The position numbers and the translations under genes were made by a program. Below, piece after piece: positions 1-64,000 of a DNA stretch of 64,000 nucleotides (its first letter is position 1; every line of letters begins with the position of its first letter). This DNA is from Martelella sp. HB161492. Its GTDB lineage: Bacteria; Pseudomonadota; Alphaproteobacteria; Rhizobiales; Rhizobiaceae. The notes below the pieces were generated by a model. It was not told where the DNA came from. It did no database searches and was given only the letters and a program-made list of their open reading frames with translations. The stretch spans positions 434,001 through 498,000 of the forward strand of contig NZ_JAATVV010000001.1 of assembly GCF_013184775.1 (NCBI RefSeq), given 5' to 3'.

Positions 1-554
1 TCCGTCGCGTCGACCGCCAGCAGGCATTCATAGCCCCGGTCATTGGCCTCGCGCATGGTCGTCTGTACACAGACCTCGGTGGTAACACCGGCAAAGACGA
101 GATGGGTGATGCCGCGCTCCTGCAAAATGTCGGCAAGCGGTGTCGCATAGAAGGCACCCTTGCCCGGTTTGTCGAGCACGATCTCGCCCGCGACCGGATA
201 GAGCTCGGCAATGATATCGGCGCCCGGCTCACCGGCAATCAGGATACGCCCCATCGCCCCCGGATCGCCGATCCTGAGCTTGGGGTTGCCGCGCGCGCGC
301 TTGGCCGGCGGACAGTCGGAAAGATCCGGTCGGTGGCATTCACGTGTATGGATGACGGTGAGACCTGCGGCGCGAAATCCCGCAATCAGCCGCGCCGTCG
401 CCGGAATGATGGCCTGCAGCAATGCCACCTCATTGCCAAGCGTCTCGCCGAAACCGCCGGGCTCGATGAAATCGCGCTGCATATCGATGACAATCAGCGC
501 CGCATTTTCCGACTTGAGATCGAAATCGAAGGGTCTTGCCTTGATGATTGCCAT
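1..554 (-). CDS. Isochorismatase-like cysteine amidohydrolase, triuret hydrolase-like candidate (partial, cut by window edge)
   Basis: About 184 N-terminal residues are present; the C-terminus lies outside the window. The isochorismatase-like hydrolase triad is visible: Asp24 in IVIDMQRDF, Lys129 in VLDKPGKG, and nucleophile Cys162 in [19 protein letters not shown]. The protein is clearly paralogous to the biuret hydrolase-like enzyme at 2089-2766. Its ATG overlaps the stop of the upstream ABC ATPase gene (TGATG), so it is translationally coupled at the end of the BMP transporter operon. In described triuret degradation, TrtA and BiuH are two enzymes of this superfamily acting in sequence, so a TrtA-like role is a reasonable inference. 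A ureidoacrylate or N-carbamoyl amidase role is the alternative. The family is secure; the substrate is inferred. Confidence 0.85.
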
Positions 555-2092
555 CAGTGATGTCCTGCCATGTGCCGGCCTATCTCACCGATATCGGCAC
601 CGGAACCTTGTGTCTCATAGGTGATATGCCCTTCCGACATCACCAGAATGCGGTCGGAGAGTTCGAGGATTTCATCCAGATCCTCGGAAATCAGCAGGAC
701 GGCTGCGCCCTGATTGCGCGCGGCCATGATGCGCGCCCTGATTTCGGCAACGGCGGAAAAGTCGAGGCCGAAGCAGGGATTGGCGATGATCAGCAGATCA
801 ACCTGACCCGACAGCTCGCGCGCCAGCACTGCGCGCTGGACATTGCCGCCCGAAAGCGCGGCAATTGGCGCAGACAGGGACGCCGTCTTGACCTTGTAGG
901 CGCCGACCAGCCGGTCTGCCTCTCGCATCATCCGCCGCCCATCGAGCCAGAACTGCGGCTTGCCGGCGGAAAAATCGAAATCGCGCAGGAACATATTCTC
1001 CGCCACCGTCATCTTCGGCGCGCAGGCATTTTTCAGCGGCTCCTCCGGCAGGTAGCGCACATTGAACCGACGGGCCTCCCTCCGGCTGGCGTGAAATGGC
1101 GTATCCTTGACCTTGATCGCGCCCGCTTCCAGCGGCCGCTGACCGGTCAGGATCTCCATCAGCTCCATCTGGCCATTGCCGGACACGCCGGCTATGCCGA
1201 CAATCTCGCCGGATTTCACCTTCAGATCGGCGATGTCGATGGTCTTGAAGCCCGAGCGGTCAGGCGCTCTTGCGCCTTCGACGCTCAGCACCGGCGTGCC
1301 ATCAATCGCGACCCGGGCAGCGGGGCGAACCAGTTCCTTCTCACCGATCATCATCGCCGCCATGTCGGCGGTCGAGAGCACAACAACCTTTCCGCCGCCG
1401 ACATGGACGCCGCGCCGGAGCACCGATACCGCATCGGCAAAGGCGGTCACCTCACGGAATTTGTGGGAAATCATCAGGCAGGTGAGAGCGCCCGCCGTCG
1501 TCAGCCCGCGCACCATGCCGAGCAGCTCATCGGCCTCGGACGGCGTCAGCACCGAAGTCGGCTCATCAAGGATCAGGAACCGGCGGCCGAGATAGAGCTG
1601 TTTCAACAGTTCCAGCTTCTGTTTCTCGCCGGCCGCAAGCCGCCCGACCGGAATATCGAGCGGCACCTTGAACGGCATGCGTTCCATGAAGCCGGCCAGC
1701 GCCTGCTTCTCTTCTCTCCAGTTGATCCGCGCCGGGGCGTCGGCCCGGCTGATCACGAGATTTTCCGCCGCCGTCAGCGACGGAACCAGCGTGAAATGCT
1801 GGTAGACCATGCCAAGGCCAAGATCGTGGGCGGAACGCGGATCGGCAATATCAACCTCCCGGCCATCCACCATCATCTGGCCGGATGTCGGGCGGTAGAA
1901 TCCCATCATGCATTTCACCAGTGTCGACTTGCCAGCGCCATTCTCGCCGAGCAGAACATGGAAGGATCCTGGCTGAACCGTGATCGAGACATCGTTCAGC
2001 GCCGTGAAACTGCCGAAACGCATGGTCATGCCATGGGTTGAAACGCCAATGGCGCGGTCTGGGACTTTCGGGGCCTTCAGCGCTGTGATCAT
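554..2092 (-). CDS. BMP-family ABC transporter, double ATP-binding protein
   Basis: 512 residues with two fused nucleotide-binding domains, the layout of MglA/NupA-type ATPases that energise BMP (basic membrane protein) family importers. NBD1 is intact: Walker [10 protein letters not shown] at residues 49-57, a family-typical linker region around [15 protein letters not shown], and Walker [14 protein letters not shown]2 is degenerate, with [10 protein letters not shown] in place of Walker A and [11 protein letters not shown] in place of Walker B, which is normal for this family. The start overlaps the stop of the biuH-like gene by 4 nt (ATGA), and the stop overlaps the start of the next hydrolase. 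It partners the two permeases at 2783-4812. The substrate is probably a small ureido or amide compound, judging only from the flanking hydrolases. Confidence 0.93.
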
Positions 2093-2766
2093 GGCAGCGC
2101 GCTCACGAGTTTCTCGCTATCGGAGACCGAACCGAACACGCCGCCCTGCATCTTGACCATGTTGATGGCTGCGGCATGATTGCCCGGATCTGTTGCCCCG
2201 CAGCAATCCTCCAGAATGACGCACTCAAAGCCGCGGTCATTGGCCTCGCGCATGGTGGTATGGACGCAGACATCGGTGGTGATGCCGGTCAGGATGATGT
2301 TCTCGATACCGCGCATGCGCAGGATCAGCTCCAGATCGGTCGCACAGAAAGATCCCTTGCCGGGCTTGTCGATGATCACTTCGCCCGGCAGCGGTGCCAG
2401 TTCGTCAATGATCTCCCAGCCCGGCTCGCCGCGCACCAGTATCCGCCCGCAGGGACCTGCATCGCCGATACCTGCGCCGATCTGCTGCGAACGCCAGCGC
2501 TTGTTGGGCGGCAGATCGGAAAGATCCGGCCGATGGCCTTCGCGGGTGTGAATGATGTGATAGCCTTTTTCACGCATCGCCGCGAGAACCGCCTTTATCG
2601 GTCCGATCGGCGCGCGCGTCAGGCTCAGATCATAACCCATCTTGTCGACATAGCCGCCAACCCCACAGAAATCCGTCTGCATGTCGATAATGATCAGTGC
2701 CGTATTGTCCGGGCGAAGATCGCCATTATAGGGCCAGAGATAGGGATCGGCCGTTATGGTGGTCAT
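2089..2766 (-). CDS. biuH: Biuret hydrolase-like cysteine amidohydrolase
   Basis: 225 residues of the isochorismatase-like hydrolase superfamily. The triad is Asp28 (IIIDMQTDF), Lys134 ([10 protein letters not shown]) and Cys167 ([17 protein letters not shown]). These sit exactly 8 residues before the Asp36/Lys142/Cys175 I recall for Rhizobium leguminosarum BiuH. Surrounding stretches such as [19 protein letters not shown] and [15 protein letters not shown] also match my memory of that enzyme. BiuH converts biuret to allophanate and ammonia in the cytoplasm. The gene lies between the second permease and the ATPase of a BMP importer, so uptake and hydrolysis are co-expressed. No allophanate hydrolase gene is in the window. 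Biuret specificity rests on recalled similarity, not on an alignment. Confidence 0.75.
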
Positions 2767-2782
2767 GGTTCCTTGCTCCTTG

Positions 2783-3703
2783 CTATTTGGTGATGCTCAG
2801 TTCGCCGGGTGCTGCCGTCATCTGCCGTGTGGTCGAGCTGGTGGCGATCAGAAGGCCAAGGGTGAGCACATAGGGTGCGGCATAGAAGAGATAGTAGCCC
2901 TGGGTAACGCCAACGGATTGCAGCGCCGGACCAAGCGCGCCCGCCCCGCCGAACAGCAGCGAGGCATAGAGGCAGTTGACCGGGCTCCAGCGGGCGAAAA
3001 TCACCAGCGCCACGGCCATCAGGCCCTGTCCGGAGGAAATTCCCTCGGTCCAGCTGCCGGGATAGTAAAGCGAGAGATAGGCACCGCCGACACCGGCCAG
3101 CGCCCCGCCCGCCGCCGTTGACCAGAGCCGCACATGATTGACATTGATGCCGAGCGCCCGCGCCGCGTCGGCGCTGTCGCCGGCAACACGGATGGTAAGA
3201 CCGATACGGGTATTCTTCAGCATCCAGGACGCGGCAATTGCCAGCACGATACCGGCCAGAAACAGCACATTGACGTTCAGCGCGGCCCGGATCTGCGCAA
3301 CATCCGACCACCAGCCGAACGGAATGGCTGGCAGATCAGGGGCGACCGGCTGGACATAGGGCTTGCCGAAGAAGAAGGCGAGGCCCGAACCGAAAATCAT
3401 CAGCGCGATACCGATGGCGATGTCATTGACTTTGGGCAGCTTGCAGATCCAGCCGTGGAAAAGGCCGAACAACAGGCCGAAACATCCGGCTGCAAAGGTG
3501 CCGATCCAGGCAGAGCCGGTGTGATAGGCGACGGCGTAGCCACTCATGGCGCCGAAGACCAGCGTGCCTTCAAGGCCGAGATTGATGCGCCCGGAGCGTT
3601 CCGTCAGGCATTCGCCGACGCTGACGAAAATGAAAGGCGTGGAGACGCGGATTGCTCCGCCGAGGATCGCGAGGGGCACGCCCCAGAGGCCGATATCTGT
3701 CAT
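2783..3703 (-). CDS. BMP-family ABC transporter permease
   Basis: 306 residues, hydrophobic throughout, of the branched-chain/BMP permease family (BPD_transp_2). The N-terminal hallmark is the [19 protein letters not shown] stretch near residue 40. The in-frame ATG 15 nt upstream (3718) is less likely: the ATG at 3703 overlaps the upstream stop (ATGA) and has GGAGG 8 nt before it. It forms the heterodimeric membrane channel with the permease at 3700-4812. [25 protein letters not shown] segment near residue 215 is the usual family motif with a conserved Gly-rich loop. Order in the operon is binding protein, permease, permease, biuH, ATPase, second hydrolase. Confidence 0.92.
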
Positions 3704-4812
3704 GGCACGCGCCTCCACGCAAAGAGTTTGCTGAAATCGATGCGGTCCTGCAGCGCATCGGAAAGCAGAATGGAAAGGAAGATCATGCCCTCGAAGACGA
3801 CAATGGTGGCATCCGGCAGATCGAGCCGGCGCTGTACCAGACCGCTTGAGGCTTCGAAGCCAGCAAACAGGATCGAAGCGGGGATGATCGCAAGCCCGTT
3901 ATGGCGGGCGAGAAAGGCAATCAGGATACCGGTATAGCCGTAGCCGGCCGCAAGCGAGGCGTTGGCCGAACCGTGAACGGCCGCCACCTCGAACATGCCG
4001 GCAAGTCCGGCGAACACACCGCCAAGCGCCGTGAAACCGATCATCAGCAGCCCGGCCGGGAGCCCCTGCACGGCAGCGGCGCGAACATTGCCGCCGACAA
4101 TGCGGGCGGCAAAGCCCCATGTGGTGCGCTCGATCAGGACCCAGCATAAAATACAGGCGAGAATGCCGACCGCCAGCCCCCAATGAACCCCGACGCCGGG
4201 GATCTCGCCGATCCGCCAGGCCGCAGGCAAAGGCGCGGTGGATGGCTTGTTGAGGCTTGCCGGATCGCGCAGCACGCCTTCGACAAGCTGGTTCATCAGC
4301 GCGATGGCGATATAGGCCATCAAAAGGCTCGATATGGTTTCGTTGACGCCGCGATAATGCCGGAGCGCACCGATGGCGCCGATCCACACGCCGCCGGCAA
4401 CCGCACCGGCCAGCGCCATGGCGGCAATGCCGAGCGGACCGGGAAGACCGGGCGCAACACTTGCAACCGCACCGGCGGCGACGCCGCCAAGCACAATTGC
4501 CCCCTCGCCGCCGATGATGACGAGGCCGAGACGGGCAGGAAGCGCGACGCACAGGGCTGCAAGAAGCAGCGGCGCGGCGCGCGCCAATGTATTGGTCCAG
4601 GAAAAGGCCGTACCAAAACCGGCCTTGTAGACCAGGGCATAGAATTCGAGAGGCGACTTGCCGAGAAAAAACAGAAAGACCGAAAAGACGATCATTCCTG
4701 CCAGAAGTGCTGCAAGCGGCAGCAGCACGGGTTCAAGCTTCCGGCTGACACCCTCGGCGAAAAAACCGCGCTTCAATGCGGCATCCGCCGCCATTTCACT
4801 GTGCGTGGTCAT
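3700..4812 (-). CDS. BMP-family ABC transporter permease
   Basis: 370 residues with many hydrophobic segments, of the same permease family as its partner at 2783-3703. The hallmark is ARLGLVIIGGEGAIVLGGVAAG near residue 90, followed by HYRGVNETISSLLMAYIAIALMN. A longer reading from 4836 is possible, but the ATG at 4812 has a GAGAGGGGG ribosome-binding site just before it, so I use it. The stop overlaps the next permease start by 4 nt. The 26-nt gap to the binding-protein gene indicates one transcript. Confidence 0.92.
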   Translation of the reverse strand: MTTHSEMAADAALKRGFFAEGVSRKLEPVLLPLAALLAGMIVFSVFLFFLGKSPLEFYALVYKAGFGTAFSWTNTLARAAPLLLAALCVALPARLGLVIIGGEGAIVLGGVAAGAVASVAPGLPGPLGIAAMALAGAVAGGVWIGAIGALRHYRGVNETISSLLMAYIAIALMNQLVEGVLRDPASLNKPSTAPLPAAWRIGEIPGVGVHWGLAVGILACILCWVLIERTTWGFAARIVGGNVRAAAVQGLPAGLLMIGFTALGGVFAGLAGMFEVAAVHGSANASLAAGYGYTGILIAFLARHNGLAIIPASILFAGFEASSGLVQRRLDLPDATIVVFEGMIFLSILLSDALQDRIDFSKLFAWRRVP

Positions 4813-4838
4813 GGCAGGCCCCCTCTCGCTTCGCATTG

Positions 4839-5963
4839 TCAGGAGGTCGAACCGACAACGCCTTCGACCAGATAGTCCATGCTTTCCAGCGCGACATCGG
4901 TCTCGACGAAGGCCTGTCCCGCCGTCGCAACGACATTGCCCTTATTGTCCTTCAGCGGCCCCTTGATGACGGCAAAACCACCCAGCATGATCTCATCCAG
5001 CGTTGCATCGAACTGCTTTCGGGCAGCCTCCGTCACCGCCGGGCCGAGCGGGCTCATCTTGACGAAGCCTTCGGCAAGGCCGCCACGGACGAAATTGTCG
5101 ATCGTGCCGCCATCGAGCGTGGTGTTGACCATGTCGGTATAGACCTTGGCCCAGTTCCATTCGGCACCGGTCAGGTATTTTTCGGGCGCGAGCCGGCTCT
5201 GATTGGCATGGTAGCCGCACAGATACATGCCGCGGCCGGCACCGGTTTCCATGACGACCTTCGGACCGTCGACATGGCAGGTGATGACATCGACGCCCTG
5301 ATCGGCAAGCGCATTGGTGGCCTCCGCCTCCTTGACGGCCAGCGACCACTCACCGGTGAAGATCACCTGGCAGGTGATCGCCGGATCGACGGCGCGGGCA
5401 CCGAGCAGGAAGGAATTGATGTTGAGCAGCACCTGGGGAATGGGCTTGGCGGCGACAAAGCCGATCTTCTTCGACTGCGTCATGTGGCCGGCGACGACGC
5501 CGTTCAGATATTGCCCCATGCCAATATAACCGAAATAGGAACCGACATTCTGCGGCTTGTCCGGCGTCCACAGACCGCCGCAATGCTCAAAGCGGACATC
5601 GGGATATTTCGGCGCGACCGCCAGGATATGGGGATCGAAATAGCCGAATGAGGTCGGAAACAACAGGCTGGCGCCGTCAAAGTTGATCATGGATTCCATG
5701 GTCTTTTGAACATCGACCGTCTCGGGAACGCGCTCTTCCTCCACCACGGTCACGCCTTCGATGGCCTTGACGGCGGCGGCTCCTTCGGCGTGGGACTGGT
5801 TGTAGCCATAATCATCCTTCGGGCCGACATAGATGAAGCCGACGGTCAGGCCCGCTGCGCGGGCGATATTGAAGGGCAGCGCGCTGCTGGCGGCTGCGAG
5901 ACCGGCGAGGCCTGCGGAATTGCGCAGAAACTGACGGCGGTTCGGTGTCAGAAAATTGGTCAT
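4839..5963 (-). CDS. BMP-family periplasmic substrate-binding protein with Tat signal
   Basis: 374 residues. A twin-arginine signal (NRRQFLRNSAGLAGLAAA) occupies the first 30 or so residues, with likely cleavage after the ARA near residue 31. The mature part begins with GLTVGFIYVGPKDDYGYNQSHAEG, the usual BMP/Med opening (PnrA-type nucleoside or small-solute binding fold). An upstream in-frame Met at 6050 exists, but the start at 5963 places the Tat motif correctly and has GGGGGAC as ribosome-binding site. It is the first gene of the minus-strand operon, divergent from a LysR gene. Tat export suggests folding before export. The ligand is inferred to be a ureido compound from the two amidohydrolases in the operon. 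Confidence 0.9.
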   Translation of the reverse strand: MTNFLTPNRRQFLRNSAGLAGLAAASSALPFNIARAAGLTVGFIYVGPKDDYGYNQSHAEGAAAVKAIEGVTVVEEERVPETVDVQKTMESMINFDGASLLFPTSFGYFDPHILAVAPKYPDVRFEHCGGLWTPDKPQNVGSYFGYIGMGQYLNGVVAGHMTQSKKIGFVAAKPIPQVLLNINSFLLGARAVDPAITCQVIFTGEWSLAVKEAEATNALADQGVDVITCHVDGPKVVMETGAGRGMYLCGYHANQSRLAPEKYLTGAEWNWAKVYTDMVNTTLDGGTIDNFVRGGLAEGFVKMSPLGPAVTEAARKQFDATLDEIMLGGFAVIKGPLKDNKGNVVATAGQAFVETDVALESMDYLVEGVVGSTS

Positions 5964-6107
5964 CGGAAATCGTCCCCCAAAAGGTCGAAATGAAACAAAC
6001 TGTGATGCTTTAGGCCCGGCCGTCCTCATCTCGACCATCACCGTGCCCATTCCGTTTGCCAGTAATTCAGATGCCGCTGCGTCTGTCTTGTGCTAGTTTT
6101 TCGCCAA

Positions 6108-6130
6108 GCTGGTGCAAAATTTGCAGCAGC
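6108..6130. promoter_or_regulatory. 23-bp near-perfect palindrome, probable LysR operator
   Basis: GCTGGTGCAAA, one central A, then TTTGCAGCAGC: the arms pair at 10 of 11 positions. It ends 18 nt before the LysR start and lies in the divergent promoter region shared with the BMP operon. Such a site could serve autoregulation and activation of the divergent operon. Seen in the sequence; the protein that binds it is inferred. Confidence 0.6.
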
Positions 6131-6148
6131 ACTCGGGAAAGGAACCTG

Positions 6149-7057
6149 ATGCGCCATCTGACTTCGTTTCGCTATATCGACGCCGTGGTAAAGGCCGGCT
6201 CCATCCGCGGTGCCGCCGAAACGCTGGCGATCACGTCCACCGCCCTCAACCGTCGCATCCTTGCCATGGAGGAAGAGCTGGGCGTGCCGATCTTCGAACG
6301 GCTGGCCCATGGTGTGCGGCTTTCAAGTGCTGGCGAGATCCTGATCCATCACATCCGTAACCAGATTTCCGACATGGAGCGGGTGAAATCGCAGATTGCA
6401 GATCTCGAGGGCGTCAGGCGCGGCCATGTGGCGATCGCCTGCAGCCAGGCGCTCTTGCCGCAGTTCCTGCCCCACGAAATCGCGCTCTATCGCAAGGATC
6501 ATCCCAAGGTGACCTTTGGCGTGCATCTGCGCGATCGCGCCGCTGCCGAACAGGCTTTGCTCGATCACACTGCAGACATAGCCCTTGTCTTCGAGCCGGT
6601 ACGGCTGGCCGATATCATGACGATGATGCGGGTGCGCCAGCCGGTCCATGCCGTGATGGGACGCAAGCACCCGCTTGCGCAGAAGACACCGCTACGCCTT
6701 GCTGACTGCCTGGCTTATCCGGTGGCACTGCCGACCGCCTCCTATGGTGTGCGCCACCTACTTGATATCGCGGTGCAATCCGCCTTGCTCAGGCTGGATC
6801 CGGTCATCGAGTCAGACAGTTTCGAATTTTTGCGCAATCATGCCGTTGCCGAGAATATTGTCACCTTCCAGATCCCGCTCAGCCTCGGCAATGCAACGGC
6901 AAACGGGGATCTGGTCTCGCGCCCGCTCGACAGGCGCGATATCCCCTCCGGTGTTCTCTATATGGGACAGCTGAAGGGGCGGACCCTTCCCGTCGCCGCC
7001 GCCCGTTTCGCCGATCAGATCACGACCAGCCTCGCCAGCACCTATGAGGTCTGCTGA
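6149..7057 (+). CDS. LysR-family transcriptional regulator
   Basis: 302 residues. The N-terminal winged helix-turn-helix is plain (HLTSFRYIDAVVKAGSIRGAAETLAITSTALNRRI, residues 3-37), followed by the linker helix and a LysR substrate-binding domain. The ATG at 6149 has GGGAAAGGAA in front; an upstream in-frame ATG at 6056 would add about 31 residues that do not look like the family. It is divergent from the BMP/biuret hydrolase operon, with 185 nt between the starts, so it most likely controls that operon. The inducer is unknown and may be the transported ureido compound. Confidence 0.9.
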   Translation: MRHLTSFRYIDAVVKAGSIRGAAETLAITSTALNRRILAMEEELGVPIFERLAHGVRLSSAGEILIHHIRNQISDMERVKSQIADLEGVRRGHVAIACSQALLPQFLPHEIALYRKDHPKVTFGVHLRDRAAAEQALLDHTADIALVFEPVRLADIMTMMRVRQPVHAVMGRKHPLAQKTPLRLADCLAYPVALPTASYGVRHLLDIAVQSALLRLDPVIESDSFEFLRNHAVAENIVTFQIPLSLGNATANGDLVSRPLDRRDIPSGVLYMGQLKGRTLPVAAARFADQITTSLASTYEVC

Positions 7058-7188
7058 GCCCGTCCTCTGAAAGAGAGCGTCCAGCCGATCACGGCCTGCC
7101 GGAAAGCAGCCTCGGCCTGCCGTTCGCCGTCATCACCCTTCTTCCGAATGATGTGGGATTGACAGGGACAGACAAAGGTATAATGTGA

Positions 7189-7208
7189 TTTGCGCAAACG
7201 ATAGCTCA
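7189..7208 (+). promoter_or_regulatory. LacI-type operator, copy 1 (upstream of the lacI gene)
   Basis: TTTGCGCAAACGATAGCTCA, identical at 19 of 20 positions to 8360-8379 upstream of the sugar-binding protein gene. The core GCAAACGATAGC is an imperfect palindrome with a central CG, the usual shape of LacI-family sites. A further half-site in the opposite sense, CGTTTGCTC, lies at 7221-7229. This copy is 44 nt before the regulator start, consistent with autorepression. Confidence 0.65.
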
Positions 7209-7251
7209 ATGTTGGTTTTACGTTTGCTCAAGGCATTTAGGTGAGTGAACA

Positions 7252-8298
7252 ATGGCAGACAGCGTTGAGACAGAGCCGGAGATCACGACCTATCAGCGCA
7301 GCACGATTCGCGATGTCGCTGCCAAAGCCAATGTCAGCGTCACAACAGCTTCGCGCGCGCTCAATGGCACAGGCCGCATGGCTGAAGAAACGCGCGAGCG
7401 GGTGCGGCTCGCCGCTGCGGCGCTTGACTACAGACCGAATTTTATCGCCCGCGGGCTTGTGCAGCAGCGATCCTTCACGCTTGGTCTTCTGACCAATGAT
7501 ACATATGGGCGCTTCACCCTGCCCGTCGCCGCTGGTCTTTCTGCGGCCATGGCGGATCGCGGCGTATCCGTGTTTCTGAATGCCGGAGATTACGAGGCTG
7601 ACCAGCTGCGGCTGACCCTGAGGGCGATGGAGGATAAACGCGTTGACGGCCTGGTGATCACCGGAAAGCGGATTGATCGCGGCCTGCCGATCACCTTGCC
7701 GGATCTCGGCATGCCGGTGGTCTATGTCTACGCATCGACGCCTGAAGGCGCTGTCGGTTTTGTGCCCGACGATGTGAATGCAGCCAAGATCGCCGTACGG
7801 CACCTGATCGGTCTTGGACGCCGCAGGATCGCCCACATCACCGGGCCATCGGACTTCAAGGCGGCGCATCTGCGCGCTGAAGGGTGGCGCCAGGCGCTGA
7901 ACGAAGCCGGCCAGACGCCGCTGACGGATGCCATTTTCGGTGCCTGGTCTGAAACCCACGGTTTCGAGACCGCCAAGCAGCTGATTGCAGACGGCCTGAG
8001 ACCGGATGCGATTTTCTGCGGCAATGACCAGATTGCCCGCGGGGTGATCGACGCCTTCGCCCTGAACGGTGTTCGGGTGCCGGATGATGTGGCCATTGTC
8101 GGCTTTGATAACTGGGAAGTGTTTGCAGCAGCAACACGGCCGCCGCTGACAACGATTGACATGGGGCTTCCGGGCCTCGGACGCAGCGCCGGCCTGGCGC
8201 TTCTTGATCTGATCGACGGCAAGCCCGTTGCGCCGGGTGTGCGGGAAACGCCCTGCGCGCTTGTTGTCCGGCAATCCTGCGGCGCGACAGGGGTGTGA
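7252..8298 (+). CDS. LacI-family transcriptional regulator of the arabinofuranoside operon
   Basis: 348 residues. The LacI helix-turn-helix and hinge helix are near residues 18-65 (STIRDVAAKANVSVTTASRALNG), followed by a periplasmic-binding-protein-like effector domain ending in the family motif ALVVRQSCG. AGGTGAG precedes the ATG. The downstream genes are a CUT1 importer and a GH127 enzyme, so the effector is probably an arabinose-containing sugar. Two near-identical candidate operators lie in front of this gene and in front of the importer operon. Confidence 0.93.
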   Translation: MADSVETEPEITTYQRSTIRDVAAKANVSVTTASRALNGTGRMAEETRERVRLAAAALDYRPNFIARGLVQQRSFTLGLLTNDTYGRFTLPVAAGLSAAMADRGVSVFLNAGDYEADQLRLTLRAMEDKRVDGLVITGKRIDRGLPITLPDLGMPVVYVYASTPEGAVGFVPDDVNAAKIAVRHLIGLGRRRIAHITGPSDFKAAHLRAEGWRQALNEAGQTPLTDAIFGAWSETHGFETAKQLIADGLRPDAIFCGNDQIARGVIDAFALNGVRVPDDVAIVGFDNWEVFAAATRPPLTTIDMGLPGLGRSAGLALLDLIDGKPVAPGVRETPCALVVRQSCGATGV

Positions 8299-8359
8299 GG
8301 CCCGCGCCGGCACGATCCTTCAATCTGTGAGGACAGACATGAAGGAGGAGGATGCGCAT

Positions 8360-8379
8360 TTTGCGCAAACGTTAGCTCA
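8360..8379 (+). promoter_or_regulatory. LacI-type operator, copy 2 (upstream of the sugar importer)
   Basis: TTTGCGCAAACGTTAGCTCA. The core GCAAACGTTAGC is palindromic at 10 of 12 positions around AACGTT, closer to the LacI-family ideal than copy 1. It lies 44 nt before the binding-protein start, the same distance as copy 1 from its gene. Repression by the adjacent LacI protein is inferred. Confidence 0.7.
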
Positions 8380-8423
8380 CTGGAGATGTGCTGACGTCTG
8401 ACGAAACCTGGGAGGTAATGGAA

Positions 8424-9677
8424 ATGAATGTCAAACTTTTGCTGAGCGGCATTGCCCTTGCTGCAACGATAGTGCCGGGCCTTGCCCAGGCCGAGACTTT
8501 CACGCTCTGGGCGCGCACTGACGATTCAGAATTCATGCCGAAACTGGTCGACGCCTTCAACGCCAAGGGCGGTGATCAGGCCGAACTGCAGCTGGTTCCC
8601 ACCGGCCAGCTGGTGCAGAAATATGCCATTGCCGCGGTTGGCGGTTCGGCGCCCGACGCCCTGTCGCTGGACCTGATCTACACGCCGGCCTTTGCCAAGG
8701 CGGGCCAGCTGAAGGATATCACCGACTTCGCCAAGTCCCTGCCCTATTTTGACAGTCTTTCACCGGCCCATCTTTCTGTCGGCACCTATGACGGCAAGGT
8801 CTACGGCCTGCCCATGTCCGGCGATGCCTCCGTTCTGGTCTGGAACAAGAATCTGTTCAAGAAGGCCGGTCTGGATCCGGACAAGGCGCCCGAGAACTGG
8901 GATGAGGTTCTGGCGGACGCCAAGGCCGTCGGCGCCATCGGCGACGATACCTATGGCTATTATTTCTCCGGCAATTGCCCGGGTTGCCAGATTTTCACCT
9001 TCATGCCGCTGGTCTGGGCCTCTGGTGGCCATCTGTTTGAAGACAACGGTCAGACGGTAACGGTCGATACGCCGGAAATGGCGGATGCCGTCAATTTCTA
9101 TCGCGGAATGGTCAAGGACGGCCTGGTGCCGGCCGGTTCGCAAACCGATACCGGCTCGAACTTCTTCGCCGCCTTTGCCGGCGGCAATATCGGCATTTCC
9201 ACCTCCGGCTCCTTTGCCATCGGTGCGCTCAACAACCAGTATCCCGATCTGGATTATGGCGTCACCATGCTGCCCGGCAAAACCGGCGGCTGGTCCTCCT
9301 TTGCCGGCGGTGACAATTTCGTCGTCTCTGCCGGGACGGATGATTCCAAGCTTCCGGCAATCGAAGCCTTTGTCGAATTTGCCTATTCGCCCGAGGGCCA
9401 GCAGCTGATGGCGAAAAACGGTGCGCTTCCGGTGCGCGGCGATATCGCCAGCCAGTCGCTTGCCGATCTCGATCCGCGTTATCAGATTGCCGAAAAGGCC
9501 ATGGCCGGCGGGAAAACGCCGTTCACGCCACTGTTCAACGATCTGATCAATTCGCAGAACGGCCCCTGGGCGACGATGCTGAATGATGCCTTCTTCGCCG
9601 ATAGCGATGCGGCAGCGCAGAAGGCGATCGAAAACGGGCAGAAGCAGATGACGTCGATCATCAATTCGGCTGGCTAG
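8424..9677 (+). CDS. CUT1 sugar ABC transporter, periplasmic binding protein
   Basis: 417 residues. A Sec signal peptide (MNVKLLLSGIALAATIVPG, cleavage after LAQA near residue 23) precedes a family-1 extracellular solute-binding domain (SBP_bac_1): ETFTLWARTDDSEFMPKLVDAFN, and later YGLPMSGDASVLVWNKNLF, the characteristic sugar-binder segment. The ATG at 8424 has GGGAGG 8 nt upstream; the ATG at 8418 is too close to it. It opens the operon that continues with two permeases, the GH127 enzyme and the ATPase. The likely ligand is a short beta-L-arabinofuranosyl oligosaccharide, inferred from the GH127 partner. Confidence 0.92.
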   Translation: MNVKLLLSGIALAATIVPGLAQAETFTLWARTDDSEFMPKLVDAFNAKGGDQAELQLVPTGQLVQKYAIAAVGGSAPDALSLDLIYTPAFAKAGQLKDITDFAKSLPYFDSLSPAHLSVGTYDGKVYGLPMSGDASVLVWNKNLFKKAGLDPDKAPENWDEVLADAKAVGAIGDDTYGYYFSGNCPGCQIFTFMPLVWASGGHLFEDNGQTVTVDTPEMADAVNFYRGMVKDGLVPAGSQTDTGSNFFAAFAGGNIGISTSGSFAIGALNNQYPDLDYGVTMLPGKTGGWSSFAGGDNFVVSAGTDDSKLPAIEAFVEFAYSPEGQQLMAKNGALPVRGDIASQSLADLDPRYQIAEKAMAGGKTPFTPLFNDLINSQNGPWATMLNDAFFADSDAAAQKAIENGQKQMTSIINSAG

Positions 9678-9690
9678 CCCTCTCCCGCTA

Positions 9691-9785
9691 TTCCGGCCGG
9701 CTGCCGGCAGCCTGGCTCTTTCTGAGGGTGCTGCCGGCGGTGACCGGCCGTTTCCAGGCGGCGGTACCGCCTGCCGCCCGCAATG
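9691..9785 (+). promoter_or_regulatory. Intercistronic hairpins after the binding-protein gene
   Basis: The 180-nt gap between the binding-protein and permease genes holds strong GC palindromes: a perfect 14-mer GGCTGCCGGCAGCC at 9699-9712, and a perfect 12-mer GGCGGTACCGCC at 9760-9771 flanked by GGCGGC and GCCGCC arms. No U-tract follows, so this is more likely an mRNA-stabilising or attenuating structure, like the malE-malF spacer, than a full terminator. Confidence 0.5.
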
Positions 9786-9857
9786 ACCTGACAACAAATG
9801 GTTGCGTTAAGGTGCCGGCTTTCGCGGCGCCCTGACGGCCCCGTGAAAGGAAATGTC

Positions 9858-10778
9858 ATGTCTGTCACCACGATCGCAGACCATCATGCGCCGAGCCGCA
9901 AAAGGCGGCGGCGACGGCCGCAGCTGGCAGGCCTTCTCTATGTTCTGCCAGCCCTGGCGCTTGTCGTGATCTTCTTTCTTGTGCCGCTGGGCATGACGGT
10001 ATGGATGTCACTGCATAACTGGCCGTTGCTCGGACTGCCGCGCTGGGTCGGCTTTGCCAATTACAGCCGATTGTTTTCCGATGCCAGCTTCTGGACGTCG
10101 CTCTGGTTCACCGTCGAATATACCGTTGTCGTCACGATCGGCCTTCTTGGTGTCGCGCTGCTGCTTGCCTTGATGGTGCAGCATCAGGGCCCGGCGGTCG
10201 GATTTTACAGAACCGTTTACTTCATGCCCGTGGTGACGGGCTTTGCCTCGGCAGCGCTGCTCTGGGTCTGGCTGTCGAATGTCGATTCCGGTCTGTTTCC
10301 GCCGCTCCTGCGCGGGCTCGGCTTTTCGAAGGAACAGTCCAATATCCTGGCCTCCTTCTCACCGGCCTTCTGGTCGGTCATCGTCATGGTTGTCTGGAAA
10401 ATGGCCGGCTTCTACATGGTCATCCTGATGAGCGGACTGCAGGCAATCCCGACGGATTACCAGGAGGCGGCCCGCATTGACGGCGCCAGACGGCTCCAGC
10501 GGTTCCGCTACATCACCATGCCGCTGATCCGCAAGCCCTTTGCGCTGGCTTTGATCCTGTGCGTCTCCGGCTCGATGCTCGCCTTCGACCAGTTCTACAT
10601 CATTCTCGGCGGCGGTCCGCAGAACCAGACCATCACGGCCGTCTACAAGATCTTCAACGAAAGCTTCGTCTCGTTCCGCCTTGGTTATGGCGCGGCGCTC
10701 TCGGTTGTGCTGCTCGTCATTCTCATGGCGCTGAGCCTGATCCAGCTCACGCTGCTCAGCGACAGGAAGGAGAGGTAA
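9858..10778 (+). CDS. CUT1 sugar ABC transporter permease (MalF-like)
   Basis: 306 residues with six likely membrane segments; the first is around residues 25-47 after a very basic cytosolic start (KRRRRRPQ). The EAA loop, which docks the ATPase, is visible as YQEAARIDGARRLQRFRYITMP near residue 210. The ATG at 9858 follows AAAGGA; the ORF is open further upstream to 9798, but that extension is not family-like. Its stop overlaps the next permease start (TAATG). Confidence 0.93.
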   Translation: MSVTTIADHHAPSRKRRRRRPQLAGLLYVLPALALVVIFFLVPLGMTVWMSLHNWPLLGLPRWVGFANYSRLFSDASFWTSLWFTVEYTVVVTIGLLGVALLLALMVQHQGPAVGFYRTVYFMPVVTGFASAALLWVWLSNVDSGLFPPLLRGLGFSKEQSNILASFSPAFWSVIVMVVWKMAGFYMVILMSGLQAIPTDYQEAARIDGARRLQRFRYITMPLIRKPFALALILCVSGSMLAFDQFYIILGGGPQNQTITAVYKIFNESFVSFRLGYGAALSVVLLVILMALSLIQLTLLSDRKER

Positions 10779-11671
10779 TGTCCGCCTCCACCGCACTCAT
10801 GGACCAGCTTGATACGGCGGCACCGCGCCGGCGCGGCCGGATGCGCTATCACCGCCTTGTCTTCCATCTGACCGCCCTGCTGGTCGCCTTCATCTTCTTC
10901 GCGCCGCTGCTCTGGCTGGTGCTGGCAAGCTTTCGCCCGGCCGCAGAAGCCGCAAAGCCGCCGCTTCCGCCCTGGCCGGTCGAAGGGTTCAGCATCGCCA
11001 GCTATGAGCGGCTGGAAAATTTCGGCCAGTCAGTGCTGCACTATGCCGGAAATTCGCTCTTTGTCGCCATTTTCACCGCCCTGCTCACCATTGTCGTCTC
11101 GCTTCTGGCCGGCTACGGGTTCTCGCGCTACCGCTTCCCCCTCAAGGGCCTCGCCTTTGTGCTGATCCTCTCCACCATCATGGTGCCGTTCCAGTCGATC
11201 CTGACGCCACTGTTTCTGCTTCTGGTGAAGATGGGCCTGCAGAACAAGCTGATCGGCCTCGTCTTCCTTTACACCACGCTGCAACTGCCCTTTTCGGTCT
11301 TCATGATGCGCAACGCCTTCGACGCCGTGCCAAAGGAGATCGAGGAAGCCGGCCGCATGGATGGCGTCAAGGGCGTGCGCATGCTGGTGCAGGTCATGGG
11401 GCCGCTGGTACTGCCCGGCGTCGTCACTGTTGGCCTGTTTGCCTTTCTCAATGCATGGAACGAGTTTCTGGCAGCGCTGGTGCTTCTGACGGACCAGAGC
11501 AAGTTTACCCTGCCGGTGATGATGACCGCCGTTCAGTCGGGGCGCTACGGCTCCGTCGACTGGGGTGCCGTTCAGGCCGGCGTCACGCTGATGATGATCC
11601 CCTGCCTGTTTCTCTTTCTCATTCTGCAACGCTCCTACATCCGCGGCCTGACGGCCGGAGCGGTCAAATAG
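10778..11671 (+). CDS. CUT1 sugar ABC transporter permease (MalG-like)
   Basis: 297 residues, six likely membrane segments, with the EAA motif IEEAGRMDGVKGVRMLVQVMGPL near residue 190 and a conserved NAWNEFLAALVLL segment late in the protein. The ATG overlaps the stop of the preceding permease by one base and has AAGGAGAGG ahead of it. It pairs with the MalF-like subunit to form the translocation pore; the ATPase is encoded two genes downstream. Confidence 0.93.
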   Translation: MSASTALMDQLDTAAPRRRGRMRYHRLVFHLTALLVAFIFFAPLLWLVLASFRPAAEAAKPPLPPWPVEGFSIASYERLENFGQSVLHYAGNSLFVAIFTALLTIVVSLLAGYGFSRYRFPLKGLAFVLILSTIMVPFQSILTPLFLLLVKMGLQNKLIGLVFLYTTLQLPFSVFMMRNAFDAVPKEIEEAGRMDGVKGVRMLVQVMGPLVLPGVVTVGLFAFLNAWNEFLAALVLLTDQSKFTLPVMMTAVQSGRYGSVDWGAVQAGVTLMMIPCLFLFLILQRSYIRGLTAGAVK

Positions 11672-11697
11672 ACCGCGCCCAGCGAAAGGATAGATCC

Positions 11698-13632
11698 ATG
11701 AACAAGAACTCCGCCATCTCAGTCGCCAATGCGCTTCAGCCAAAGTCGAAGTTCCGCCCGCCGGCCGTCAATCAGGTTCAGGTTGAAGGCTTTTTCGGGC
11801 CGCGCATCGATGTCATTGCCTCACAGACGGCCAGGATCCTGTTTGACCGATGCGTCGAAGCCGGCATGCTGGATCAGATTGATCCCGACAGGCCGAACCC
11901 AGGTCTGAAAATCCCCTACGGTCCGGGAAATACCGTGACAACACAGATGTTCTGGGATTCCGATCTCGCCAAGAGCATCGAGACGGCAGCCTATGCACTC
12001 AACCGCCATCGCGACAGCGCCCTGGAGGCGCGCATCGATGCGGTCATCGACAGCTATGGCCGGCTTCAGGCTGATGACGGCTATCTCAACTCCTTCTTCC
12101 TGCGCATCGAGCCCGGAAAGCGCTGGGTCAATCTGCGCGACCAGCACGAGATGTATAATGCCGGCCATCTGATCGAGGCCGCCGTCGCCTACTATCAGGC
12201 AACCGGCAAGCGCAAGCTGCTCGATATCATGTGCCGCTACGCCGATCTCATCGACAGCGTCTTCGGTCCGCAAGCGGATCAGAAACATGGCTATCCCGGC
12301 CATCCCGAACTCGAACTGGCGCTCGTGCGACTGGGACGGACAACCGGCGAACGGCGCTATCTCGATCTTGCCAGATATCTGGTCGATGCACGTGGCGAAG
12401 CGCCGCATTATTACGATCAGGAAGCGATTGCCCGCGGCGAAAGCCCGAACGACTATTATTTCGACAGTTACGAATATTGCCAGGCCCACAAACCCGTGCG
12501 CGACCAGCGCGAAGTGGTGGGTCACGCCGTGCGGGCGGCCTATCTCTATTCGGGCATGGCCGATGTCGCCACGGAATTTTCTGATGACAGCCTGGAGCCG
12601 GCGCTTGAGGCGCTCTGGTCGCATCTGACCGACCGGAATCTCTATGTTACGGGTGGATTTGGACCGTCGAAGGAAAATGAAGGGCTGACCTTCGACTATG
12701 ACCTGCCCAACGACACGGCCTATGCCGAGACCTGTGCCGCTGTCGCTCTGGTGTTCTGGGCCAGCCGCATGCTTGGACGCCAGCCTGATGCCCGCTTTGC
12801 CGACGTCATGGAGCGCGCGCTCTACAACAATGCGCTGGCCGGGCTGTCACTGGACGGGACGCGCTTCTTCTACGATAACCCGCTGGAAAGCCATGGGCGT
12901 CACCATCGCTGGATCTGGCATAACTGCCCCTGCTGCCCGCCCAACATATCCCGCCTCGTCGCCTCGGTGGGAACCTATATGTATGGCGTCGCCGATGACG
13001 AGGTGGCCATTCATCTCTATTGTGAAAATGTCGCCGCACTGGAGATTTCCGGCACCAGCCTTACCCTCACGCAGAAGACCCGCTATCCGGCGGATGGGCG
13101 GATTTCCGTTTCGGTCGATCCTGAAACTGCCATTGCCTTCACGCTGTCGCTGCGCGTACCGGGCTGGGCCAGAGGGCACCATATGGCCATCAACGGCGAG
13201 AGCATCGAAACCGCTGCCGAGAAGGGCTATCTGCGCATTCATCGTCTCTGGCAGCCCGGCGACCAAGTCACGCTCGATCTCACCATGGAGCCTGAAATGC
13301 TCTACGCCAATGCGAAAGTCGCTGCCGATCAGGGGCGCATCGCGATCCAGCGCGGGCCGATGGTCTATTGCGTCGAGGAAACCGACAACAAGGCGCCGCT
13401 GAATGCCTATGTGGTGAAGGATGGCGCTGCGATCGAGACCGTTCCGGTCGATGGCCTTGCCGATGCCGTCGGCCTGCTGATCGAGGCCGAGCGGGAAAGC
13501 CAGCCGGATGAGAGCCTTTACAATACGGTTCCGCCCGGCCGGCAGGCGGCCCGATTGACGGCCGTTCCCTATTATCTCTGGGACAACCGGGCGCCGGGCG
13601 AAATGCTGGTCTGGCTGCGCAGGGAGGCATGA
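11698..13632 (+). CDS. GH127 beta-L-arabinofuranosidase (DUF1680 family)
   Basis: 644 residues, the usual family length. An (alpha/alpha)6 barrel is expected for the first two thirds and beta-sandwich domains after it. The zinc/cysteine active site characteristic of HypBA1 is present: Glu344 and Cys346 in [11 protein letters not shown], and Cys412/Cys413 in [15 protein letters not shown] (HypBA1 uses Glu338, Cys340, Cys417 and Cys418, with Cys417 as nucleophile). The [21 protein letters not shown] stretch before it is also typical. There is no signal peptide, so it acts in the cytoplasm on an imported disaccharide, releasing L-arabinose. The plant source would be hydroxyproline-rich glycoproteins or other beta-L-arabinofuranosides. 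Start at 11698 has GAAAGGAT upstream. Confidence 0.88.
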
Positions 13633-13634
13633 TC

Positions 13635-14732
13635 ATGGACAGTCTCGCGACGTTGAACAAGGTCAAGGCGCCAGCCGGCCTCAGCCTCAACAAGGTGTCG
13701 AAATCCTTCGGCGCAATCAAGGTTATCCATGATGTCGATCTGAAGATCGACGGCGGCGAATTCGTTGTCTTTGTCGGCCCCTCCGGCTGCGGCAAGTCGA
13801 CGCTGCTCCGGCTGATCGCCGGGCTGGAGGACGTGACCAGCGGCGATGTCCTGATTGCCGGACGCGATGTGACCGATGAGGACCCCTCCGACAGGGGCAT
13901 TGCCATGGTGTTTCAGACCTATGCGCTCTATCCGCATATGAGTGTCGAACAGAATATGGGGTTCGGCCTCAAGGTTGCCGGACGCCCCAGGGACGAGGTG
14001 CGGGAGAAAGTGCGGCAGGCTGCGGACATTCTCAAACTGACGGACTATCTCGACCGCCGGCCGGGCCAGCTGTCCGGTGGCCAGCGCCAGCGCGTCGCCA
14101 TTGGCCGGGCGATCGTGCGCGATCCGGAAATCTTTCTGTTCGACGAGCCCCTGTCCAATCTCGATGCCGAACTTCGGGTCGGCATGCGCATCGAAATCGC
14201 CCGCCTGCATCAGGAACTCGGCAACACGATGATCTATGTGACCCATGATCAGACCGAAGCGATGACGCTGGCCGACAAGATCGTCGTTCTGCGCGGCGGG
14301 CGGATCGAACAGGTCGGCTCGCCCGCAGCCCTCTATGACGATCCCGACAACATGTTTGTCGGCGGCTTCATCGGTTCGCCGAAAATGAATTTCCTGCCGG
14401 CAAGCTATCGCGGCGGCGCCGTGGAAATCGCTGACGTTTCCGTTCGCGCGCCGGTTCTGAAGGCGAAACCACGCGACGGAACATCGGTCATGGTTGGCAT
14501 TCGTCCCGAGCACTGGCGGATTGCCGAAAATGGCGAGCCGGCCATTTCCTTCAGGGTCGATTTCTCCGAATTTCTCGGCGGCACGTCCTATCTCTACGGC
14601 ACGATCGGGCAAACCGCCTGCACCGTGGCCGTCGCGCGCACGGCCATTTCCAGACCCGGAACCACATTGAAACTGACCGCCGCCGCCGAAACCATGTGCC
14701 TCTTCGACAGCGCCGAAAAGCGGATCCGATAG
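13635..14732 (+). CDS. CUT1 sugar ABC transporter ATPase (UgpC/MsmK type)
   Basis: 365 residues. Walker [10 protein letters not shown] at 48-56, Q-loop [12 protein letters not shown], signature LSGGQRQRV, Walker [13 protein letters not shown], then a C-terminal TOBE regulatory domain ([10 protein letters not shown]). The ATG at 13635 is 7 nt after GGGAGG; an ATG at 13629 that overlaps the GH127 stop is the alternative start. It energises the two permeases encoded upstream and closes the plus-strand operon; the next gene is convergent with only 45 nt between stops. Confidence 0.94.
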
Positions 14733-14777
14733 CGCCTGCCCTGCAGATTGCGCCCGGTCATTCCTGGCGCGCCATCG

Positions 14778-15770
14778 TCAGTCGGCGGCGATTGAAAGCA
14801 CCACGGATCCGCGAAGATCGCCCGCTTCGATGGCGCGATGGGCGGCAGCACATTCGGCAAGCGGCATGAGGCGGGCGATGCGGTGCTGCAGCCGCCCCAT
14901 TTCCAGCGCATCCTGAATGTCGGAAATCGCATGCGCCTTGGCTTCGTCCGGCATGGCATAGACGATGACCATACGGATCGTGAGATCAAGATACATCATC
15001 CTGAAAAAGGGCAGCTTCGGCTCACGCTCGGTGGTCGAGGAATAGGTGGCGATCACCCCGCCGGTGCGGATCAGGCGCAGCACCTGGTCCAGATTGGCAC
15101 CGAATTCGACATCGACAACCCGATCCACCTTTTCTCCGCCGGTTGCCGCCAGAAGTGCCTCGGGCCAGTCGGGATCGCGGTGATTGACGATGATCGAAGC
15201 GCCGGCATTGCGGCAGGCATCCGCGTCAGCATCATTGCTCGCCGTGGCAATGACCCGTGCGCCGGACAGCGCCGCCCACTGGATGGCATAGAAGCCAACC
15301 CGACCCGCGCCGCCGGTGACCAGCACCGTTTTTCCCGAAACCGCCCCATCGGCAAAGACGCAGCGATGCGCGGTCATCGCCGGAATGCCGAGACAGGCCC
15401 CCACCTCGAAGCTGGCCTGCTCGGGAAGGCAGGGCGCATGGGCGGATGGCAGGGCAACATATTCGGCCGCGGTGCCGAAGCGACGACCATATTGCGCGTT
15501 GAATGTGAACACCCGCTCGCCGATCCGGCTTTCGGGCACGCCCTTGCCGACGGCTTCGATCACCCCGGCGCCATCGCTGTGGGGAATGACATAGCCCTCA
15601 TCGAGCAGGTTCGGAAAGGACGCCATGCGCTTCTTCGTATCGGATGGATTGACGGCGCTGGTGCGAAGTTTCACCAGCACCTCGCCGGCCGCTGCGACCG
15701 GTGTGTCGATGTCACGATAATGCAGCACATCGGCTGCCAGGCCAAACTCTTCGTAGCAGACAGCTTTCAT
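14778..15770 (-). CDS. Zinc-independent MDR oxidoreductase, quinone reductase-like
   Basis: 330 residues of the medium-chain dehydrogenase/reductase superfamily, quinone oxidoreductase branch. An N-terminal GroES-like domain (LVKLRTSAVNPSDTKKRMAS, near residue 35) is followed by a Rossmann domain with VLVTGGAGRVGFYAIQWAA near residue 145. No zinc-binding catalytic cysteines are seen. It is the last gene of the carnitine operon, 23 nt after the SDR gene, with AGGAGGAATGAC before its ATG. The reaction is unknown; quinone, enal or short-chain ketone reduction with NADPH is typical for the family. Confidence 0.85.
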   Translation of the reverse strand: MKAVCYEEFGLAADVLHYRDIDTPVAAAGEVLVKLRTSAVNPSDTKKRMASFPNLLDEGYVIPHSDGAGVIEAVGKGVPESRIGERVFTFNAQYGRRFGTAAEYVALPSAHAPCLPEQASFEVGACLGIPAMTAHRCVFADGAVSGKTVLVTGGAGRVGFYAIQWAALSGARVIATASNDADADACRNAGASIIVNHRDPDWPEALLAATGGEKVDRVVDVEFGANLDQVLRLIRTGGVIATYSSTTEREPKLPFFRMMYLDLTIRMVIVYAMPDEAKAHAISDIQDALEMGRLQHRIARLMPLAECAAAHRAIEAGDLRGSVVLSIAAD

Positions 15771-15793
15771 GTCATTCCTCCTGAGGAGAGCGT

Positions 15794-16591
15794 TTAAAGG
15801 GGAACCGAGAGGCTTTCGGTGTGGCCATCAACGGCGATCACCTGCCCGGAGACCATGGCAGCCGCATCGGATGCGAGAAACACGCACATGCGGGCAATAT
15901 CCTCGGCGTTGACGAATTTCCGCATCGAGACCTGGCTTTCATAAATTCGCCGTACCGCGCTTTCGTCCATGCCGCGATTGGCTGCATCCCGCCTGATCAC
16001 GCCGTCGATGCGCGGTCCTTCGACCGAACCGGGGCAAATGGCATTGGCGCGGATATTGAAGGGTCCAAGCTCCATCGCCAGTGTCTTTGTAAGCCCGATA
16101 ATGGCCCATTTGGAGGCAGCATAGGAGGTCCGGTTCGGATAGCCGAAAAGCGCCGCCGTCGAGGCGATATTGATGATGGAGCCGCGCCCTTTCGCCTTCA
16201 TCGCAGGAACAGCCTGCCTGAGGAAGTAGAAAGGACCGTTGACATTGACATCCATGGTGCGTCGGAAGTCTTCGGCATCTGTGTCTTCCACCGGTGCATT
16301 CATGCCGGAAATCCCGGCATTGTTGACCAGAAGATCGAGCCTGCCGCCGGTCGCGTCAAGCACATGTGCGACGCATTGCCTGACCTGTGCCTCATCGGAC
16401 ACATCACACAGCATGGCGTCGATGCCATCGTCCCTTGCGCCGATGGCCACCACCGCCTGCTGATCGGCATCGCAGATGAATACCCGCCAACCGTCTGCAG
16501 CAAGCGCCAGAGCGATTGCCTTGCCAATTCCCGCACCCGCACCGGTCACAAGTGCTGCAGGGCGGTCTTCGTCTGTCATGATTTCGGACAC
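15794..16591 (-). CDS. SDR-family dehydrogenase
   Basis: 265 residues, classical short-chain dehydrogenase. The cofactor motif is TGAGAGIGKAIALA near residue 16, NNAGISG is present, and the catalytic Ser-Tyr-Lys set ends in YAASKWAIIGL. A C-terminal VSGQVIAVDGH closes the fold. I prefer the GTG start at 16591 because AAGGAT lies 7 nt before it; the ATG at 16579 (four residues shorter) is possible but lacks a clear ribosome-binding site. It sits between the transporter ATPase and the quinone reductase-like gene of the carnitine operon. A hydroxyacyl or quaternary-amine alcohol substrate is a guess from context only. Confidence 0.85.
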   Translation of the reverse strand: MSEIMTDEDRPAALVTGAGAGIGKAIALALAADGWRVFICDADQQAVVAIGARDDGIDAMLCDVSDEAQVRQCVAHVLDATGGRLDLLVNNAGISGMNAPVEDTDAEDFRRTMDVNVNGPFYFLRQAVPAMKAKGRGSIINIASTAALFGYPNRTSYAASKWAIIGLTKTLAMELGPFNIRANAICPGSVEGPRIDGVIRRDAANRGMDESAVRRIYESQVSMRKFVNAEDIARMCVFLASDAAAMVSGQVIAVDGHTESLSVPL

Positions 16592-16619
16592 TGTCAGATC
16601 CTTGTGGGCATGTCTGTTT

Positions 16620-18254
16620 TCAGGCGGGCCAGTGAGCATCAAGGGCTTCAAGCGTGTCTTCCAGCCAGCCGATCCGCATTTCCGGAACCGAGCGCATCAG
16701 CAGCTCGGTATAGTCATCAAAGGGCGGCGTCAGCACTTCGTGCTTGCCGCCATAGCGCACCACCTTGCCCTCATACATGACCGCGATCGTGTCGGCGACT
16801 TCACGCACGGCGGCAATATCGTGGGTGATGAAGATATAGGTGACGCCGTCGCGGATCTGCAGATCGCGCAGAAGCTTCAGGATCCCCTTGGCCACAAGCG
16901 GATCCAGCGCGCTGGTGACTTCATCGCAGATGATCAGCTTCGGTTTCGCGGCAAGTGCACGGGCAATGCAGACACGCTGTTTCTGGCCGCCGGAAAGCTC
17001 GGCAGGATAGCGATCGATGAAGGCTTCACCCAGCTCGATCCGTTCGAGAAGCTGGATCACTCGATCACGCCTCTCCTGCCCCTTCATGCCGAAATAGAAT
17101 TCGAGCGGCCGCCCGATGATCGTGCCGACGGTCTGGCGCGGATTCATTGCCACATCGGCCATCTGATAGATCATCTGCAGCTGCTGCAGATCCTGCTTGG
17201 AGCGCCCCTTGAGGGCGGGCGAAAGCGTCGCCCCGTCAAATTCGACATCACCCGTATGCGGCGGCAGCAGGCCGGTCAGGACCCGGGCAAGCGTTGATTT
17301 TCCTGAACCGCTTTCACCGACAATCGCTAGCGTTGTGCCTGGCTGGACCTCCATAGTGATGTTCTTCAGCACATCGAAATCCAGCCCGCGATACCGTGCG
17401 GAGATGCCGTTGAGCCGCAGCACCGGCTTTTCATCCGGATCGCGCTCCCGGCGTTCGACATTGACGGCGGAGACCAGATCGCGGGTATAATCCTCCTGCG
17501 GATCATTGATGATCTGATCGCAGCTTCCATATTCCACGGTCTCGCCGCCGCGCAGAACCATGATGTCATCGGCAATCTGGGCGACAACCGCCAGATCGTG
17601 GCTGATATAGAGCGCGGCGACACCGAAATCACGGATCGCCTTCTTGATCGCGGCCAGGACGCCGAGCTGGGTGGTGACATCCAGTGCCGTGGTCGGTTCG
17701 TCGAAGACAACGAGATCCGGTTTGGGACACAGCGCCATGGCGGTCATCGCGCGCTGCAGCTGACCGCCGGAGACCTGATGCGGATAGCGTTCGCCGAAGC
17801 TTTCCGGGTCCGGCAGTCCGAGACGGGTGAAGAGATCCACCGCCCGCTCCCGGGCCTCGGCCCGGCTCATGCGCTTGTGTTTGACCGTGGCTTCGATCAC
17901 CTGATCGATCAGCTTGCGCGCCGGATTGAAGGCAGCGGCGGCCGATTGCGCCACATAGGTGACATCCGCCCCGCGTGCCGCGCGCAGGACCTTGCCCGGC
18001 GCGCCGCGCATTTCGCGACCATTGAGGCGGACCGAGCCGCCGGTGAGCCGAACGCCGCCGCGGCCATAGCCCATGGCCGACAGGCCGATCGTCGACTTGC
18101 CGGCACCGGATTCACCGATCAGCCCCAGCACTTTTCCGGCTTCCAGCTGCAGTGACACGCCGTTGACGATGGTGACCTTCTGCGGCTTTTCGCCCGGGGG
18201 ATAGCTGGTCGCCTCGATCTTCAGATTTTCGATTGTCAGAAGGGGCTCAGCCAT
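16620..18254 (-). CDS. Dpp/Opp-type ABC transporter, fused double ATPase (DppD-DppF)
   Basis: 544 residues with two complete nucleotide-binding domains in one chain, where classic Dpp systems use separate DppD and DppF proteins. NBD1: Walker A GESGAGKST, signature VSGGQLQRAM, Walker B LVVFDEPTTALD. NBD2: GESGSGKST, LSGGQKQRVC, LIICDEVTSALD. Unlike the BMP ATPases in this window, both domains look catalytically intact. The start overlaps the stop of the DppC-like permease by 8 nt. In this operon the importer probably serves carnitine or a carnitine precursor rather than peptides. Confidence 0.93.
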   Translation of the reverse strand: MAEPLLTIENLKIEATSYPPGEKPQKVTIVNGVSLQLEAGKVLGLIGESGAGKSTIGLSAMGYGRGGVRLTGGSVRLNGREMRGAPGKVLRAARGADVTYVAQSAAAAFNPARKLIDQVIEATVKHKRMSRAEARERAVDLFTRLGLPDPESFGERYPHQVSGGQLQRAMTAMALCPKPDLVVFDEPTTALDVTTQLGVLAAIKKAIRDFGVAALYISHDLAVVAQIADDIMVLRGGETVEYGSCDQIINDPQEDYTRDLVSAVNVERRERDPDEKPVLRLNGISARYRGLDFDVLKNITMEVQPGTTLAIVGESGSGKSTLARVLTGLLPPHTGDVEFDGATLSPALKGRSKQDLQQLQMIYQMADVAMNPRQTVGTIIGRPLEFYFGMKGQERRDRVIQLLERIELGEAFIDRYPAELSGGQKQRVCIARALAAKPKLIICDEVTSALDPLVAKGILKLLRDLQIRDGVTYIFITHDIAAVREVADTIAVMYEGKVVRYGGKHEVLTPPFDDYTELLMRSVPEMRIGWLEDTLEALDAHWPA

Positions 18255-19065
18255 TGCGGCCTCCTTTCAGTGAGGTCGTGCGCTCAAGGATCCAGTCCGC
18301 AACCAGATTGACGGAGATGGCCAGTGCGGCAATGGCAACGGCGGGCAGCAACGCTGCGGGAATGCCATAGACAATGCCATCCTTGTTTTCCTTCACGATA
18401 CCGCCCCAGTCTGCATTCGGCGGCTGGATGCCGAGACCAAGGAAGGACAGCGTTGAAATGAACAGCACGACAAAGATGAAGCGCATGCCGAGTTCGGCAA
18501 TCAGCGGTGAGATCGCGTTGGGCAGGATCTCGCGGAAGATGACCCATAGGCGGCCTTCGCCGCGCAGGCGTGCCGCCTCGACGAAATCCATCACCGCAAG
18601 ATCGACGGCAACGGCGCGCGACAGGCGATACATGCGCGTGGCTTCCAGAAGCCCGATCACGACAATCAGGATCGGAACGGTCACCGGCATGACCGAAAGC
18701 ACCACCAATGCGAAGATCAGTGCCGGAACCGCCATGATGAGATCCACCAGACGCGACAGAAGCTGATCGACCCAGCCGCCGATGGTTGCGGCAAACAGGC
18801 CAAGGGACGTGCCGACGACAAAGGCGACAAAGGTGGCGGCAATGGCAACGAAAATCGTCGTGCGGCCGCCATAGATCAGCCGTGACAGCAGGTCCCGGCC
18901 GATATTGTCGGTGCCGAGCCAGTGGGCGGCCGATGCCGGTTCCCAGACATCGCCAACCACTTCACTCACGCCATAGGGTGCAATCCAGGGGGCAAGCAGG
19001 GCGGTGGCGAAAAAGCCGATGGTGATGATCAGCCCGAGAAGGGCGGGCAGTGGAATTCTTTTCAT
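18247..19065 (-). CDS. Dpp/Opp-type ABC transporter permease (DppC-like)
   Basis: 272 residues, about six membrane segments. Typical DppC features: the N-terminal HWLGTDNIGRDLLSRLIYGGR near residue 48 and the EAA loop VEAARLRGEGRLWVIFREILPN near residue 160. Only 13 nt separate it from the DppB-like gene upstream, and it overlaps the ATPase start. It forms the membrane pore together with the DppB-like subunit. Confidence 0.93.
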   Translation of the reverse strand: MKRIPLPALLGLIITIGFFATALLAPWIAPYGVSEVVGDVWEPASAAHWLGTDNIGRDLLSRLIYGGRTTIFVAIAATFVAFVVGTSLGLFAATIGGWVDQLLSRLVDLIMAVPALIFALVVLSVMPVTVPILIVVIGLLEATRMYRLSRAVAVDLAVMDFVEAARLRGEGRLWVIFREILPNAISPLIAELGMRFIFVVLFISTLSFLGLGIQPPNADWGGIVKENKDGIVYGIPAALLPAVAIAALAISVNLVADWILERTTSLKGGRNG

Positions 19066-19078
19066 GTCCTGAGCCTCC

Positions 19079-20038
19079 TCATTTCGGGTGCCGGAGGCGC
19101 GGATTGGCCAGAATGGAACAGATATCCGCCAGCATGTTCAGCGTGATATAGACGGCAGCAAAGATGATGCCGCAGGCCTGTACGACAGGCACGTCGCGCT
19201 TGGCGACATGATCGACCAGATACTGGCCCATGCCGGGATATACAAACACGACCTCGACAACGACAACGCCGACCACGAGATAGGCCATGTTGAGCATGAC
19301 GACGTTGACGATCGGCGCAATCGCATTGGGAAAGGCGTGCCGCCAGATCACTTTGAACCGGCCAAGACCATTCAGTTCCGCCGTTTCGATATAGGCGGAC
19401 TGCATGACATTCAGAAGCGCGGCCCGGGTCATGCGCATCATATGCGCGAGCACCACCATGACCAGCACCGCCACCGGCAGCGCGATCGCATGCAGCTTGG
19501 CGAAGAATGACATGCCCGGATTGAGCATGGCGACCGAGGGCGCCCAGCCAAGCTGCACACCGATGTAGAAAATCAGAATATAGCTCAGCATGAATTCAGG
19601 CACCGAAATCGACGCCAGCGAGATCATGGAGATGAGCTTGTCCGGCCAGCGATTGCGGTAGAGAACCGAAACCAGGCCCAGGATAATGGCAAGCGGAACC
19701 GAAATAATGGCGGCGCATCCGGCCAGAAACAGCGTGTTGGACAACCGCGTCCCGATGGCTTTGGCGATATCCTGACCATTGGTCAGCGAGGTGCCGAGAT
19801 CACCGTGAAGCAGGCCGACCAGCCAGGAAATATAGCGCTGATAGACCGGGATGTTGAGACCGAGATCAGCGCGCAGATTTGCAAGCGCTTCCGGTGTGGC
19901 GGACTGGCCGAGAATGGCCTGGGCAACATCCCCCGGCAGCATCTGCGTGCCGGCAAAGATCAGGATCGATACGAGAAAGATCAGCATGAGGCCCAGCGCG
20001 ATCCGCTGGGCCACAAGCTTGAAAAGGGAGGCGTTCAT
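19079..20038 (-). CDS. Dpp/Opp-type ABC transporter permease (DppB-like)
   Basis: 319 residues. The N-terminal segment with MLPGDVAQAILGQSATPEALANLRADLGL near residue 35 is the DppB/OppB hallmark periplasmic loop; the EAA loop appears as YIETAELNGLGRFKVIWRHAFPN near residue 220. Its start is 9 nt after the binding-protein stop. It pairs with the DppC-like permease. Confidence 0.93.
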   Translation of the reverse strand: MNASLFKLVAQRIALGLMLIFLVSILIFAGTQMLPGDVAQAILGQSATPEALANLRADLGLNIPVYQRYISWLVGLLHGDLGTSLTNGQDIAKAIGTRLSNTLFLAGCAAIISVPLAIILGLVSVLYRNRWPDKLISMISLASISVPEFMLSYILIFYIGVQLGWAPSVAMLNPGMSFFAKLHAIALPVAVLVMVVLAHMMRMTRAALLNVMQSAYIETAELNGLGRFKVIWRHAFPNAIAPIVNVVMLNMAYLVVGVVVVEVVFVYPGMGQYLVDHVAKRDVPVVQACGIIFAAVYITLNMLADICSILANPRLRHPK

Positions 20039-20047
20039 GCGCGCGCC

Positions 20048-21634
20048 TCAGTTCTTCCAGCACTTGACCGGGGCCAGACCGTTCATCAGCTCGAAGACGC
20101 CATTTTCTTCCCAGCCCTGAACATCATCGCGCACGGCCTGCACGAATTCGTTGAACATCGGGCAGATCAGACCGCCCTCGTCCCTGAGAATATAGGCCAT
20201 TTCGCTGTAGAGCTTCTTGCGCTTGTCCTGATCCAGCTCGCCCTTGGCTTCAAGCAGCAGGGAATCGAACTTGGCATTGTCGAAATGCGTGTCGTTCCAG
20301 TCCGCACTCGAAAGATAGGCGGTGGTGTACATCTGATCCTGCACCGGACGGCCATCCCAGTAGGATGCGCAGAATGGCGTATTGTTCCAGACATCAGACC
20401 AGTAGCCATCATCGGGCTCGCGCTTGATCTCCAGCGGAATGCCGGCAGCCTGGGCGCTCTGCTGGAATAGCTGCGCCGCGTCGACAGCGCCGGGAAAAGC
20501 GGTTTCGGCAACGCGCAGCACGATCGGGCTGCCATCATGGCCGGAAGCCTTGTAGAGCGCTGCCGCCTTTTCCGGATCATATTCACGCTGCGGGATCGTG
20601 TCGTCGAATAGCGGATAGCTGGCATTGATCGGGAAATCATTGCCGACGGAACCATAACCCCGCAGGATCTTGTCGACCATTTCCTGCCTGTTGATGGCAT
20701 ATTTCAGCGCATTGCGCATTTCCTTGGTATCGAAAGGCGGCTGATCGCATTCCATGATGAAGACATAGTGACCGCGCCCGGCAACATGGTCGACGCGTAC
20801 GCCGGGGGCGCGATCGAGCAGACCGGCGACCTTGGGGGCGACCTGGTTGACGATATCGACCTGCCCCGACTGCAGCGCCGCATTGCGCGCCGTCGCATCG
20901 TTGATGACGGTCATCTCGACCGTCGAGAAGTGACCACGGCTGTCATCCCAGTAATTGCCGAATTTTTCGAAGGCATAGCGCACGCCCGGCTCGACCTCGA
21001 CAATCTTGTAGGCGCCGGTACCGATACCGGCGGTCGGGTCTTCGCGGCCGCCGTCTGGCTGGATCAGCAGGTGGAAATCCGAAAGCAGGTAAGGCAGATC
21101 TGCCGTCGGCGTGTCCACTTCGACAATCAGATTGTCGCCGTCAACGCGAATGTCGGAAATGCCGCGCATGATGCCGAGTGCACCTGATTTCGAGTTCTCG
21201 TCCGAATGGCGCAGCAGCGTCTGGCGCACATCTTCCGGGGTCAGGGTCTTGCCATTGTGGAACTCGACCCCCTTGCGGATCTTGAAGGCCCAGGTCTTGG
21301 CGTCATCGGAGGCTTCGAAGCTTTCCGCCAGGCGCGGATTGAGCGAACCGTCGGCATTGACCTCGAGGAGCTGTTCGCCATAGGTGCGGATCACATGAAA
21401 CGGTACCTGGCTGGCAGCAAGCGCCGGATCCAGCGAGGAGGTCGACGAACCGCCGCCAAGCCCCATGCGCAGCGTGCCGCCCTTGACGGGCTCCTGCGCC
21501 TGGGCCACCCGCCCAAGCATCGAACTGGCGGCCACCGCCCCGATGCCGAGCGCCGAGGTGCGTCCCATGAATTCACGGCGCGACATGCCGCCGGTCAAAG
21601 TGCGTGTTGCCAGAAATCTCAGATAATTATTCAT
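20048..21634 (-). CDS. Dpp/Opp-type periplasmic binding protein (SBP_bac_5) with Tat signal
   Basis: 528 residues. A Tat signal (SRREFMGRTSALGIGAVAASS, cleavage after VAQA near residue 48) is followed by a family-5 binding domain: GGTLRMGLGGGSSTSSLDPALA, then FHNGKTLTPEDV, a widely conserved segment. The start used, at 21634, follows ACGGAAGC; an in-frame Met at 21847 would overlap the upstream gene. A 115-nt gap separates it from the dehydrogenase-thioesterase gene, the largest gap inside this operon. The clustered carnitine enzymes suggest a quaternary amine ligand, which would be unusual for a family known mainly for peptides, nickel, glutathione and opines. Confidence 0.9.
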   Translation of the reverse strand: MNNYLRFLATRTLTGGMSRREFMGRTSALGIGAVAASSMLGRVAQAQEPVKGGTLRMGLGGGSSTSSLDPALAASQVPFHVIRTYGEQLLEVNADGSLNPRLAESFEASDDAKTWAFKIRKGVEFHNGKTLTPEDVRQTLLRHSDENSKSGALGIMRGISDIRVDGDNLIVEVDTPTADLPYLLSDFHLLIQPDGGREDPTAGIGTGAYKIVEVEPGVRYAFEKFGNYWDDSRGHFSTVEMTVINDATARNAALQSGQVDIVNQVAPKVAGLLDRAPGVRVDHVAGRGHYVFIMECDQPPFDTKEMRNALKYAINRQEMVDKILRGYGSVGNDFPINASYPLFDDTIPQREYDPEKAAALYKASGHDGSPIVLRVAETAFPGAVDAAQLFQQSAQAAGIPLEIKREPDDGYWSDVWNNTPFCASYWDGRPVQDQMYTTAYLSSADWNDTHFDNAKFDSLLLEAKGELDQDKRKKLYSEMAYILRDEGGLICPMFNEFVQAVRDDVQGWEENGVFELMNGLAPVKCWKN

Positions 21635-21749
21635 TTTGCTTCCGTCTTGCTTTGGGTTTGTCCGCAAAGGAGGCGGCTCGTATGCCTCGCAGATAGGGCG
21701 GAATGAAATTCGTATCGAAACGAGCCCATGATTTTTCCCGCTGGCGCCG

Positions 21750-23195
21750 CTAACGGCTACCGGGGCGTTCGCCGACAAAGCGCCCGGCGCCGTCGGCAGG
21801 TATATCGGCATGCAGGCGCGTGAATTCCGCCAGCTTTTCGGCGACATCGGCTGTCGGCATCGTGCTGCGCCGCGCTTTCAGATCGGTGTGCAGCAACAGC
21901 GTCTCCACCGTCGCAGAAAGCGTTCCGTCCCCGCGATAGATCCGATGGAACAGATGCATCTTCTTGCCTTCGCCATTCAGCAGCTGCGTTGTCACGGTCA
22001 GCGTGTCACCGGCGTGGACCTCATCGAGATAGCGCACGTGGCTCTCAACCGTGAAATAGCTCAGCCCTTGCGCGATATAGTCCGGGCCAGCTCCGATCAG
22101 GGCCATGAAACCGTCGGTCGCCTTGGAGCCGGCTTCCAGATAAAAGGTTTCGTTCATATGACCATTGTAATCGGTCCAGGACGCAGGGACCTGACGCTTC
22201 TGCGTCACCGGCAGCCCCTCATGCATGCCCGACACGGCAAGCCCGACCTCATGCGCCGCGATCACCTTGCCGGCAGCATTGCCGCTGACTTTCAGCGCCC
22301 GCAAAATGCCGACAAGATTGTCATCCCGCTCACGTTCGAGCCTGCGGATCGTTTTGTCGCCGGACTGGGCATCGGACTGGCCGGCGATCAGCGAAACCAG
22401 TTCATCGTTGAAGGCAGGAACATCCATCAGCTTCGTCCAGGGCCAAGACAGGGCCGGACCGAACTGGGCCATGAAATGCTTCATCCCCGCTTCACCGCCG
22501 GCGATCCGGTAGGTCTCGAACAGCCCCATCTGCGCAAAGCGAATGCCGAATCCCATGCGGATGGCTTCGTCGATATCTTCGGTGGTGGCGACGCCATCCT
22601 TGACCAGCCACAGGCTTTCGCGCCAGACCGCCTCCAGAAGTCGATCGGCGATATGAGCGTCAATCTCCCGCTTCAGCACCAGCGGATACATGCCGATTGC
22701 GCGCAATAGCTCAGCCGCGCGGGCGCAATGATCGGTATCGCCGACGAGCTCCACCAGCGGCAGGAGATAGACCGGATTGAAAGGATGCGCGACAATCACC
22801 CGCGCGCCCCCGCTTGTCAGTTCTGATGGTTTGAAGCCGGATGTCGACGAGCCGATGACAGCATCGCGCGGCGCGGCTGCAGAAATCGCTGCATGGATCT
22901 CATGCTTGACCGCCAGACGTTCCGGTACGCTTTCCTGCACCCATAAAGCGCCTGAAACGGCATCTTCCAGCCGGTCACAGAAGGTGAGACGCCCCTCTTC
23001 CGGCAAGGCATGATCGTAAAGGCCGGGCAGCGCATGACGGGCATTGGCGAGCACCGCGCCAATCTTGCGCTCAGCTTGCGGATCCGGATCAAAGACCGAA
23101 ACGTTATATCCATTCAGCAGAAACCGGGCCACCCAGCCACCGCCGATGACCCCGCCCCCGATGATGGCGGCTTTTCTGCCGCCATCCGGCGTCAT
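21750..23195 (-). CDS. Carnitine dehydrogenase fused to betainyl-CoA thioesterase
   Basis: 481 residues in two parts. Residues 1-320 are a 3-hydroxyacyl-CoA dehydrogenase-like L-carnitine dehydrogenase: Rossmann motif IIGGGVIGGGWVARF near residue 10 and the catalytic-site signature VAHPFNPVYLLPLVELV. From about residue 325 a hotdog-fold thioesterase follows (VPASWTDYNGHMNETFYLE, the Asp-containing 4HBT motif). In Pseudomonas these are separate (cdhA, cdhB); the fused form is known from rhizobia. It oxidises L-carnitine to 3-dehydrocarnitine with NAD+, and the thioesterase part is expected to release glycine betaine from betainyl-CoA. The start overlaps the upstream stop by 4 nt, coupling it to the BKACE enzyme that provides the intermediate step. 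Confidence 0.88.
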   Translation of the reverse strand: MTPDGGRKAAIIGGGVIGGGWVARFLLNGYNVSVFDPDPQAERKIGAVLANARHALPGLYDHALPEEGRLTFCDRLEDAVSGALWVQESVPERLAVKHEIHAAISAAAPRDAVIGSSTSGFKPSELTSGGARVIVAHPFNPVYLLPLVELVGDTDHCARAAELLRAIGMYPLVLKREIDAHIADRLLEAVWRESLWLVKDGVATTEDIDEAIRMGFGIRFAQMGLFETYRIAGGEAGMKHFMAQFGPALSWPWTKLMDVPAFNDELVSLIAGQSDAQSGDKTIRRLERERDDNLVGILRALKVSGNAAGKVIAAHEVGLAVSGMHEGLPVTQKRQVPASWTDYNGHMNETFYLEAGSKATDGFMALIGAGPDYIAQGLSYFTVESHVRYLDEVHAGDTLTVTTQLLNGEGKKMHLFHRIYRGDGTLSATVETLLLHTDLKARRSTMPTADVAEKLAEFTRLHADIPADGAGRFVGERPGSR

Positions 23196-24115
23196 GACGA
23201 GGCTCCCTTCGGTGCGCGTTTGACCAGACCCAGTTTGTCGCGCACGGCAGCCGGGCCGAGCACTGAGGCCCCCATGTTCTCGGCAATGGCGACCGCCTTT
23301 TCGACCAGTTGCGCATTGGTCGCCAGAACCCCCTTCTTCAGGTAGAGATTATCTTCCAGTCCAACGCGGATATTGCCCCCGGCCAGCACAGCGGCGGCGG
23401 CGAAGGGCATCTGATCGCGCCCGAGCGAGAAGGCCGACCAGTTCCAGTCGTCGGGCACATTGTTGACCATGGCCATGAATGTATTGAGATCATTCGGTGC
23501 GCCCCACGGCACGCCCATGCAGAGCTGAACCAGAGCCGGAGACCCCAGAACGCCTTCTTTCACCAATTGCTTGGCGAACCAGAGATGGCCGGTGTCAAAC
23601 GCCTCGATTTCGGGCTTCACCCCAAGCGCGGTCATCATCCCGCCCATGGCGCGCAGCATGCCGGGTGTATTGGCCATCACATAATCGGCTTCGGCAAAAT
23701 TCATCGTGCCGCAATCCAGCGTGCAGATTTCCGGCAGGCATTCGGCAATCGGCACCATCCGCTCGCTGGCGCCAACCAGATCCGTTCCAGCCGCATTGAC
23801 TGGCAGCGGGCTTTCGACCGAACCGAAAGTAATATCGCCGCCCATGCCAGCGGTCAGATTGAGCACCACATCAATTTCGGCATCGCGAATACGCTCGGTG
23901 ACCTCACGGTAAAGCGAGGGAAGACGCGAAGGAACGCCGGTTTCAGGGTCGCGGACATGACAGTGAACAATGGCTGCACCAGCCTTGGCCGCCTCGATCG
24001 CGCTCGTTGCGATCGCTTCCGGCGAGCGCGGAACATGGGGAGAGCGGTCCTGCGTGCCGCCGGAACCGGTAATGGCACATGTGATAAAGACATCCCTGTT
24101 CATTGTCAGTGGCAT
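23192..24115 (-). CDS. BKACE-family dehydrocarnitine cleavage enzyme (DUF849)
   Basis: 307 residues of the beta-keto acid cleavage enzyme family. His51 and His53 in AAIVHCHVRDPETG are the zinc ligands, and the protein has the family TIM-barrel layout with IRVGLEDNLYL near the C-terminus carrying the third (Glu) ligand. In carnitine degradation this enzyme uses acetyl-CoA to cleave 3-dehydrocarnitine into betainyl-CoA and acetoacetate. The start at 24115 has AAGGAG 5-6 nt before it. It is the first gene of the 9.3-kb minus-strand operon and is divergent from the AraC-type regulator. Confidence 0.88.
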   Translation of the reverse strand: MPLTMNRDVFITCAITGSGGTQDRSPHVPRSPEAIATSAIEAAKAGAAIVHCHVRDPETGVPSRLPSLYREVTERIRDAEIDVVLNLTAGMGGDITFGSVESPLPVNAAGTDLVGASERMVPIAECLPEICTLDCGTMNFAEADYVMANTPGMLRAMGGMMTALGVKPEIEAFDTGHLWFAKQLVKEGVLGSPALVQLCMGVPWGAPNDLNTFMAMVNNVPDDWNWSAFSLGRDQMPFAAAAVLAGGNIRVGLEDNLYLKKGVLATNAQLVEKAVAIAENMGASVLGPAAVRDKLGLVKRAPKGASS

Positions 24116-24169
24116 GCATGCTCCTTGATCGGTGCGGGCGGGCCCGCAACAGATTGCAATCCTATTCAC

Positions 24170-24481
24170 AGCCGCTCTATCGACGGCGTTCAGGCAAACT
24201 CAAATTGTCTCCACGCGAGACCAGTCTCCGCGCGGCGTTCAAACGTGCTAATCACAAAAATCGGACATGAGACGCGAGACGTCCTGAGCCCACAACGCGA
24301 TCGCAATGGGCGTGATCCAGTGGAAAAACAGTCAAGCGCGCCTATCTCAAGCGCGTCCCCCGTCAGGGAAAACTTCATCACCGGATCGTCCGATTGTCCC
24401 TGCAGCGGACCGGAAGGCAGCGACTGCGAGAACATGACGGTTTCGATGGGCCGGAGAATACGGTAGCCAGCCCGACAAGTT
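24170..24481. other. Divergent intergenic region between the carnitine operon and its regulator
   Basis: About 360 nt lie between the BKACE start and the regulator start. I find no credible gene here. The regulator-proximal 40 nt hold the direct repeats annotated separately; the remainder should contain the operon promoter, but I cannot pick a convincing -35/-10 pair by eye. Confidence 0.5.
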
Positions 24482-24521
24482 TTATCCTATAGTGCCAAAA
24501 TATTATCCAATAATGCCAAAA
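24482..24521 (+). promoter_or_regulatory. Two 19-bp direct repeats, probable AraC-type regulator site
   Basis: TTATCCTATAGTGCCAAAA (24482-24500) and TTATCCAATAATGCCAAAA (24503-24521) match at 17 of 19 positions. Their starts are 21 bp apart, two helical turns, which is the classic spacing for an AraC-family dimer on direct repeats. The second repeat ends 7 nt before the regulator ATG, where it replaces any recognisable ribosome-binding site, so binding would block the regulator's own expression. Confidence 0.7.
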
Positions 24522-24528
24522 GTGCCGC

Positions 24529-25470
24529 ATGAATGTCACATTTCTGCTTTTCGACGGGTTCTCGAACCTGGTTTTTTCCTGTCTTCTCGAGCCATTGAGA
24601 ATGGTTCACGAGCTCTATCAGGAAGACATCAGCTGGAATGTCGTCAGCGTCGATAACGCGCCTGTCGAGAGTTCGTCGCACCTTCTTCTGACGCCGAATG
24701 CCGGCATTGAAGATGTGGAGGTCTCGGATCTTCTCGTGATCATTTCAAGCAATGGCTATCGCCAGCACCCGACACCGGAAAATCAGCGTCTCGTCATGTC
24801 GCTTGCGCGTCAGAGCCGTACGGTTATCGGCGCGGATGCCGGTGCCTGGATCCTTGCCGCCACTGGCCTTCTCGACGACCTGACAGCGACACTGCACTGG
24901 TCCGTGATCAGCGAATTTGCCGAGACTTTTCCGCAGGTCCGGGTCAGCCAGAGCACCTATGTCATGGACGGGCGGATCTGGAGCTGCGGCGGCGCATCAA
25001 CGGCGCTCGAACTGATCCTCGCCTTTATCAGTGAACAGTTCGGTGCGGCCCGCGCCTTCATGACCTCTTCGATGTTCATGCATGATGCAAGCCCGCATAA
25101 GGACGGCGTGCGCATGACAACGGCACTGTCCATCCCCGGTCGCAACCGCATGGACCAGATCATCAACATCATGGTCGAAACGATCGAGCACCCGCTGTCT
25201 CTTTCCGCCCTGGCCGAACGGGCTCACATGTCCACCCGGACACTGAACCGGCTGTTCAAGGCAGAGCTTGGCATGGCCCCCGGCCAGTATTACCAGAACC
25301 TGCGGCTTGTGCATGCGCGCGAGATGGCCGAAAATACCACGCTCGGCCTGCGCGAAATCGCCATCCGCTCCGGCTACTCGGACGCATCAGCGCTCAGCAA
25401 GGCGTTCCAGAAGACCTATGGACACCCGGTGCGCAGGGTTGAGAAGAAGATATCACAGGGCAGTGGCTAG
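24529..25470 (+). CDS. cdhR: GATase1/AraC-family regulator of carnitine catabolism (CdhR-like)
   Basis: 313 residues. An N-terminal class-I glutamine-amidotransferase-like sensor (FLLFDGFSNLVFSCLLEPLRM near residue 4) carries GADAGAWILAATGLLDD where catalytic relatives have a Cys, so it is a sensor, not an enzyme. A C-terminal AraC domain holds two helix-turn-helix units (LSALAERAHMSTRTLNRLFK and LREIAIRSGYSDASALSKAF). This is the architecture of CdhR and GbdR, activators of carnitine and glycine betaine catabolism. It is divergent from the carnitine operon. No good Shine-Dalgarno precedes the ATG, so leaderless or weak translation is possible. The TAG stop lies inside an intergenic repeat. 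Confidence 0.88.
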   Translation: MNVTFLLFDGFSNLVFSCLLEPLRMVHELYQEDISWNVVSVDNAPVESSSHLLLTPNAGIEDVEVSDLLVIISSNGYRQHPTPENQRLVMSLARQSRTVIGADAGAWILAATGLLDDLTATLHWSVISEFAETFPQVRVSQSTYVMDGRIWSCGGASTALELILAFISEQFGAARAFMTSSMFMHDASPHKDGVRMTTALSIPGRNRMDQIINIMVETIEHPLSLSALAERAHMSTRTLNRLFKAELGMAPGQYYQNLRLVHAREMAENTTLGLREIAIRSGYSDASALSKAFQKTYGHPVRRVEKKISQGSG

Positions 25471-25530
25471 AGCGCCGTGCGCCCTTTTGGAGGCAGCACG
25501 ACGCTCTATCTTATTGAATCTCCGCATCAC
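25468..25530. repeat. Palindromic intergenic repeat, short copy
   Basis: A 13-bp stem with one mismatch (TAGAGCGCCGTGC at 25468-25480 against GCACGACGCTCTA at 25496-25508), then TCTTATTGAATC and a GCATC tail. The same series (TAGAGCGCC, CGCTATCTTATTGAATC, CGCATC) recurs at 26711-26815. It resembles the mosaic palindromic repeats common between rhizobial genes. The regulator's stop codon TAG is the first triplet of the repeat. Confidence 0.65.
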
Positions 25531-25562
25531 AGTGACCTTCGCCGCCTGGCGGACGGATCGCC

Positions 25563-26444
25563 TCAGCCAGCGCAGAAGGCTGCGATCTTGCCGGCTATCC
25601 CGGCAAAGGTCCGCGCCGCACGCGTGCTTTCATGCCGCGCCCGCAGCCAGCCATGAACCAGTCCTGCCGATGTCTCGACGGTGATATCGGTTCCACATTT
25701 TGCCGCTGCCTCGGCATAGCGAAGCGCGTCATCATGCAGCGGATCACATTCGGCGGGAAAAATGAAGGTCGGCGGCAAGCGGGCCAGATCGCCGGCGCTT
25801 GCGGTCGCACGCGGGTCATCGCGCTCGCCGCCGCGCACGGCGCCATAGGCTTCCACCTCATCGCGGCTCAACAGCGGAGCATGGGCATGGCGCTCAAAAC
25901 TGCCGCCTTCTGGCGCAAAGCCGAGCGCCGGGTAGATCAGGAACTGGCCGATAATGCGGGCGTCGTGCCAGCAACCACAAAGACAGGCGCATAGCGATGC
26001 ACCGGCGCTGTCACCGCACAGCACCACGTCGCAGGTTTCGACCAGTGATTTGACAACGGCCAGCAGGTCATCATAGGCGGCCGGGTGACGATGTTCCGGG
26101 GACAGGCGATAATCGACGGATACGACGCGGCGCTGTGTTGCAGCGGCGATCTCGGCGCAAACGTCATCATGACTGTCGAGGCCGCCGAGCACGAAGCCCC
26201 CGCCGTGAACATAGACGATCACCGTTGCCGTTTCCTCACCATAGATCCGGACCGGAACATCGGCGATCCGGCCATCGGAAACGGCAAGCCCGGCGGGACG
26301 CCCCGCGTGAAAATGGGCCGCCATCCGATCATAGGCCGCACGCTGTCCCTGCCAGTCATCTGCGGCGAGGTCTGCGCTATAGAATGAGAGCGTCTTGTCG
26401 ATGAATGCGACGACATCCTGATCCAGTATGGCGCGGTAATCCAA
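25563..26444 (-). CDS. Alpha/beta hydrolase, hormone-sensitive-lipase-like esterase
   Basis: 293 residues, no signal peptide, cytoplasmic. Oxyanion motif YVHGGGFVLGG near residue 80, nucleophile Ser in LCGDSAGASLC near residue 145, acid Asp in FPAECDPLHDD and catalytic His in GLVHGW near the C-terminus: a complete family IV esterase set. It probably hydrolyses short-chain acyl esters or carbamates. It stands alone between two copies of an intergenic repeat, about 370 nt from the aldehyde dehydrogenase gene upstream, so operon membership is uncertain. An acylcarnitine esterase role is tempting from the neighbouring carnitine operon but unsupported. Confidence 0.87.
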   Translation of the reverse strand: MDYRAILDQDVVAFIDKTLSFYSADLAADDWQGQRAAYDRMAAHFHAGRPAGLAVSDGRIADVPVRIYGEETATVIVYVHGGGFVLGGLDSHDDVCAEIAAATQRRVVSVDYRLSPEHRHPAAYDDLLAVVKSLVETCDVVLCGDSAGASLCACLCGCWHDARIIGQFLIYPALGFAPEGGSFERHAHAPLLSRDEVEAYGAVRGGERDDPRATASAGDLARLPPTFIFPAECDPLHDDALRYAEAAAKCGTDITVETSAGLVHGWLRARHESTRAARTFAGIAGKIAAFCAG

Positions 26445-26710
26445 TTTTCATATCCTCATTGCTCGTGTCGGACGTCTTTCCCGTTCGCGCCCGCCCTTGA
26501 CGCTCGCCCCTGTTTCGCAATCGGCATGCGGCAGAAGATCTGCTCCTCCGGGCATAGGCAGAATGCCATAGACCCTCCAGAGACAAGCGGGCAAAATATG
26601 TGGAAAAGCCGGTAGGAAATGGCTGGCGGCCAGCGCCAGCAGCCCCGCCCGAAGGATAAAACCCGCAAAGGCCGGGCCGATCATGGACGGGATCCTCGAA
26701 CGGCATGGCC
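26445..26710. other. Intergenic stretch without a convincing gene
   Basis: Together with the adjacent repeat this is a 367-nt gap between the esterase start and the aldehyde dehydrogenase stop. Short open frames are present on the minus strand but none has family-like composition. It should contain the esterase promoter. Confidence 0.5.
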
Positions 26711-26815
26711 TAGAGCGCCATGCCTCCCTTTGAACCCACCAGGACGCGCTATCTTATTGAATCGACGCATCGTTCTTTTCGAAAATCGATTACGACTTTC
26801 GAGCCGAACCGCTAG
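26711..26815. repeat. Palindromic intergenic repeat, long copy
   Basis: Begins TAGAGCGCCATGCC, continues through GGACGCGCTATCTTATTGA, and ends with TTTTCGAAAATCGATTACG and GAGCCGAACCGCTAG. The first half matches the short copy at 25468-25530; the second half adds another palindromic block (TTTTCGAAAA). The aldehyde dehydrogenase stop codon (reverse of CTA, 26812-26814) lies in its end. The mosaic layout resembles RIME-type elements of rhizobia. Confidence 0.65.
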
Positions 26816-28287
26816 ATCTTGATCGCGATGCTCTTCGTCTTGCAGTAGGAGAGCATGCCTTCAAGCCCCTTCTCGCGACCAAAGCCTGACATCTTGTTGC
26901 CGCCGAAAGGGAGTTCGACGCCGCCAGCGAAATATTCGTTGACGAAGATCTGGCCGGCGTCGATGTCGCGGGCAAGCGTCAGCGCCTTGGAAATGTCCTG
27001 CGTGTAGATTCCACCGACGAGGCCATACTGGCAGTCATTGGCAAGCTTGAGCGCGTGTTCGGCATTGTCGGCGATCTGCACCGTCAGCACCGGACCGAAG
27101 ATCTCTTCCTGCACCAGATCATCGCTGGAGGGCGTGTCGGCAATGATCGTCGGCCTGTAGAACCAGCCCTTGCCGGTTTCAGGATCGGCTGCGATCTCGC
27201 CGCCGGTGAGAATTTCGGCGCCACGGGCCTTTGCCTGATCGATGATGCCGGCGACTTTTGCCAGATGGGCTGCGGAATTGAGCGGACCGAAATCCGGATC
27301 GCGCAGGCCGTGGCCAAGGCGGTATGCTTCAGCCCGGCGAACGAGCTCGGCGACGAATTCGTCATGGATCGAACGTTCGATGACGAGCCTGGAGCCTGCC
27401 GAACAGATCTGCCCGGCATTTTCGAAGATCGCACCAAGCACGCCCTCGATGGCCGCTTCGCGATTGCAGTCGCCGAGAACCACGACCGGTGACTTGCCGC
27501 CAAGTTCCAGCACCAGCCGGGTGACATGTTCGGCGGCGCTCTGCATCACCCGCTGGCCGGTGACCACCGAACCGGTGAAGGTGATCTGGTCGATATCGGG
27601 ATGGGCGACAAGTGGGGCACCGACGGCAGCACCCGTTCCGGTGATGACGTTGCAGACGCCGTCGGGAAGGCCCGCCCGCGACAGGAGTTCGGCGAGCATC
27701 AGCGCCGTGAACGGGGTTTGTTCGGCCGGCTTGGCGACAACTGAGCAGCCCGCGGCAAGCGCCGGGGCCATGCCGCGGGCTGCAGTCGAAATCGGATAGT
27801 TCCACGGGATGATCTGCGCGGAAACGCCCATCGGCTCGTTCAGGCTGAAGCCGAGATAACCCTTGGCGAGCGGGAAGCTTGCGCCTTGCAGCTTGTCTGT
27901 TGCGCCCGCGTAATATTCAAAGGCGCGGGCCGCGCCCGCCACATCGCCGCGGGCTTCGGAAAGCGTCTTGCCGCAATCGAGTGTTTCGACGATGGCAAAG
28001 CGTTCGGCTTCCTCGCGCAGCAGGCCAGCGGCCCGGCCCAGAATGCGGCCACGCTCGGCCGGTGCCATGTCGCGCCAGACCTTCATGAAGGCTTTTCTGG
28101 CGCTGGCAACGGCCTCATCGACATCAGCGGCGGTGCCGTTGACGAAGCTTGCAAAAGCCTCGCCGCGCCCGGCATCGAAGCTTTCCATCATTGCGGCGTC
28201 GGATGCGCGGCGGAACTGACCATCAATGAAATGGCCATCGGGGAGACCTTCCGGCCTCTTGCCGGCGAGAATGTCTTCGATGTTCAT
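26812..28287 (-). CDS. NAD(P)-dependent aldehyde dehydrogenase
   Basis: 491 residues, the standard ALDH superfamily length. Glu in VLELGGKSPVVVLGD and catalytic Cys in NAGQICSAGSRLVIE are both present, with the NPWNYP-like cofactor motif IIPWNYPI near residue 155. The start at 28287 follows GAAGGTGA; the frame is open to 28344 but that would overlap the upstream gene. It is 11 nt downstream of an enolase-superfamily gene, so the two are co-transcribed. Possible substrates include betaine aldehyde, acetaldehyde from the nearby EutBC, or an amine-derived aldehyde. Confidence 0.92.
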   Translation of the reverse strand: MNIEDILAGKRPEGLPDGHFIDGQFRRASDAAMMESFDAGRGEAFASFVNGTAADVDEAVASARKAFMKVWRDMAPAERGRILGRAAGLLREEAERFAIVETLDCGKTLSEARGDVAGAARAFEYYAGATDKLQGASFPLAKGYLGFSLNEPMGVSAQIIPWNYPISTAARGMAPALAAGCSVVAKPAEQTPFTALMLAELLSRAGLPDGVCNVITGTGAAVGAPLVAHPDIDQITFTGSVVTGQRVMQSAAEHVTRLVLELGGKSPVVVLGDCNREAAIEGVLGAIFENAGQICSAGSRLVIERSIHDEFVAELVRRAEAYRLGHGLRDPDFGPLNSAAHLAKVAGIIDQAKARGAEILTGGEIAADPETGKGWFYRPTIIADTPSSDDLVQEEIFGPVLTVQIADNAEHALKLANDCQYGLVGGIYTQDISKALTLARDIDAGQIFVNEYFAGGVELPFGGNKMSGFGREKGLEGMLSYCKTKSIAIKI

Positions 28288-28298
28288 GGTTTTCACCT

Positions 28299-29405
28299 TC
28301 AGTCTGCTAGCTCGCTGACCTGATAGCGCGACCTGGCCAGCCATTCCGGATTGATTTCAATGCCCCATCCCGGCGCGTCCGTCACGGTCACCTGGCCGCC
28401 TTCAACGCGGAAGGGATCGTTGAGGAAGAGACCTTCCTGCCAAGGATAATAGTCGCGACCCTCGATCGAAAATTCAAGATATTTGCCTGCCGTCTTGATG
28501 GCGCGCAGATAGTGCATGGTGAACAGCGTGACCAGAGACAGGTTGGCGGCGTGTGGCGTGACCGGCATGCCGGCGGCTTCGGCCATCCGCGCCACCCTCA
28601 GGCTGCGCGAAATGCCGCCCAGATAACAGATATCGGGCTGCAGCACATCGACAACCTGGTCCTTGATCATCAGCCGCCAGTTTTCGATCATGCAGTCCTG
28701 CTCGCCCCCGGTAATGTCGATGTCGAGCGCTTCCTTGACTTCTTTGGTCTGGTCGAATTCCCAGTAGGGGCAGGGCTCTTCGTAGTGGGAAATGCCGTTA
28801 TCCTGGAGCAAATGCCCGATTTCGATCGCCTTTGCCGGGGAATAGCAGGAATTGGCGTCCACCAGCAGAGCCGCCTCTTGCCCCAGCGCACCGGCAATCA
28901 TCGGCACGATTTCCTCTGTGCGTCCCGGCCATTCGTCCTGATTGTGGCCAACCTCGGCGCCAATGCGGAATTTGAAGGCATCGAAACCATATTCGCCCCT
29001 CAGACGCAGGAAGCGCTCCCGCTCATCGGCAGGGGTGATGTCGCGCTTCATCGAGGAGGCATAGGCCCTGAGCGTGCCGGGCGTGCCGCCGATCAGCGAA
29101 CAGACCGGCTTGTCGGCACGCTTGCCCGCCATGTCCCAGAGCGCCGTGTCAACGCCGCCCATGGCGCGGCGCAGATAGGCGCCGGGAAACTTGTGTTCCC
29201 TGTCGCGGGCATGATCAACCATCGCGTCGATATCGTTGCAATCAAAACCGAGCACATGCGGTGCAATCTGCCGGTGAAGGACCTCGGCGGTGATATCGGC
29301 GAAATAGGGAGCGACCTGCCCCCAGCCGGTGGCCCCGTCCTCTGCGGTGGCGCGGACAAAGCAGATGAATTGGTCGGTGAATGTTTCGATCTTGGTAAGT
29401 TTCAT
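28299..29405 (-). CDS. Mandelate racemase/muconate lactonizing enzyme-family protein (enolase superfamily)
   Basis: 368 residues. N-terminal capping domain, then a barrel domain with metal ligands at LLVDANSCYSP (Asp), HYEEPCPYWE (Glu) and ITGGEQDC (Glu), and a general-base His in PVTPHAANLSLVT. These enzymes abstract a proton alpha to a carboxylate, mostly from sugar acids or amino-acid derivatives. It shares an operon with the ALDH and is divergent from the MocR gene, 124 nt away. The exact reaction (dehydration or racemisation) cannot be read from the motifs. Confidence 0.87.
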   Translation of the reverse strand: MKLTKIETFTDQFICFVRATAEDGATGWGQVAPYFADITAEVLHRQIAPHVLGFDCNDIDAMVDHARDREHKFPGAYLRRAMGGVDTALWDMAGKRADKPVCSLIGGTPGTLRAYASSMKRDITPADERERFLRLRGEYGFDAFKFRIGAEVGHNQDEWPGRTEEIVPMIAGALGQEAALLVDANSCYSPAKAIEIGHLLQDNGISHYEEPCPYWEFDQTKEVKEALDIDITGGEQDCMIENWRLMIKDQVVDVLQPDICYLGGISRSLRVARMAEAAGMPVTPHAANLSLVTLFTMHYLRAIKTAGKYLEFSIEGRDYYPWQEGLFLNDPFRVEGGQVTVTDAPGWGIEINPEWLARSRYQVSELAD

Positions 29406-29454
29406 AAGACTTCGATTGCTCTGGTCAACTTGTACTTCATCTCATTTGCGGCAT

Positions 29455-29481
29455 AATTGGCGCATCAGACATATCCATTTC
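29455..29481 (+). promoter_or_regulatory. Weak third copy of the cluster operator motif
   Basis: AATTGG, 13 nt, TCCATTTC in the divergent region between the enolase-family gene and the MocR gene. The half-elements and their spacing match the copies at 31031 and 32421, but the interior differs. It is a plausible MocR autoregulatory site; confidence is low. Confidence 0.35.
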
Positions 29482-29529
29482 GGAACTTGTTCCAGACCAA
29501 TTTCATCTTAATCGCGAGGTTTGCGACGT

Positions 29530-31020
29530 ATGAAGCATTCGGCCGGTGCGCTTCTTTCCTTTATCAAGCTCGACCGCACCTCTCGCAAAGGTGTAGGCGT
29601 CCAGCTCTATATGGCGCTGCGTGACATCATCCTTTCCGGTGGTCTGCGTGCCGGTGACCGCCTGCCGGCGACGCGCATTCTGGCGCGTGAGCTTGGCGTA
29701 TCGCGAACGACGGTGATTGATGCGGTCGAGCGCCTCGTCGTTGAAGGCATGCTGGTGTCACGGGTCGGAGCCGGCACATTCGTCAGCGATGCGCTTGATG
29801 CCCAGCGCCCGCAGCAAGGCTTGCCCGAGCCGGCGAAAACAGTGAGCAAGCCGCGGCTTTCCTACGCCATCACCCATGCCGAGCCAGCCTATGCTCGACG
29901 AACCTGGCTGCCACATGAAGCGCGCGCCTTCATCACCGCACTGCCGGCACTCGATGCCTTCCCGATGACCAACTGGGCGCGCATTTCCGCCCGACAGCTG
30001 CGCGGCGCGCGCAGCAAGGTCATGGGTTACGGCGAGCCGAAGGGCATGCGGGCGCTGCGAAGGGCGATTGCCACGCATCTGAGCGCGCTGAAAGGCATTC
30101 GCTGCCATGAAGAACAGATCTTCATCACCTGTGGTGCACAGCATGGCTTCGCGCTGATCGGGCATATGCTGCTCAACCCCGGTGACCGGGTGTGGATGGA
30201 AAACCCCGGCGCATCCGGCGCTCGGAACGCATTTCTGTCGCAGGGGGCGGAGCTGGTTCCGGTCAATATCGATGAAGAAGGCATGGTCGTCGCCGATGGC
30301 CTGAAGAAGTCACCGCATTTCCGCCTGGCCTTTGTGACGCCGACGCATCAGCAGCCGCTCGGCCATGTCATGTCCCTGGCGCGGCGTTTCGAACTGCTAC
30401 GTGCCGCCGAAGAAGCGCAGGGCCTGGTCATCGAAGATGATTATGATGGCGAATTCTACTTTGACAATGCGCCACAGCCCGCGCTCTACAGCACCGATAC
30501 ATCCGGGCGCGTGCTCTATGTCGGGACCTTTTCGAAGTCACTGTTTCCAGCGCTCAGACTTGGTTTCATCCTGGTACCCGAAAGCATGATCGATGCCTTC
30601 GACCAGACCTTTGCAGCCTGGGCCAGCGGCCCGGCAACCGCCACGCAGGCGATTGTCGCCGATTTCATGGATGAGGGTCATTTCGCCACGCATATCCGGC
30701 TCATGCGCAGGCTTTACAAGGCCCGCTATGATGCCCTGAGAGATGCCGCAAGCTCGCTTCCTGAAACCGTCCGGCTGCAGGAAACCAGAAGCGGATTTCA
30801 CGCAACCGCCGACCTCGCGCCGCATATCGACGCGAAACTGGTGGTCGAACAGGCACGCGAACGCGGTGTCATCCTGGCACCGCTTTCGCGCTATTGCCTT
30901 GCCCCGATCGAGAAGAATGGACTTGTGTTCGGCTTCGGCAGTGCGCCGCCGGAAGAGTTGCGCAAGGGGATCGACATTGTGCGCGATCTCCCGGCACTCC
31001 AGTCAAATTGGTCTGCATAA
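29530..31020 (+). CDS. MocR-family regulator (GntR wHTH fused to aminotransferase-like domain)
   Basis: 496 residues. An N-terminal GntR winged helix (ALRDIILSGGLRAGDRLPATRILARELGVSR, about residues 24-65) is linked to a fold-type I aminotransferase-like domain; the PLP-binding Lys is in YVGTFSKSLFPALRLGF. MocR proteins sense an amine, amino acid or vitamin B6 vitamer and usually regulate adjacent genes. The ATG at 29530 is preceded by GAGG 11 nt upstream; the frame is open from a TTG at 29521. It stands between two enolase-family genes and probably controls both sides through the repeated AATTGG-type motif. Confidence 0.9.
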   Translation: MKHSAGALLSFIKLDRTSRKGVGVQLYMALRDIILSGGLRAGDRLPATRILARELGVSRTTVIDAVERLVVEGMLVSRVGAGTFVSDALDAQRPQQGLPEPAKTVSKPRLSYAITHAEPAYARRTWLPHEARAFITALPALDAFPMTNWARISARQLRGARSKVMGYGEPKGMRALRRAIATHLSALKGIRCHEEQIFITCGAQHGFALIGHMLLNPGDRVWMENPGASGARNAFLSQGAELVPVNIDEEGMVVADGLKKSPHFRLAFVTPTHQQPLGHVMSLARRFELLRAAEEAQGLVIEDDYDGEFYFDNAPQPALYSTDTSGRVLYVGTFSKSLFPALRLGFILVPESMIDAFDQTFAAWASGPATATQAIVADFMDEGHFATHIRLMRRLYKARYDALRDAASSLPETVRLQETRSGFHATADLAPHIDAKLVVEQARERGVILAPLSRYCLAPIEKNGLVFGFGSAPPEELRKGIDIVRDLPALQSNWSA

Positions 31021-31024
31021 TTTG

Positions 31025-31061
31025 TCAAATTGGATATCACGACCAATCCATTCCTTTCATA
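31025..31061 (+). promoter_or_regulatory. Cluster operator/promoter motif, copy 1
   Basis: TCAAATTGGATATCACGA at 31025-31042 is identical over 18 bp to 32415-32432, and similarity continues through TCCATT and TTTCATA. It lies in the 110-nt gap upstream of the enolase-family gene at 31131. The extended conservation suggests a shared promoter plus operator rather than a single binding half-site. Confidence 0.65.
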
Positions 31062-31130
31062 GTTTTCATTTACCGGTCACGCCAGCCTGACATGACCATC
31101 GAGCCAAGGAACTTCTGAAAGGACCGAAAT

Positions 31131-32327
31131 ATGCAAGTGCTTGACCGCGTCGAGCTCTATCTGGTGAAAACGCCATTGCCTGCGCCGCACGCGCCGTCTT
31201 GGATCCCCGGAACAATCAGAACCCATGTCTCGATGTGTATTGTCCGGTTCATCACCGATGACGGCGTTGAAGGCTGGAGCGGTTTTCCGGCGTCCGGGCG
31301 CGAACGCGCCGGCCTTGGCGACCTTCTCGCCGGCCTGTTTCTCGGGCAGGACGCAAGTGACATCGATAACCTTGCCGAGCGGATTCAGATCCTGGCTGCC
31401 GGAGGCAATTTCAACTGGTGGCTGGAGCCGGCATTCTGGGACATCAAGGCGAAGACGGCCGGAATGCCGCTCTACAAATACCTTGGCGGAACCGACGACC
31501 GGATCAAGCTCTATGCCTCTGCCGGAGAACTGAAAGCACCGCCGGCGCGCCGCGAGGAAGCTGAAGCCCGTTTTGCCGAGGGCTTCGACACGATGAAGGT
31601 CCGTGTTCACGACTTTGATGAGGCGGTCGACATCGCGCATATCTCCGACATCGCGACCTATATGCAGGGCCGGATGAAGATCTCGGTCGATTGCAACCAG
31701 GCCTTCCGGCTGACCCAGAACGGCAAGGCGCCGCTCTGGTCGCTGGAGCGCGCCAAGCGTTTTGTCGATGCGGCAGCCGATGTCGGCCTTGCCTGGGTGG
31801 AAGAGCCGCTGTTCGGCGAATGGCACGAGGAAATAGCGCAGCTGACGACCCATTCGCGCGTCCCTGTCGCCGGTGGCGAACTACATGTCATGGGTTATCG
31901 CGAACTGGCGCGGATGCTGAAAATGGGCTGCTACAACATCTATCAGCCCGATGCGATGTGGGCCGGCGGCATCAGCCAGAGCCTGAAGATGGCGGCCTTG
32001 TGCCGGGAGAAGGGGCTGAAGTTCACGCCGCATTGCTGGTCAAACGGATTCGGCTTCATCGTCAATGCGCATGTCTTCGCCGCCAGCGGCTTTGCCGGCG
32101 AGGCGCTGTTTGAATACCCGATCGCAGCGCCCGGATGGATACCGGAAGCCCGTGACATGATCTTCACCCAGCCTTTCCTGCACGACAAGGGCTGGTTCAA
32201 TATGCCGCAAGCACCCGGCCTTGGCTTCGAGATCGATCCTGACAGCCTGGAAAAGTATGGACAATGCTTCTTCAGGGCCAGCCGCAAGGACATCCATTGG
32301 ATGCCTGAGGTTCTCTCCGGATTCTGA
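31131..32327 (+). CDS. Mandelate racemase/muconate lactonizing enzyme-family protein (second copy)
   Basis: 398 residues, a different subgroup from the enzyme at 28299. Metal-ligand motifs are KISVDCNQAFR (Asp), LAWVEEPLFGEW (Glu) and VPVAGGELHVMG (Glu); FTPHCWSNGFGF provides the His. The N-terminus (VELYLVKTPLPAPHAPSW) is the capping domain. It is expressed from a promoter region carrying the cluster motif and is followed 201 nt later by the flavoprotein gene. Two enolase-family members in one regulon suggest two acid or lactone steps, or stereoisomer handling. Confidence 0.87.
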   Translation: MQVLDRVELYLVKTPLPAPHAPSWIPGTIRTHVSMCIVRFITDDGVEGWSGFPASGRERAGLGDLLAGLFLGQDASDIDNLAERIQILAAGGNFNWWLEPAFWDIKAKTAGMPLYKYLGGTDDRIKLYASAGELKAPPARREEAEARFAEGFDTMKVRVHDFDEAVDIAHISDIATYMQGRMKISVDCNQAFRLTQNGKAPLWSLERAKRFVDAAADVGLAWVEEPLFGEWHEEIAQLTTHSRVPVAGGELHVMGYRELARMLKMGCYNIYQPDAMWAGGISQSLKMAALCREKGLKFTPHCWSNGFGFIVNAHVFAASGFAGEALFEYPIAAPGWIPEARDMIFTQPFLHDKGWFNMPQAPGLGFEIDPDSLEKYGQCFFRASRKDIHWMPEVLSGF

Positions 32328-32414
32328 CCGGCATTGTGAATGTGCAGATCCCGCCGGCCTGGTCGCGGGGTCTGCGTATCATCGTTTTTCAGCAGAAATG
32401 GTCTGATGAAATCA

Positions 32415-32453
32415 TCAAATTGGATATCACGAGCCGTCCATTTCTCTCATACG
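32415..32453 (+). promoter_or_regulatory. Cluster operator/promoter motif, copy 2
   Basis: TCAAATTGGATATCACGA at 32415-32432, followed by CCGTCCATTTCTCTCATACGG. Same 18-mer as copy 1 and the same downstream TCCATT and CTCATA elements. It is positioned about 95 nt before the flavoprotein gene that begins the polyamine-transporter operon. Confidence 0.65.
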
Positions 32454-32528
32454 GTTTTCTTAACGAAGATCAAAGCCGTCCGTTACCCGGCAACCGAGCG
32501 GATAGGCCACCGAACATAGGAAAATCGC

Positions 32529-33836
32529 ATGCGCGCCGCGCAACCAAGCACAACGCCATACTGGCACATGGATCTGGGTCCTGCCCCCGTCACCCTATCA
32601 GAGCCGCGCAAACAGGCGGATCTGGTGATTGTCGGTTCTGGCTACACGGGTTTGAATGCCGCACTGGTTGCCGCGCGCGGCGGGCGCTCCGTTCTTGTGC
32701 TTGATGCCGAGGCACCGGGTTTTGGCTGCTCAGCGCGCAATGGCGGTCAGATCAGCACCAGCGTGAAACCGTCGCTTTCAACGCTGGCGGCGAAGTTCGG
32801 AGAACGAAAGGCCCGCGCCATTCGCAAGTCCGGTGTCGACGCTCTGGACTGGTTCGGCCAGTTTGTCACCGCTGAGGGCTTCGACTGCGATTTCGAGCGC
32901 AATGGCCGCTTTCATGCCGCCCATACGCCCGAGCATTACGAGGTCCTTGTGCGGGAAGCGGAAAAGCTGCGGCGCGACGAAGGCATCGAAACCTTTGCCG
33001 TTCCGCGCGCCGAGCAGCATAAGGAGCTCGGCAGCGACACCTATCACGGCGGTGTGGTCTATCCGAAGCATTGTGCGCTTCAGCCGGCAAAATATCACCG
33101 CGCCCTGATGCAGCGGGCGCTCGCGGCCGGCGTCGAGATTGCCGGACATTGCCGGGTCACGGGTATCGAGCGCAAGGGCAGCGGCTTTAAGGTGAGAACG
33201 GAAAAGGGGCCGGTTTCGGCGCGCAATGTTCTCGTCGCGACCAATGGTTACACGACCGGCGCAACGCCATGGCTGCAACGGCGTGTGATCCCGATCGGCA
33301 GCTACATGATCGCGACCGAGGAATTGCCTGAGGGCGTGGTTGACCGCCTGTTTCCGACAGGGCGGATCGCCAGCGACACCTGCAAGGTGCTTTACTATTA
33401 CCGCGCCAGCCCTGACCGGAAGCGCATTCTCTTCGGTGGCCGCGTCTCCGCGTCCGAGATGGATCCGTCGGTCAGCGGGCCGAGGCTTCGAGAGGCGATG
33501 ATCCGGATCTTTCCGGAACTGACGAGCGCCTCGATCAGCCATTCCTGGACCGGCTTCGTCGCCTACTCGTTTGATGAACTGGCCCACACCGGCTGCCATG
33601 ACGGCGTTCATTATGCGCTCGGCTATTGCGGCTCGGGCGTGTCGATGGCGAGCTATCTCGGCATGAAGGCCGGGCTGAAGATACTGGGATCGCCGGAAGG
33701 GAAGACCGCCTTCGACGATCTGACACACCCGACCCGGCCACTCTATTTCGGCAAGCCCTGGTTCCTGCCCGCTGCGGTGACCTGGTACCGCTTTGTCGAC
33801 AAGCACCCATGGGCCGGGGGAAAGCCGCACGTCTAG
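32529..33836 (+). CDS. FAD-dependent amine/amino-acid oxidoreductase (DAO family, PuuB-like)
   Basis: 435 residues. FAD-binding motif VIVGSGYTGLNAALVAARGG near residue 33, then GFGCSARNGGQISTSVKP, the signature seen in gamma-glutamylputrescine oxidoreductase-like enzymes. The C-terminal GYCGSGVSMASYLG segment closes the FAD site. It is expected to oxidise a secondary or primary amine to an aldehyde or imine with FAD, in the cytoplasm. Position at the head of a PotFGHI-like operon fits an imported amine substrate. Gamma-glutamylputrescine itself is doubtful because no glutamyl-ligase gene is nearby. Confidence 0.87.
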   Translation: MRAAQPSTTPYWHMDLGPAPVTLSEPRKQADLVIVGSGYTGLNAALVAARGGRSVLVLDAEAPGFGCSARNGGQISTSVKPSLSTLAAKFGERKARAIRKSGVDALDWFGQFVTAEGFDCDFERNGRFHAAHTPEHYEVLVREAEKLRRDEGIETFAVPRAEQHKELGSDTYHGGVVYPKHCALQPAKYHRALMQRALAAGVEIAGHCRVTGIERKGSGFKVRTEKGPVSARNVLVATNGYTTGATPWLQRRVIPIGSYMIATEELPEGVVDRLFPTGRIASDTCKVLYYYRASPDRKRILFGGRVSASEMDPSVSGPRLREAMIRIFPELTSASISHSWTGFVAYSFDELAHTGCHDGVHYALGYCGSGVSMASYLGMKAGLKILGSPEGKTAFDDLTHPTRPLYFGKPWFLPAAVTWYRFVDKHPWAGGKPHV

Positions 33837-33920
33837 TGCCACGCGACCCGAAAATCAAAACAGATGGCGGATCTGAGCATAACGAGAAAATCGAAGACTC
33901 CAAAAAGAGAAAGAGGGAAA

Positions 33921-34964
33921 ATGAACAGCAGATTGACTTTGACACTGATAGCAACGCTGCTTGCCTCATCGGCGATGGCGCAGGACAACGAATTGACGGT
34001 CGCCTCCTGGGGCGGCTCGTTTCAGGACGCTGAAAGCAAGGCACTCTTCGAGCCGGCTGCCAAGGCGATGGGCATCAACCTGACGCAGGAAACCTATAGC
34101 GGCATGTCGGATGTCCGCCTGCAGGTCCAGACGGGTCAGGTCACCTTCGACCTGGTCGCCAGCGGCACCGGTTCGGCGGCGCGTGCGGGCGCAGAAGGCC
34201 TGCTCGAGCCGATCGACTATAATGTCGTTGACGTCTCCCATTTCCTGAAGGGCACCTATTCCGACTATTGCGTCGGCAGCGACGTGTTCTCCACGACCTA
34301 TGCCTGGAACACCGACACCTACGGCGCGGATGGTCCCAACAGCTGGGCCGATTTCTGGGACACCGAGAAGTTTCCCGGCAGCCGTGCCTATCGCGGCAAC
34401 AGTGTCGCCGGTGTTCTGGAGCCGGCCCTGATGGCCGATGGCGTTGCGCCTGAGGATGTCTACAAGGTTCTCGATTCCGAAGATGGTATCAAACGCGCCA
34501 TCGACAAGATCCGCGAACTGAAGCCGAATATTGAAGTCTTCTGGTCTTCGGGTGCCCAGCAGGCACAGCTGATGAAGGATGGCGAGGTCGACATGACCAC
34601 CGGCTGGAACGGCCGTTTTGACACCGCCGCCAGGGATGGCGGCAAGGTCGCCTACAGCTTCAACCAGGGCCTGGCCGACGTTGACTGCTTTGCCATCCCG
34701 AAGGGCGCGCCGCACAAGGAGCTGGCGATGAAGTTCCTGGCCGAAATTTCCAAGGCTGAATACCAGGACGATCTGCCGAAATACATCACCTACGGCCCCA
34801 CCAACACGCTTGCCTATGAGACGGGCGAGATTTCGCCGGAAGTTGCCGCAACGCTTCCGTCCTCGCCGGAGAATGCAGCCAAACAGCTTCCGATCTCGCT
34901 TGACTGGTATATCAAGTGGGAAACGACAGCCAATGAAATGTATCAGGACATGCTGACCGAATAG
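33921..34964 (+). CDS. Polyamine-type ABC transporter, periplasmic binding protein (PotD/PotF-like)
   Basis: 347 residues. Sec signal (MNSRLTLTLIATLLASSAMA, cleavage before QDNELT) and a PotD/PotF-type domain beginning ELTVASWGGSFQDAESKALF. The stretch YCVGSDVFSTTYAWNTDTYG and later MTTGWNGRFDTAA are typical of this group. The ATG at 33921 follows AGAGGGAAA. The ligand is not decided by sequence: relatives bind putrescine, spermidine, opines and other amines. Confidence 0.92.
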   Translation: MNSRLTLTLIATLLASSAMAQDNELTVASWGGSFQDAESKALFEPAAKAMGINLTQETYSGMSDVRLQVQTGQVTFDLVASGTGSAARAGAEGLLEPIDYNVVDVSHFLKGTYSDYCVGSDVFSTTYAWNTDTYGADGPNSWADFWDTEKFPGSRAYRGNSVAGVLEPALMADGVAPEDVYKVLDSEDGIKRAIDKIRELKPNIEVFWSSGAQQAQLMKDGEVDMTTGWNGRFDTAARDGGKVAYSFNQGLADVDCFAIPKGAPHKELAMKFLAEISKAEYQDDLPKYITYGPTNTLAYETGEISPEVAATLPSSPENAAKQLPISLDWYIKWETTANEMYQDMLTE

Positions 34965-34987
34965 TGGTCCGGGTCCGAGTTTGAAAA

Positions 34988-35025
34988 GGGGGAGCGGAGC
35001 GCCCTTGTCTGGTGCCCGTTCCCCC
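34988..35025 (+). promoter_or_regulatory. Intercistronic hairpin after the binding-protein gene
   Basis: GGGGGAGCGG (34988-34997) pairs with CCGTTCCCCC (35016-35025) over 10 bp, with one G-U pair. It lies between the binding-protein and ATPase genes. No U-run follows, so partial termination or 3'-end protection of the binding-protein message is more likely than full termination. Confidence 0.55.
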
Positions 35026-35066
35026 GCAATGCTGCCTATCCAATCTCTGAAGCTCCCTTGGGAGGA

Positions 35067-36161
35067 ATGGCCTTGACGGCTCGAAATACCGAAGCGCTGC
35101 CGATTAGCGTCAGCCACATTACCAAGACTTACGGGAAAGTTCACGCGCTTGACGATGTCTCGCTGGAGGTCAGGAGCGGTGAATTCCTGACCCTGCTCGG
35201 TCCGTCCGGCTCGGGCAAGACCACGCTTCTGATGGTTCTTGCAGGCTTTACCCGGCCCGACAGCGGCAGCCTGAAATTCGGCGATCGCGAAGTGATCCGC
35301 CTCGCCCCGCACTTGCGCGATGTCGGCATGACGTTTCAAAACTACGCGCTGTTTCCGCATATGACCGTGGCAGGCAATGTTGCCTATCCGCTGAAGCTGC
35401 GGAAAGTGCCCAAGGCCGAGATCGCCACGCGGGTTGAGCGCGCCCTGGAAACGGTGCAGCTCGGCGGTTATGGCAATCGCCGCATCACCCAGCTTTCCGG
35501 CGGTCAGCGCCAGCGCGTCGCCCTCGCCCGCTCGATCGTCTTCGAGCCGCGCATCCTGCTGATGGACGAACCGCTCTCGGCGCTCGACAAGAAGCTGCGC
35601 GACCAGATGCAGATCGAGCTTCGCCATCTGCATGAAAAGCTCGGCATGACCACGGTCTATGTGACCCATGACCAGCGCGAGGCGCTGACCATGTCCGACC
35701 GTATCGCCGTTGTGAACCATGGCCGGATCATGCAGCTGGCTGCACCACGCGATCTCTACGAACAGCCCGCCAACCGCTTCGTTGCCGATTTCATCGGCGA
35801 TTCGACCTTCCTTTCGGTTCGCCGCAGCGGCAAAGGCGTCGCCTTCGGCGATATGCCGCTGAAGATCGCCGGTTCGGTGCCGGATGCCGAAGACCTGCAG
35901 CTGATGATCCGCCCGGAGCGCATTACACTCGCCCGCGACAATAACGGTGAAAACAGCAACCGGTTTCAAGCCATTGCGCGTGAAGTGGTCTATCAGGGCG
36001 ACAGCTATCTGCTGCAATCCGAACTGTCGGATGGAACGCTGATCACCATGCGCGGCGCCGTGCGCGGCGCCAATCTCTCGGTCATGCCGTCGGTTGGTGA
36101 CAAGGTGATGCTCAACCTCGAGCCTGATGATGCGGTTGTCATCGACGGAAGCGAGGACTGA
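35067..36161 (+). CDS. Polyamine-type ABC transporter ATPase (PotA-like)
   Basis: 364 residues. Walker A GPSGSGKTT near residue 46, Q-loop MTFQNYALFPHM, signature [14 protein letters not shown], Walker B ILLMDEPLSALD, and a C-terminal TOBE domain (LQLMIRPERITLA). The start is uncertain: GGGAGG ends only 1 nt before the ATG at 35067, but is 7 nt before an in-frame TTG at 35073, which may be the real start (two residues shorter). It drives the two permeases immediately downstream. Confidence 0.93.
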   Translation: MALTARNTEALPISVSHITKTYGKVHALDDVSLEVRSGEFLTLLGPSGSGKTTLLMVLAGFTRPDSGSLKFGDREVIRLAPHLRDVGMTFQNYALFPHMTVAGNVAYPLKLRKVPKAEIATRVERALETVQLGGYGNRRITQLSGGQRQRVALARSIVFEPRILLMDEPLSALDKKLRDQMQIELRHLHEKLGMTTVYVTHDQREALTMSDRIAVVNHGRIMQLAAPRDLYEQPANRFVADFIGDSTFLSVRRSGKGVAFGDMPLKIAGSVPDAEDLQLMIRPERITLARDNNGENSNRFQAIAREVVYQGDSYLLQSELSDGTLITMRGAVRGANLSVMPSVGDKVMLNLEPDDAVVIDGSED

Positions 36162-36162
36162 T

Positions 36163-37056
36163 ATGGCCGCATCCCTTGCCAACCAGACCAATGCTGCGGG
36201 GCTGAAGCACGATGAGCGGATCGAGAAGCTGAGACTTTTCGGCCTCAGCGCGCCCGCATTGCTGATCGTTTTCGTGGTTCTCGTGATCCCCGTCGGCTGG
36301 CTGTTTTATCTGTCCTTCATCGGCGCGGATGGCAGCTTTTCGCTTGAGAACTATGCGCGGATGATCAGTCGCAGTTCGTACCGCCGCATCTTCGAAATGA
36401 CCTTCGAGGTCAGTGTCTTCACCACCGCTCTGACGATCCTGATCGGCTATCCGATGGCCTATTTTCTGGCGCAGCTGCCCAACCGCCTCGCCAGCATTTT
36501 CATGATTGCCGTGCTGCTGCCGTTCTGGACCTCATTGCTTGTGCGCACCTATGCCTGGCTGGTGCTGCTGCAGAAGCAGGGACTGATCAACCAGTGGGCC
36601 ATTTCGCTCGGGCTCTGGGATGAGCCGATCAAGATGGTCCATGACATGAACGGCACGCTGATCGGCATGGTCCATATCATGCTGCCCTTCCTCATTCTGC
36701 CCACCTTCGGGGCCATGAAGGCGATTGACCGTGACCTGATGAAGGCCGCATCCAATCTCGGCGCCTCCCCGAGACATGCCTTCTGGACGGTATTTTTTCC
36801 GCTGACCATTCCGGGCCTCTTCGCCGGAGCGCTGATGGTCTTCATCCTCTGCCTCGGCTTTTATGTCACGCCGGCCGTTCTCGGCGGTGGCAAGGTCATC
36901 ATGGTGTCGATGAAGATCGTTTCCAATATCGAGATGTTCGTCAACTGGGGCGCTGCGAGTGCGCTTGGCGTCGTGCTGCTGGTGATGACCATGATCATCC
37001 TCTGGATCGCCTCGAAATTCCTCAACCTCGACCAGATTGCGGGAGGCGGACACTGA
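36163..37056 (+). CDS. Polyamine-type ABC transporter permease (PotB-like)
   Basis: 297 residues, six likely membrane segments, with the docking loop LMKAASNLGASPRHAFWTVFFPLT near residue 198. The ATG at 36163 lies 1 nt after the ATPase stop with GAGGA upstream; an in-frame Met at 36127 lies inside the ATPase gene and is rejected. The stop overlaps the next start by one base (TGATG). Confidence 0.92.
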   Translation: MAASLANQTNAAGLKHDERIEKLRLFGLSAPALLIVFVVLVIPVGWLFYLSFIGADGSFSLENYARMISRSSYRRIFEMTFEVSVFTTALTILIGYPMAYFLAQLPNRLASIFMIAVLLPFWTSLLVRTYAWLVLLQKQGLINQWAISLGLWDEPIKMVHDMNGTLIGMVHIMLPFLILPTFGAMKAIDRDLMKAASNLGASPRHAFWTVFFPLTIPGLFAGALMVFILCLGFYVTPAVLGGGKVIMVSMKIVSNIEMFVNWGAASALGVVLLVMTMIILWIASKFLNLDQIAGGGH

Positions 37057-37880
37057 TGCTGAAATGGCTTGATACCCCCGCAACCGAGACGCAGATCACC
37101 CATGGCGGCAGGCTCTGGCTCTATGCGCTGGCAACGCTGATCATCCTGTTCCTCGTCGTGCCGACGCTGATCGTCATTCCGATGTCATTCTCCGACAGCC
37201 AGTATCTCGAATTTCCGCCGCAGCACTGGTCGCTTCGATGGTATGAGCACTATTTCGGCTCTGATGAATGGATGCGGGCAACCTGGACCTCGATCAAGGT
37301 CGCAATCCTGACCATGCTGGTCGCGACGCCGGTTGGCGTGCTCGCTGCCTATGCCTTCCATACCGCGAAACTGGCTTTCGTGCGGATCGCCTTCGTTCTG
37401 CTGATCACGCCGATGATGGTGCCGGTTGTGCTGATTGCTGTCGGTGCCTTCTATGTCTACGTCAAGCTGAACATCCTCTATACGGTCACCGGCCTGGTTC
37501 TGGCCCATACGGTGCTGGCGCTGCCGCTGGTGGTGATTGTCAGCGGATCCGCCTTCAGGACGTTCGACATGGCCCAGGAAAACGCCGCGCGCTCGCTCGG
37601 GGCGCCACGGTGGAAGGCCTTTCTGACCGTGACCCTGCCGCAGATCCGCTTTGCCGTGGTCACCGCAGCGCTTCTGGCCTTCCTGACCTCGTTTGATGAG
37701 GTGGTGGTGGCGATGTTCATCTCCGGCGGCGACAATCCGACGCTGACCCGCAACATGTTCAATGCGCTCAGAGACCAGATCGACCCGACGATCGCCTCCA
37801 TCTCGACGATCATGATCCTGGTCACGACCTCGATGATGGTGCTGGCGCAGATCTTTGGCGGCAACAGGCCCTCCGAGTGA
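37056..37880 (+). CDS. Polyamine-type ABC transporter permease (PotC-like)
   Basis: 274 residues, about six membrane segments, with the EAA loop AQENAARSLGAPRWKAFLTVTLPQ near residue 172 and the conserved FLTSFDEVVVAMFISG segment. It completes the PotFGHI-like importer; the order binding protein, ATPase, permease, permease matches that family. Translationally coupled to the previous permease. Confidence 0.93.
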   Translation: MLKWLDTPATETQITHGGRLWLYALATLIILFLVVPTLIVIPMSFSDSQYLEFPPQHWSLRWYEHYFGSDEWMRATWTSIKVAILTMLVATPVGVLAAYAFHTAKLAFVRIAFVLLITPMMVPVVLIAVGAFYVYVKLNILYTVTGLVLAHTVLALPLVVIVSGSAFRTFDMAQENAARSLGAPRWKAFLTVTLPQIRFAVVTAALLAFLTSFDEVVVAMFISGGDNPTLTRNMFNALRDQIDPTIASISTIMILVTTSMMVLAQIFGGNRPSE

Positions 37881-37896
37881 GCACGAGGTATATGCA

Positions 37897-38253
37897 ATGA
37901 CAAGTCTCGAAGCCTTCGCAGCACTTGACGATGTGGCGCTCGGCCCGTTCCAGCCGAAACCGACGACGCTGACCGCTGGTCAGGAAGAAGCCTCGGCAAT
38001 GCTATGGTCTTCGCCTGACGGATCCACCAGGATCGGCGTGTGGGAATGCACCCCCGGCCGGTTCACCGCAGATCGAACCAAAGCCGGCGAATATTGCCAC
38101 ATCATCTCCGGCAGCGCCTCGGTGAAGAATACCGATGGCAGTGGTGAGCGCAGGCTTGCCGCCGGTGATCTTCTGGTTCTGCCGCAGGGCTGGACAGGTG
38201 AATGGGAGATCCATGAGCATGTCCGCAAGCTCTTCATCATCGAGGCGCGCTAA
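37897..38253 (+). CDS. Cupin-domain protein (Cupin_3/DUF861 type)
   Basis: 118 residues, one beta-barrel cupin. The segment [31 protein letters not shown] near residue 50 is typical of the small EutQ-like/(S)-ureidoglycine-type cupins of the Cupin_3 family. It starts 17 nt after the permease stop with GAGG upstream. In the same operon are an amine-oxidase-like flavoprotein and EutBC, so a binding or isomerising role on an amine intermediate is possible. No function can be assigned. Confidence 0.82.
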
Positions 38254-38257
38254 ACCC

Positions 38258-39874
38258 ATGGCGGAGTTCGACTTCATCGTCACCGGGGCAGGCTCTGCCG
38301 GATCGGTGCTTGCCAACCGGCTTTCGGAGGATGGCCGCTATTCGGTCCTGCTTCTGGAGGCAGGCGGCTCGGACCGCTCCTTCTGGCTGATGATGCCAAT
38401 CGGTTATGGCAAGGCATTTTACGACAAGCGCTATAACTGGATGTACATGACCGAGCCCGATGAAGGGCTTGGCGGCCGCCCCAGCTACTGGCCGCGCGGC
38501 AAGGCGCTTGGCGGCTCCAGCGCCATCAATGCGATGATCTTCGTGCGCGGCCATCGCTCGGATTTCGATGGCTGGGCGGCGATGGGCAATCCCGGCTGGG
38601 GGTTTGACGATGTTCTGCCCTATTTCAAGAAGCTCGAAAGCAATGATCGCGGTGCAAATGACATGCGCGGCGGCGATGGTCCGCTCACGATCGAAAGCAA
38701 GGATAAGGATATCCACCCGACCTGCGGCAATTTCATAAGAGCGAGCACCGAAGCAGGCTTTGCCGAGAATGACGATTTCAACGGGTCGTCTCTTGAGGGC
38801 GTCGGCATCTACCAGATCACCACCAAGGGCGGCATGCGCATGTCGACAGCGCGGGCCTATCTGCGCCCGGCCCTGAAACGCAGGAATCTCAAGGTCGAAA
38901 CCCATGCGCTGGCCGAGAAGATCCTCTTCGACGGCACCAGAGCCGTCGGCGTCCGGTACCGTCAAAACGGAGCGGTGCATGAGGCAAGAGCGCGCCGGGA
39001 GGTGATCGTTTCCGCCGGCGCCATCAATTCGCCGCTGCTGCTGCAGCATTCCGGCATCGGACCCGCCGCCTTGCTGCAACGCCATGGCATCCCGGTTGTC
39101 ACAGCGCGCGACGGCGTTGGCCGGCACCTGCAGGATCATCTCTGCATCGATTACATGTTCACCTCCAGGGTGCCGACACTGAACGACCAGCTGTCGCCGC
39201 TTTCGGGGCGGCTGCGCTTCGGGCTGCAATATCTTCTGACCCGCAGCGGTCCCCTGTCGCTCGGCATCAATCACGCCGGCGGCTTTGTCCGCTCGCGGCC
39301 GGCGCTCGATGCCCCGAATATGCAGCTTTTCTTCTCACCGATGAGCTATTCAAAGGCGCCGCCCGGCGAACGCCCGCTGATGAAACCAGATCCCTTTTCC
39401 GGTTTTCTGCTGGGCGCACAGCCGACACGGCCGACCAGCCGCGGGCATCTGGAGATCAGAAGCGCCGACCCGGCGGCGGCCCCGCTGATCCACCCGAACT
39501 ACCTTTCGACGGAATTCGACCAGCAGGAAATGATAGCCGCCTCCCGCCTTGTGCGCAGGCTTGCCGAAGCGCCGTCCCTAGCGGCGATCATCAGCTCGGA
39601 AGTCGAGCCGGGACCGGATGTGCGCTCGGATGAAGCACTGCTTGAAGATGCCCGCAGGCGGTCCGGCACGGTTTTTCATCCCGTCAGCACCTGCCGCATG
39701 GGTCCGGATCCAGTGACGGACGTCGTCGATGCTTCGCTGCGGGTTTACGGAACGGAAGCCTTGCGGGTTGTCGACGCCTCGATCTTTCCGACGCTGACCT
39801 GCGGCAACACCAATGCGCCAACCATCATGGTCGCGGAGAAGGCTGCGGATCTGGTTCTGGCCGGGCAGCGCTGA
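38258..39874 (+). CDS. GMC-family FAD-dependent alcohol dehydrogenase (choline dehydrogenase-like)
   Basis: 538 residues. FAD motif [19 protein letters not shown] near residue 8, GMC signature 1 [19 protein letters not shown] near residue 84, signature 2 [16 protein letters not shown] near residue 250, and the C-terminal active-site region [10 protein letters not shown] with a later NTNAPT. It is 4 nt after the cupin stop. GMC enzymes oxidise primary alcohols to aldehydes; choline, an N-alkylethanolamine or an aromatic alcohol are possible. The true choline dehydrogenase BetA would usually be next to BetB or BetI, which are not here. Confidence 0.88.
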
Positions 39875-39955
39875 AAAGCCCGGCAGCTCTTGCGCCTGGG
39901 CAACGCCATCAGGACATGAGCGCCCGGAAAGCACTCAGACACAGGGACACAGGCG

Positions 39956-41332
39956 ATGAGCTATCGCATCAATGCCGGAAACACGCTCTGGCGCTTTCCG
40001 GACCTCAAAACGGTCATGGCAAAGGCGACGCCGCTGCGGTCCGGCGATGTTCTGGCCGGGGTCGCCGCGCAAACGGCCGAGGAAAGCGTTGCCGCCCGCA
40101 TGTGCCTCGCCGATATTCCGCTGAAGGCATTCCTGTCGGAAACCATCATACCCTATGAAGATGATGCCGTGACGCGTCTGATCCTCGACAGCCATGATCA
40201 CGCCGCCTTTGCAGAAATCGCGCATCTGACCGTTGGCGGTTTTCGTGACTATCTGCTTTCTCATGGTTCAGACAGCCGGACGCTGGCGCGGATCGCCCCC
40301 GGAATCACACCGGAGATGGCGGCCGCCGTTTCCAAGCTGATGCGCAATCAGGATCTCATTCTGGCGGCCAGGAAATGCCGGGTGGTGACCCAATTCCGCA
40401 ATACGATCGGCCTCGAAGGCCATATGTCGGTCCGCCTGCAGCCGAACCATCCGTCCGATGACCGGCGCGGCATTGCCGCCAGCATCGTCGACGGTCTTCT
40501 CTACGGTACGGGTGATGCCGTCATCGGGATCAATCCGGCCTCCGATAATATCGCAGTGCTGAGCGATCTCGTCGAGATGATGGCAGAGATCGTCGCCCGC
40601 TACGAAATCCCGACACAGACTTGCGTGCTGACCCATGTGACGACATCCATCGAAATGGCGAACAGGGGCATGCCGGTTGATCTCGTCTTCCAGTCGATTG
40701 CCGGAACCGAAAAGGCCAATATGTCGTTTGGGATCTCGCTTGAAATGCTGCAGGAAGGCTACGAGGCTGGGCTTGCGCTGAAGCGCGGAACAGTCGGCGA
40801 AAACCTGATGTATTTCGAAACCGGACAGGGTTCGGCGCTTTCTGCCGATGCCAATTTCGGCTGCGATCAGCAAACTCTGGAGGCGCGCGCCTATGGTGTG
40901 GCACGCGCCTACGCGCCGCTTCTGGTCAATACGGTGGTCGGGTTTATCGGTCCGGAATATCTTTACGATGGCAAGCAGATCATTCGCGCCGGCCTGGAAG
41001 ACCATTTCTGCGGCAAGCTGCTCGGCGTGCCGATGGGCTGCGATATCTGTTACACCAACCATGCCGAAGCCGATCAGGATGACATGGACACACTGCTCAC
41101 GCTTTTAGGTGCTGCGGGAATCAATTTCATCATGGGCATTCCCGGTTCTGATGACGTGATGCTGAACTACCAGTCGACCTCGTTCCACGATCAGCTCTAC
41201 CTGCGGGAGGTGCTCGGGCTGAAGCGGGCGCCGGAATTTCAGGCCTGGCTTGAGCGCATGCGGGTGACAGATCCGCTCGGCAAGCTGCTGCCGCAGGATA
41301 ATGCTCAGGCGCTGCTGGAGATCGCGTCATGA
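39956..41332 (+). CDS. eutB: Ethanolamine ammonia-lyase large subunit
   Basis: 458 residues, the normal EutB length, a TIM barrel carrying the adenosylcobalamin-dependent active site. Recognisable segments: MKAFLSETIIPYEDDAVTRLI-like region near residue 60, RLQPNHPSDDRRGIAASIVDGL near residue 160 and NFGCDQQTLEARAYGVARAY near residue 300. It deaminates ethanolamine to acetaldehyde and ammonia. The gene is followed directly by eutC with a 4-nt overlap. No microcompartment shell genes, no eutA reactivase and no eutH permease are in the window, as is usual for the short aerobic form of the pathway. Confidence 0.95.
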   Translation: MSYRINAGNTLWRFPDLKTVMAKATPLRSGDVLAGVAAQTAEESVAARMCLADIPLKAFLSETIIPYEDDAVTRLILDSHDHAAFAEIAHLTVGGFRDYLLSHGSDSRTLARIAPGITPEMAAAVSKLMRNQDLILAARKCRVVTQFRNTIGLEGHMSVRLQPNHPSDDRRGIAASIVDGLLYGTGDAVIGINPASDNIAVLSDLVEMMAEIVARYEIPTQTCVLTHVTTSIEMANRGMPVDLVFQSIAGTEKANMSFGISLEMLQEGYEAGLALKRGTVGENLMYFETGQGSALSADANFGCDQQTLEARAYGVARAYAPLLVNTVVGFIGPEYLYDGKQIIRAGLEDHFCGKLLGVPMGCDICYTNHAEADQDDMDTLLTLLGAAGINFIMGIPGSDDVMLNYQSTSFHDQLYLREVLGLKRAPEFQAWLERMRVTDPLGKLLPQDNAQALLEIAS

Positions 41333-42114
41333 CCGGCGGAAGCGACCGGAAGAGCCAGAAAAACCGCGTTTTGAACGATCCCTGGGAGCGGCTGAAGCAA
41401 TATACCGATGCGCGCATTGCCATCGGGCGCTCCGGCTCGTCGCTGCCGACGCGGGAAGTGCTCGGTTTCGCGCTGGCGCACGCCCGGGCGCGCGATGCCG
41501 TGCACACGCGCTTTGACGCCGATGCCGTGGAACAGGGGCTCAACGCACTTGGCCTCCAGACCATCCGGGTCAAAAGTCGGGCCGCCGACCGGGCGGAATA
41601 CCTGACCCGCCCGGATTTCGGCAGGCGGCTTTTGCCGGAAGACGCGGATCGTCTTGCCGCGCTTGATGGCAAGCCCTGCGACATCGCGCTGGTGGTGGCC
41701 GACGGGCTGTCTTCGGCGGCCATTGGCGAGAACGCGGTTTCTTTCATTTCCGCGCTTCTGCACGAACTGAAGGAATCCCGCTTTACAATCGGAACCGTTG
41801 CCATCGTTGAAAATGGCCGGGTCGCAATAGCAGATGAGATTGCCGCGCATCTGCACGCGCGCCTGGTGGTGATGGCGATTGGCGAGCGGCCAGGCCTGTC
41901 TTCCGCCGACAGTCTTGGCGCCTATCTGACCTTCGCTCCGAAGGTGGGGCGCTCGGATGCCGAGCGGAACTGCATTTCCAATATCCGCAAGGACGGGCTG
42001 AAGCTGCCGGTTGCCGCCGGAAAGGCGGCCTGGCTGATCCGCGAGGCCATGCGCCGCGGCCTCACCGGTGTCAATCTGAAGGAAGAAACCGGGCGCTTCC
42101 TTTCCGACCGGTGA
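41329..42114 (+). CDS. eutC: Ethanolamine ammonia-lyase small subunit
   Basis: 261 residues, close to the usual EutC size. Typical stretches are LALAHARARDAVHTRFD-like near residue 45, ALVVADGLSSAAIGENAVSFI near residue 120, and ERNCISNIRKDGLKLPVAAGK near residue 216. With EutB it forms the cobalamin-binding holoenzyme. The ATG overlaps the eutB stop (ATGA). It ends the operon; the following 317 nt change abruptly to AT-rich sequence. Confidence 0.94.
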   Translation: MTGGSDRKSQKNRVLNDPWERLKQYTDARIAIGRSGSSLPTREVLGFALAHARARDAVHTRFDADAVEQGLNALGLQTIRVKSRAADRAEYLTRPDFGRRLLPEDADRLAALDGKPCDIALVVADGLSSAAIGENAVSFISALLHELKESRFTIGTVAIVENGRVAIADEIAAHLHARLVVMAIGERPGLSSADSLGAYLTFAPKVGRSDAERNCISNIRKDGLKLPVAAGKAAWLIREAMRRGLTGVNLKEETGRFLSDR

Positions 42115-42277
42115 CGTGCCGCCCTGCCCCTTGGCGCTTACCCGCGCGAACCGCCCCCCACGATCACAGCACACGAACTGAAAGCGCGCATCGAACGTCG
42201 CGCTGAACCTCGCCGTCAGGCCTTGCGCAGCGGAAACGAAGCAAGGCCCGGCGATCGGCGGCCCAGCACGCAGTACG

Positions 42278-42311
42278 TTACTTATCGTTACCATTTATTA
42301 CTTATCGTTAC
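42278..42311 (+). repeat. Two 14-bp direct repeats in the AT-rich promoter region
   Basis: TTACTTATCGTTAC at 42278-42291 and again at 42298-42311, exact copies starting 20 bp apart. They lie upstream of the 12-bp inverted repeat, in the position of an activator site. Seen directly; role inferred. Confidence 0.6.
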
Positions 42312-42335
42312 TTCGTATTTTTAGAAAGATTCAAT

Positions 42336-42362
42336 TATATACATTGACAATCAATGTATATA
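42336..42362. promoter_or_regulatory. Perfect 12-bp inverted repeat with 3-nt spacer, probable operator
   Basis: TATATACATTGA, CAA, TCAATGTATATA: all 12 arm positions pair. A consensus-like -35 TTGACA (42344-42349) lies at the centre of the palindrome; no clear -10 is found at normal spacing. A dimeric regulator bound here would control transcription of the small-protein gene at 42447. This is one of the strongest palindromes in the window. Confidence 0.7.
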
Positions 42363-42446
42363 TAAACATGTAAGTTACGACAAACTGGATCCGGATCATC
42401 CCGATCTTGCAATAGTCCGTCTGGTGAAACCATGGAGATAGCGATT

Positions 42447-42782
42447 ATGGCCGAAGAGAAAAAACATTCTGGCGAAGCAGAAATGGCGCAGCTTGATCAA
42501 AAGGATCTGGAGTCCGCTTCCGGCGCCGGTTTCTTTGGTGATGTAGAAGCAGGCCTGGAAGGCGCGTGGGAAGGGGCTGCGGACAGTGTCGTGGGCTACT
42601 CCGAGGTCTTGTACCATAGCGTGAAAGAGTTTGGCATCGGCGTCGCGGCAGCCGCCGACTATGTCGCCGGGGACAAGTCGGGCGCGGCAAACAAGGTCGC
42701 AGACATCAAGAATGATTTTAACAACAACCTGATGAATGACTGGCTTCCCTATCCCGTTCCGGGGTCTAGCGAATCCAGCTGA
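42447..42782 (+). CDS. Small secreted-peptide candidate with double-glycine-type leader (microcin/bacteriocin-like)
   Basis: 111 residues, no family recognised. Residues 16-27, LDQKDLESASGA, match the double-glycine leader consensus at every key position counted from the cut after Ala27: Leu -12, Asp -11, Asp -8, Leu -7, Ala -4, Gly -2, Ala -1. The predicted mature part (from Gly28, about 84 residues) is rich in Gly, Ala and acidic residues, has no Cys, and starts GFFGDVEAGLEGAWEGAADS. I chose the ATG at 42447 because GGAGATA lies 7 nt before it; an ATG at 42432 would add five residues. The gene is solitary: no immunity gene and no peptidase-containing ABC exporter is visible nearby. It could instead be a cell-surface or toxin-like peptide using the same export route. 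Confidence 0.7.
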   Translation: MAEEKKHSGEAEMAQLDQKDLESASGAGFFGDVEAGLEGAWEGAADSVVGYSEVLYHSVKEFGIGVAAAADYVAGDKSGAANKVADIKNDFNNNLMNDWLPYPVPGSSESS

Positions 42783-42823
42783 GGGTCTGACATCGCCTCT
42801 TTGTGATGCCAATGGCGGAGCAA

Positions 42824-42870
42824 AGGCGGGAAACATCGGGATATCATAGCCCGAGCAGCGTTTCCCGCCT
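42824..42870. terminator. Extended hairpin between the small-protein gene and the convergent MFS gene
   Basis: AGGCGGGAAAC (42824-42834) pairs perfectly with GTTTCCCGCCT (42860-42870), with an inner CGGG/CCCG stem (42837-42840 and 42850-42853). It lies 42 nt after the small-protein stop and 8 nt after the convergent MFS stop (minus strand), so it may serve both transcripts. No U-tract, so factor-independent termination is not assured. Confidence 0.5.
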
Positions 42871-42877
42871 GCGGCCT

Positions 42878-44149
42878 CTATGCCGCTCTCGAACGTTCCA
42901 TCGGAATGACATTGTCACCACTCTGGCGGGGTCTGGAATAGGACAGCCAGAGACCGAACAGCATGGCAATGGTGATGACAACGGTGAGAAAGCCAAAGAA
43001 GCCGCTGGCATTCAGCATCAGCAGCGACGGCGCAAAGATGGCCATGATCGCCGCCAGAACGCGGGCAAAGGCTATCAGGCTGCCCTGTGCCGTCGCCAGG
43101 AGCAGAACGGGGAAGAATTCCTGCGTCCAGACCTTCATCATTCCTTCAAAGGCAAGCGCAGCACCGAAACCGGAAAGAATCGAACTGATGAACAGGGTCT
43201 CGACCGTGACCCCGAAAATGGCGGGAACGGCGAAGCTCATGATGAAGCCGAGTGCGCCGGCAAGGAACCATTTGCGCCGGTTCGGGCCGTCAACCACCCG
43301 CATGAACAGCAGCATCGTGATCAGCCCGACCACCATCACACACATATAGGCGAAGGAGTAAGTGCGAACGGTGCTGTGGGCGACGTTCACAAACATGTAG
43401 CTGAGGAACTGCGCCTTGATGCTGGCGGCAATCTGGGCGAGACCATAGAAGAGGCCGAGACCGACAAACAGCGGCAGGAACGGCTTCGTCAGCAGAACCC
43501 GTATCCGCGACAGGCTGACATTGCCGTTGCCGTCCTGTTCGACCTTCGCCTTGCTCTGCTTCCAGGCCGCCGATTCCGGCAGACTGATGCGCAGCACCAG
43601 CACCACGATCGAAACGACGATGAGATGCAAAAACAGCATGCGGGCACCGAAGGCCCCCATGTCGGATACAATCGCGACGATGATCTGCGTGATCAGAATG
43701 CCGACATTCCAGAGCACCTGGGAAAAGGTGATCAGCTTTCCGCGCGCCCCCTTGGGCGCCGTCTCTCCGATCAGCGCCAGCGATGCCGGGAGATCGGCAC
43801 CGGCAAAGAAGCCGAGGATCGTGCACCCGGCCAGCAGAACGGCGAAGGAACTGGCGCTTGCCATGATAACGCAGCCGACCGCCAGGCCGAACATCGTCAC
43901 ACTGAAGACGCGCTTGCGCCCGAAGCGATCCCCCATCCGGCCCCCCAGAAGAGCACCGACGGCCATGAAAAAGGCCAGCGACGACGAAAGATAACCAATA
44001 TGCAAGCTGTCGAGATTGAGCGCCCGCTGATACATCACCAGAGCGACGCTGGTCGATGCCACGGCACTTGAATCAATATAGGATGCCATCCCCGCGACGC
44101 CGGCAACGAACCAATCCCGCCCGGTAAGACGAACCGAAACGTCAGCCAT
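42878..44149 (-). CDS. MFS transporter (aromatic acid/metabolite symporter-like)
   Basis: 423 residues, twelve likely membrane segments. The MFS loop-2 motif GALLGGRMGDRFGRKRVFSV is near residue 65. The start at 44149 follows GGGAGGAATTT. The layout, with a long central loop and no N-terminal periplasmic domain, fits a sugar-porter/AAHS-like importer of organic acids. It is 271 nt downstream of the FAH-family gene, same strand. It probably imports the compound degraded by the FAH, VOC and crotonase proteins encoded upstream. Confidence 0.87.
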   Translation of the reverse strand: MADVSVRLTGRDWFVAGVAGMASYIDSSAVASTSVALVMYQRALNLDSLHIGYLSSSLAFFMAVGALLGGRMGDRFGRKRVFSVTMFGLAVGCVIMASASSFAVLLAGCTILGFFAGADLPASLALIGETAPKGARGKLITFSQVLWNVGILITQIIVAIVSDMGAFGARMLFLHLIVVSIVVLVLRISLPESAAWKQSKAKVEQDGNGNVSLSRIRVLLTKPFLPLFVGLGLFYGLAQIAASIKAQFLSYMFVNVAHSTVRTYSFAYMCVMVVGLITMLLFMRVVDGPNRRKWFLAGALGFIMSFAVPAIFGVTVETLFISSILSGFGAALAFEGMMKVWTQEFFPVLLLATAQGSLIAFARVLAAIMAIFAPSLLMLNASGFFGFLTVVITIAMLFGLWLSYSRPRQSGDNVIPMERSRAA

Positions 44150-44268
44150 GAAATTCCTCCCGATGCCGAACCGGCCTCCCGCCAGCGGCATGTATGTCAT
44201 TGTCTCATGTACTTGTCTTCAGCCGGTATCAACCCTGATGGAGAAAGGTCGATGCCGGCCGCAAAAAG

Positions 44269-44381
44269 GGAGCGTGCACCCTGGTCCGTCACGCCATTGC
44301 CGGAAAGAACCGATGGACAATCCAGCAAAAACCGACGCCCACTGTGCGGTTATCCTCCCGAGAAAACCGGGTGCACGCTCC
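44269..44381. repeat. Widely spaced perfect 13-bp inverted repeat
   Basis: GGAGCGTGCACCC (44269-44281) and its exact reverse complement GGGTGCACGCTCC (44369-44381), 87 nt apart, in the gap between the FAH-family and MFS genes. Each arm contains the palindrome GTGCAC. They could be paired regulator sites or the base of a long stem-loop in the message. Confidence 0.5.
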
Positions 44382-44420
44382 AGATCCCGCGCTGGGCCTT
44401 CCGGCGCGGGAAAGCAGTCA

Positions 44421-45488
44421 TCAAAGCACGTCGTGACGAACGGCCGTTGCAAAGATCTGCTGCGACTTGGGAAGCGGTGCAGCGGCGCCGCGAATGCCGA
44501 CTCGATTGCGCAGAATGCCGATCCCCTCGGCTTCGAGCTCAACCACGGCGCCTTCCGGGAACCAGCGGTCCTGTTCGCTGCCGCTGCCGCCCGGCACAGT
44601 GCCGCTGGTGAACACGTCGCCGGGAACGATGGTCTGTACCTGGCTCACATATTCGATCAGATCTTCAAAGGACGAGCGCAGTTTGGATGTCGTCTCGGTC
44701 CAGACCTCGCCGTTGATACGCGCGACGAGACGGGCATTTTCGACGTCGAATTCATCGGGTGTCGCGATGCATGGGCCAAGGGAGCTGGCGCAGTCCTTGC
44801 ACAGACCCGGTCCCATATTGATACTCATCTCACGCTGCTGGAAATCCCGCGTGCTCCAGTCGGTATAGAGCATGTAGCCGAAGATATAGGGCTTGGCATC
44901 GGCCGCAGCGATGTGGCGGCCGCTCTTGCCGATGACGGCGGCAATCTCTAGCTCATAATCGAATTTGCCTGTCAGCGCCGGCCACGGCACCAGTTCTTCC
45001 GGTCCATAGACTTCTTGAACGGTCGTCTTGTAATAGGCCGGCAGATTGTACCATTCCGGCGGAATCCGCGTCAGCGATGGCTCCATGCCGCCGATCTTCC
45101 TCTTCATGGTCTCGATCGAAGACAGCATGTGCTGTTCGGAGAGCGAAAAGTTGCGGATCGAGCGGGGAACCGGAAGCGGCGTCAGCAGACGCACCGCATC
45201 CAGCGGATGAACGACGGTCATGTCCTCAAACTGCATCAGAGCCTTTGCCGTGACAAATTCGACGGCTTCGCGCAATGCGGCAAGGGCATCGTCGCCGCGA
45301 TCGATAAAGGTCAGGAGGTCGCTCGGGCATTCGAATGCCGCGGCGGCGGCGGCATTGTGGTGGCCGTTTTCGGACAGAAATGCCTCACGGGCCGCGGTGA
45401 TGTCGATGACGGTGTCATCAGCGCCGAGAACACCGGCGCGGCGGACAGGCCCGACCGCTGTGCCGACTTCGTATGTTACAAATCGCAT
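44421..45488 (-). CDS. Fumarylacetoacetate hydrolase-family protein
   Basis: 355 residues. The FAH catalytic domain is in the C-terminal two thirds: YELEIAAVIGKSGRHI with metal-binding Glu pair near residue 180, YTDWSTRDFQQREMSINMGP near residue 205, and VPGDVFTSGTVPGGSGSEQ near residue 290. These enzymes hydrolyse or decarboxylate beta-diketo acids and related substrates with a divalent metal. AAGGAA precedes the ATG at 45488. It is 61 nt downstream of the VOC gene in the same direction and forms a catabolic set with the crotonase. Confidence 0.9.
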   Translation of the reverse strand: MRFVTYEVGTAVGPVRRAGVLGADDTVIDITAAREAFLSENGHHNAAAAAAFECPSDLLTFIDRGDDALAALREAVEFVTAKALMQFEDMTVVHPLDAVRLLTPLPVPRSIRNFSLSEQHMLSSIETMKRKIGGMEPSLTRIPPEWYNLPAYYKTTVQEVYGPEELVPWPALTGKFDYELEIAAVIGKSGRHIAAADAKPYIFGYMLYTDWSTRDFQQREMSINMGPGLCKDCASSLGPCIATPDEFDVENARLVARINGEVWTETTSKLRSSFEDLIEYVSQVQTIVPGDVFTSGTVPGGSGSEQDRWFPEGAVVELEAEGIGILRNRVGIRGAAAPLPKSQQIFATAVRHDVL

Positions 45489-45549
45489 GGTGTTTATTCC
45501 TTCTCTTGCATGCGTTGCAGGCTTTCACGCCCGCTCTGGTGCGGATGCC

Positions 45550-46440
45550 TCAATGTCCACGCAGGACATCAAGCGCACGTACATCCGCAAAGGTGATGGC
45601 GACTCCGGGAAAGGGAGACGCGTTAAAGTGATATTCCCCGACATCGCCGTGTTCGGCGGTCCCGCGAAGCTTGGGATTGAGGGCGGCGATATAGCGCTCG
45701 GCATCATCCACCTCAAAAGTGATGCCAGTGACGACCGGGCCGATCGCCCCTTCCGGCGCGGGCAGGACGCGCAGAAAGCAATCCCGTGTCAGGGTGATGA
45801 AAGAACCGTCCGGCAGCTGAGCGACCGACCCGGTGAGGATTTCAGCCAGCCAGTTGCAGACGCCCTCGCCATCCGGTGCGACGATGCTGACACCGGCCAT
45901 CCGGCGAATACCGAAATGGTGGCGATGAAAGCCGGCGCGGTGATAGGTGGCGATTGCGTCGGCATGGGTCGCATTCACCATCATCGGTGCGGAAGGCGAC
46001 ATGGAAAGCCGGCTGGCGCGGATCGGCTGGCGGGAGCCATCCGTTGGGTCGAGCCAGGTTCTGTCCGGAACGCTGACGGAGGCACCATTGTCGAGCCCCC
46101 GGCCTTCAAGCCAGAGCCTGGTCGCCTCAAGATCGGGCGAGGCCGCCACCAGAACCGGCGCCGGCGGTCCCGGCTGCGACAGCACGATCATGTTGGCGAC
46201 ATCATCATGCCCGTTGACGGTTTCGAAGACGAGATGGCGAACGCCCGGTACGCAATCATCCGACCGTCCCGCAAGCTGAGGCGGAGCTGCCACGAGGCCG
46301 AAGCTGAACAGAGCACTCACGGCGTCGGAGAGGTTGGGAACCGTGAGCACGACATGATCGAGATCGATGTAGCCGATGCCGGAAGAGGTGCCTGACACCC
46401 CTTCCCCTGCTGCACGGCCGAGAGAAGCCGTGATGTTCAT
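45550..46440 (-). CDS. VOC-superfamily protein (glyoxalase-like, two-module)
   Basis: 296 residues. The first module starts IGYIDLDHVVLTVPNLSDAVSALF near residue 23 with a His at the expected metal position; a second half follows, with VTGITFEVDDAERYIAALNPKL near residue 235. The overall layout resembles the Glyoxalase_3-like proteins of this size. The ATG overlaps the crotonase stop (ATGA). The VOC fold supports isomerase, hydrolase or dioxygenase chemistry, so the reaction is open; a hydrolytic or isomerising step between the crotonase and FAH steps is plausible. Confidence 0.78.
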   Translation of the reverse strand: MNITASLGRAAGEGVSGTSSGIGYIDLDHVVLTVPNLSDAVSALFSFGLVAAPPQLAGRSDDCVPGVRHLVFETVNGHDDVANMIVLSQPGPPAPVLVAASPDLEATRLWLEGRGLDNGASVSVPDRTWLDPTDGSRQPIRASRLSMSPSAPMMVNATHADAIATYHRAGFHRHHFGIRRMAGVSIVAPDGEGVCNWLAEILTGSVAQLPDGSFITLTRDCFLRVLPAPEGAIGPVVTGITFEVDDAERYIAALNPKLRGTAEHGDVGEYHFNASPFPGVAITFADVRALDVLRGH

Positions 46441-47267
46441 TTCTTCGGTCCTTCGCCATCGGGAATGCCGGACGGCGCGGCCTGCGCAGCATAGCATTCG
46501 GTTGCCATGCTGGCGCGGATCGCCTTGGCATAGGCCTCGCGGAAGGGCTGGATCAGGGTCTCACGCGCCATACGGCGATGAATGCGCGGCACCGGCATGA
46601 TGGTGTTGCGCGCAATCTCCCAGGCTCGTCCCAGAACATCCTCGATCGGCAGAACCTCGGTGAAGATGCCCAGATCCTTTGCCTTTGCCGGGCTGATCTC
46701 GGTTCCGAGATAAAGGGCGGAACGGGCCAGGTTGTGGCCGAACAGCTCGTCATAGAGAATATTGGTGCCGTCTGTCGGAACCAGGCCCGCATCCTTGAGG
46801 TGGCGGTCAACGATCACCGTCGTCTCGCTGGCAATCACGATATCGGAGAGCAGGACGATCTCGGGATGGATCGATACCGGACCATTGACGGCGGCAATCA
46901 CCGGCACGGGAATATCGATGAGCGCCGAGGGCATGCGGGTCTGAACCGTCCACCACCAGTCATAGGTCACAAGCTTCGACCGATCGGTCGCCGGCTGGGC
47001 CGTTTCCTTGTCGAACTGGTTGAGAAAGGAATCGCCCGTTCCGGTGATGATGATGCATTCATTTTCCGGATCATGCGACAGATCCGCGAAAAAGGGGATC
47101 AGCGCACCGTGAACGGCCTCGTTCCAGCGCCAGGGTCCGTTGTTCCAGTGAAAGCGGACTTCGAGAATGCCATCTTCGCGTTTCATGTGGGCGAGTTCAG
47201 CCCACTTCTGCTGATATTCGGAAAAATGGGTGCGGTAGGGAACCGTTCGGTCAAATGTATAGGACAT
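46437..47267 (-). CDS. Crotonase-superfamily protein resembling 6-oxocamphor hydrolase (beta-diketone hydrolase)
   Basis: 276 residues. The fold is enoyl-CoA hydratase-like, but the residues that define 6-oxocamphor hydrolase can be matched by eye: His134 in VNGPVSIHPEIVLLSDIVIA, His156 in VDRHLKDAGLV, Asp166 in VPTDG, and a Glu in RASMATECYAA near the C-terminus. That enzyme cleaves a C-C bond between two carbonyl groups without CoA. The start at 47267 follows GGAGGAAG. It is first in a three-gene set with the VOC and FAH genes. A generic CoA-dependent hydratase role is the alternative, but the NGP..HPE pattern argues against it. Confidence 0.72.
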   Translation of the reverse strand: MSYTFDRTVPYRTHFSEYQQKWAELAHMKREDGILEVRFHWNNGPWRWNEAVHGALIPFFADLSHDPENECIIITGTGDSFLNQFDKETAQPATDRSKLVTYDWWWTVQTRMPSALIDIPVPVIAAVNGPVSIHPEIVLLSDIVIASETTVIVDRHLKDAGLVPTDGTNILYDELFGHNLARSALYLGTEISPAKAKDLGIFTEVLPIEDVLGRAWEIARNTIMPVPRIHRRMARETLIQPFREAYAKAIRASMATECYAAQAAPSGIPDGEGPKK

Positions 47268-47348
47268 CGCTTCCTCCAGATGTTTGTTGTTTGATGTCAG
47301 GAATGGAGCCCGCCCCGGGATGAGGCGGGTAAAGTCTTGGCGCAAGGC

Positions 47349-48617
47349 TCATGCATGCACGGAGGGCGCCTTGCCGTCGGGTGCAGCGTCCCTCCTGCGG
47401 ATCACGGCGCGGCCGCTGAATGCCGCAATCAAAGCACATGCCGTGGTGACCATCATTGCGATACCGCAGGCCTTGCCGACAGAACCGGTGGCCTTGACCG
47501 AGCCGATATAGGTGGTGACGCCCATCGAGAAGCAATATTGCGCAAAGCCGCAAAAGGCCGCTGCCGATCCCTTGATGTCGCCGGATTCGCTCAGCGCAAG
47601 CGAGAGGCCGACCGGAATGACGATCGAGGTGGAAAAGGCGATGAAGCCAAAGAGAACCGCAATCACCGGAATGGTTGCCATGCCGGTCTTGAACAGGAAG
47701 ACAACGGCCGCCGCATCGAGAAGCTGAAGAAAAATGACCGTGACGACAAAGGCAAAGGGTTCCAGCCACCTGGTAAAGAAGCTGCTGACGAGGCCGCCAA
47801 CGACCATCGACGCGGCAAGGCCGGAAAAGATGACAGAGAACTGTCCGGCACTGATGCCCAGCTCATTCTGGAATACGAAGGATGCGGCGCCGACATAGCA
47901 GAAGAATGTTGAAATGCCGAAGCCGAAGGTGATCGCGAAAAGCAGGAAGCCAGGCTGGCTGAAGACAACCCGGACATCATGGGCCAGCGCAGAAAATGCG
48001 CCGCTGCGGCCCGTCGTTGTCGCCGTTTCCTTGAGGAACAGGCCAACGGCGCAGAACAGGGCGACATTCATGATCGCCATGGTCCAGAACACGGCGCGCC
48101 AGTCAAAGGACGAGGCAACGGCCTGCCCCAAGAGCGGCATGACGATCGGCGTGCAGGATGAGACGACCTGCATGATGCTCAGCATATTGGCCGAGGCCTT
48201 GCCCTTGCCGGCATCGCCGCCGACGGCGCGGCCGGTACACATGACGGCTGCACCACCGAGCCCCTGAAGCGCCCGGCCGACCAGAAGCATGGTCATGTCT
48301 GATGACAGCGCACAGGTTGAACTGCCCACGGCCAGGACGGCAAGGCCGAACAGGATCGTCCGCTTGCGGCCAAAGATGTCGGAAAACGGGCCGATCAGCA
48401 GGTGGCCGATCATCATGCCGAAGAAAAAGGCCGAGACCGTATAGGCGGTGGCGTTGGCAGGAACGCCAAGCGCCTTGGCCATGGCCGGCAGGGACGATGC
48501 GATCGGATCGAGATGCAGCGCCCCCATGGAGACAAGAAAGCCGAGGGTGATGATCATTGGCCAGGAATAAGCGATCCGGGCCCCCTCCGTATGTGATGTG
48601 TGAATGTCTTTCGCCAT
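47349..48617 (-). CDS. MFS transporter, DHA1 (Bcr/CflA-like) family
   Basis: 422 residues, twelve likely membrane segments, with GPFSDIFGRKRTILFGLAVLAVG near residue 77, the Bcr/CflA-type loop motif. Ends with a short basic tail (RRRDAAPDGK). GGGAGGGT precedes the ATG. It is 82 nt upstream of the crotonase gene and probably the first gene of that minus-strand operon. Family members export drugs or small metabolites, but it could take up or release the pathway substrate. Confidence 0.88.
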   Translation of the reverse strand: MAKDIHTSHTEGARIAYSWPMIITLGFLVSMGALHLDPIASSLPAMAKALGVPANATAYTVSAFFFGMMIGHLLIGPFSDIFGRKRTILFGLAVLAVGSSTCALSSDMTMLLVGRALQGLGGAAVMCTGRAVGGDAGKGKASANMLSIMQVVSSCTPIVMPLLGQAVASSFDWRAVFWTMAIMNVALFCAVGLFLKETATTTGRSGAFSALAHDVRVVFSQPGFLLFAITFGFGISTFFCYVGAASFVFQNELGISAGQFSVIFSGLAASMVVGGLVSSFFTRWLEPFAFVVTVIFLQLLDAAAVVFLFKTGMATIPVIAVLFGFIAFSTSIVIPVGLSLALSESGDIKGSAAAFCGFAQYCFSMGVTTYIGSVKATGSVGKACGIAMMVTTACALIAAFSGRAVIRRRDAAPDGKAPSVHA

Positions 48618-49215
48618 TCATCTACCCTCCCTGGGTTTGATATCGGCGCCTCCCCGGCTCCGCCCTCCCGATCTGATCGTTGTGGCTGGCTCGTCAAAAC
48701 GCCTGTAGACATCACATAAAATATATATATATATTTTTTCGTCAAGCGACTTTCGAGCATGATTTTCATTCGCAGCCAACGACGACATTGAAGCCGGCCA
48801 ACGGCCTCCGCTTCACCTCGGAAACGAACGTATTTTCAAGCTCTTAAGCCACTGAACATCAGCGCGCGGAGGAGTAACGCATGCTCGAATCACGGTCTCT
48901 CATCACCACGTTCATGCCGACAGATACTGTCGCCCGAACGGCCGGAACCGATCTGAATCGGCAGCAGAATCGTGCCGTCCGCAAGGCCGGACGCAGGGGG
49001 AAAACAAACCATCTGACCTGCATCCGGCACCGGACAATGTTCCTCCGGCACAGTTTTCCCTTTCGTCTCCCAGGACGGCACGCCTGCCGGCCAGCGCCTC
49101 GCGGCAATGGCCGGCAGGCGGCGCATGAGCGGATGCGCATCAGCCCCTGGGAATGACCGTTTGCGACACCGACCGTCCCGAAAACGGGACCAGCAACCAA
49201 AAAGAGGTAGAGAGG
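48618..49215. other. Divergent intergenic region with an AT tract
   Basis: About 600 nt between the MFS gene (minus) and the CoA-transferase operon (plus). An unusual tract, AAAATATATATATATATTTTTT, spans about 48717-48739. Just before it TGTAGACA (48704-48711) fits the TGT-N2-ACA core of FCD-type GntR regulators. The later part has short open frames on both strands that do not look like genes. Promoters of both operons should lie here. Confidence 0.5.
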
Positions 49216-49866
49216 ATGCAAACCAAGATCACAGAAATTTCGGAGGTCATGACGCATTTCCGCGATGGAATGAGCGTCATGTTCGGCGGCTTCATGGGCA
49301 ATGGCTCACCGCCTGCGCTGGTGCAGGCTCTGCTCGATTCAGGCGTCCGGGACCTGACCCTGATTGGCAATGACACCGGCTTTCCGACCACGGGCGTCGG
49401 CCCGCTCATCAGCAATCGGCGCGTCAGGCGGCTGATCGCCTCCCATATCGGCACGAATCCCGAAACGGGAAAGCAGATGATTGCCGGGGAGATCGATGTC
49501 GAACTCATCCCCCAGGGCACACTGGCTGAACGGATCCGCTGCGCTGGCGCCGGCCTGGGTGGCGTCTTGACCCCGACAGGGGTCGGAACAACCGTCGCCG
49601 AGGGCAAGCAGGAAATCACGCTCGACGGCAGGACCTATCTGCTCGAACTGCCGCTGAGCGCCGATATCGCCATTCTGAAAGCAACGCAGAGCGATGCCGC
49701 CGGCAATCTGATCTACCGGCTCTCCACCCGAAACTTCAATCCCCTCATCGCCCTGGCGGCCGACTATGTCGTGGCCGAAGCGGACGAGATCGTCGCCATT
49801 GGCGCGATTGATCCCGACGCCGTCATGACCCCGGCTGCGCTTGTCGATGCTGTTGTAAGGAACTGA
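49216..49866 (+). CDS. atoD: Acetoacetate/3-oxoacid CoA-transferase alpha subunit
   Basis: 216 residues, the normal subunit size. Opening [26 protein letters not shown] near residue 15 and [29 protein letters not shown] near residue 120 are typical of the Gly-rich CoA-transferase family I alpha chain. The ATG at 49216 follows AGAGAGG. With the beta subunit it transfers CoA to acetoacetate or a similar short 3-oxoacid. The beta-subunit gene starts 4 nt after its stop. Confidence 0.92.
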
Positions 49867-49870
49867 GACC

Positions 49871-50539
49871 ATGAACAACAAGGAACGTATTGCCCGCCGT
49901 GTTGCCCGCGAATTCAGAAACGGCGACATTGTCAATCTTGGCATCGGCCTGCCGACACTTGTCGCCAACTACCTGCCTGATGGCATCGCCATCACGCTCC
50001 AGTCCGAAAATGGCTTTCTCGGCATCGGACCGGTGACCGATGAAGACCCGTCACTGGTCAATGCCGGCGGGCTTCCCTGTGGCATTCTGCCCGGCGGCTC
50101 GACCTTCGACAGCGCCTTTTCCTTCGCCCTCATTCGCGGCGGCCATATCGACGCCTGTGTTCTTGGCGGCCTTCAGGTCGATGAGAATGGCGACCTCGCC
50201 AACTGGATGATCCCCGGAAAAATGGTTCCGGGCATGGGCGGTGCCATGGATCTGGTCATCGGTTCCAAAAAGGTGATCGTTGCCATGGAACACTGCACCA
50301 AGGATGGCGGGCCGAAGATCCTGCATCGCTGCTCATTGCCGCTGACCGCCCGCAACTGCATCTCGCTGATTGTCACCGAACTTGCTGTCTTCGCCTTCAT
50401 CGACGGCGTTCTGACACTCACCGAAATCATGCCCGGTTCGGACCTGGAAACCGTCAGGGCCGCGACGGAAGCGGACTTTGCCGTTGCGCCGAATTTGAAG
50501 AGCAGCAGGCCCCTTGCTGCCGAGCTGGAGGAAATCTGA
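49871..50539 (+). CDS. atoA: Acetoacetate/3-oxoacid CoA-transferase beta subunit
   Basis: 222 residues. The catalytic Glu46 is in [12 protein letters not shown], the family signature that forms the glutamyl-CoA thioester. [15 protein letters not shown] near residue 24 and [18 protein letters not shown] near residue 120 are also conserved. It pairs with AtoD and is followed 1 nt later by the thiolase gene, so acetoacetyl-CoA made here is cleaved to acetyl-CoA. Confidence 0.93.
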
Positions 50540-50540
50540 A

Positions 50541-51719
50541 ATGAACGATATTGTCATCGTCAGCGCCTTGCGCAGTGCCATCGGCAGCTATGGCGGCGCC
50601 CTTTCGCCGGTTCCGGCGCGCGAACTCGGAGCCATCATCGTCAGGGAAGCGATCGCCCGGGCCGCCATTTCAGCGGAAAGCGTCGATGAAGTGGTGCTCG
50701 GCAACGTCCTGCAGGGTGGGCTCGGCCAGAATCCGGCGCGCCAGGTCACGCTGGATTCAGGACTTCCCGACCGCGTTCCTGCCACCACCATCAATGTCGT
50801 CTGCGGCTCGGGGCTGAAATCGGTCATCACTGCGGCCGAGATCATCCATGCGGGTGACGCCGAAACCGTTATCGCCGGCGGCATGGAGAATATGTCCGCC
50901 TCCCCCTATGTCATCGAAAAGGCCCGCTGGGGCTATCGCATGGGCAATGGCGAGATCACCGACATGATGCTGAAGGACGGTCTGTCCTGCGCCTTCAACA
51001 ATTATCACATGGGTGTCACGGCCGAAAATATCGCCGAAAAATACGCGATCAGCCGCGAGGATCAGGATGCTGTCGCCCTGCTCTCGCAGCAGCGGGCCGC
51101 AGCGGCGATCGCTTCGGGCGCCTTCAGGGATGAAATCGTTCCGGTCACCGTCACGAAGAAAAAGCAGGAGCTGCTGTTCGATACCGATGAACATCCCCGG
51201 CCTGATGTCACGAGCGCCCAGCTTGCCAAACTCAGGCCCGCCTTTCGGCCGAACGGATCGGTGACGGCCGGCAATGCCTCCGGCATCAATGACGGTGCAG
51301 CTTCACTGGTTGTCATGAGCGGACAGAAGGCAAAGGACCTCGGCCTTCAGCCTCTCGCAAGGATCCGCGGCTATGCCACCGCCGGTGTCGATCCGGCCTA
51401 TATGGGCATGGGGCCGGTTCCAGCCTCCCGCAAGGCGCTCGCCCGGGCAGGACTGACGGTGAAGGACCTGGACCTGATCGAAGCGAATGAGGCCTTCGCC
51501 GCCCAGTTTCTCGCGGTTGGCCGTGAACTGGGCTTTGATCCGGAGAAAACCAACGTCAATGGTGGCGCAATCGCACTTGGCCACCCGATCGGCGCCTCGG
51601 GTGCCCGGATCCTCGTCACGCTGCTGCATGCGCTGAAAGCGCGGGGCCAGGCGCTCGGTCTGGCGACCCTGTGCGTCGGCGGCGGTCAGGGCGTTGCCGT
51701 AATCGTCGAACGCATCTGA
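50541..51719 (+). CDS. atoB: Acetyl-CoA acetyltransferase (thiolase)
   Basis: 392 residues. Active-site Cys88 in [12 protein letters not shown], the catalytic His in [17 protein letters not shown], and the second Cys in [12 protein letters not shown]: all three thiolase signatures present. The ATG at 50541 follows GAGGAAATCTGAA. It completes an AtoDAB set that converts acetoacetate to two acetyl-CoA. The carnitine operon in this window also yields acetoacetate, as would a beta-diketone route. Confidence 0.94.
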
Positions 51720-52056
51720 CCTTCTGCGCCCAAGCAACGCGGTTTCCCGCATTGCCGGACAGGCCATTCGGACACCTTGATCCTCAAGGCTCCGGATGGC
51801 ATTTCGATCAGAATCCGAAAGGAAATGCCGACCCGATATCGCTTGACAGGCAGACATGCTTCTCCCATCGGCCATGCCCGCAATGGACCGGTCCGCTGCG
51901 CCGGAGCCCGCAATTCGACGATGTACGCATTCGAGACTTATGCTAAAGCGTGCATATCGAACCAGCCCCTGTCAGGCATATCCCGCAAAAGCTGCTTTCA
52001 ATGTGATTGATAGCCTCTGCCCTTTGAGGGTCTGAACCTGTCATCCAGCGAGAGCC
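51720..52056. other. Intergenic region before the GntR gene
   Basis: About 390 nt without a convincing gene. One 8-bp inverted repeat, GGCATTTC (51798-51805) and GAAATGCC (51822-51829), follows the thiolase gene and could form a weak terminator hairpin without a U-tract. The end of the gap holds the tandem repeat annotated separately. Confidence 0.45.
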
Positions 52057-52104
52057 CCAGATACAAGGCCAGACACAAGGCCAGATACGAGGCTAGACAC
52101 AAGG
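52057..52104 (+). repeat. Four tandem 12-bp repeats in the leader of the GntR gene
   Basis: Units CCAGATACAAGG, CCAGACACAAGG, CCAGATACGAGG and CTAGACACAAGG run head to tail without gaps, ending 9 nt before the ATG at 52114. The last AAGG acts as the ribosome-binding site, and each unit carries an AAGG or GAGG. Units alternate T and C at position 6, suggesting duplication of a 24-bp pair. Copy number changes by slippage would alter leader length. Confidence 0.85.
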
Positions 52105-52113
52105 ATTGTTGCG

Positions 52114-52878
52114 ATGACCAAGGAAATGGTCTCGAAAAAGGACAAGAAGAAAGCCGCCCCTTCGAAGAAGGCAACCGCGCCGCCGGCCAATAAGAGGCCG
52201 ACCCTTGTCGAACAGGCGGTCACCTTTCTTCGCGATGAAATCATTTCCGGTCGCATGGAACCGGGCCAGCGCATTCATCTGTTCGAAACCGCCGAACGCC
52301 TTGAAATGAGCATGGTGCCGCTGCGTGAGGCGCTCGGTGTGCTGGTCTCCGAGGGCCTGGTCGTCGCCCTGCGCCAGCGTGGTTTCCGGGTGAGCGAAAT
52401 CGACCTCAGCGACATGGAGGACCTCTACCGGATTCGGCTGATGCTGGATCCCCTGGCAACCCGGCTTGCCATGCCGGTCCCAAGTCAGGACGATCTTGAC
52501 GCGGTGACGACCGCCTATCAGGCACTCATTGCCGCCAGATCGACGGAACAGATCCGCACCGCCAACCGGCAGTTCCATTTTGCCATCTACCGGCACTGTC
52601 GTTCACCATGGCTGCTTCGGATCCTCAATCTTCTCTGGGATAATTCCGAACGCTACCAGGTTCTGTCCGCCGCCAACAAATCGACCTCGGCCCATCAAAG
52701 CAACGAACATGACCAGATCTATCAGGCCGTTCTGAAAGGCGACCCGGCTGAGGCAGAGCAGAACATGTATCTTCATGTCCTGGCGACGGTCGAGACCTTG
52801 CGGGAAGGCTTCGGCTCCGACATGGCCGATACAGAGGAAACCGAAACCTCGCAGGATCAGGGCGCCCGCACGGAATGA
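52114..52878 (+). CDS. GntR-family regulator, FCD (FadR-like) subfamily
   Basis: 254 residues. A lysine- and alanine-rich N-terminal tail (residues 8-29, KKDKKKAAPSKKATAPP) precedes the winged helix (FLRDEIISGRMEPGQRIHLFETAERLEMSMVPLREALGVL, residues 38-78) and a helical FCD effector domain (DMEDLYRIRLMLDPLATRLAM near residue 100) with the His residues that usually bind a metal. It lies downstream of the CoA-transferase/thiolase operon and probably regulates it and the divergent MFS/crotonase operon. The long charged tail is unusual for the family. Confidence 0.9.
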   Translation: MTKEMVSKKDKKKAAPSKKATAPPANKRPTLVEQAVTFLRDEIISGRMEPGQRIHLFETAERLEMSMVPLREALGVLVSEGLVVALRQRGFRVSEIDLSDMEDLYRIRLMLDPLATRLAMPVPSQDDLDAVTTAYQALIAARSTEQIRTANRQFHFAIYRHCRSPWLLRILNLLWDNSERYQVLSAANKSTSAHQSNEHDQIYQAVLKGDPAEAEQNMYLHVLATVETLREGFGSDMADTEETETSQDQGARTE

Positions 52879-53077
52879 CCCGACAGACCAGGGCCGGTCG
52901 CCCCGGATGGGTTGGTGCCGGTACCCACCGGCCGGGCTGACACGCGGTGACCCAGAGACGTTGAGGAAGAACCGGTTTTGACAGCCATCCTGCACGGCCT
53001 GTCGGTGCGGGATCTCGGGTAACCTGTTGCTTTCGCCCCCTTGCCGTCATTCAGCTCAACCACGGTGCGTTCGGCGC

Positions 53078-53794
53078 TCAGCTTTGCCTGGGAACCGTTC
53101 GCAGCGCCGTCAGCGCCTCGCTCCTCCAGCGCTGCCAGCGACGCCGGAGTTCATCCAGACGCAAACCGATCGGTTCATCCAGAATTTCGACGCGCTCGAT
53201 ACGCTCGCACCGAAAGTGGCGAAAGCCCTGGCGAAGTTCGCACCATCCGATCAGCAAACGGCTGGTCTCTGCATAGCCGAGGGTGACAGGCCAGACCACT
53301 CTGTCGGTCACGTTCCCGGTCCCGTCACGGTAGATGAGCCGTAGCTTGCGCCTGTCGCGAATGGACTGGCGGAGCGTCGCGGCAAGAGCATCTGCGGGCT
53401 CCGGAACCAAAGGCTGTCTGGCGGCAACACTCGCTTCGGCAATGAAGGGGCGAAGCTCTTGCGGGATAGCAGCGGCAATCTTGACGAGAAGATCCCGGGC
53501 GGCATTGGCGAGCAGGCGGTCGGAATGCGCCGACACCCATTGCGCACCGAGGACAGCGGCCTCGATTTCGTCAGCGGTGAGCATCAGCGGTGGCATTTCA
53601 TAACTGCGGTCAAGCACGAAGCCGAACCCTGCCTCGCCCTGAACCGGAACCCTCTGGCCGATCAGATCGGCGATATCACGGTAGACCGTGCGCTTGGAGA
53701 CTTCCAGCTCTTCGGCAATCGCAGCCGCCGTCACCGGCCGATCCGAACGCCGCAATATCTGAATGATTTGAAATAAGCGATCTGCGCGGCGCAT
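53078..53794 (-). CDS. YafY-type transcriptional regulator (HTH_11 + WYL domain)
   Basis: 238 residues. N-terminal helix-turn-helix (RADRLFQIIQILRRSDRPVTAAAIAEELEVSKRTVYRDI, residues 3-41), then a WYL ligand-sensing domain with LRLIYRDGTGNVTDRVVWPVTLGY near residue 140. The ATG at 53794 has AGGAG 9 nt upstream; the frame is open to 53863. It is divergent from a small VOC gene with a perfect 10-bp inverted repeat between them, the usual arrangement for this regulator type. Confidence 0.9.
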   Translation of the reverse strand: MRRADRLFQIIQILRRSDRPVTAAAIAEELEVSKRTVYRDIADLIGQRVPVQGEAGFGFVLDRSYEMPPLMLTADEIEAAVLGAQWVSAHSDRLLANAARDLLVKIAAAIPQELRPFIAEASVAARQPLVPEPADALAATLRQSIRDRRKLRLIYRDGTGNVTDRVVWPVTLGYAETSRLLIGWCELRQGFRHFRCERIERVEILDEPIGLRLDELRRRWQRWRSEALTALRTVPRQS

Positions 53795-53805
53795 GGCAAC
53801 TGACT

Positions 53806-53831
53806 CCTGTTGCCATAATGGTGGCAACAGG
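53806..53831. promoter_or_regulatory. Perfect 10-bp inverted repeat, probable WYL regulator operator
   Basis: CCTGTTGCCA, TAATGG, TGGCAACAGG: arms pair at all 10 positions. It lies 12 nt before the regulator start and overlaps its AGGAG, so binding would block its own expression as well as the divergent VOC gene. Confidence 0.75.
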
Positions 53832-53891
53832 CCTGTGCGACAAGCTCCCAAACAGCACTTCAACGCAATGTCCTAAGGGAAGGGAGAGAAA

Positions 53892-54290
53892 ATGAAACTC
53901 GCATCCGTCCGCCTTATCGCCGCCAATCCCGAAGAGATGGTCGCCTTTTATGAGATGATCCTTGGCCGGCGCGCCGAATGGCTCGCTCCGGTTTTCGCCG
54001 AAATCGTCGGGCCGGGCGCAACGCTTTCAATCGGCGCAGTGCAGACCGTTGCCCTCTGGAAAGAAGGAAGCGGTGAGGCAGGCGCAAATCGCACGGCCTA
54101 TCTGGAATTTGAGGTCGAGGATATTGATGCCGAATTCGAACGGCTGAGGGACAGGGTGGAACTGGTGCACGACCTGAAAACAATGCCATGGGGCAACAGG
54201 ACATTTCAGTTTCGCGACCCTGAGGGCAATCCGGTGTCGCTTTACATGCCGGAAACGGAGGCCGCCAGGAAGCGCTTTGCCGCGCGATAA
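53892..54290 (+). CDS. VOC-family protein (glyoxalase/bleomycin-resistance-like)
   Basis: 132 residues, one VOC module pair: LASVRLIAANPEEMVAFYEMILG at the start and FEVEDIDAEFERLRDRVELVHD near residue 73, ending in the typical FRDPEGNPVSLYMPE. GGGAGAGAAA precedes the ATG. It is divergent from the WYL regulator and likely its main target. This regulator/VOC pair is common in bacteria; the substrate is unknown. Confidence 0.87.
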   Translation: MKLASVRLIAANPEEMVAFYEMILGRRAEWLAPVFAEIVGPGATLSIGAVQTVALWKEGSGEAGANRTAYLEFEVEDIDAEFERLRDRVELVHDLKTMPWGNRTFQFRDPEGNPVSLYMPETEAARKRFAAR

Positions 54291-54298
54291 GCTTCCAG

Positions 54299-54351
54299 AG
54301 CGCGTCGCAGGTCGGAGACTGATGCTCTGCGCATGAGCAACACGACGCGCC
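54299..54351. other. Stem-loop after the VOC gene
   Basis: GCGCGTCG (54300-54307) pairs with CGACGCGC (54343-54350). It begins 9 nt after the VOC stop and starts AGAGCGCGTC, similar to the start of the intergenic repeats near 25468 and 26711. It may be a degenerate copy of that repeat or a weak terminator. Confidence 0.35.
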
Positions 54352-54469
54352 CTCCGGCCAAAGCGGCGCGGGATGAGTGGCAAAACGAAACTCGGGAGCA
54401 GAAAAACAGTTTCGAAAATCAATGAATCATTGATTTAAAATGATAATTTTCATGTCTGATCTGGGAAAA

Positions 54470-54559
54470 TGGCGGACAGAGAGGGATTCGAACCCTCGAT
54501 ACGGTTTCCCGTATACACGCGTTCCAGGCGTGCGCCTTCAACCACTCGGCCACCTGTCC
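54470..54559 (-). tRNA. tRNA-Ser (anticodon GGA)
   Basis: Read on the minus strand the gene starts GGACAGGTGGCCGAGTGG and ends with encoded CCA. The acceptor stem pairs with CTCTGTCC, the anticodon loop reads CTGGAAC (GGA), there is a long variable arm (GTATACGGGAAACCGTATC region) typical of serine tRNAs, and the T arm is GAGGGTTCGAATCCCTC. All arms close properly. 90 nt including CCA. Confidence 0.95.
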
Positions 54560-54832
54560 TTGATACCGCCCGAACCGGGCAGGTCGGCGCGATATATACC
54601 GATGGCGGCGCGGTTATCAACCCGAATCTGACAGATTTTTGAAATCATGCCGTAAAAGTCGGCCGGCGCGGTCCAATCTCCTGTTTTTGCCGGCATCCCT
54701 GCCGCCCGGGACCGTGATGCGTGATCTTGCCGCAGGCCATGTGAGGCATTACCTAAGGCAACAGACATCCGGCGCCGGGCATGGCGACAGCCTGTTCCCG
54801 CCAGCGTCTGGATCTTTTTCCAGGAGACCGCC

Positions 54833-55483
54833 ATGCTTTTCAATGCGCTGAAACGCGACAAGCTTTCCCTGCCCACGGCCGAAACCGCGTTGCCCGGCCG
54901 CGCCCAGCCGATCCCGACGGCCATGACCCATTTCGTCAGCGGACGGCCGCTTGCGCCACCCTTTCCCGACCAGATGAAGGAGGTGTTGCTCGGCATGGGA
55001 TGTTTCTGGGGCGCGGAACGGCTGCTGTGGAACACGCCCGGCGTTTACGTCACGGTTGCCGGCTATTCCGGTGGCATCACCCCGAACCCGACTTACGAGG
55101 AGACCTGCACAGGGCTGACCGGCCACACGGAAGTGGTGAAGGTTGTCTATGATCCCGCCGTCATCTCCCTGAAGGCGCTGCTGAAGATCTTCTTCGAAGC
55201 GCATGACCCGACTCAGGGCATGCGCCAAGGTAATGACATAGGAACAACCTATCGTTCCGCGATCTATCTGAAAGATAAGGATGAACTGACTGAAGCGCGG
55301 ACCATCGCCGCAGCCTTCGAAAACGCACTTGCCGAAGACGGGCGCCCGAATAAGGTTACAACCGAGATCGCCGAGGCCGGAGCTTTCTACGCGGCCGAGG
55401 ATTATCACCAGCAATATCTGGCCAAAAACCCCAATGGATATTGCGGTCTGCGCGGCACCGGGGTCAGCTGCCCGATCGGCTGA
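54833..55483 (+). CDS. msrA: Peptide-methionine (S)-S-oxide reductase
   Basis: 216 residues. Catalytic Cys57 in [11 protein letters not shown], the MsrA signature; likely resolving cysteines near the C-terminus in [16 protein letters not shown] (about residues 204 and 213). [23 protein letters not shown] is the conserved segment that follows. It repairs oxidised methionine in the cytoplasm using thioredoxin. It appears monocistronic: a tRNA gene lies before it and a strong terminator after it. Confidence 0.95.
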
Positions 55484-55520
55484 TCGCCACGACCTGCCGG
55501 ATCACCATTGATAGAATGAA

Positions 55521-55551
55521 GAAAAGGGGCTTTGCGGCCCCTTTTCTTTTT
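55521..55551 (+). terminator. Rho-independent terminator of msrA
   Basis: GAAAAGGGGC pairs with GCCCCTTTTC (10 bp, 6-nt loop TTTGCG), followed by TTTTT. It starts 38 nt after the msrA stop. The A-rich upstream arm also makes it usable in the reverse direction. Confidence 0.85.
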
Positions 55552-55565
55552 CTTCGCGACCGCGG

Positions 55566-55619
55566 CAAAATTGGTCGTGCAAATTTTGACCAGTCAGGAA
55601 ATTTTGTGATGAAATTTTG
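55566..55619 (+). promoter_or_regulatory. Cluster of AAATTTTG repeats upstream of the nucleoside operon
   Basis: AAATTTTG occurs at 55581-55588, 55599-55606 and 55612-55619, plus an inverted CAAAATT at 55566-55572; the first pair frames GGTC and GACC. The sites lie about 125-180 nt before the binding-protein start, in the region expected to hold the operon promoter, and may be sites for a nucleoside-responsive regulator that is not encoded in the window. Confidence 0.5.
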
Positions 55620-55744
55620 TCAAAGCCGTGCAACGATGCTTACGGCCTGGCGGATTTCTGCCGGGGGGACGCGTTTGAACTTCCCGTATAGATCGGGACA
55701 ATACGCGCTGGACCAAGATCTATTACAGGGAACAGAGCTGCAAC

Positions 55745-56743
55745 ATGAAAAAAATCATCCTGAGCCTTATTGCCGTTTCGGCCTTGTCCTCGACAGCGCT
55801 TGCTGCGGACATCAAGCCGGCCATCGTTTACGGCACCGGCGGCAAATTCGACAAGTCCTTCAATGAATCAGCCTATAACGGCGCTGAAAAGTTCAAGGCC
55901 GAAACCGGCGTTGACTATCGCGATTTCGAGCCGACCGACGACACCCAGGGTGAACAGGCGCTCAGAAACTTCGCCTCCAAGGGCTTTTCGCCGATCGTCG
56001 CCGCCTCCTTCGCCTGGACCTCGGCCGTCGAGAAAGTCGCGGCTGAATTTCCCGATACCCAGTTCATCCTGATCGATTCCGTCGTCCCGGCCGACAATGT
56101 CCGTTCGGTCACCTTCAAGGAAGACGAAGGTTCCTATCTCGTCGGCCTGCTGGCGGCGATGCAGTCGAAAACCGGCAAGCTTGGCTTTGTCGGCGGCATG
56201 GACAGCCCGCTGATCAACAAATTCGCCTGCGGCTACACCCAGGGTGCCTCCGCCGTTAATCCCGACATCGAAACCTTCCGTGTCATGACCGGCACCACGG
56301 GCGCTGCCTGGAACGATCCGGTGCGCGGTGGCGAACTGGCCAAGAACCAGATCGACCAGGGCGCCGACGTGATCTATGCGGCAGCTGGCGCCACCGGTCT
56401 TGGCGTGCTGCAGACGGCAGCCGACAACGGCATCTACTCGATCGGCGTCGATTCCAACCAGAACTACCTGCATCCGGGTTCGGTTCTGACCTCGATGGTC
56501 AAGCGCGTCGACAATGTCGTCTATGACGGCTTCAAGGAAGCCATGGATGGCACCTTCACCACCGGCGTCCAGAGCCTCGGCCTTGCCGAAGACGGCGTTG
56601 GCTATGCCGTTGACGACAACAACAAGGCGCTTCTGACCCCGGATATGGTCGCTGCAGCCGAAAAGGCGAAGGCTGACATTATCGCCGGCACGATCACCGT
56701 GCACGACTTCACCACCGACGACAGCTGCCCGGGCTGGCAGTAA
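55745..56743 (+). CDS. BMP-family nucleoside-binding protein
   Basis: 332 residues. Sec signal (MKKIILSLIAVSALSSTALA, cleavage before ADIKPA) without a lipobox, so a soluble periplasmic protein. The mature part has the BMP/PnrA layout: VYGTGGKFDKSFNESAYNGAE near residue 29 and AAAGATGLGVLQTAADNGIYSIGVDSNQ near residue 215. GGGAACAG precedes the ATG. First gene of an operon with nucleoside salvage enzymes, so purine and pyrimidine (deoxy)nucleosides are the likely ligands. Only distantly similar to the Tat-exported BMP protein at 4839. Confidence 0.93.
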   Translation: MKKIILSLIAVSALSSTALAADIKPAIVYGTGGKFDKSFNESAYNGAEKFKAETGVDYRDFEPTDDTQGEQALRNFASKGFSPIVAASFAWTSAVEKVAAEFPDTQFILIDSVVPADNVRSVTFKEDEGSYLVGLLAAMQSKTGKLGFVGGMDSPLINKFACGYTQGASAVNPDIETFRVMTGTTGAAWNDPVRGGELAKNQIDQGADVIYAAAGATGLGVLQTAADNGIYSIGVDSNQNYLHPGSVLTSMVKRVDNVVYDGFKEAMDGTFTTGVQSLGLAEDGVGYAVDDNNKALLTPDMVAAAEKAKADIIAGTITVHDFTTDDSCPGWQ

Positions 56744-56752
56744 TCAAATGGC

Positions 56753-56794
56753 AAGCCCGCTCCTGCCCCGCGACAAGGGCCGGAGCGGGCTTTT
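56753..56794 (+). terminator. Internal terminator/attenuator after the nucleoside-binding protein gene
   Basis: AAGCCCGCTCC (56753-56763) pairs perfectly with GGAGCGGGCTT (56782-56792), and the run ends TTTT. It lies 10 nt after the binding-protein stop and before the rest of the operon. As no strong new promoter is evident before the ATPase gene, partial read-through is likely. Confidence 0.75.
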
Positions 56795-56911
56795 CCGTTC
56801 ACTTGCTGGGGCCGGACATTGTTCATGTTCCGGTCCTGACCACGACGACGGGTCATTCCGGCGGCACTGCGCCGGCCGGAAGCGTCGTAACGCTTTTCAG
56901 GGGCAAGCCTA

Positions 56912-58423
56912 TTGACCACTTCACCCGCTATTGAACTGATCGGCATCGACAAGAGCTTCGGCGCAGTTCACGCCAACAAGAATATCGACCTCAAGGTCGA
57001 AAAGGGAACGATCCACGGCATCATTGGCGAAAATGGCGCCGGCAAATCGACGCTGATGTCGATCCTTTACGGCTTCTATCAGGCCGATTCCGGAAAGATC
57101 CTCGTCAATGGCAAGGAGACCACCATTACCGACAGCCAGGCTGCCATCGGCGCCGGCATCGGCATGGTGCACCAGCATTTCATGCTGGTCGAAAATTTCA
57201 CGGTCCTGGAAAATGTCATGCTCGGCGCCGAGGACGGCAGCCTCTTGAAGCGCGGCATTGCCAAGGCGCGGGCCGAATTGAGGAACCTCGAGGAAAGCTA
57301 CGGGCTCAAGGTCGACCCCGACGCCATCATCGAGGAACTGCCCGTCGGCCTGCAGCAGCGCGTCGAAATTCTCAAAGCCATGTATCGCGGCGCCGAGATC
57401 CTGATTCTCGACGAACCGACCGGTGTCCTGACACCGGCGGAAGCCGACCACCTGTTCCGCATTCTCGCGGTGCTGCGCGAACAGGGCAAGACCATCATCC
57501 TGATCACCCACAAGCTGCGCGAGATCATGGCGATTACCGACAATGTCTCGGTCATGCGCCGCGGCGAGATGGTGGCAACCCGCAAGACTGCCGAGACCAC
57601 GGTGGAAGAACTGGCCGAGCTGATGGTCGGCCGCCGGGTGCTGCTGCATGTCGACAAGGGCCCCGCCAATCCGGGCGAAGTGCTGCTTTCGGTGCGCAAT
57701 CTCACCGTCAAGGATATGCGCGGCGTGACCATGGTCGACAATGTCTCCTTTGATGTGCGCGCCGGTGAGCTTGTCGGCATTGCCGGTGTTGCCGGGAATG
57801 GCCAGTCGGAACTGCTGGAGGCCATTGCCGGCATCCGCAAGCCCCATTCCGGCGAGATCTATGTCAATGGCCGCAAGCTGGAACGTCCCGACCCGGCGCT
57901 GATGCGCAGGCTCGGCCTTGCCCATATCCCGGAAGACCGTCACCATATGGGCCTCGTCCTGCCCTTCGAGGAGCAGGAAAATGCAATCCTCGGCTATCAC
58001 AATGATCACCGCTACGGCAAAGCCGGCATGCTGGATCGCCGTGCGATCCTGAAGGATGCGCGCGACAAGATCGAGAAATACGATATCCGCCCGCCATCGC
58101 CGACGCTGAAGACCGCCAATTTCTCCGGCGGCAATCAGCAGAAAATCGTCGTTGCCCGCGAAATCGAGCGCGATCCGGATATTCTGGTGATCGGCCAGCC
58201 GACACGCGGTGTCGATATCGGTGCGATCGAATTCATTCATCGCCGGATCATCGATATGCGCGATGCCGGCAAGGCAGTGCTGCTGGTCTCGGTCGAGCTC
58301 GACGAGATCCGTTCGCTCTCCGACCGAATTCTGGTGATGTTTGCCGGCAGCATTGTCGGCGAGAAGACGCCGGATGCCGAAGAACAGCAACTGGGCCTGA
58401 TGATGGCCGGCATCGCGGCGTGA
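56912..58423 (+). CDS. Nucleoside ABC transporter, double ATPase (NupA-like)
   Basis: 503 residues, two fused nucleotide-binding domains. NBD1: Walker [10 protein letters not shown] near residue 40, LPVGLQQRVEILKAMYRG, Walker B LILDEPTGVL. NBD2: GVAGNGQSELLEAI in place of Walker A, signature FSGGNQQKIVVARE, and LVIGQPTRGVD as altered Walker B. The start codon is TTG: no in-frame ATG occurs before the Walker A region. AGGGGC lies upstream but far. The gene follows a 168-nt gap that contains the attenuator hairpin. Confidence 0.92.
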   Translation: MTTSPAIELIGIDKSFGAVHANKNIDLKVEKGTIHGIIGENGAGKSTLMSILYGFYQADSGKILVNGKETTITDSQAAIGAGIGMVHQHFMLVENFTVLENVMLGAEDGSLLKRGIAKARAELRNLEESYGLKVDPDAIIEELPVGLQQRVEILKAMYRGAEILILDEPTGVLTPAEADHLFRILAVLREQGKTIILITHKLREIMAITDNVSVMRRGEMVATRKTAETTVEELAELMVGRRVLLHVDKGPANPGEVLLSVRNLTVKDMRGVTMVDNVSFDVRAGELVGIAGVAGNGQSELLEAIAGIRKPHSGEIYVNGRKLERPDPALMRRLGLAHIPEDRHHMGLVLPFEEQENAILGYHNDHRYGKAGMLDRRAILKDARDKIEKYDIRPPSPTLKTANFSGGNQQKIVVAREIERDPDILVIGQPTRGVDIGAIEFIHRRIIDMRDAGKAVLLVSVELDEIRSLSDRILVMFAGSIVGEKTPDAEEQQLGLMMAGIAA

Positions 58424-58430
58424 GGACGAG

Positions 58431-59534
58431 ATGAGCACTGACAGTAAAAGCATTCCCGGCTGGATCAATTACGCGCTGATCCCGCTCGTAAACCTCCTCT
58501 TCGCCTTCTTCATTTCCGGCATTGTGATCTTCATCATCGGGGTCAACCCGTTCTACGCACTGAAGATCATGGTTCAGGGCGCCGTTGGTTCCGGCATGGG
58601 GCTCGGCTTCACCCTGTTCTATGCGACGAGCTTCATCTTTACCGGGCTCTCGGTTGCCGTTGCCTACAAGGCGGGCCTGTTCAATATCGGTTCCGAAGGT
58701 CAGGCCTATGTCGGCGGTCTTGGCGCTGCATTGGTGGCGCTGGCGCTTGATCATTACGTGCCGTGGTATGTCACCATGCCTTTCGCGATCGTTGCGTCGG
58801 CCGCCTTCGGTGCGGCCTGGGCCTTTATTCCGGCCTGGCTGCAGGCTACCCGCGGCAGCCATATCGTCATCACCACCATCATGTTCAACTTCATTGCTGC
58901 AACGCTGATGGTCTATCTGCTCGTCAATGTGCTGAAGGTTCCCGGCCGGATGTCACCGGAAACCCGGACCTTCCTGCCCGGCGGACAGTTGCCCGATCTT
59001 GGCTGGCTGATGGCGCTGTTCGGGCTGAAGCTTGGACCTGCGCCCTTCAACGTGTCATTCCTGATCGCGCTCGTCATGGCCTTTCTCGTCTGGCTTTTGA
59101 TCTGGCGCACCAAATTCGGCTATGAGATCCGCACGCTCGGCGCCTCACCCTCGGCTGCCGTCTATGCCGGCATTCCCTATGTTCGCACCGTGATCCTGAC
59201 CATGCTGATTTCCGGTGGTCTGGCCGGCATGATGTCACTCAATGTGGTGATGGGCGCGTCGCAGCGCCTGCAGGTGGATTTCGTCTCAGGCGCCGGTTTT
59301 GTCGGCATCGCCGTGGCGCTGATGGGCCGCAATCACCCGATCGGCATCATTCTCGCGGCCTTCCTTTTCGGCGCGCTCTATCAGGGCGGCGCCGATCTCA
59401 ACTTCGAGGTTCCGGCGATCACCCGCGACATGATCATCGTGATCCAGGGTCTGGTGATCCTGTTTGCCGGTGCGCTGGAACACATGTTCCGACCGGCAAT
59501 CATCCGCACCTATCTGCGACGGGCCAAGGCGTGA
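58431..59534 (+). CDS. Nucleoside ABC transporter permease (NupB-like)
   Basis: 367 residues, many membrane segments, of the BMP/branched-chain permease family. The key segment is AYKAGLFNIGSEGQAYVGGLGAALVAL near residue 78, followed by GSHIVITTIMFNFIAATLMVYL. It starts 7 nt after the ATPase stop. The partner permease follows 10 nt downstream. Confidence 0.93.
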   Translation: MSTDSKSIPGWINYALIPLVNLLFAFFISGIVIFIIGVNPFYALKIMVQGAVGSGMGLGFTLFYATSFIFTGLSVAVAYKAGLFNIGSEGQAYVGGLGAALVALALDHYVPWYVTMPFAIVASAAFGAAWAFIPAWLQATRGSHIVITTIMFNFIAATLMVYLLVNVLKVPGRMSPETRTFLPGGQLPDLGWLMALFGLKLGPAPFNVSFLIALVMAFLVWLLIWRTKFGYEIRTLGASPSAAVYAGIPYVRTVILTMLISGGLAGMMSLNVVMGASQRLQVDFVSGAGFVGIAVALMGRNHPIGIILAAFLFGALYQGGADLNFEVPAITRDMIIVIQGLVILFAGALEHMFRPAIIRTYLRRAKA

Positions 59535-59544
59535 GGTGAGCATC

Positions 59545-60516
59545 ATGGAACACTACGAAATCTTCATCAGCGTCCTTGCCTCCACCATCCGTCTCTCGGT
59601 TCCGCTGATCTTCACCGCCCTTGCGGGCCTGTTTTCCGAACGTGCCGGCATTGTCGATATCGGTCTTGAGGGCAAGATGCTGGCATCGGCCTTCGCCTCG
59701 GCCGTGGTCGCCTATCTCACCGGTTCCGCCTGGGCCGGGCTCGGCGCCGGTATCCTCATATCCATCTGTTTCTCGCTGGTGCACGGCTTTGCCTCGATCA
59801 CCCATCGCGGCGATCAGGTGGTTTCGGGCGTGGCGCTCAATTTCGTCGCGGCCGGGCTTACCGTCGTGCTCGGCAATGCCTGGTTCCATCAGGGCGGACG
59901 CACACCCTCGGTGAGCAATGATGCCCGCTTCACCGGCATCACCCTGCCCGGTGCGGATGCCATCAAGGATGTACCCTTCATCGGCCCGCTCTATGCCCAG
60001 GTGATTTCCGGCCATAACATCCTGACCTACATGGCCTTCGCCGCCGTGCCGATCGCCTGGTGGATCCTGTTCCGCACGCGCTTCGGCCTCAGGCTCCGCG
60101 CCGTCGGCGAAAATCCCGGCGCCGTCGACACCGCCGGTATTTCGGTGACGCTGCAACGCTATCAGGCGCTGGTGCTTGCCGGTTTCATGGGCGGCTTTGC
60201 CGGAACCTATCTGTCGATTGCCCAGTCCGCCGCCTTCGTCAAGGATATGTCGGCCGGCAAGGGCTATATCGCACTGGCAGCGCTCGTATTTGCCAAATGG
60301 AAGCCGGTTCCGGTCATGTTTGCCTGCCTTCTGTTCGGCTTTCTCGATGCCTTTTCCAATTTCATGCAGGGCAAGCCGCTGCCGCTGATCGGCGTGGTGC
60401 CGGTGCAGGTGTTCCAGTCGCTGCCCTATATCCTGACCTGCGTGCTTCTGGCCGGCTTCATCGGCGTGTCGCGCCCGCCCAGGGCAAGCGGCCAGCCCTA
60501 TACCAAGGAGCGTTGA
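59545..60516 (+). CDS. Nucleoside ABC transporter permease (NupC/NupQ-like)
   Basis: 323 residues. Opening LASTIRLSVPLIFTALAGLFSERAGIVDIGLEGKML near residue 11 is the hallmark of the second BMP permease; GDQVVSGVALNFVAAGLTVVLG and GGFAGTYLSIAQSAAFVKDMSAG follow. The ATG at 59545 has GAGGTGAG upstream. The frame is open back to 59464, inside the preceding gene. Ends one base before the cytidine deaminase start. Confidence 0.93.
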   Translation: MEHYEIFISVLASTIRLSVPLIFTALAGLFSERAGIVDIGLEGKMLASAFASAVVAYLTGSAWAGLGAGILISICFSLVHGFASITHRGDQVVSGVALNFVAAGLTVVLGNAWFHQGGRTPSVSNDARFTGITLPGADAIKDVPFIGPLYAQVISGHNILTYMAFAAVPIAWWILFRTRFGLRLRAVGENPGAVDTAGISVTLQRYQALVLAGFMGGFAGTYLSIAQSAAFVKDMSAGKGYIALAALVFAKWKPVPVMFACLLFGFLDAFSNFMQGKPLPLIGVVPVQVFQSLPYILTCVLLAGFIGVSRPPRASGQPYTKER

Positions 60517-60517
60517 G

Positions 60518-60916
60518 ATGAACGCCACCAAAACGCTGTTCGAAGCGGCAAAGGCTGCGAGCGGCAAGGCCTATGCGCCCTATTCGAAATTCTCCGTCGG
60601 TGCGGCCATCCTTGGCGATGACGGTATCCTCTATGCCGGTGCCAATATCGAAAATCTGGCCTTTCCCGAGGGGCTCTGTGCCGAGGGCGTCGCCATCGGC
60701 CACATGATCATGGGCGGCGCCAGAAAGATCGCTGCCATTGCCGTTTATGCGCCGAAACTGGCACTTTGCCCGCCCTGTGGCGGCTGCCGGCAGAAGATCG
60801 CCGAATTTGCCGATGCCGAAACGCGGATCTATCTGTGCGATGACGGCGGCGTCGCCAAGGAGATGACGATTGCCGAACTTCTGCCGCATGTGTTTGAAAC
60901 AGGTGCGATCGGATGA
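60518..60916 (+). CDS. cdd: Cytidine deaminase
   Basis: 132 residues, the small tetrameric type. Zinc ligands Cys54 (LCAEGVAIG), Cys87 and Cys90 (CPPCGGCRQ); Glu56 is the proton shuttle. These match the spacing in the Bacillus subtilis enzyme. KFSVGAAILGDDGILYAGANIEN near residue 24 binds the nucleoside. It deaminates cytidine and deoxycytidine to uridine and deoxyuridine. Its stop overlaps the next start by 4 nt. Confidence 0.95.
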   Translation: MNATKTLFEAAKAASGKAYAPYSKFSVGAAILGDDGILYAGANIENLAFPEGLCAEGVAIGHMIMGGARKIAAIAVYAPKLALCPPCGGCRQKIAEFADAETRIYLCDDGGVAKEMTIAELLPHVFETGAIG

Positions 60917-61704
60917 CGGCCGCAGCCGAACTGCTTCGGCACAGCCTTGGCGGTTTTTCAGCCGAGACGGCGCTCATTCTCGGCTCCGGTCTCGGTGGTC
61001 TCGCCACAGAGATCGAGCATCCGAAAAGCTTTGATTTCGCCGATCTTCCGGGGTTTCCGCAAAGCCAGGTCAGCGGCCACGCCGCCCGGCTGATCGCCGG
61101 CATGCTTGCCGGTACGCCGGTGATCGTCCTGTCTGGCCGGGTACATTATTACGAGCAGGGCCAGGCCGATGCCATGCGCGTGCCGCTTCAGACCCTTGCC
61201 ACGCTCGGCGTGAAAAACCTCGTCCTCACCAATGCCGCCGGGTCGTTGCGCGACGATATGCCACCCGGCTCGGTCATGCTGCTTTCCGATCACATCAACT
61301 ATTCGGGCCTGAACCCGCTGATCGGTGAAAAATCCGACCATCGCTTTGTCGGAATGACCCATGCCTATGACTTGGGCTTGTGCGAAAGCTTGCGCGAAGC
61401 GGCACGAACATGCGAGATTGACCTTGCCGAAGGCGTCTATATGTGGTTTTCCGGTCCGAGCTTCGAAACGCCGGCTGAAATCCGCATGGCACGCATTCTC
61501 GGCGCCGATGCCGTCGGCATGTCGACCGTGCCGGAGGTCATTCTCGCCCGCTTCCTTGGTCTCAGGGTAGCTGCGGCCTCGGTGATTACCAATTTCGGAG
61601 CCGGCATGACGGCCGGCGAACTCGGTCATGATGAAACCAAGGAAATGGCGCCTGTCGGCGGTCACAAGCTGACAGCAATCCTCAAACAGGCGCTCGGGGG
61701 ATAA
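60913..61704 (+). CDS. Purine-nucleoside phosphorylase (low-molecular-mass trimeric type)
   Basis: 263 residues. LILGSGLGGLATEIEHP near residue 18 (phosphate loop), VLSGRVHYYEQGQADAMRVPLQ near residue 73, LTNAAGSLRDDMPPGSVMLLSDHIN near residue 106, and the purine-site region VYMWFSGPSFETPAEIRMARILGADAVGMSTVPE. It phosphorolyses inosine and guanosine and their deoxy forms to base and (deoxy)ribose-1-phosphate. It is different from hexameric DeoD. Translationally coupled to cdd. Confidence 0.93.
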   Translation: MTAAAELLRHSLGGFSAETALILGSGLGGLATEIEHPKSFDFADLPGFPQSQVSGHAARLIAGMLAGTPVIVLSGRVHYYEQGQADAMRVPLQTLATLGVKNLVLTNAAGSLRDDMPPGSVMLLSDHINYSGLNPLIGEKSDHRFVGMTHAYDLGLCESLREAARTCEIDLAEGVYMWFSGPSFETPAEIRMARILGADAVGMSTVPEVILARFLGLRVAAASVITNFGAGMTAGELGHDETKEMAPVGGHKLTAILKQALGG

Positions 61705-61708
61705 CACC

Positions 61709-62482
61709 ATGAACAATCCCAGTCTGCAGCAGACCGCATCCGTCTCGCTTTCGCTGCTCGATCTGACCAATCTGCAGGATGATTGCACCGAGAACGATAT
61801 CAAGGATCTGATCGCGCGCGCCCATTCACCCTATGGCCCGACAGCCGCAATCTGCATCTGGCCGCGTTTTGTTGCGCTCGCCCGGCAGATGCTCGGCGAT
61901 GATCACATGATCAAGATCGCCACGGTGGTGAATTTTCCGGGCGGCAATCTGCCGATCTCCGCGGTTGAGGAAGAAACCGAACGCGCCATCCGCGACGGTG
62001 CCGACGAAATTGATCTCGTCATCCCCTATCATAAGCTGAAGGCTGGCAATGAATGGGCCGTCAGCGAGATGGTCCGCGCCATCCGCTTCCAGTGCCGCGA
62101 ACCGGTTCTGCTGAAGGTCATTCTCGAGACGGGCGAGCTTGGCGATGCCGCACTCATTCGCCGCGCCGCCGAAATTGCCATTGAGGAAGGGGCGGATTTC
62201 ATCAAGACCTCGACCGGCAAGGTCGCCGTCAATGCCACGCTCGAGGCCGCCGATATCATGCTCGGCGTGATCCGCAACACCGAACGCCGGGTCGGCTTCA
62301 AGCCGGCTGGCGGGATTTCCAGTGTTGCAGATGCCAGGCTGTATCTCAGCCTTGCCGAAACCGTGATGGGCGAAGGCTGGGTGCTGCCGTCAACCTTCCG
62401 CTTCGGCGCATCGAGCCTGATGACCGATATTCTCAATATTCTCGATGGTCGCCAGTCGACCGCCATGTCCGGCGGATACTGA
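61709..62482 (+). CDS. deoC: Deoxyribose-phosphate aldolase
   Basis: 257 residues. The Schiff-base Lys166 is in DFIKTSTGKVAVNATLE; LLDLTNLQDDCTENDIKDL near residue 16 and VNFPGGNLPISAVEEETERAIRDGADEIDLVI near residue 75 are conserved. It splits deoxyribose-5-phosphate into glyceraldehyde-3-phosphate and acetaldehyde. It starts 4 nt after the phosphorylase gene. A phosphopentomutase (deoB), needed between the phosphorylases and DeoC, is not in the window. Confidence 0.95.
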   Translation: MNNPSLQQTASVSLSLLDLTNLQDDCTENDIKDLIARAHSPYGPTAAICIWPRFVALARQMLGDDHMIKIATVVNFPGGNLPISAVEEETERAIRDGADEIDLVIPYHKLKAGNEWAVSEMVRAIRFQCREPVLLKVILETGELGDAALIRRAAEIAIEEGADFIKTSTGKVAVNATLEAADIMLGVIRNTERRVGFKPAGGISSVADARLYLSLAETVMGEGWVLPSTFRFGASSLMTDILNILDGRQSTAMSGGY

Positions 62483-62487
62483 CGGCG

Positions 62488-63798
62488 ATGCTGCCGCAGG
62501 AAACCATTCGCAGGAAACGCGATGGCCTGGTGCTTGATGAGCGCGAGATCGCCTCATTCATCGCCGGGCTGACCGATGACCGCGTCACCGAAGGCCAGGC
62601 GGCAGCCTTTGCCATGGCGGTCTATTTCAGCGGCATGAACCGCGACGAGACCGTGGCGCTGACCAAGGCCATGCGTGACAGCGGTGATGTTCTCACCTGG
62701 CCTGAAAGCGAGCGGCCGGTCGCCGACAAGCATTCGACCGGCGGCATAGGCGACAACGTCTCGCTGATGCTGGCACCGATCGCCGCAGCGGCCGGTCTGG
62801 CCGTGCCGATGATTTCCGGGCGCGGGCTCGGCGCCACCGGCGGCACGCTCGACAAGCTGGAATCCATTCCCGGCTACAACACGACACCGGATGAGACACT
62901 GTTCCGCAGGGTTGTGGCTGAAACCGGCGCGGCGATCATCGGCCAGACCGGCGATCTGGCCCCGGCCGACCGCAGGCTCTATGCCATTCGCGATGTGACT
63001 GCGACCGTGGAATCCATGCCGCTGATCGTCGCCTCGATCCTGTCGAAAAAACTCGCAGCCGGCCTGCAAACCCTCGTGCTCGACGTGAAGAGCGGCAGTG
63101 GCGCCTTTATGGACACGGCGGAAAAGGCGGCGGCACTTGCCCGTCTTCTGGTCGACGTCGCCAATGGTGCTGGACTGAAAACCACGGCGCTGATCACCGA
63201 TATGAACGAGCCGCTTGCCGATTCCGCCGGCAATGCCGTCGAAGTCCGCAATGCACTTGCCTTCCTCAAGGGCGAGAAGAAGGGCACGCGGCTTGAAGCC
63301 GTCACCATTGCCCTTGCCGCCGAAATGATCGCCGGCGCAGGCCTGGTTCCAACGCCTGCAGATGCCGAGGCACTGGCACGCCGGGTTCTGACCGATGGAT
63401 CGGCGCTGGATCATTTTGCCCGCATGGTCACGGCGCTTGGCGGACCGCATGACTTTGTCGAGCGGCCCGAACGCTATCTCGGCCTGTCGCCGGTCACGCG
63501 TGCAGCCCCGGCCCCCAGGGCCGGCTATCTCACACGCGTCGATGCCCGGGCCGTCGGGATGAGCGTTGTCGCGCTTGGCGGCGGCCGCACCCGTCCCCAG
63601 GACAGGATTGACCATTGCGTCGGCTTTTCCTGCCTGCTGCCGCTCGGCACCTTTGTGGAGAAGGGCGACCCGCTCGCCCTTGTTCATGCCCGCAGCGACG
63701 ATGATGCCCATCAGGGTGAAGCCGACATCATCGCTGCTTACACGCTCAGCGATGAAAAACCAGCGGAACGGCCGCTGATCGCCGGGCGGTTTCAGTGA
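62488..63798 (+). CDS. deoA: Thymidine phosphorylase
   Basis: 436 residues, normal length. The phosphate-binding signature VADKHSTGGIGDNVSLMLAPI is near residue 80, and VLDVKSGSGAFMDTAEKA near residue 195. It phosphorolyses thymidine and deoxyuridine to base and deoxyribose-1-phosphate, which fits deoxyuridine from Cdd. It starts 5 nt after deoC. Its stop overlaps a convergent gene by 7 bp. Confidence 0.95.
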   Translation: MLPQETIRRKRDGLVLDEREIASFIAGLTDDRVTEGQAAAFAMAVYFSGMNRDETVALTKAMRDSGDVLTWPESERPVADKHSTGGIGDNVSLMLAPIAAAAGLAVPMISGRGLGATGGTLDKLESIPGYNTTPDETLFRRVVAETGAAIIGQTGDLAPADRRLYAIRDVTATVESMPLIVASILSKKLAAGLQTLVLDVKSGSGAFMDTAEKAAALARLLVDVANGAGLKTTALITDMNEPLADSAGNAVEVRNALAFLKGEKKGTRLEAVTIALAAEMIAGAGLVPTPADAEALARRVLTDGSALDHFARMVTALGGPHDFVERPERYLGLSPVTRAAPAPRAGYLTRVDARAVGMSVVALGGGRTRPQDRIDHCVGFSCLLPLGTFVEKGDPLALVHARSDDDAHQGEADIIAAYTLSDEKPAERPLIAGRFQ

Positions 63799-64000
63799 AG
63801 GGTCAGTTCTCCTGAGAGCTGCTGGCATTCTTCCGGACCGATCAGACGCTGATGCGTATAGCGCACCGAGTGCAGCGGTCCATCGAGATTTTCTTCCCAG
63901 AATTTCAGGAATTTGCGCATTGCGGGGAAATCCGGCGCGACGTCATAGTTCTGCCAGATGAAGCTTTGCAGCAACGTTTCGAAGTCGGGAAGGCGGTAAA
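63792..64000 (-). CDS. Usg-family protein (partial, cut by window edge)
   Basis: About 69 C-terminal residues are present. The sequence YRLPDFETLLQSFIWQN and later FWEENLDGPLHSVRYTHQRL, ending in LTLH, match my memory of the small alphaproteobacterial Usg proteins (about 90 residues, unknown function, named from a gene near trpF). The N-terminus lies beyond the window. Convergent with deoA, overlapping it by 7 bp. Confidence 0.82.
   Translation of the reverse strand, partial: YRLPDFETLLQSFIWQNYDVAPDFPAMRKFLKFWEENLDGPLHSVRYTHQRLIGPEECQQLSGELTLH

What the first reader, a model, noticed from the sequence alone, without database searches (positions are those of the whole stretch)
42278..42782. 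Orphan double-glycine-leader peptide behind a perfect palindrome in an AT-rich pocket
The 111-residue protein has LDQKDLESASGA|G, which fits the double-glycine leader consensus at all key positions, at residue 27, the usual leader length. Class II microcins and bacteriocins use this leader, yet the mature part has no Cys and I recognise no family, immunity gene or exporter beside it. Its promoter has exact 14-bp direct repeats and a perfect 12-bp inverted repeat around a TTGACA, in DNA much poorer in GC than the rest. This is the best candidate here for an undescribed secreted peptide system.
Basis: partly seen in the sequence, partly recalled or inferred. Interest (0 to 1): 0.8.

Follow-up and report, generated by a model that had tools for sequence, protein, structure and literature searches.

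The report
Unlinked member of secreted-peptide regulon
A small gene sitting alone among metabolic genes of a Martelella bacterium most likely makes a peptide that is cut and exported by a dedicated transporter encoded elsewhere in the genome, and the two appear to be switched on together by the same DNA control boxes; what the peptide does outside the cell is not known.

Summary
In detail: a 111-residue ORF (42447-42782, +) with a 27-residue LDQKDLESASGA|G leader, exact 14-bp repeats and a perfect 12-bp palindrome in 24% GC DNA. It is not an orphan. Its genome (Martelella) has one peptidase-C39 match, in a complete NHLM-type export operon on contig C44. That operon starts with two precursors sharing the window peptide's leader; a leader profile built without the window ORF finds only it among 1169 window segments. 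The 14-bp repeats belong to a period-10 array, GTTAC-N5-GTTAC-N5-ATTAC-N5-GTTAC. The three-box form occurs exactly twice in 5.28 Mb, here and before the C44 operon, and three times in 394 family genomes, each time before this peptide family. An OmpR-type response regulator encoded beside the C44 operon is present in exactly the 5 of 13 genus genomes with strong family matches. Best reading: an unlinked third substrate of a two-component-controlled peptide-export regulon. Export and co-regulation are inferred from sequence, with good support; antibacterial, biofilm or signalling function is open. The palindrome is unique in the genome and unexplained. New variant of a known kind.

The parts
42277..42311 (+).
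42336..42362 (.). Perfect inverted repeat, 12-nt arms, 3-nt spacer, overlapping TTGACA; unique in the genome at up to 3 mismatches; role unknown (possible operator of a second regulator)
42434..42439 (+). Shine-Dalgarno-like GGAGAT before the start codon; a GGAG precedes 6 of 7 relatives' starts shown
42447..42782 (+). Precursor ORF, 111 aa, double-glycine-leader secreted peptide
42447..42527 (+). Leader, 27 residues ending SASGA; predicted C39 cleavage after Ala27 (GA type)
   Evidence: GA cleavage precedent in PMC4997328
42528..42779 (+). Predicted mature peptide, 84 residues, net charge -9, no Cys, helical in a low-confidence model
42824..42870 (.). 11-bp inverted repeat (25-nt spacer) between the peptide gene and the convergent MFS gene; possibly a transcription end, but not scored as a terminator

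Best explanation
The gene encodes an unlinked third substrate of the genome's single NHLM-type peptide exporter. (1) The response regulator encoded beside the exporter operon on contig C44, fed by the adjacent 7TMR-DISM histidine kinase, binds the tandem GTTAC boxes at 42277-42311 and before the C44 operon and switches both on together (inferred from shared sequence and co-occurrence). (2) The precursor is recognised through its LDxxDLxxAxG(G/A) leader by the C39 domain of the C44 ABC protein, cut after Ala27 and exported through the C39-ABC/ABC2/HlyD complex (inferred from leader homology and from there being only one C39 match). (3) Outside the cell the roughly 84-residue acidic, probably helical peptide acts with its siblings in a contact or competition role of the class II microcin kind (least certain step; no activity data).
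For: Single C39 match in a genome scored 100% complete, C44:359292-359675, in an operon whose HlyD, C39-ABC and ABC2 proteins score 259.2, 925.4 and 801.4 bits against cut-offs 156.2, 853.3 and 709.4. Two precursors precede it. Leader profile without the window sequence finds the window ORF. Three-box motif exact at only two places in the genome and at three places in 394 family genomes, each before this family (reversed control 1 hit, in G034, none in G000). RR orthologue (64-82% identity) in the same 5 of 13 genus genomes that have strong precursor matches. Box variants before the operons of G383 and G398, which also carry all three NHLM proteins above cut-off. A second genus genome, G276, also has a family-like precursor on a different contig from its exporter, so unlinked precursors recur. 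Microcin PDI is a precedent for direct control of a GG-leader microcin by OmpR (PMC5311971 abstract and one section).
Against: The window peptide is the most divergent of the 18 strong family members: GA where 17 of 17 others have GG; leader 27 residues against 31-34; mature part only weakly like the others (10 of 1999 scored shuffles reach its score). No immunity candidate adjacent. No activity, export or binding data. The boxes are not exclusive when relaxed: G394 (three places) and G081 (one), which lack the RR, also match; G395 has only two boxes. The strict pattern was chosen after seeing three of the promoters. G276 has family-like precursors (E 8.6e-6 and 0.0099) and an NHLM exporter without the RR, and no box array was matched in the stretches of it that I scanned.
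Confidence: 0.62

Rival explanations
1. Exported by the same system and co-regulated, but the peptides are matrix or biofilm proteins, as EbfG1-4 exported with the help of PteB in Synechococcus elongatus, not antibacterials.
For: EbfG proteins are small GG/GA-leader proteins without known domains, needed for biofilm; EbfG4 is cut after GA (PMC4997328 passages). All 18 mature peptides here are acidic (-5 to -10) and no immunity gene is adjacent to the window gene; several tandem paralogues per operon, up to 7.
Against: No direct evidence; 11 of 17 siblings have a hydrophobic, Gly/Ala-rich stretch (19-residue mean >=1.6) that suits membrane insertion.
Confidence: 0.18
2. The peptide is (also) a pheromone sensed by the 7TMR-DISM histidine kinase next to the C44 operon, giving autoinduction, like Gram-positive bacteriocin three-component systems.
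For: A 7TMR-DISM kinase and the regulator adjoin the precursors and exporter in G000, G161 and G395; the regulator co-occurs with the family even where unlinked (G383).
Against: 7TMR-DISM sensors are not the kinase type of known peptide pheromone systems (recalled); mature peptides of 41-98 residues are long for pheromones; sensing not testable here.
Confidence: 0.1
3. A decaying stray copy: a precursor gene moved away from its operon, transcribed or not, and no longer processed.
For: GA in place of GG, shortened leader, weak mature similarity; no counterpart at this place seen in the relatives looked at: in G081, G394 and G161 similarity to the window ends near the end of eutC, and in G081 and G394 other genes follow.
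Against: ORF and Shine-Dalgarno are intact and its box array is the longest of the six promoters compared (four boxes); GA is a used cleavage site in EbfG4 and class II microcins.
Confidence: 0.07
4. Chance ORF or unrelated cytosolic protein with a leader-like stretch.
For: No Pfam or NCBIfam family above cut-off; a 146-aa antisense ORF overlaps it.
Against: Independent leader profile hit and shared rare promoter motif; the antisense ORF matches no Pfam family at E<=1e-5.
Confidence: 0.03

Closest known systems
NHLM export cassette with NHLP / Nif11-leader precursors (TIGR03794, TIGR03796, TIGR03797; Haft et al. 2010, PMC2887384, passages read)
   Same: The three export proteins all score above the curated cut-offs; the leader ends in the same kind of L-rich pattern before G(G/A).
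   Different: The precursors show no nitrile-hydratase-like or Nif11-like leader domain, having only a 27-34 residue leader; one precursor is unlinked; a two-component system stands beside the operon.
Class II microcins (Enterobacterales; PMC9746304, passages read)
   Same: Precursor length 111 (verified range 75-120), GG/GA leader, C39-ABC exporter and HlyD-type fusion protein in the genome.
   Different: Second ABC protein (ABC2), no adjacent immunity gene, strongly acidic core, no match to a microcin family in Pfam or NCBIfam.
EbfG1-4 / PteB of Synechococcus elongatus (PMC4997328, passages read)
   Same: Small GG/GA-leader proteins released through a C39 protein, several per system, no other known domain.
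   Different: Homology not tested; other phylum; function there is biofilm.
Microcin PDI (PMC5311971, abstract and one results section read)
   Same: GG/GA-leader precursor under an OmpR-type regulator with several possible sites in an AT-rich promoter.
   Different: Its regulator is the general EnvZ/OmpR pair; here the proposed regulator is encoded beside the exporter. Microcin PDI has functional cysteines, the window peptide none.
Cyanobacterial bacteriocin clusters (PMC3140520, passages read)
   Same: C39-ABC plus peptidase-less ABC plus HlyD (their group V) with mostly negatively charged NHLP/N11P precursors.
   Different: Other phylum; no two-component regulon in the passages seen.

Membership tests
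NHLM export system (exporter side) | HlyD-type (TIGR03794), C39-ABC (TIGR03796) and ABC2 (TIGR03797) proteins together | tested here: met
   259.2/156.2, 925.4/853.3 and 801.4/709.4 bits/cut-off, adjacent on C44 (L033:7951-14277); not in the window
NHLM export system (exporter side) | C39 catalytic residues present | tested here: inconclusive
   Pfam C39 match over positions 3-131 of 133; Cys (ECGAACLAM), His (FNHFIVL) and Asp (NDPAQG) seen by eye in the start of the protein printed; no alignment or activity test
NHLP / Nif11 precursor family (TIGR03793, TIGR03798) | Long NHLP- or Nif11-like leader domain | tested here: not met
   no such line for the window protein at E<=10 nor for 8 of 8 family members scanned at E<=1 (10 of the 18 were not scanned); the library does detect Nif11 leaders in 3 of 3 precursors of G193, two above and one 0.1 bit below the cut-off
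Double-glycine-leader peptides | Short leader with conserved hydrophobic positions and a GG/GA cleavage site | tested here: met
Class II microcin | Precursor 75-120 aa with GG or GA signal (definition from PMC9746304) | tested here: met
   111 aa, SGA
Class II microcin | C39-ABC and membrane fusion protein in the genome | tested here: met
Class II microcin | Immunity gene (30-250 aa) among the nearest three genes on either side | tested here: not met
   main neighbours are EutC 261 aa, EutB 458, GMC oxidoreductase 579, MFS 440, FAA hydrolase 355, next ORF 315 aa; overlapping short ORFs other than the antisense one were not examined
Class II microcin | TolC-type outer-membrane channel | not tested
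   no search made
Class II microcin | Inhibits related bacteria | not testable with these tools
   needs culture work
Peptide-pheromone three-component system | Pheromone-type (HPK10-like) receptor kinase | tested here: not met
   the linked kinase is 7TMR-DISMED2 + 7TMR-DISM + HisKA + HATPase (same in G161 and G395); that pheromone kinases are HPK10-like is recalled
EbfG-like biofilm proteins | Needed for biofilm | not testable with these tools
   analogy only
OmpR-family regulon | Winged-helix response regulator and tandem direct repeats of about 10-11 bp period | tested here: inconclusive
   Response_reg and Trans_reg_C domains and period-10 boxes are present; binding not shown

The most novel reading that the evidence does not exclude
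A peptide regulon of the genus Martelella in which a dedicated two-component system (7TMR-DISM kinase plus OmpR-type regulator) senses an outside cue, perhaps the peptides themselves, and co-induces an NHLM exporter together with scattered short-leader precursors: an alphaproteobacterial counterpart of Gram-positive regulated bacteriocin regulons, with a promoter code (GTTAC boxes, period 10) by which further unlinked precursors can be found.
Probability: 0.2. Interest if true: 0.72.

Novelty: new variant of a known kind. Interest (0 to 1): 0.5.

Why it matters
Precursor genes far from their exporter are easily missed by cluster-based mining. Here a promoter motif plus a short leader profile tied one to its exporter across contigs. 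It also suggests NHLM exporters being used with plain short-leader peptides in Alphaproteobacteria, under a dedicated two-component system, which gives a testable handle (boxes, regulator, exporter, peptides) on what such acidic secreted peptides do.

Tried and rejected
Led nowhere: Pfam and NCBIfam searches of the window protein (the only Pfam line, PF00509 at E 7e-4, is far below its cut-off, 18.6 against 31.8 bits, and is read as chance). Homologues of the window protein in genome contigs, plasmids, phages and viral contigs (58): none at the limits used. Search with the window protein alone in 297 family genomes: 139 genomes have lines at E <= 1, the best besides itself E 0.0047; the C44 and G161 relatives surfaced only at E 0.14 and 0.6; many of the rest lie in long open frames, and of these I looked only at the G042 and, the G108 loci. 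Palindrome elsewhere in the genome: none at up to 3 mismatches. Structure prediction from the single sequence: mean pLDDT 57.9, four helices, too poor for a fold search, none made. L035 (G042) and L055 (G108) were dropped: no NHLM exporter was seen by eye among their larger ORFs.

Rejected: 'orphan peptide' (exporter and siblings found); 'palindrome as the shared operator' (not seen in the five relatives' promoters printed); 'Nif11-type precursor'.

Limits of the counts: G383 and G395 precursors 3 are identical and precursors 2 differ at one residue, so 17 relatives are 16 distinct sequences. The two weak G276 precursors are not among the 17. The strict box pattern was read off three promoters (window, C44, G161), so those three are not independent tests of it; its absence elsewhere is. 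The relaxed form was made after seeing G383; G398 was the first promoter it found unseen and G395 is a miss (two boxes by eye). One search was given 10 of the 13 genus genomes (G354, G396 and G397 left out). One search allowed 2 mismatches and at that level its reversed control also had 2 matches; the exact-match control for G000 is (none). One search drew 394 genomes that did not include G394-G398. Leader alignments A2 and A4 contain the window sequence; only and leave it out. The mature part was tested against shuffles only. Weak lines of other family members to bacteriocin leader models (lactococcin G-alpha family E 0.029, lichenicidin A2 family 0.083, CTB family 0.26; Bacteriocin_IIc 0.0089 and ComC 0.046, both below cut-off, for a G276 precursor) agree with a GG leader but are no assignment.

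Full report
What is there. The ORF at 42447-42782 (+) encodes 111 residues beginning MAEEKKHSGEAEMAQLDQKDLESASGA|GFFGDV. It lies between eutBC (EutB 724 bits, EutC 311 bits) and a convergent MFS gene, among ordinary metabolic genes. Upstream are the exact 14-bp repeats at 42278 and 42298 and a perfect 12-bp inverted repeat at 42336-42362, in DNA of 24% GC (42277-42380) against 60.5% for the window. No sigma-70-like promoter was scored around the TTGACA.

The exporter exists, elsewhere. The window is C1:434001-498000 of a 5.28-Mb, 52-contig genome. A search with Pfam C39 gives one match, on contig C44. Around it (L033) lie an OmpR-type response regulator (-), a divergent histidine kinase with 7TMR-DISM domains, two small ORFs with GG leaders, then HlyD, C39-ABC and a second ABC protein that exceed the curated cut-offs of TIGR03794, TIGR03796 and TIGR03797. 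This is the three-gene cassette described for NHLP and Nif11 precursors by Haft et al. (PMC2887384, passages). A close operon (HlyD 91% identical) is in Martelella alba BGMRC 2036; its contig NZ_VHLG01000025.1 has the length of G161:C14, 27,557 bp, so G161 is taken to be M. alba and, as G161 is of the same genus as the window genome, the window genome to be a Martelella.

The window peptide is a member of the same precursor family. The window protein alone finds the second C44 precursor only weakly (34% over residues 8-81, E 0.14). The leaders align. An own-genome search with a leader alignment that includes the window sequence returns three loci only: two on C44 and the window. As an independent test, a profile from the first 50 residues of 17 relatives of five genomes, without the window sequence, hits the window ORF and nothing else among 1169 window segments, E 3.8e-5 at a database size of 250,000; 0 of 1932 scored leader shuffles do as well. 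The mature part is a weaker match: 10 of 1999 scored shuffles reach its score. In the genus (13 genomes) 6 have matches at E <= 0.05: G000 3, G161 2, G383 3, G395 3, G398 7 and G276 2, those of G276 weak (E 8.6e-6 and 0.0099). In a sample of 394 family genomes, matches better than 1e-7 were only in G000, G161 and G383, all of this genus; five further genomes matched between 0.001 and 0.01. G383 and G398 carry all three NHLM proteins above cut-off; in G395 and G161 the C39-ABC was scored and is above cut-off.

Unlinked precursors recur. G276 has an ABC2 above cut-off on contig C1, with C39-ABC-like and HlyD-like ORFs next to it (by eye), and a precursor-like ORF about 2.5 kb away beyond another gene (L057:6860-7267). 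Its second precursor-like ORF, of 118 aa with the same MKKMF start and a GGKSF junction, is on contig C22 (L087:5928-6284, -), with no exporter-like ORF seen by eye in the 13 kb around it. G276 lacks the regulator and no box array matched in the stretches scanned.

Shared promoter code. The 14-bp repeats are the visible part of four boxes with period 10: GTTAC-TTATC-GTTAC-CATTT-ATTAC-TTATC-GTTAC (42277-42311). The three-box pattern GTTACN5GTTACN5ATTAC occurs without mismatch only twice in the genome, here and starting 249 bp before the first C44 precursor; the reversed control has no exact match in this genome, but 2 matches at up to 2 mismatches, a level at which the pattern itself has 4. In 394 family genomes the exact pattern occurs three times in all, the third before the M. 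alba operon; the reversed control occurs once, in G034. Variants stand before the operons of G383 (GTTAC, GTTAC, GTAAC) and G398 (GTTAC, ATTAC, GTAAC), and two boxes before that of G395. With the relaxed pattern RTWACN5RTWACN5RTWAC in 10 genus genomes, every match in the five RR-bearing genomes is at these promoters (none in G395), but G394 (three places) and G081 (one), which lack the RR, also match. The RR orthologue is in exactly G000, G161 (82%), G383 (65%), G395 (64%) and G398 (65%, plus a partial 66% match), 5 of 13, and unlinked in G383; the other match in G000 is 34%. In G161 and G395 the neighbouring kinase and regulator have the same Pfam domains. That this RR binds the boxes is inference from its OmpR-type domain, the tandem-repeat geometry (recalled for PhoB/OmpR) and the co-occurrence; the 13 genomes are related, so co-occurrence is not 13 independent events.

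Mechanism. Shown by sequence: leader, family membership, single C39 match, shared rare boxes, linked RR and kinase. Inferred: RR control of both promoters, recognition and GA cleavage by the C44 C39 domain, and export. GA is a used site: a peptide of EbfG4 of Synechococcus elongatus consistent with cleavage after GA was found in medium (PMC4997328, passages), and class II microcin signals end in GG or GA (PMC9746304, passages). Direct control of a GG microcin by OmpR has precedent in microcin PDI (PMC5311971, abstract and one section). Guess: outside function. All 18 mature peptides are acidic (-5 to -10); 11 of 17 relatives have a hydrophobic Gly/Ala-rich stretch, the window peptide and 6 relatives do not (window maximum 19-residue mean 0.69). 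No immunity candidate is adjacent. I put the microcin-like reading first, ahead of biofilm/matrix and pheromone readings.

Not NHLP or Nif11 precursors proper. NCBIfam finds no such leader in the window protein or in 8 of 8 family members scanned, while it finds Nif11 in 3 of 3 tested precursors of another family genome, G193, that lie next to an ABC2 above cut-off. So the exporter is a member of the NHLM kind and the precursors are a short-leader variant.

The palindrome remains unexplained: unique in the genome at up to 3 mismatches and not seen in the five relatives' promoters printed. It may bind a second, local regulator.

Print. Paper searches listed no title or abstract start describing such a system in Martelella; only open-licence papers are held, lists were capped, and only the five papers cited were opened, in passages.

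Noticed in passing
L033:7632-7847 (+) and L034:5544-5732 (-): Small ORFs (71 and 62 aa) sharing FLDNVWV between the precursors and HlyD in G000 and G161; could be an accessory or immunity protein.
   Followed up: partly
L085:12635-15371 (-) (G398): Seven tandem short-leader precursors in one operon, mature lengths 41-98 residues.
   Followed up: partly
L056:1298-6930 (G193): Another family genome carries an NHLM ABC2 followed by about six Nif11-type-looking precursors, three of them tested by NCBIfam.
   Followed up: partly
L087:5928-6284 (-) and L057:6860-7267 (+) (G276): Two related precursor-like ORFs on different contigs in a genus genome without the response regulator; one near the NHLM genes, one not.
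   Followed up: partly
window 55519-55548: The only other perfect inverted repeat with arms of 11 nt or more in the window (12-nt arms, loop 6), terminator-like.
   Followed up: no
window 42522-42731 (residues 26-95): Sub-threshold Pfam line PF00509 (E 7e-4, 18.6 of 31.8 bits) for most of the mature peptide; probably chance similarity of a Gly-rich amphipathic stretch.
   Followed up: no
G394 C1:3026065, 3502855, 3681277: Near-identical GTAAC/GTTAC period-10 elements at three places, matching on both strands: looks like a dispersed repeat unrelated to the peptide promoters.
   Followed up: no
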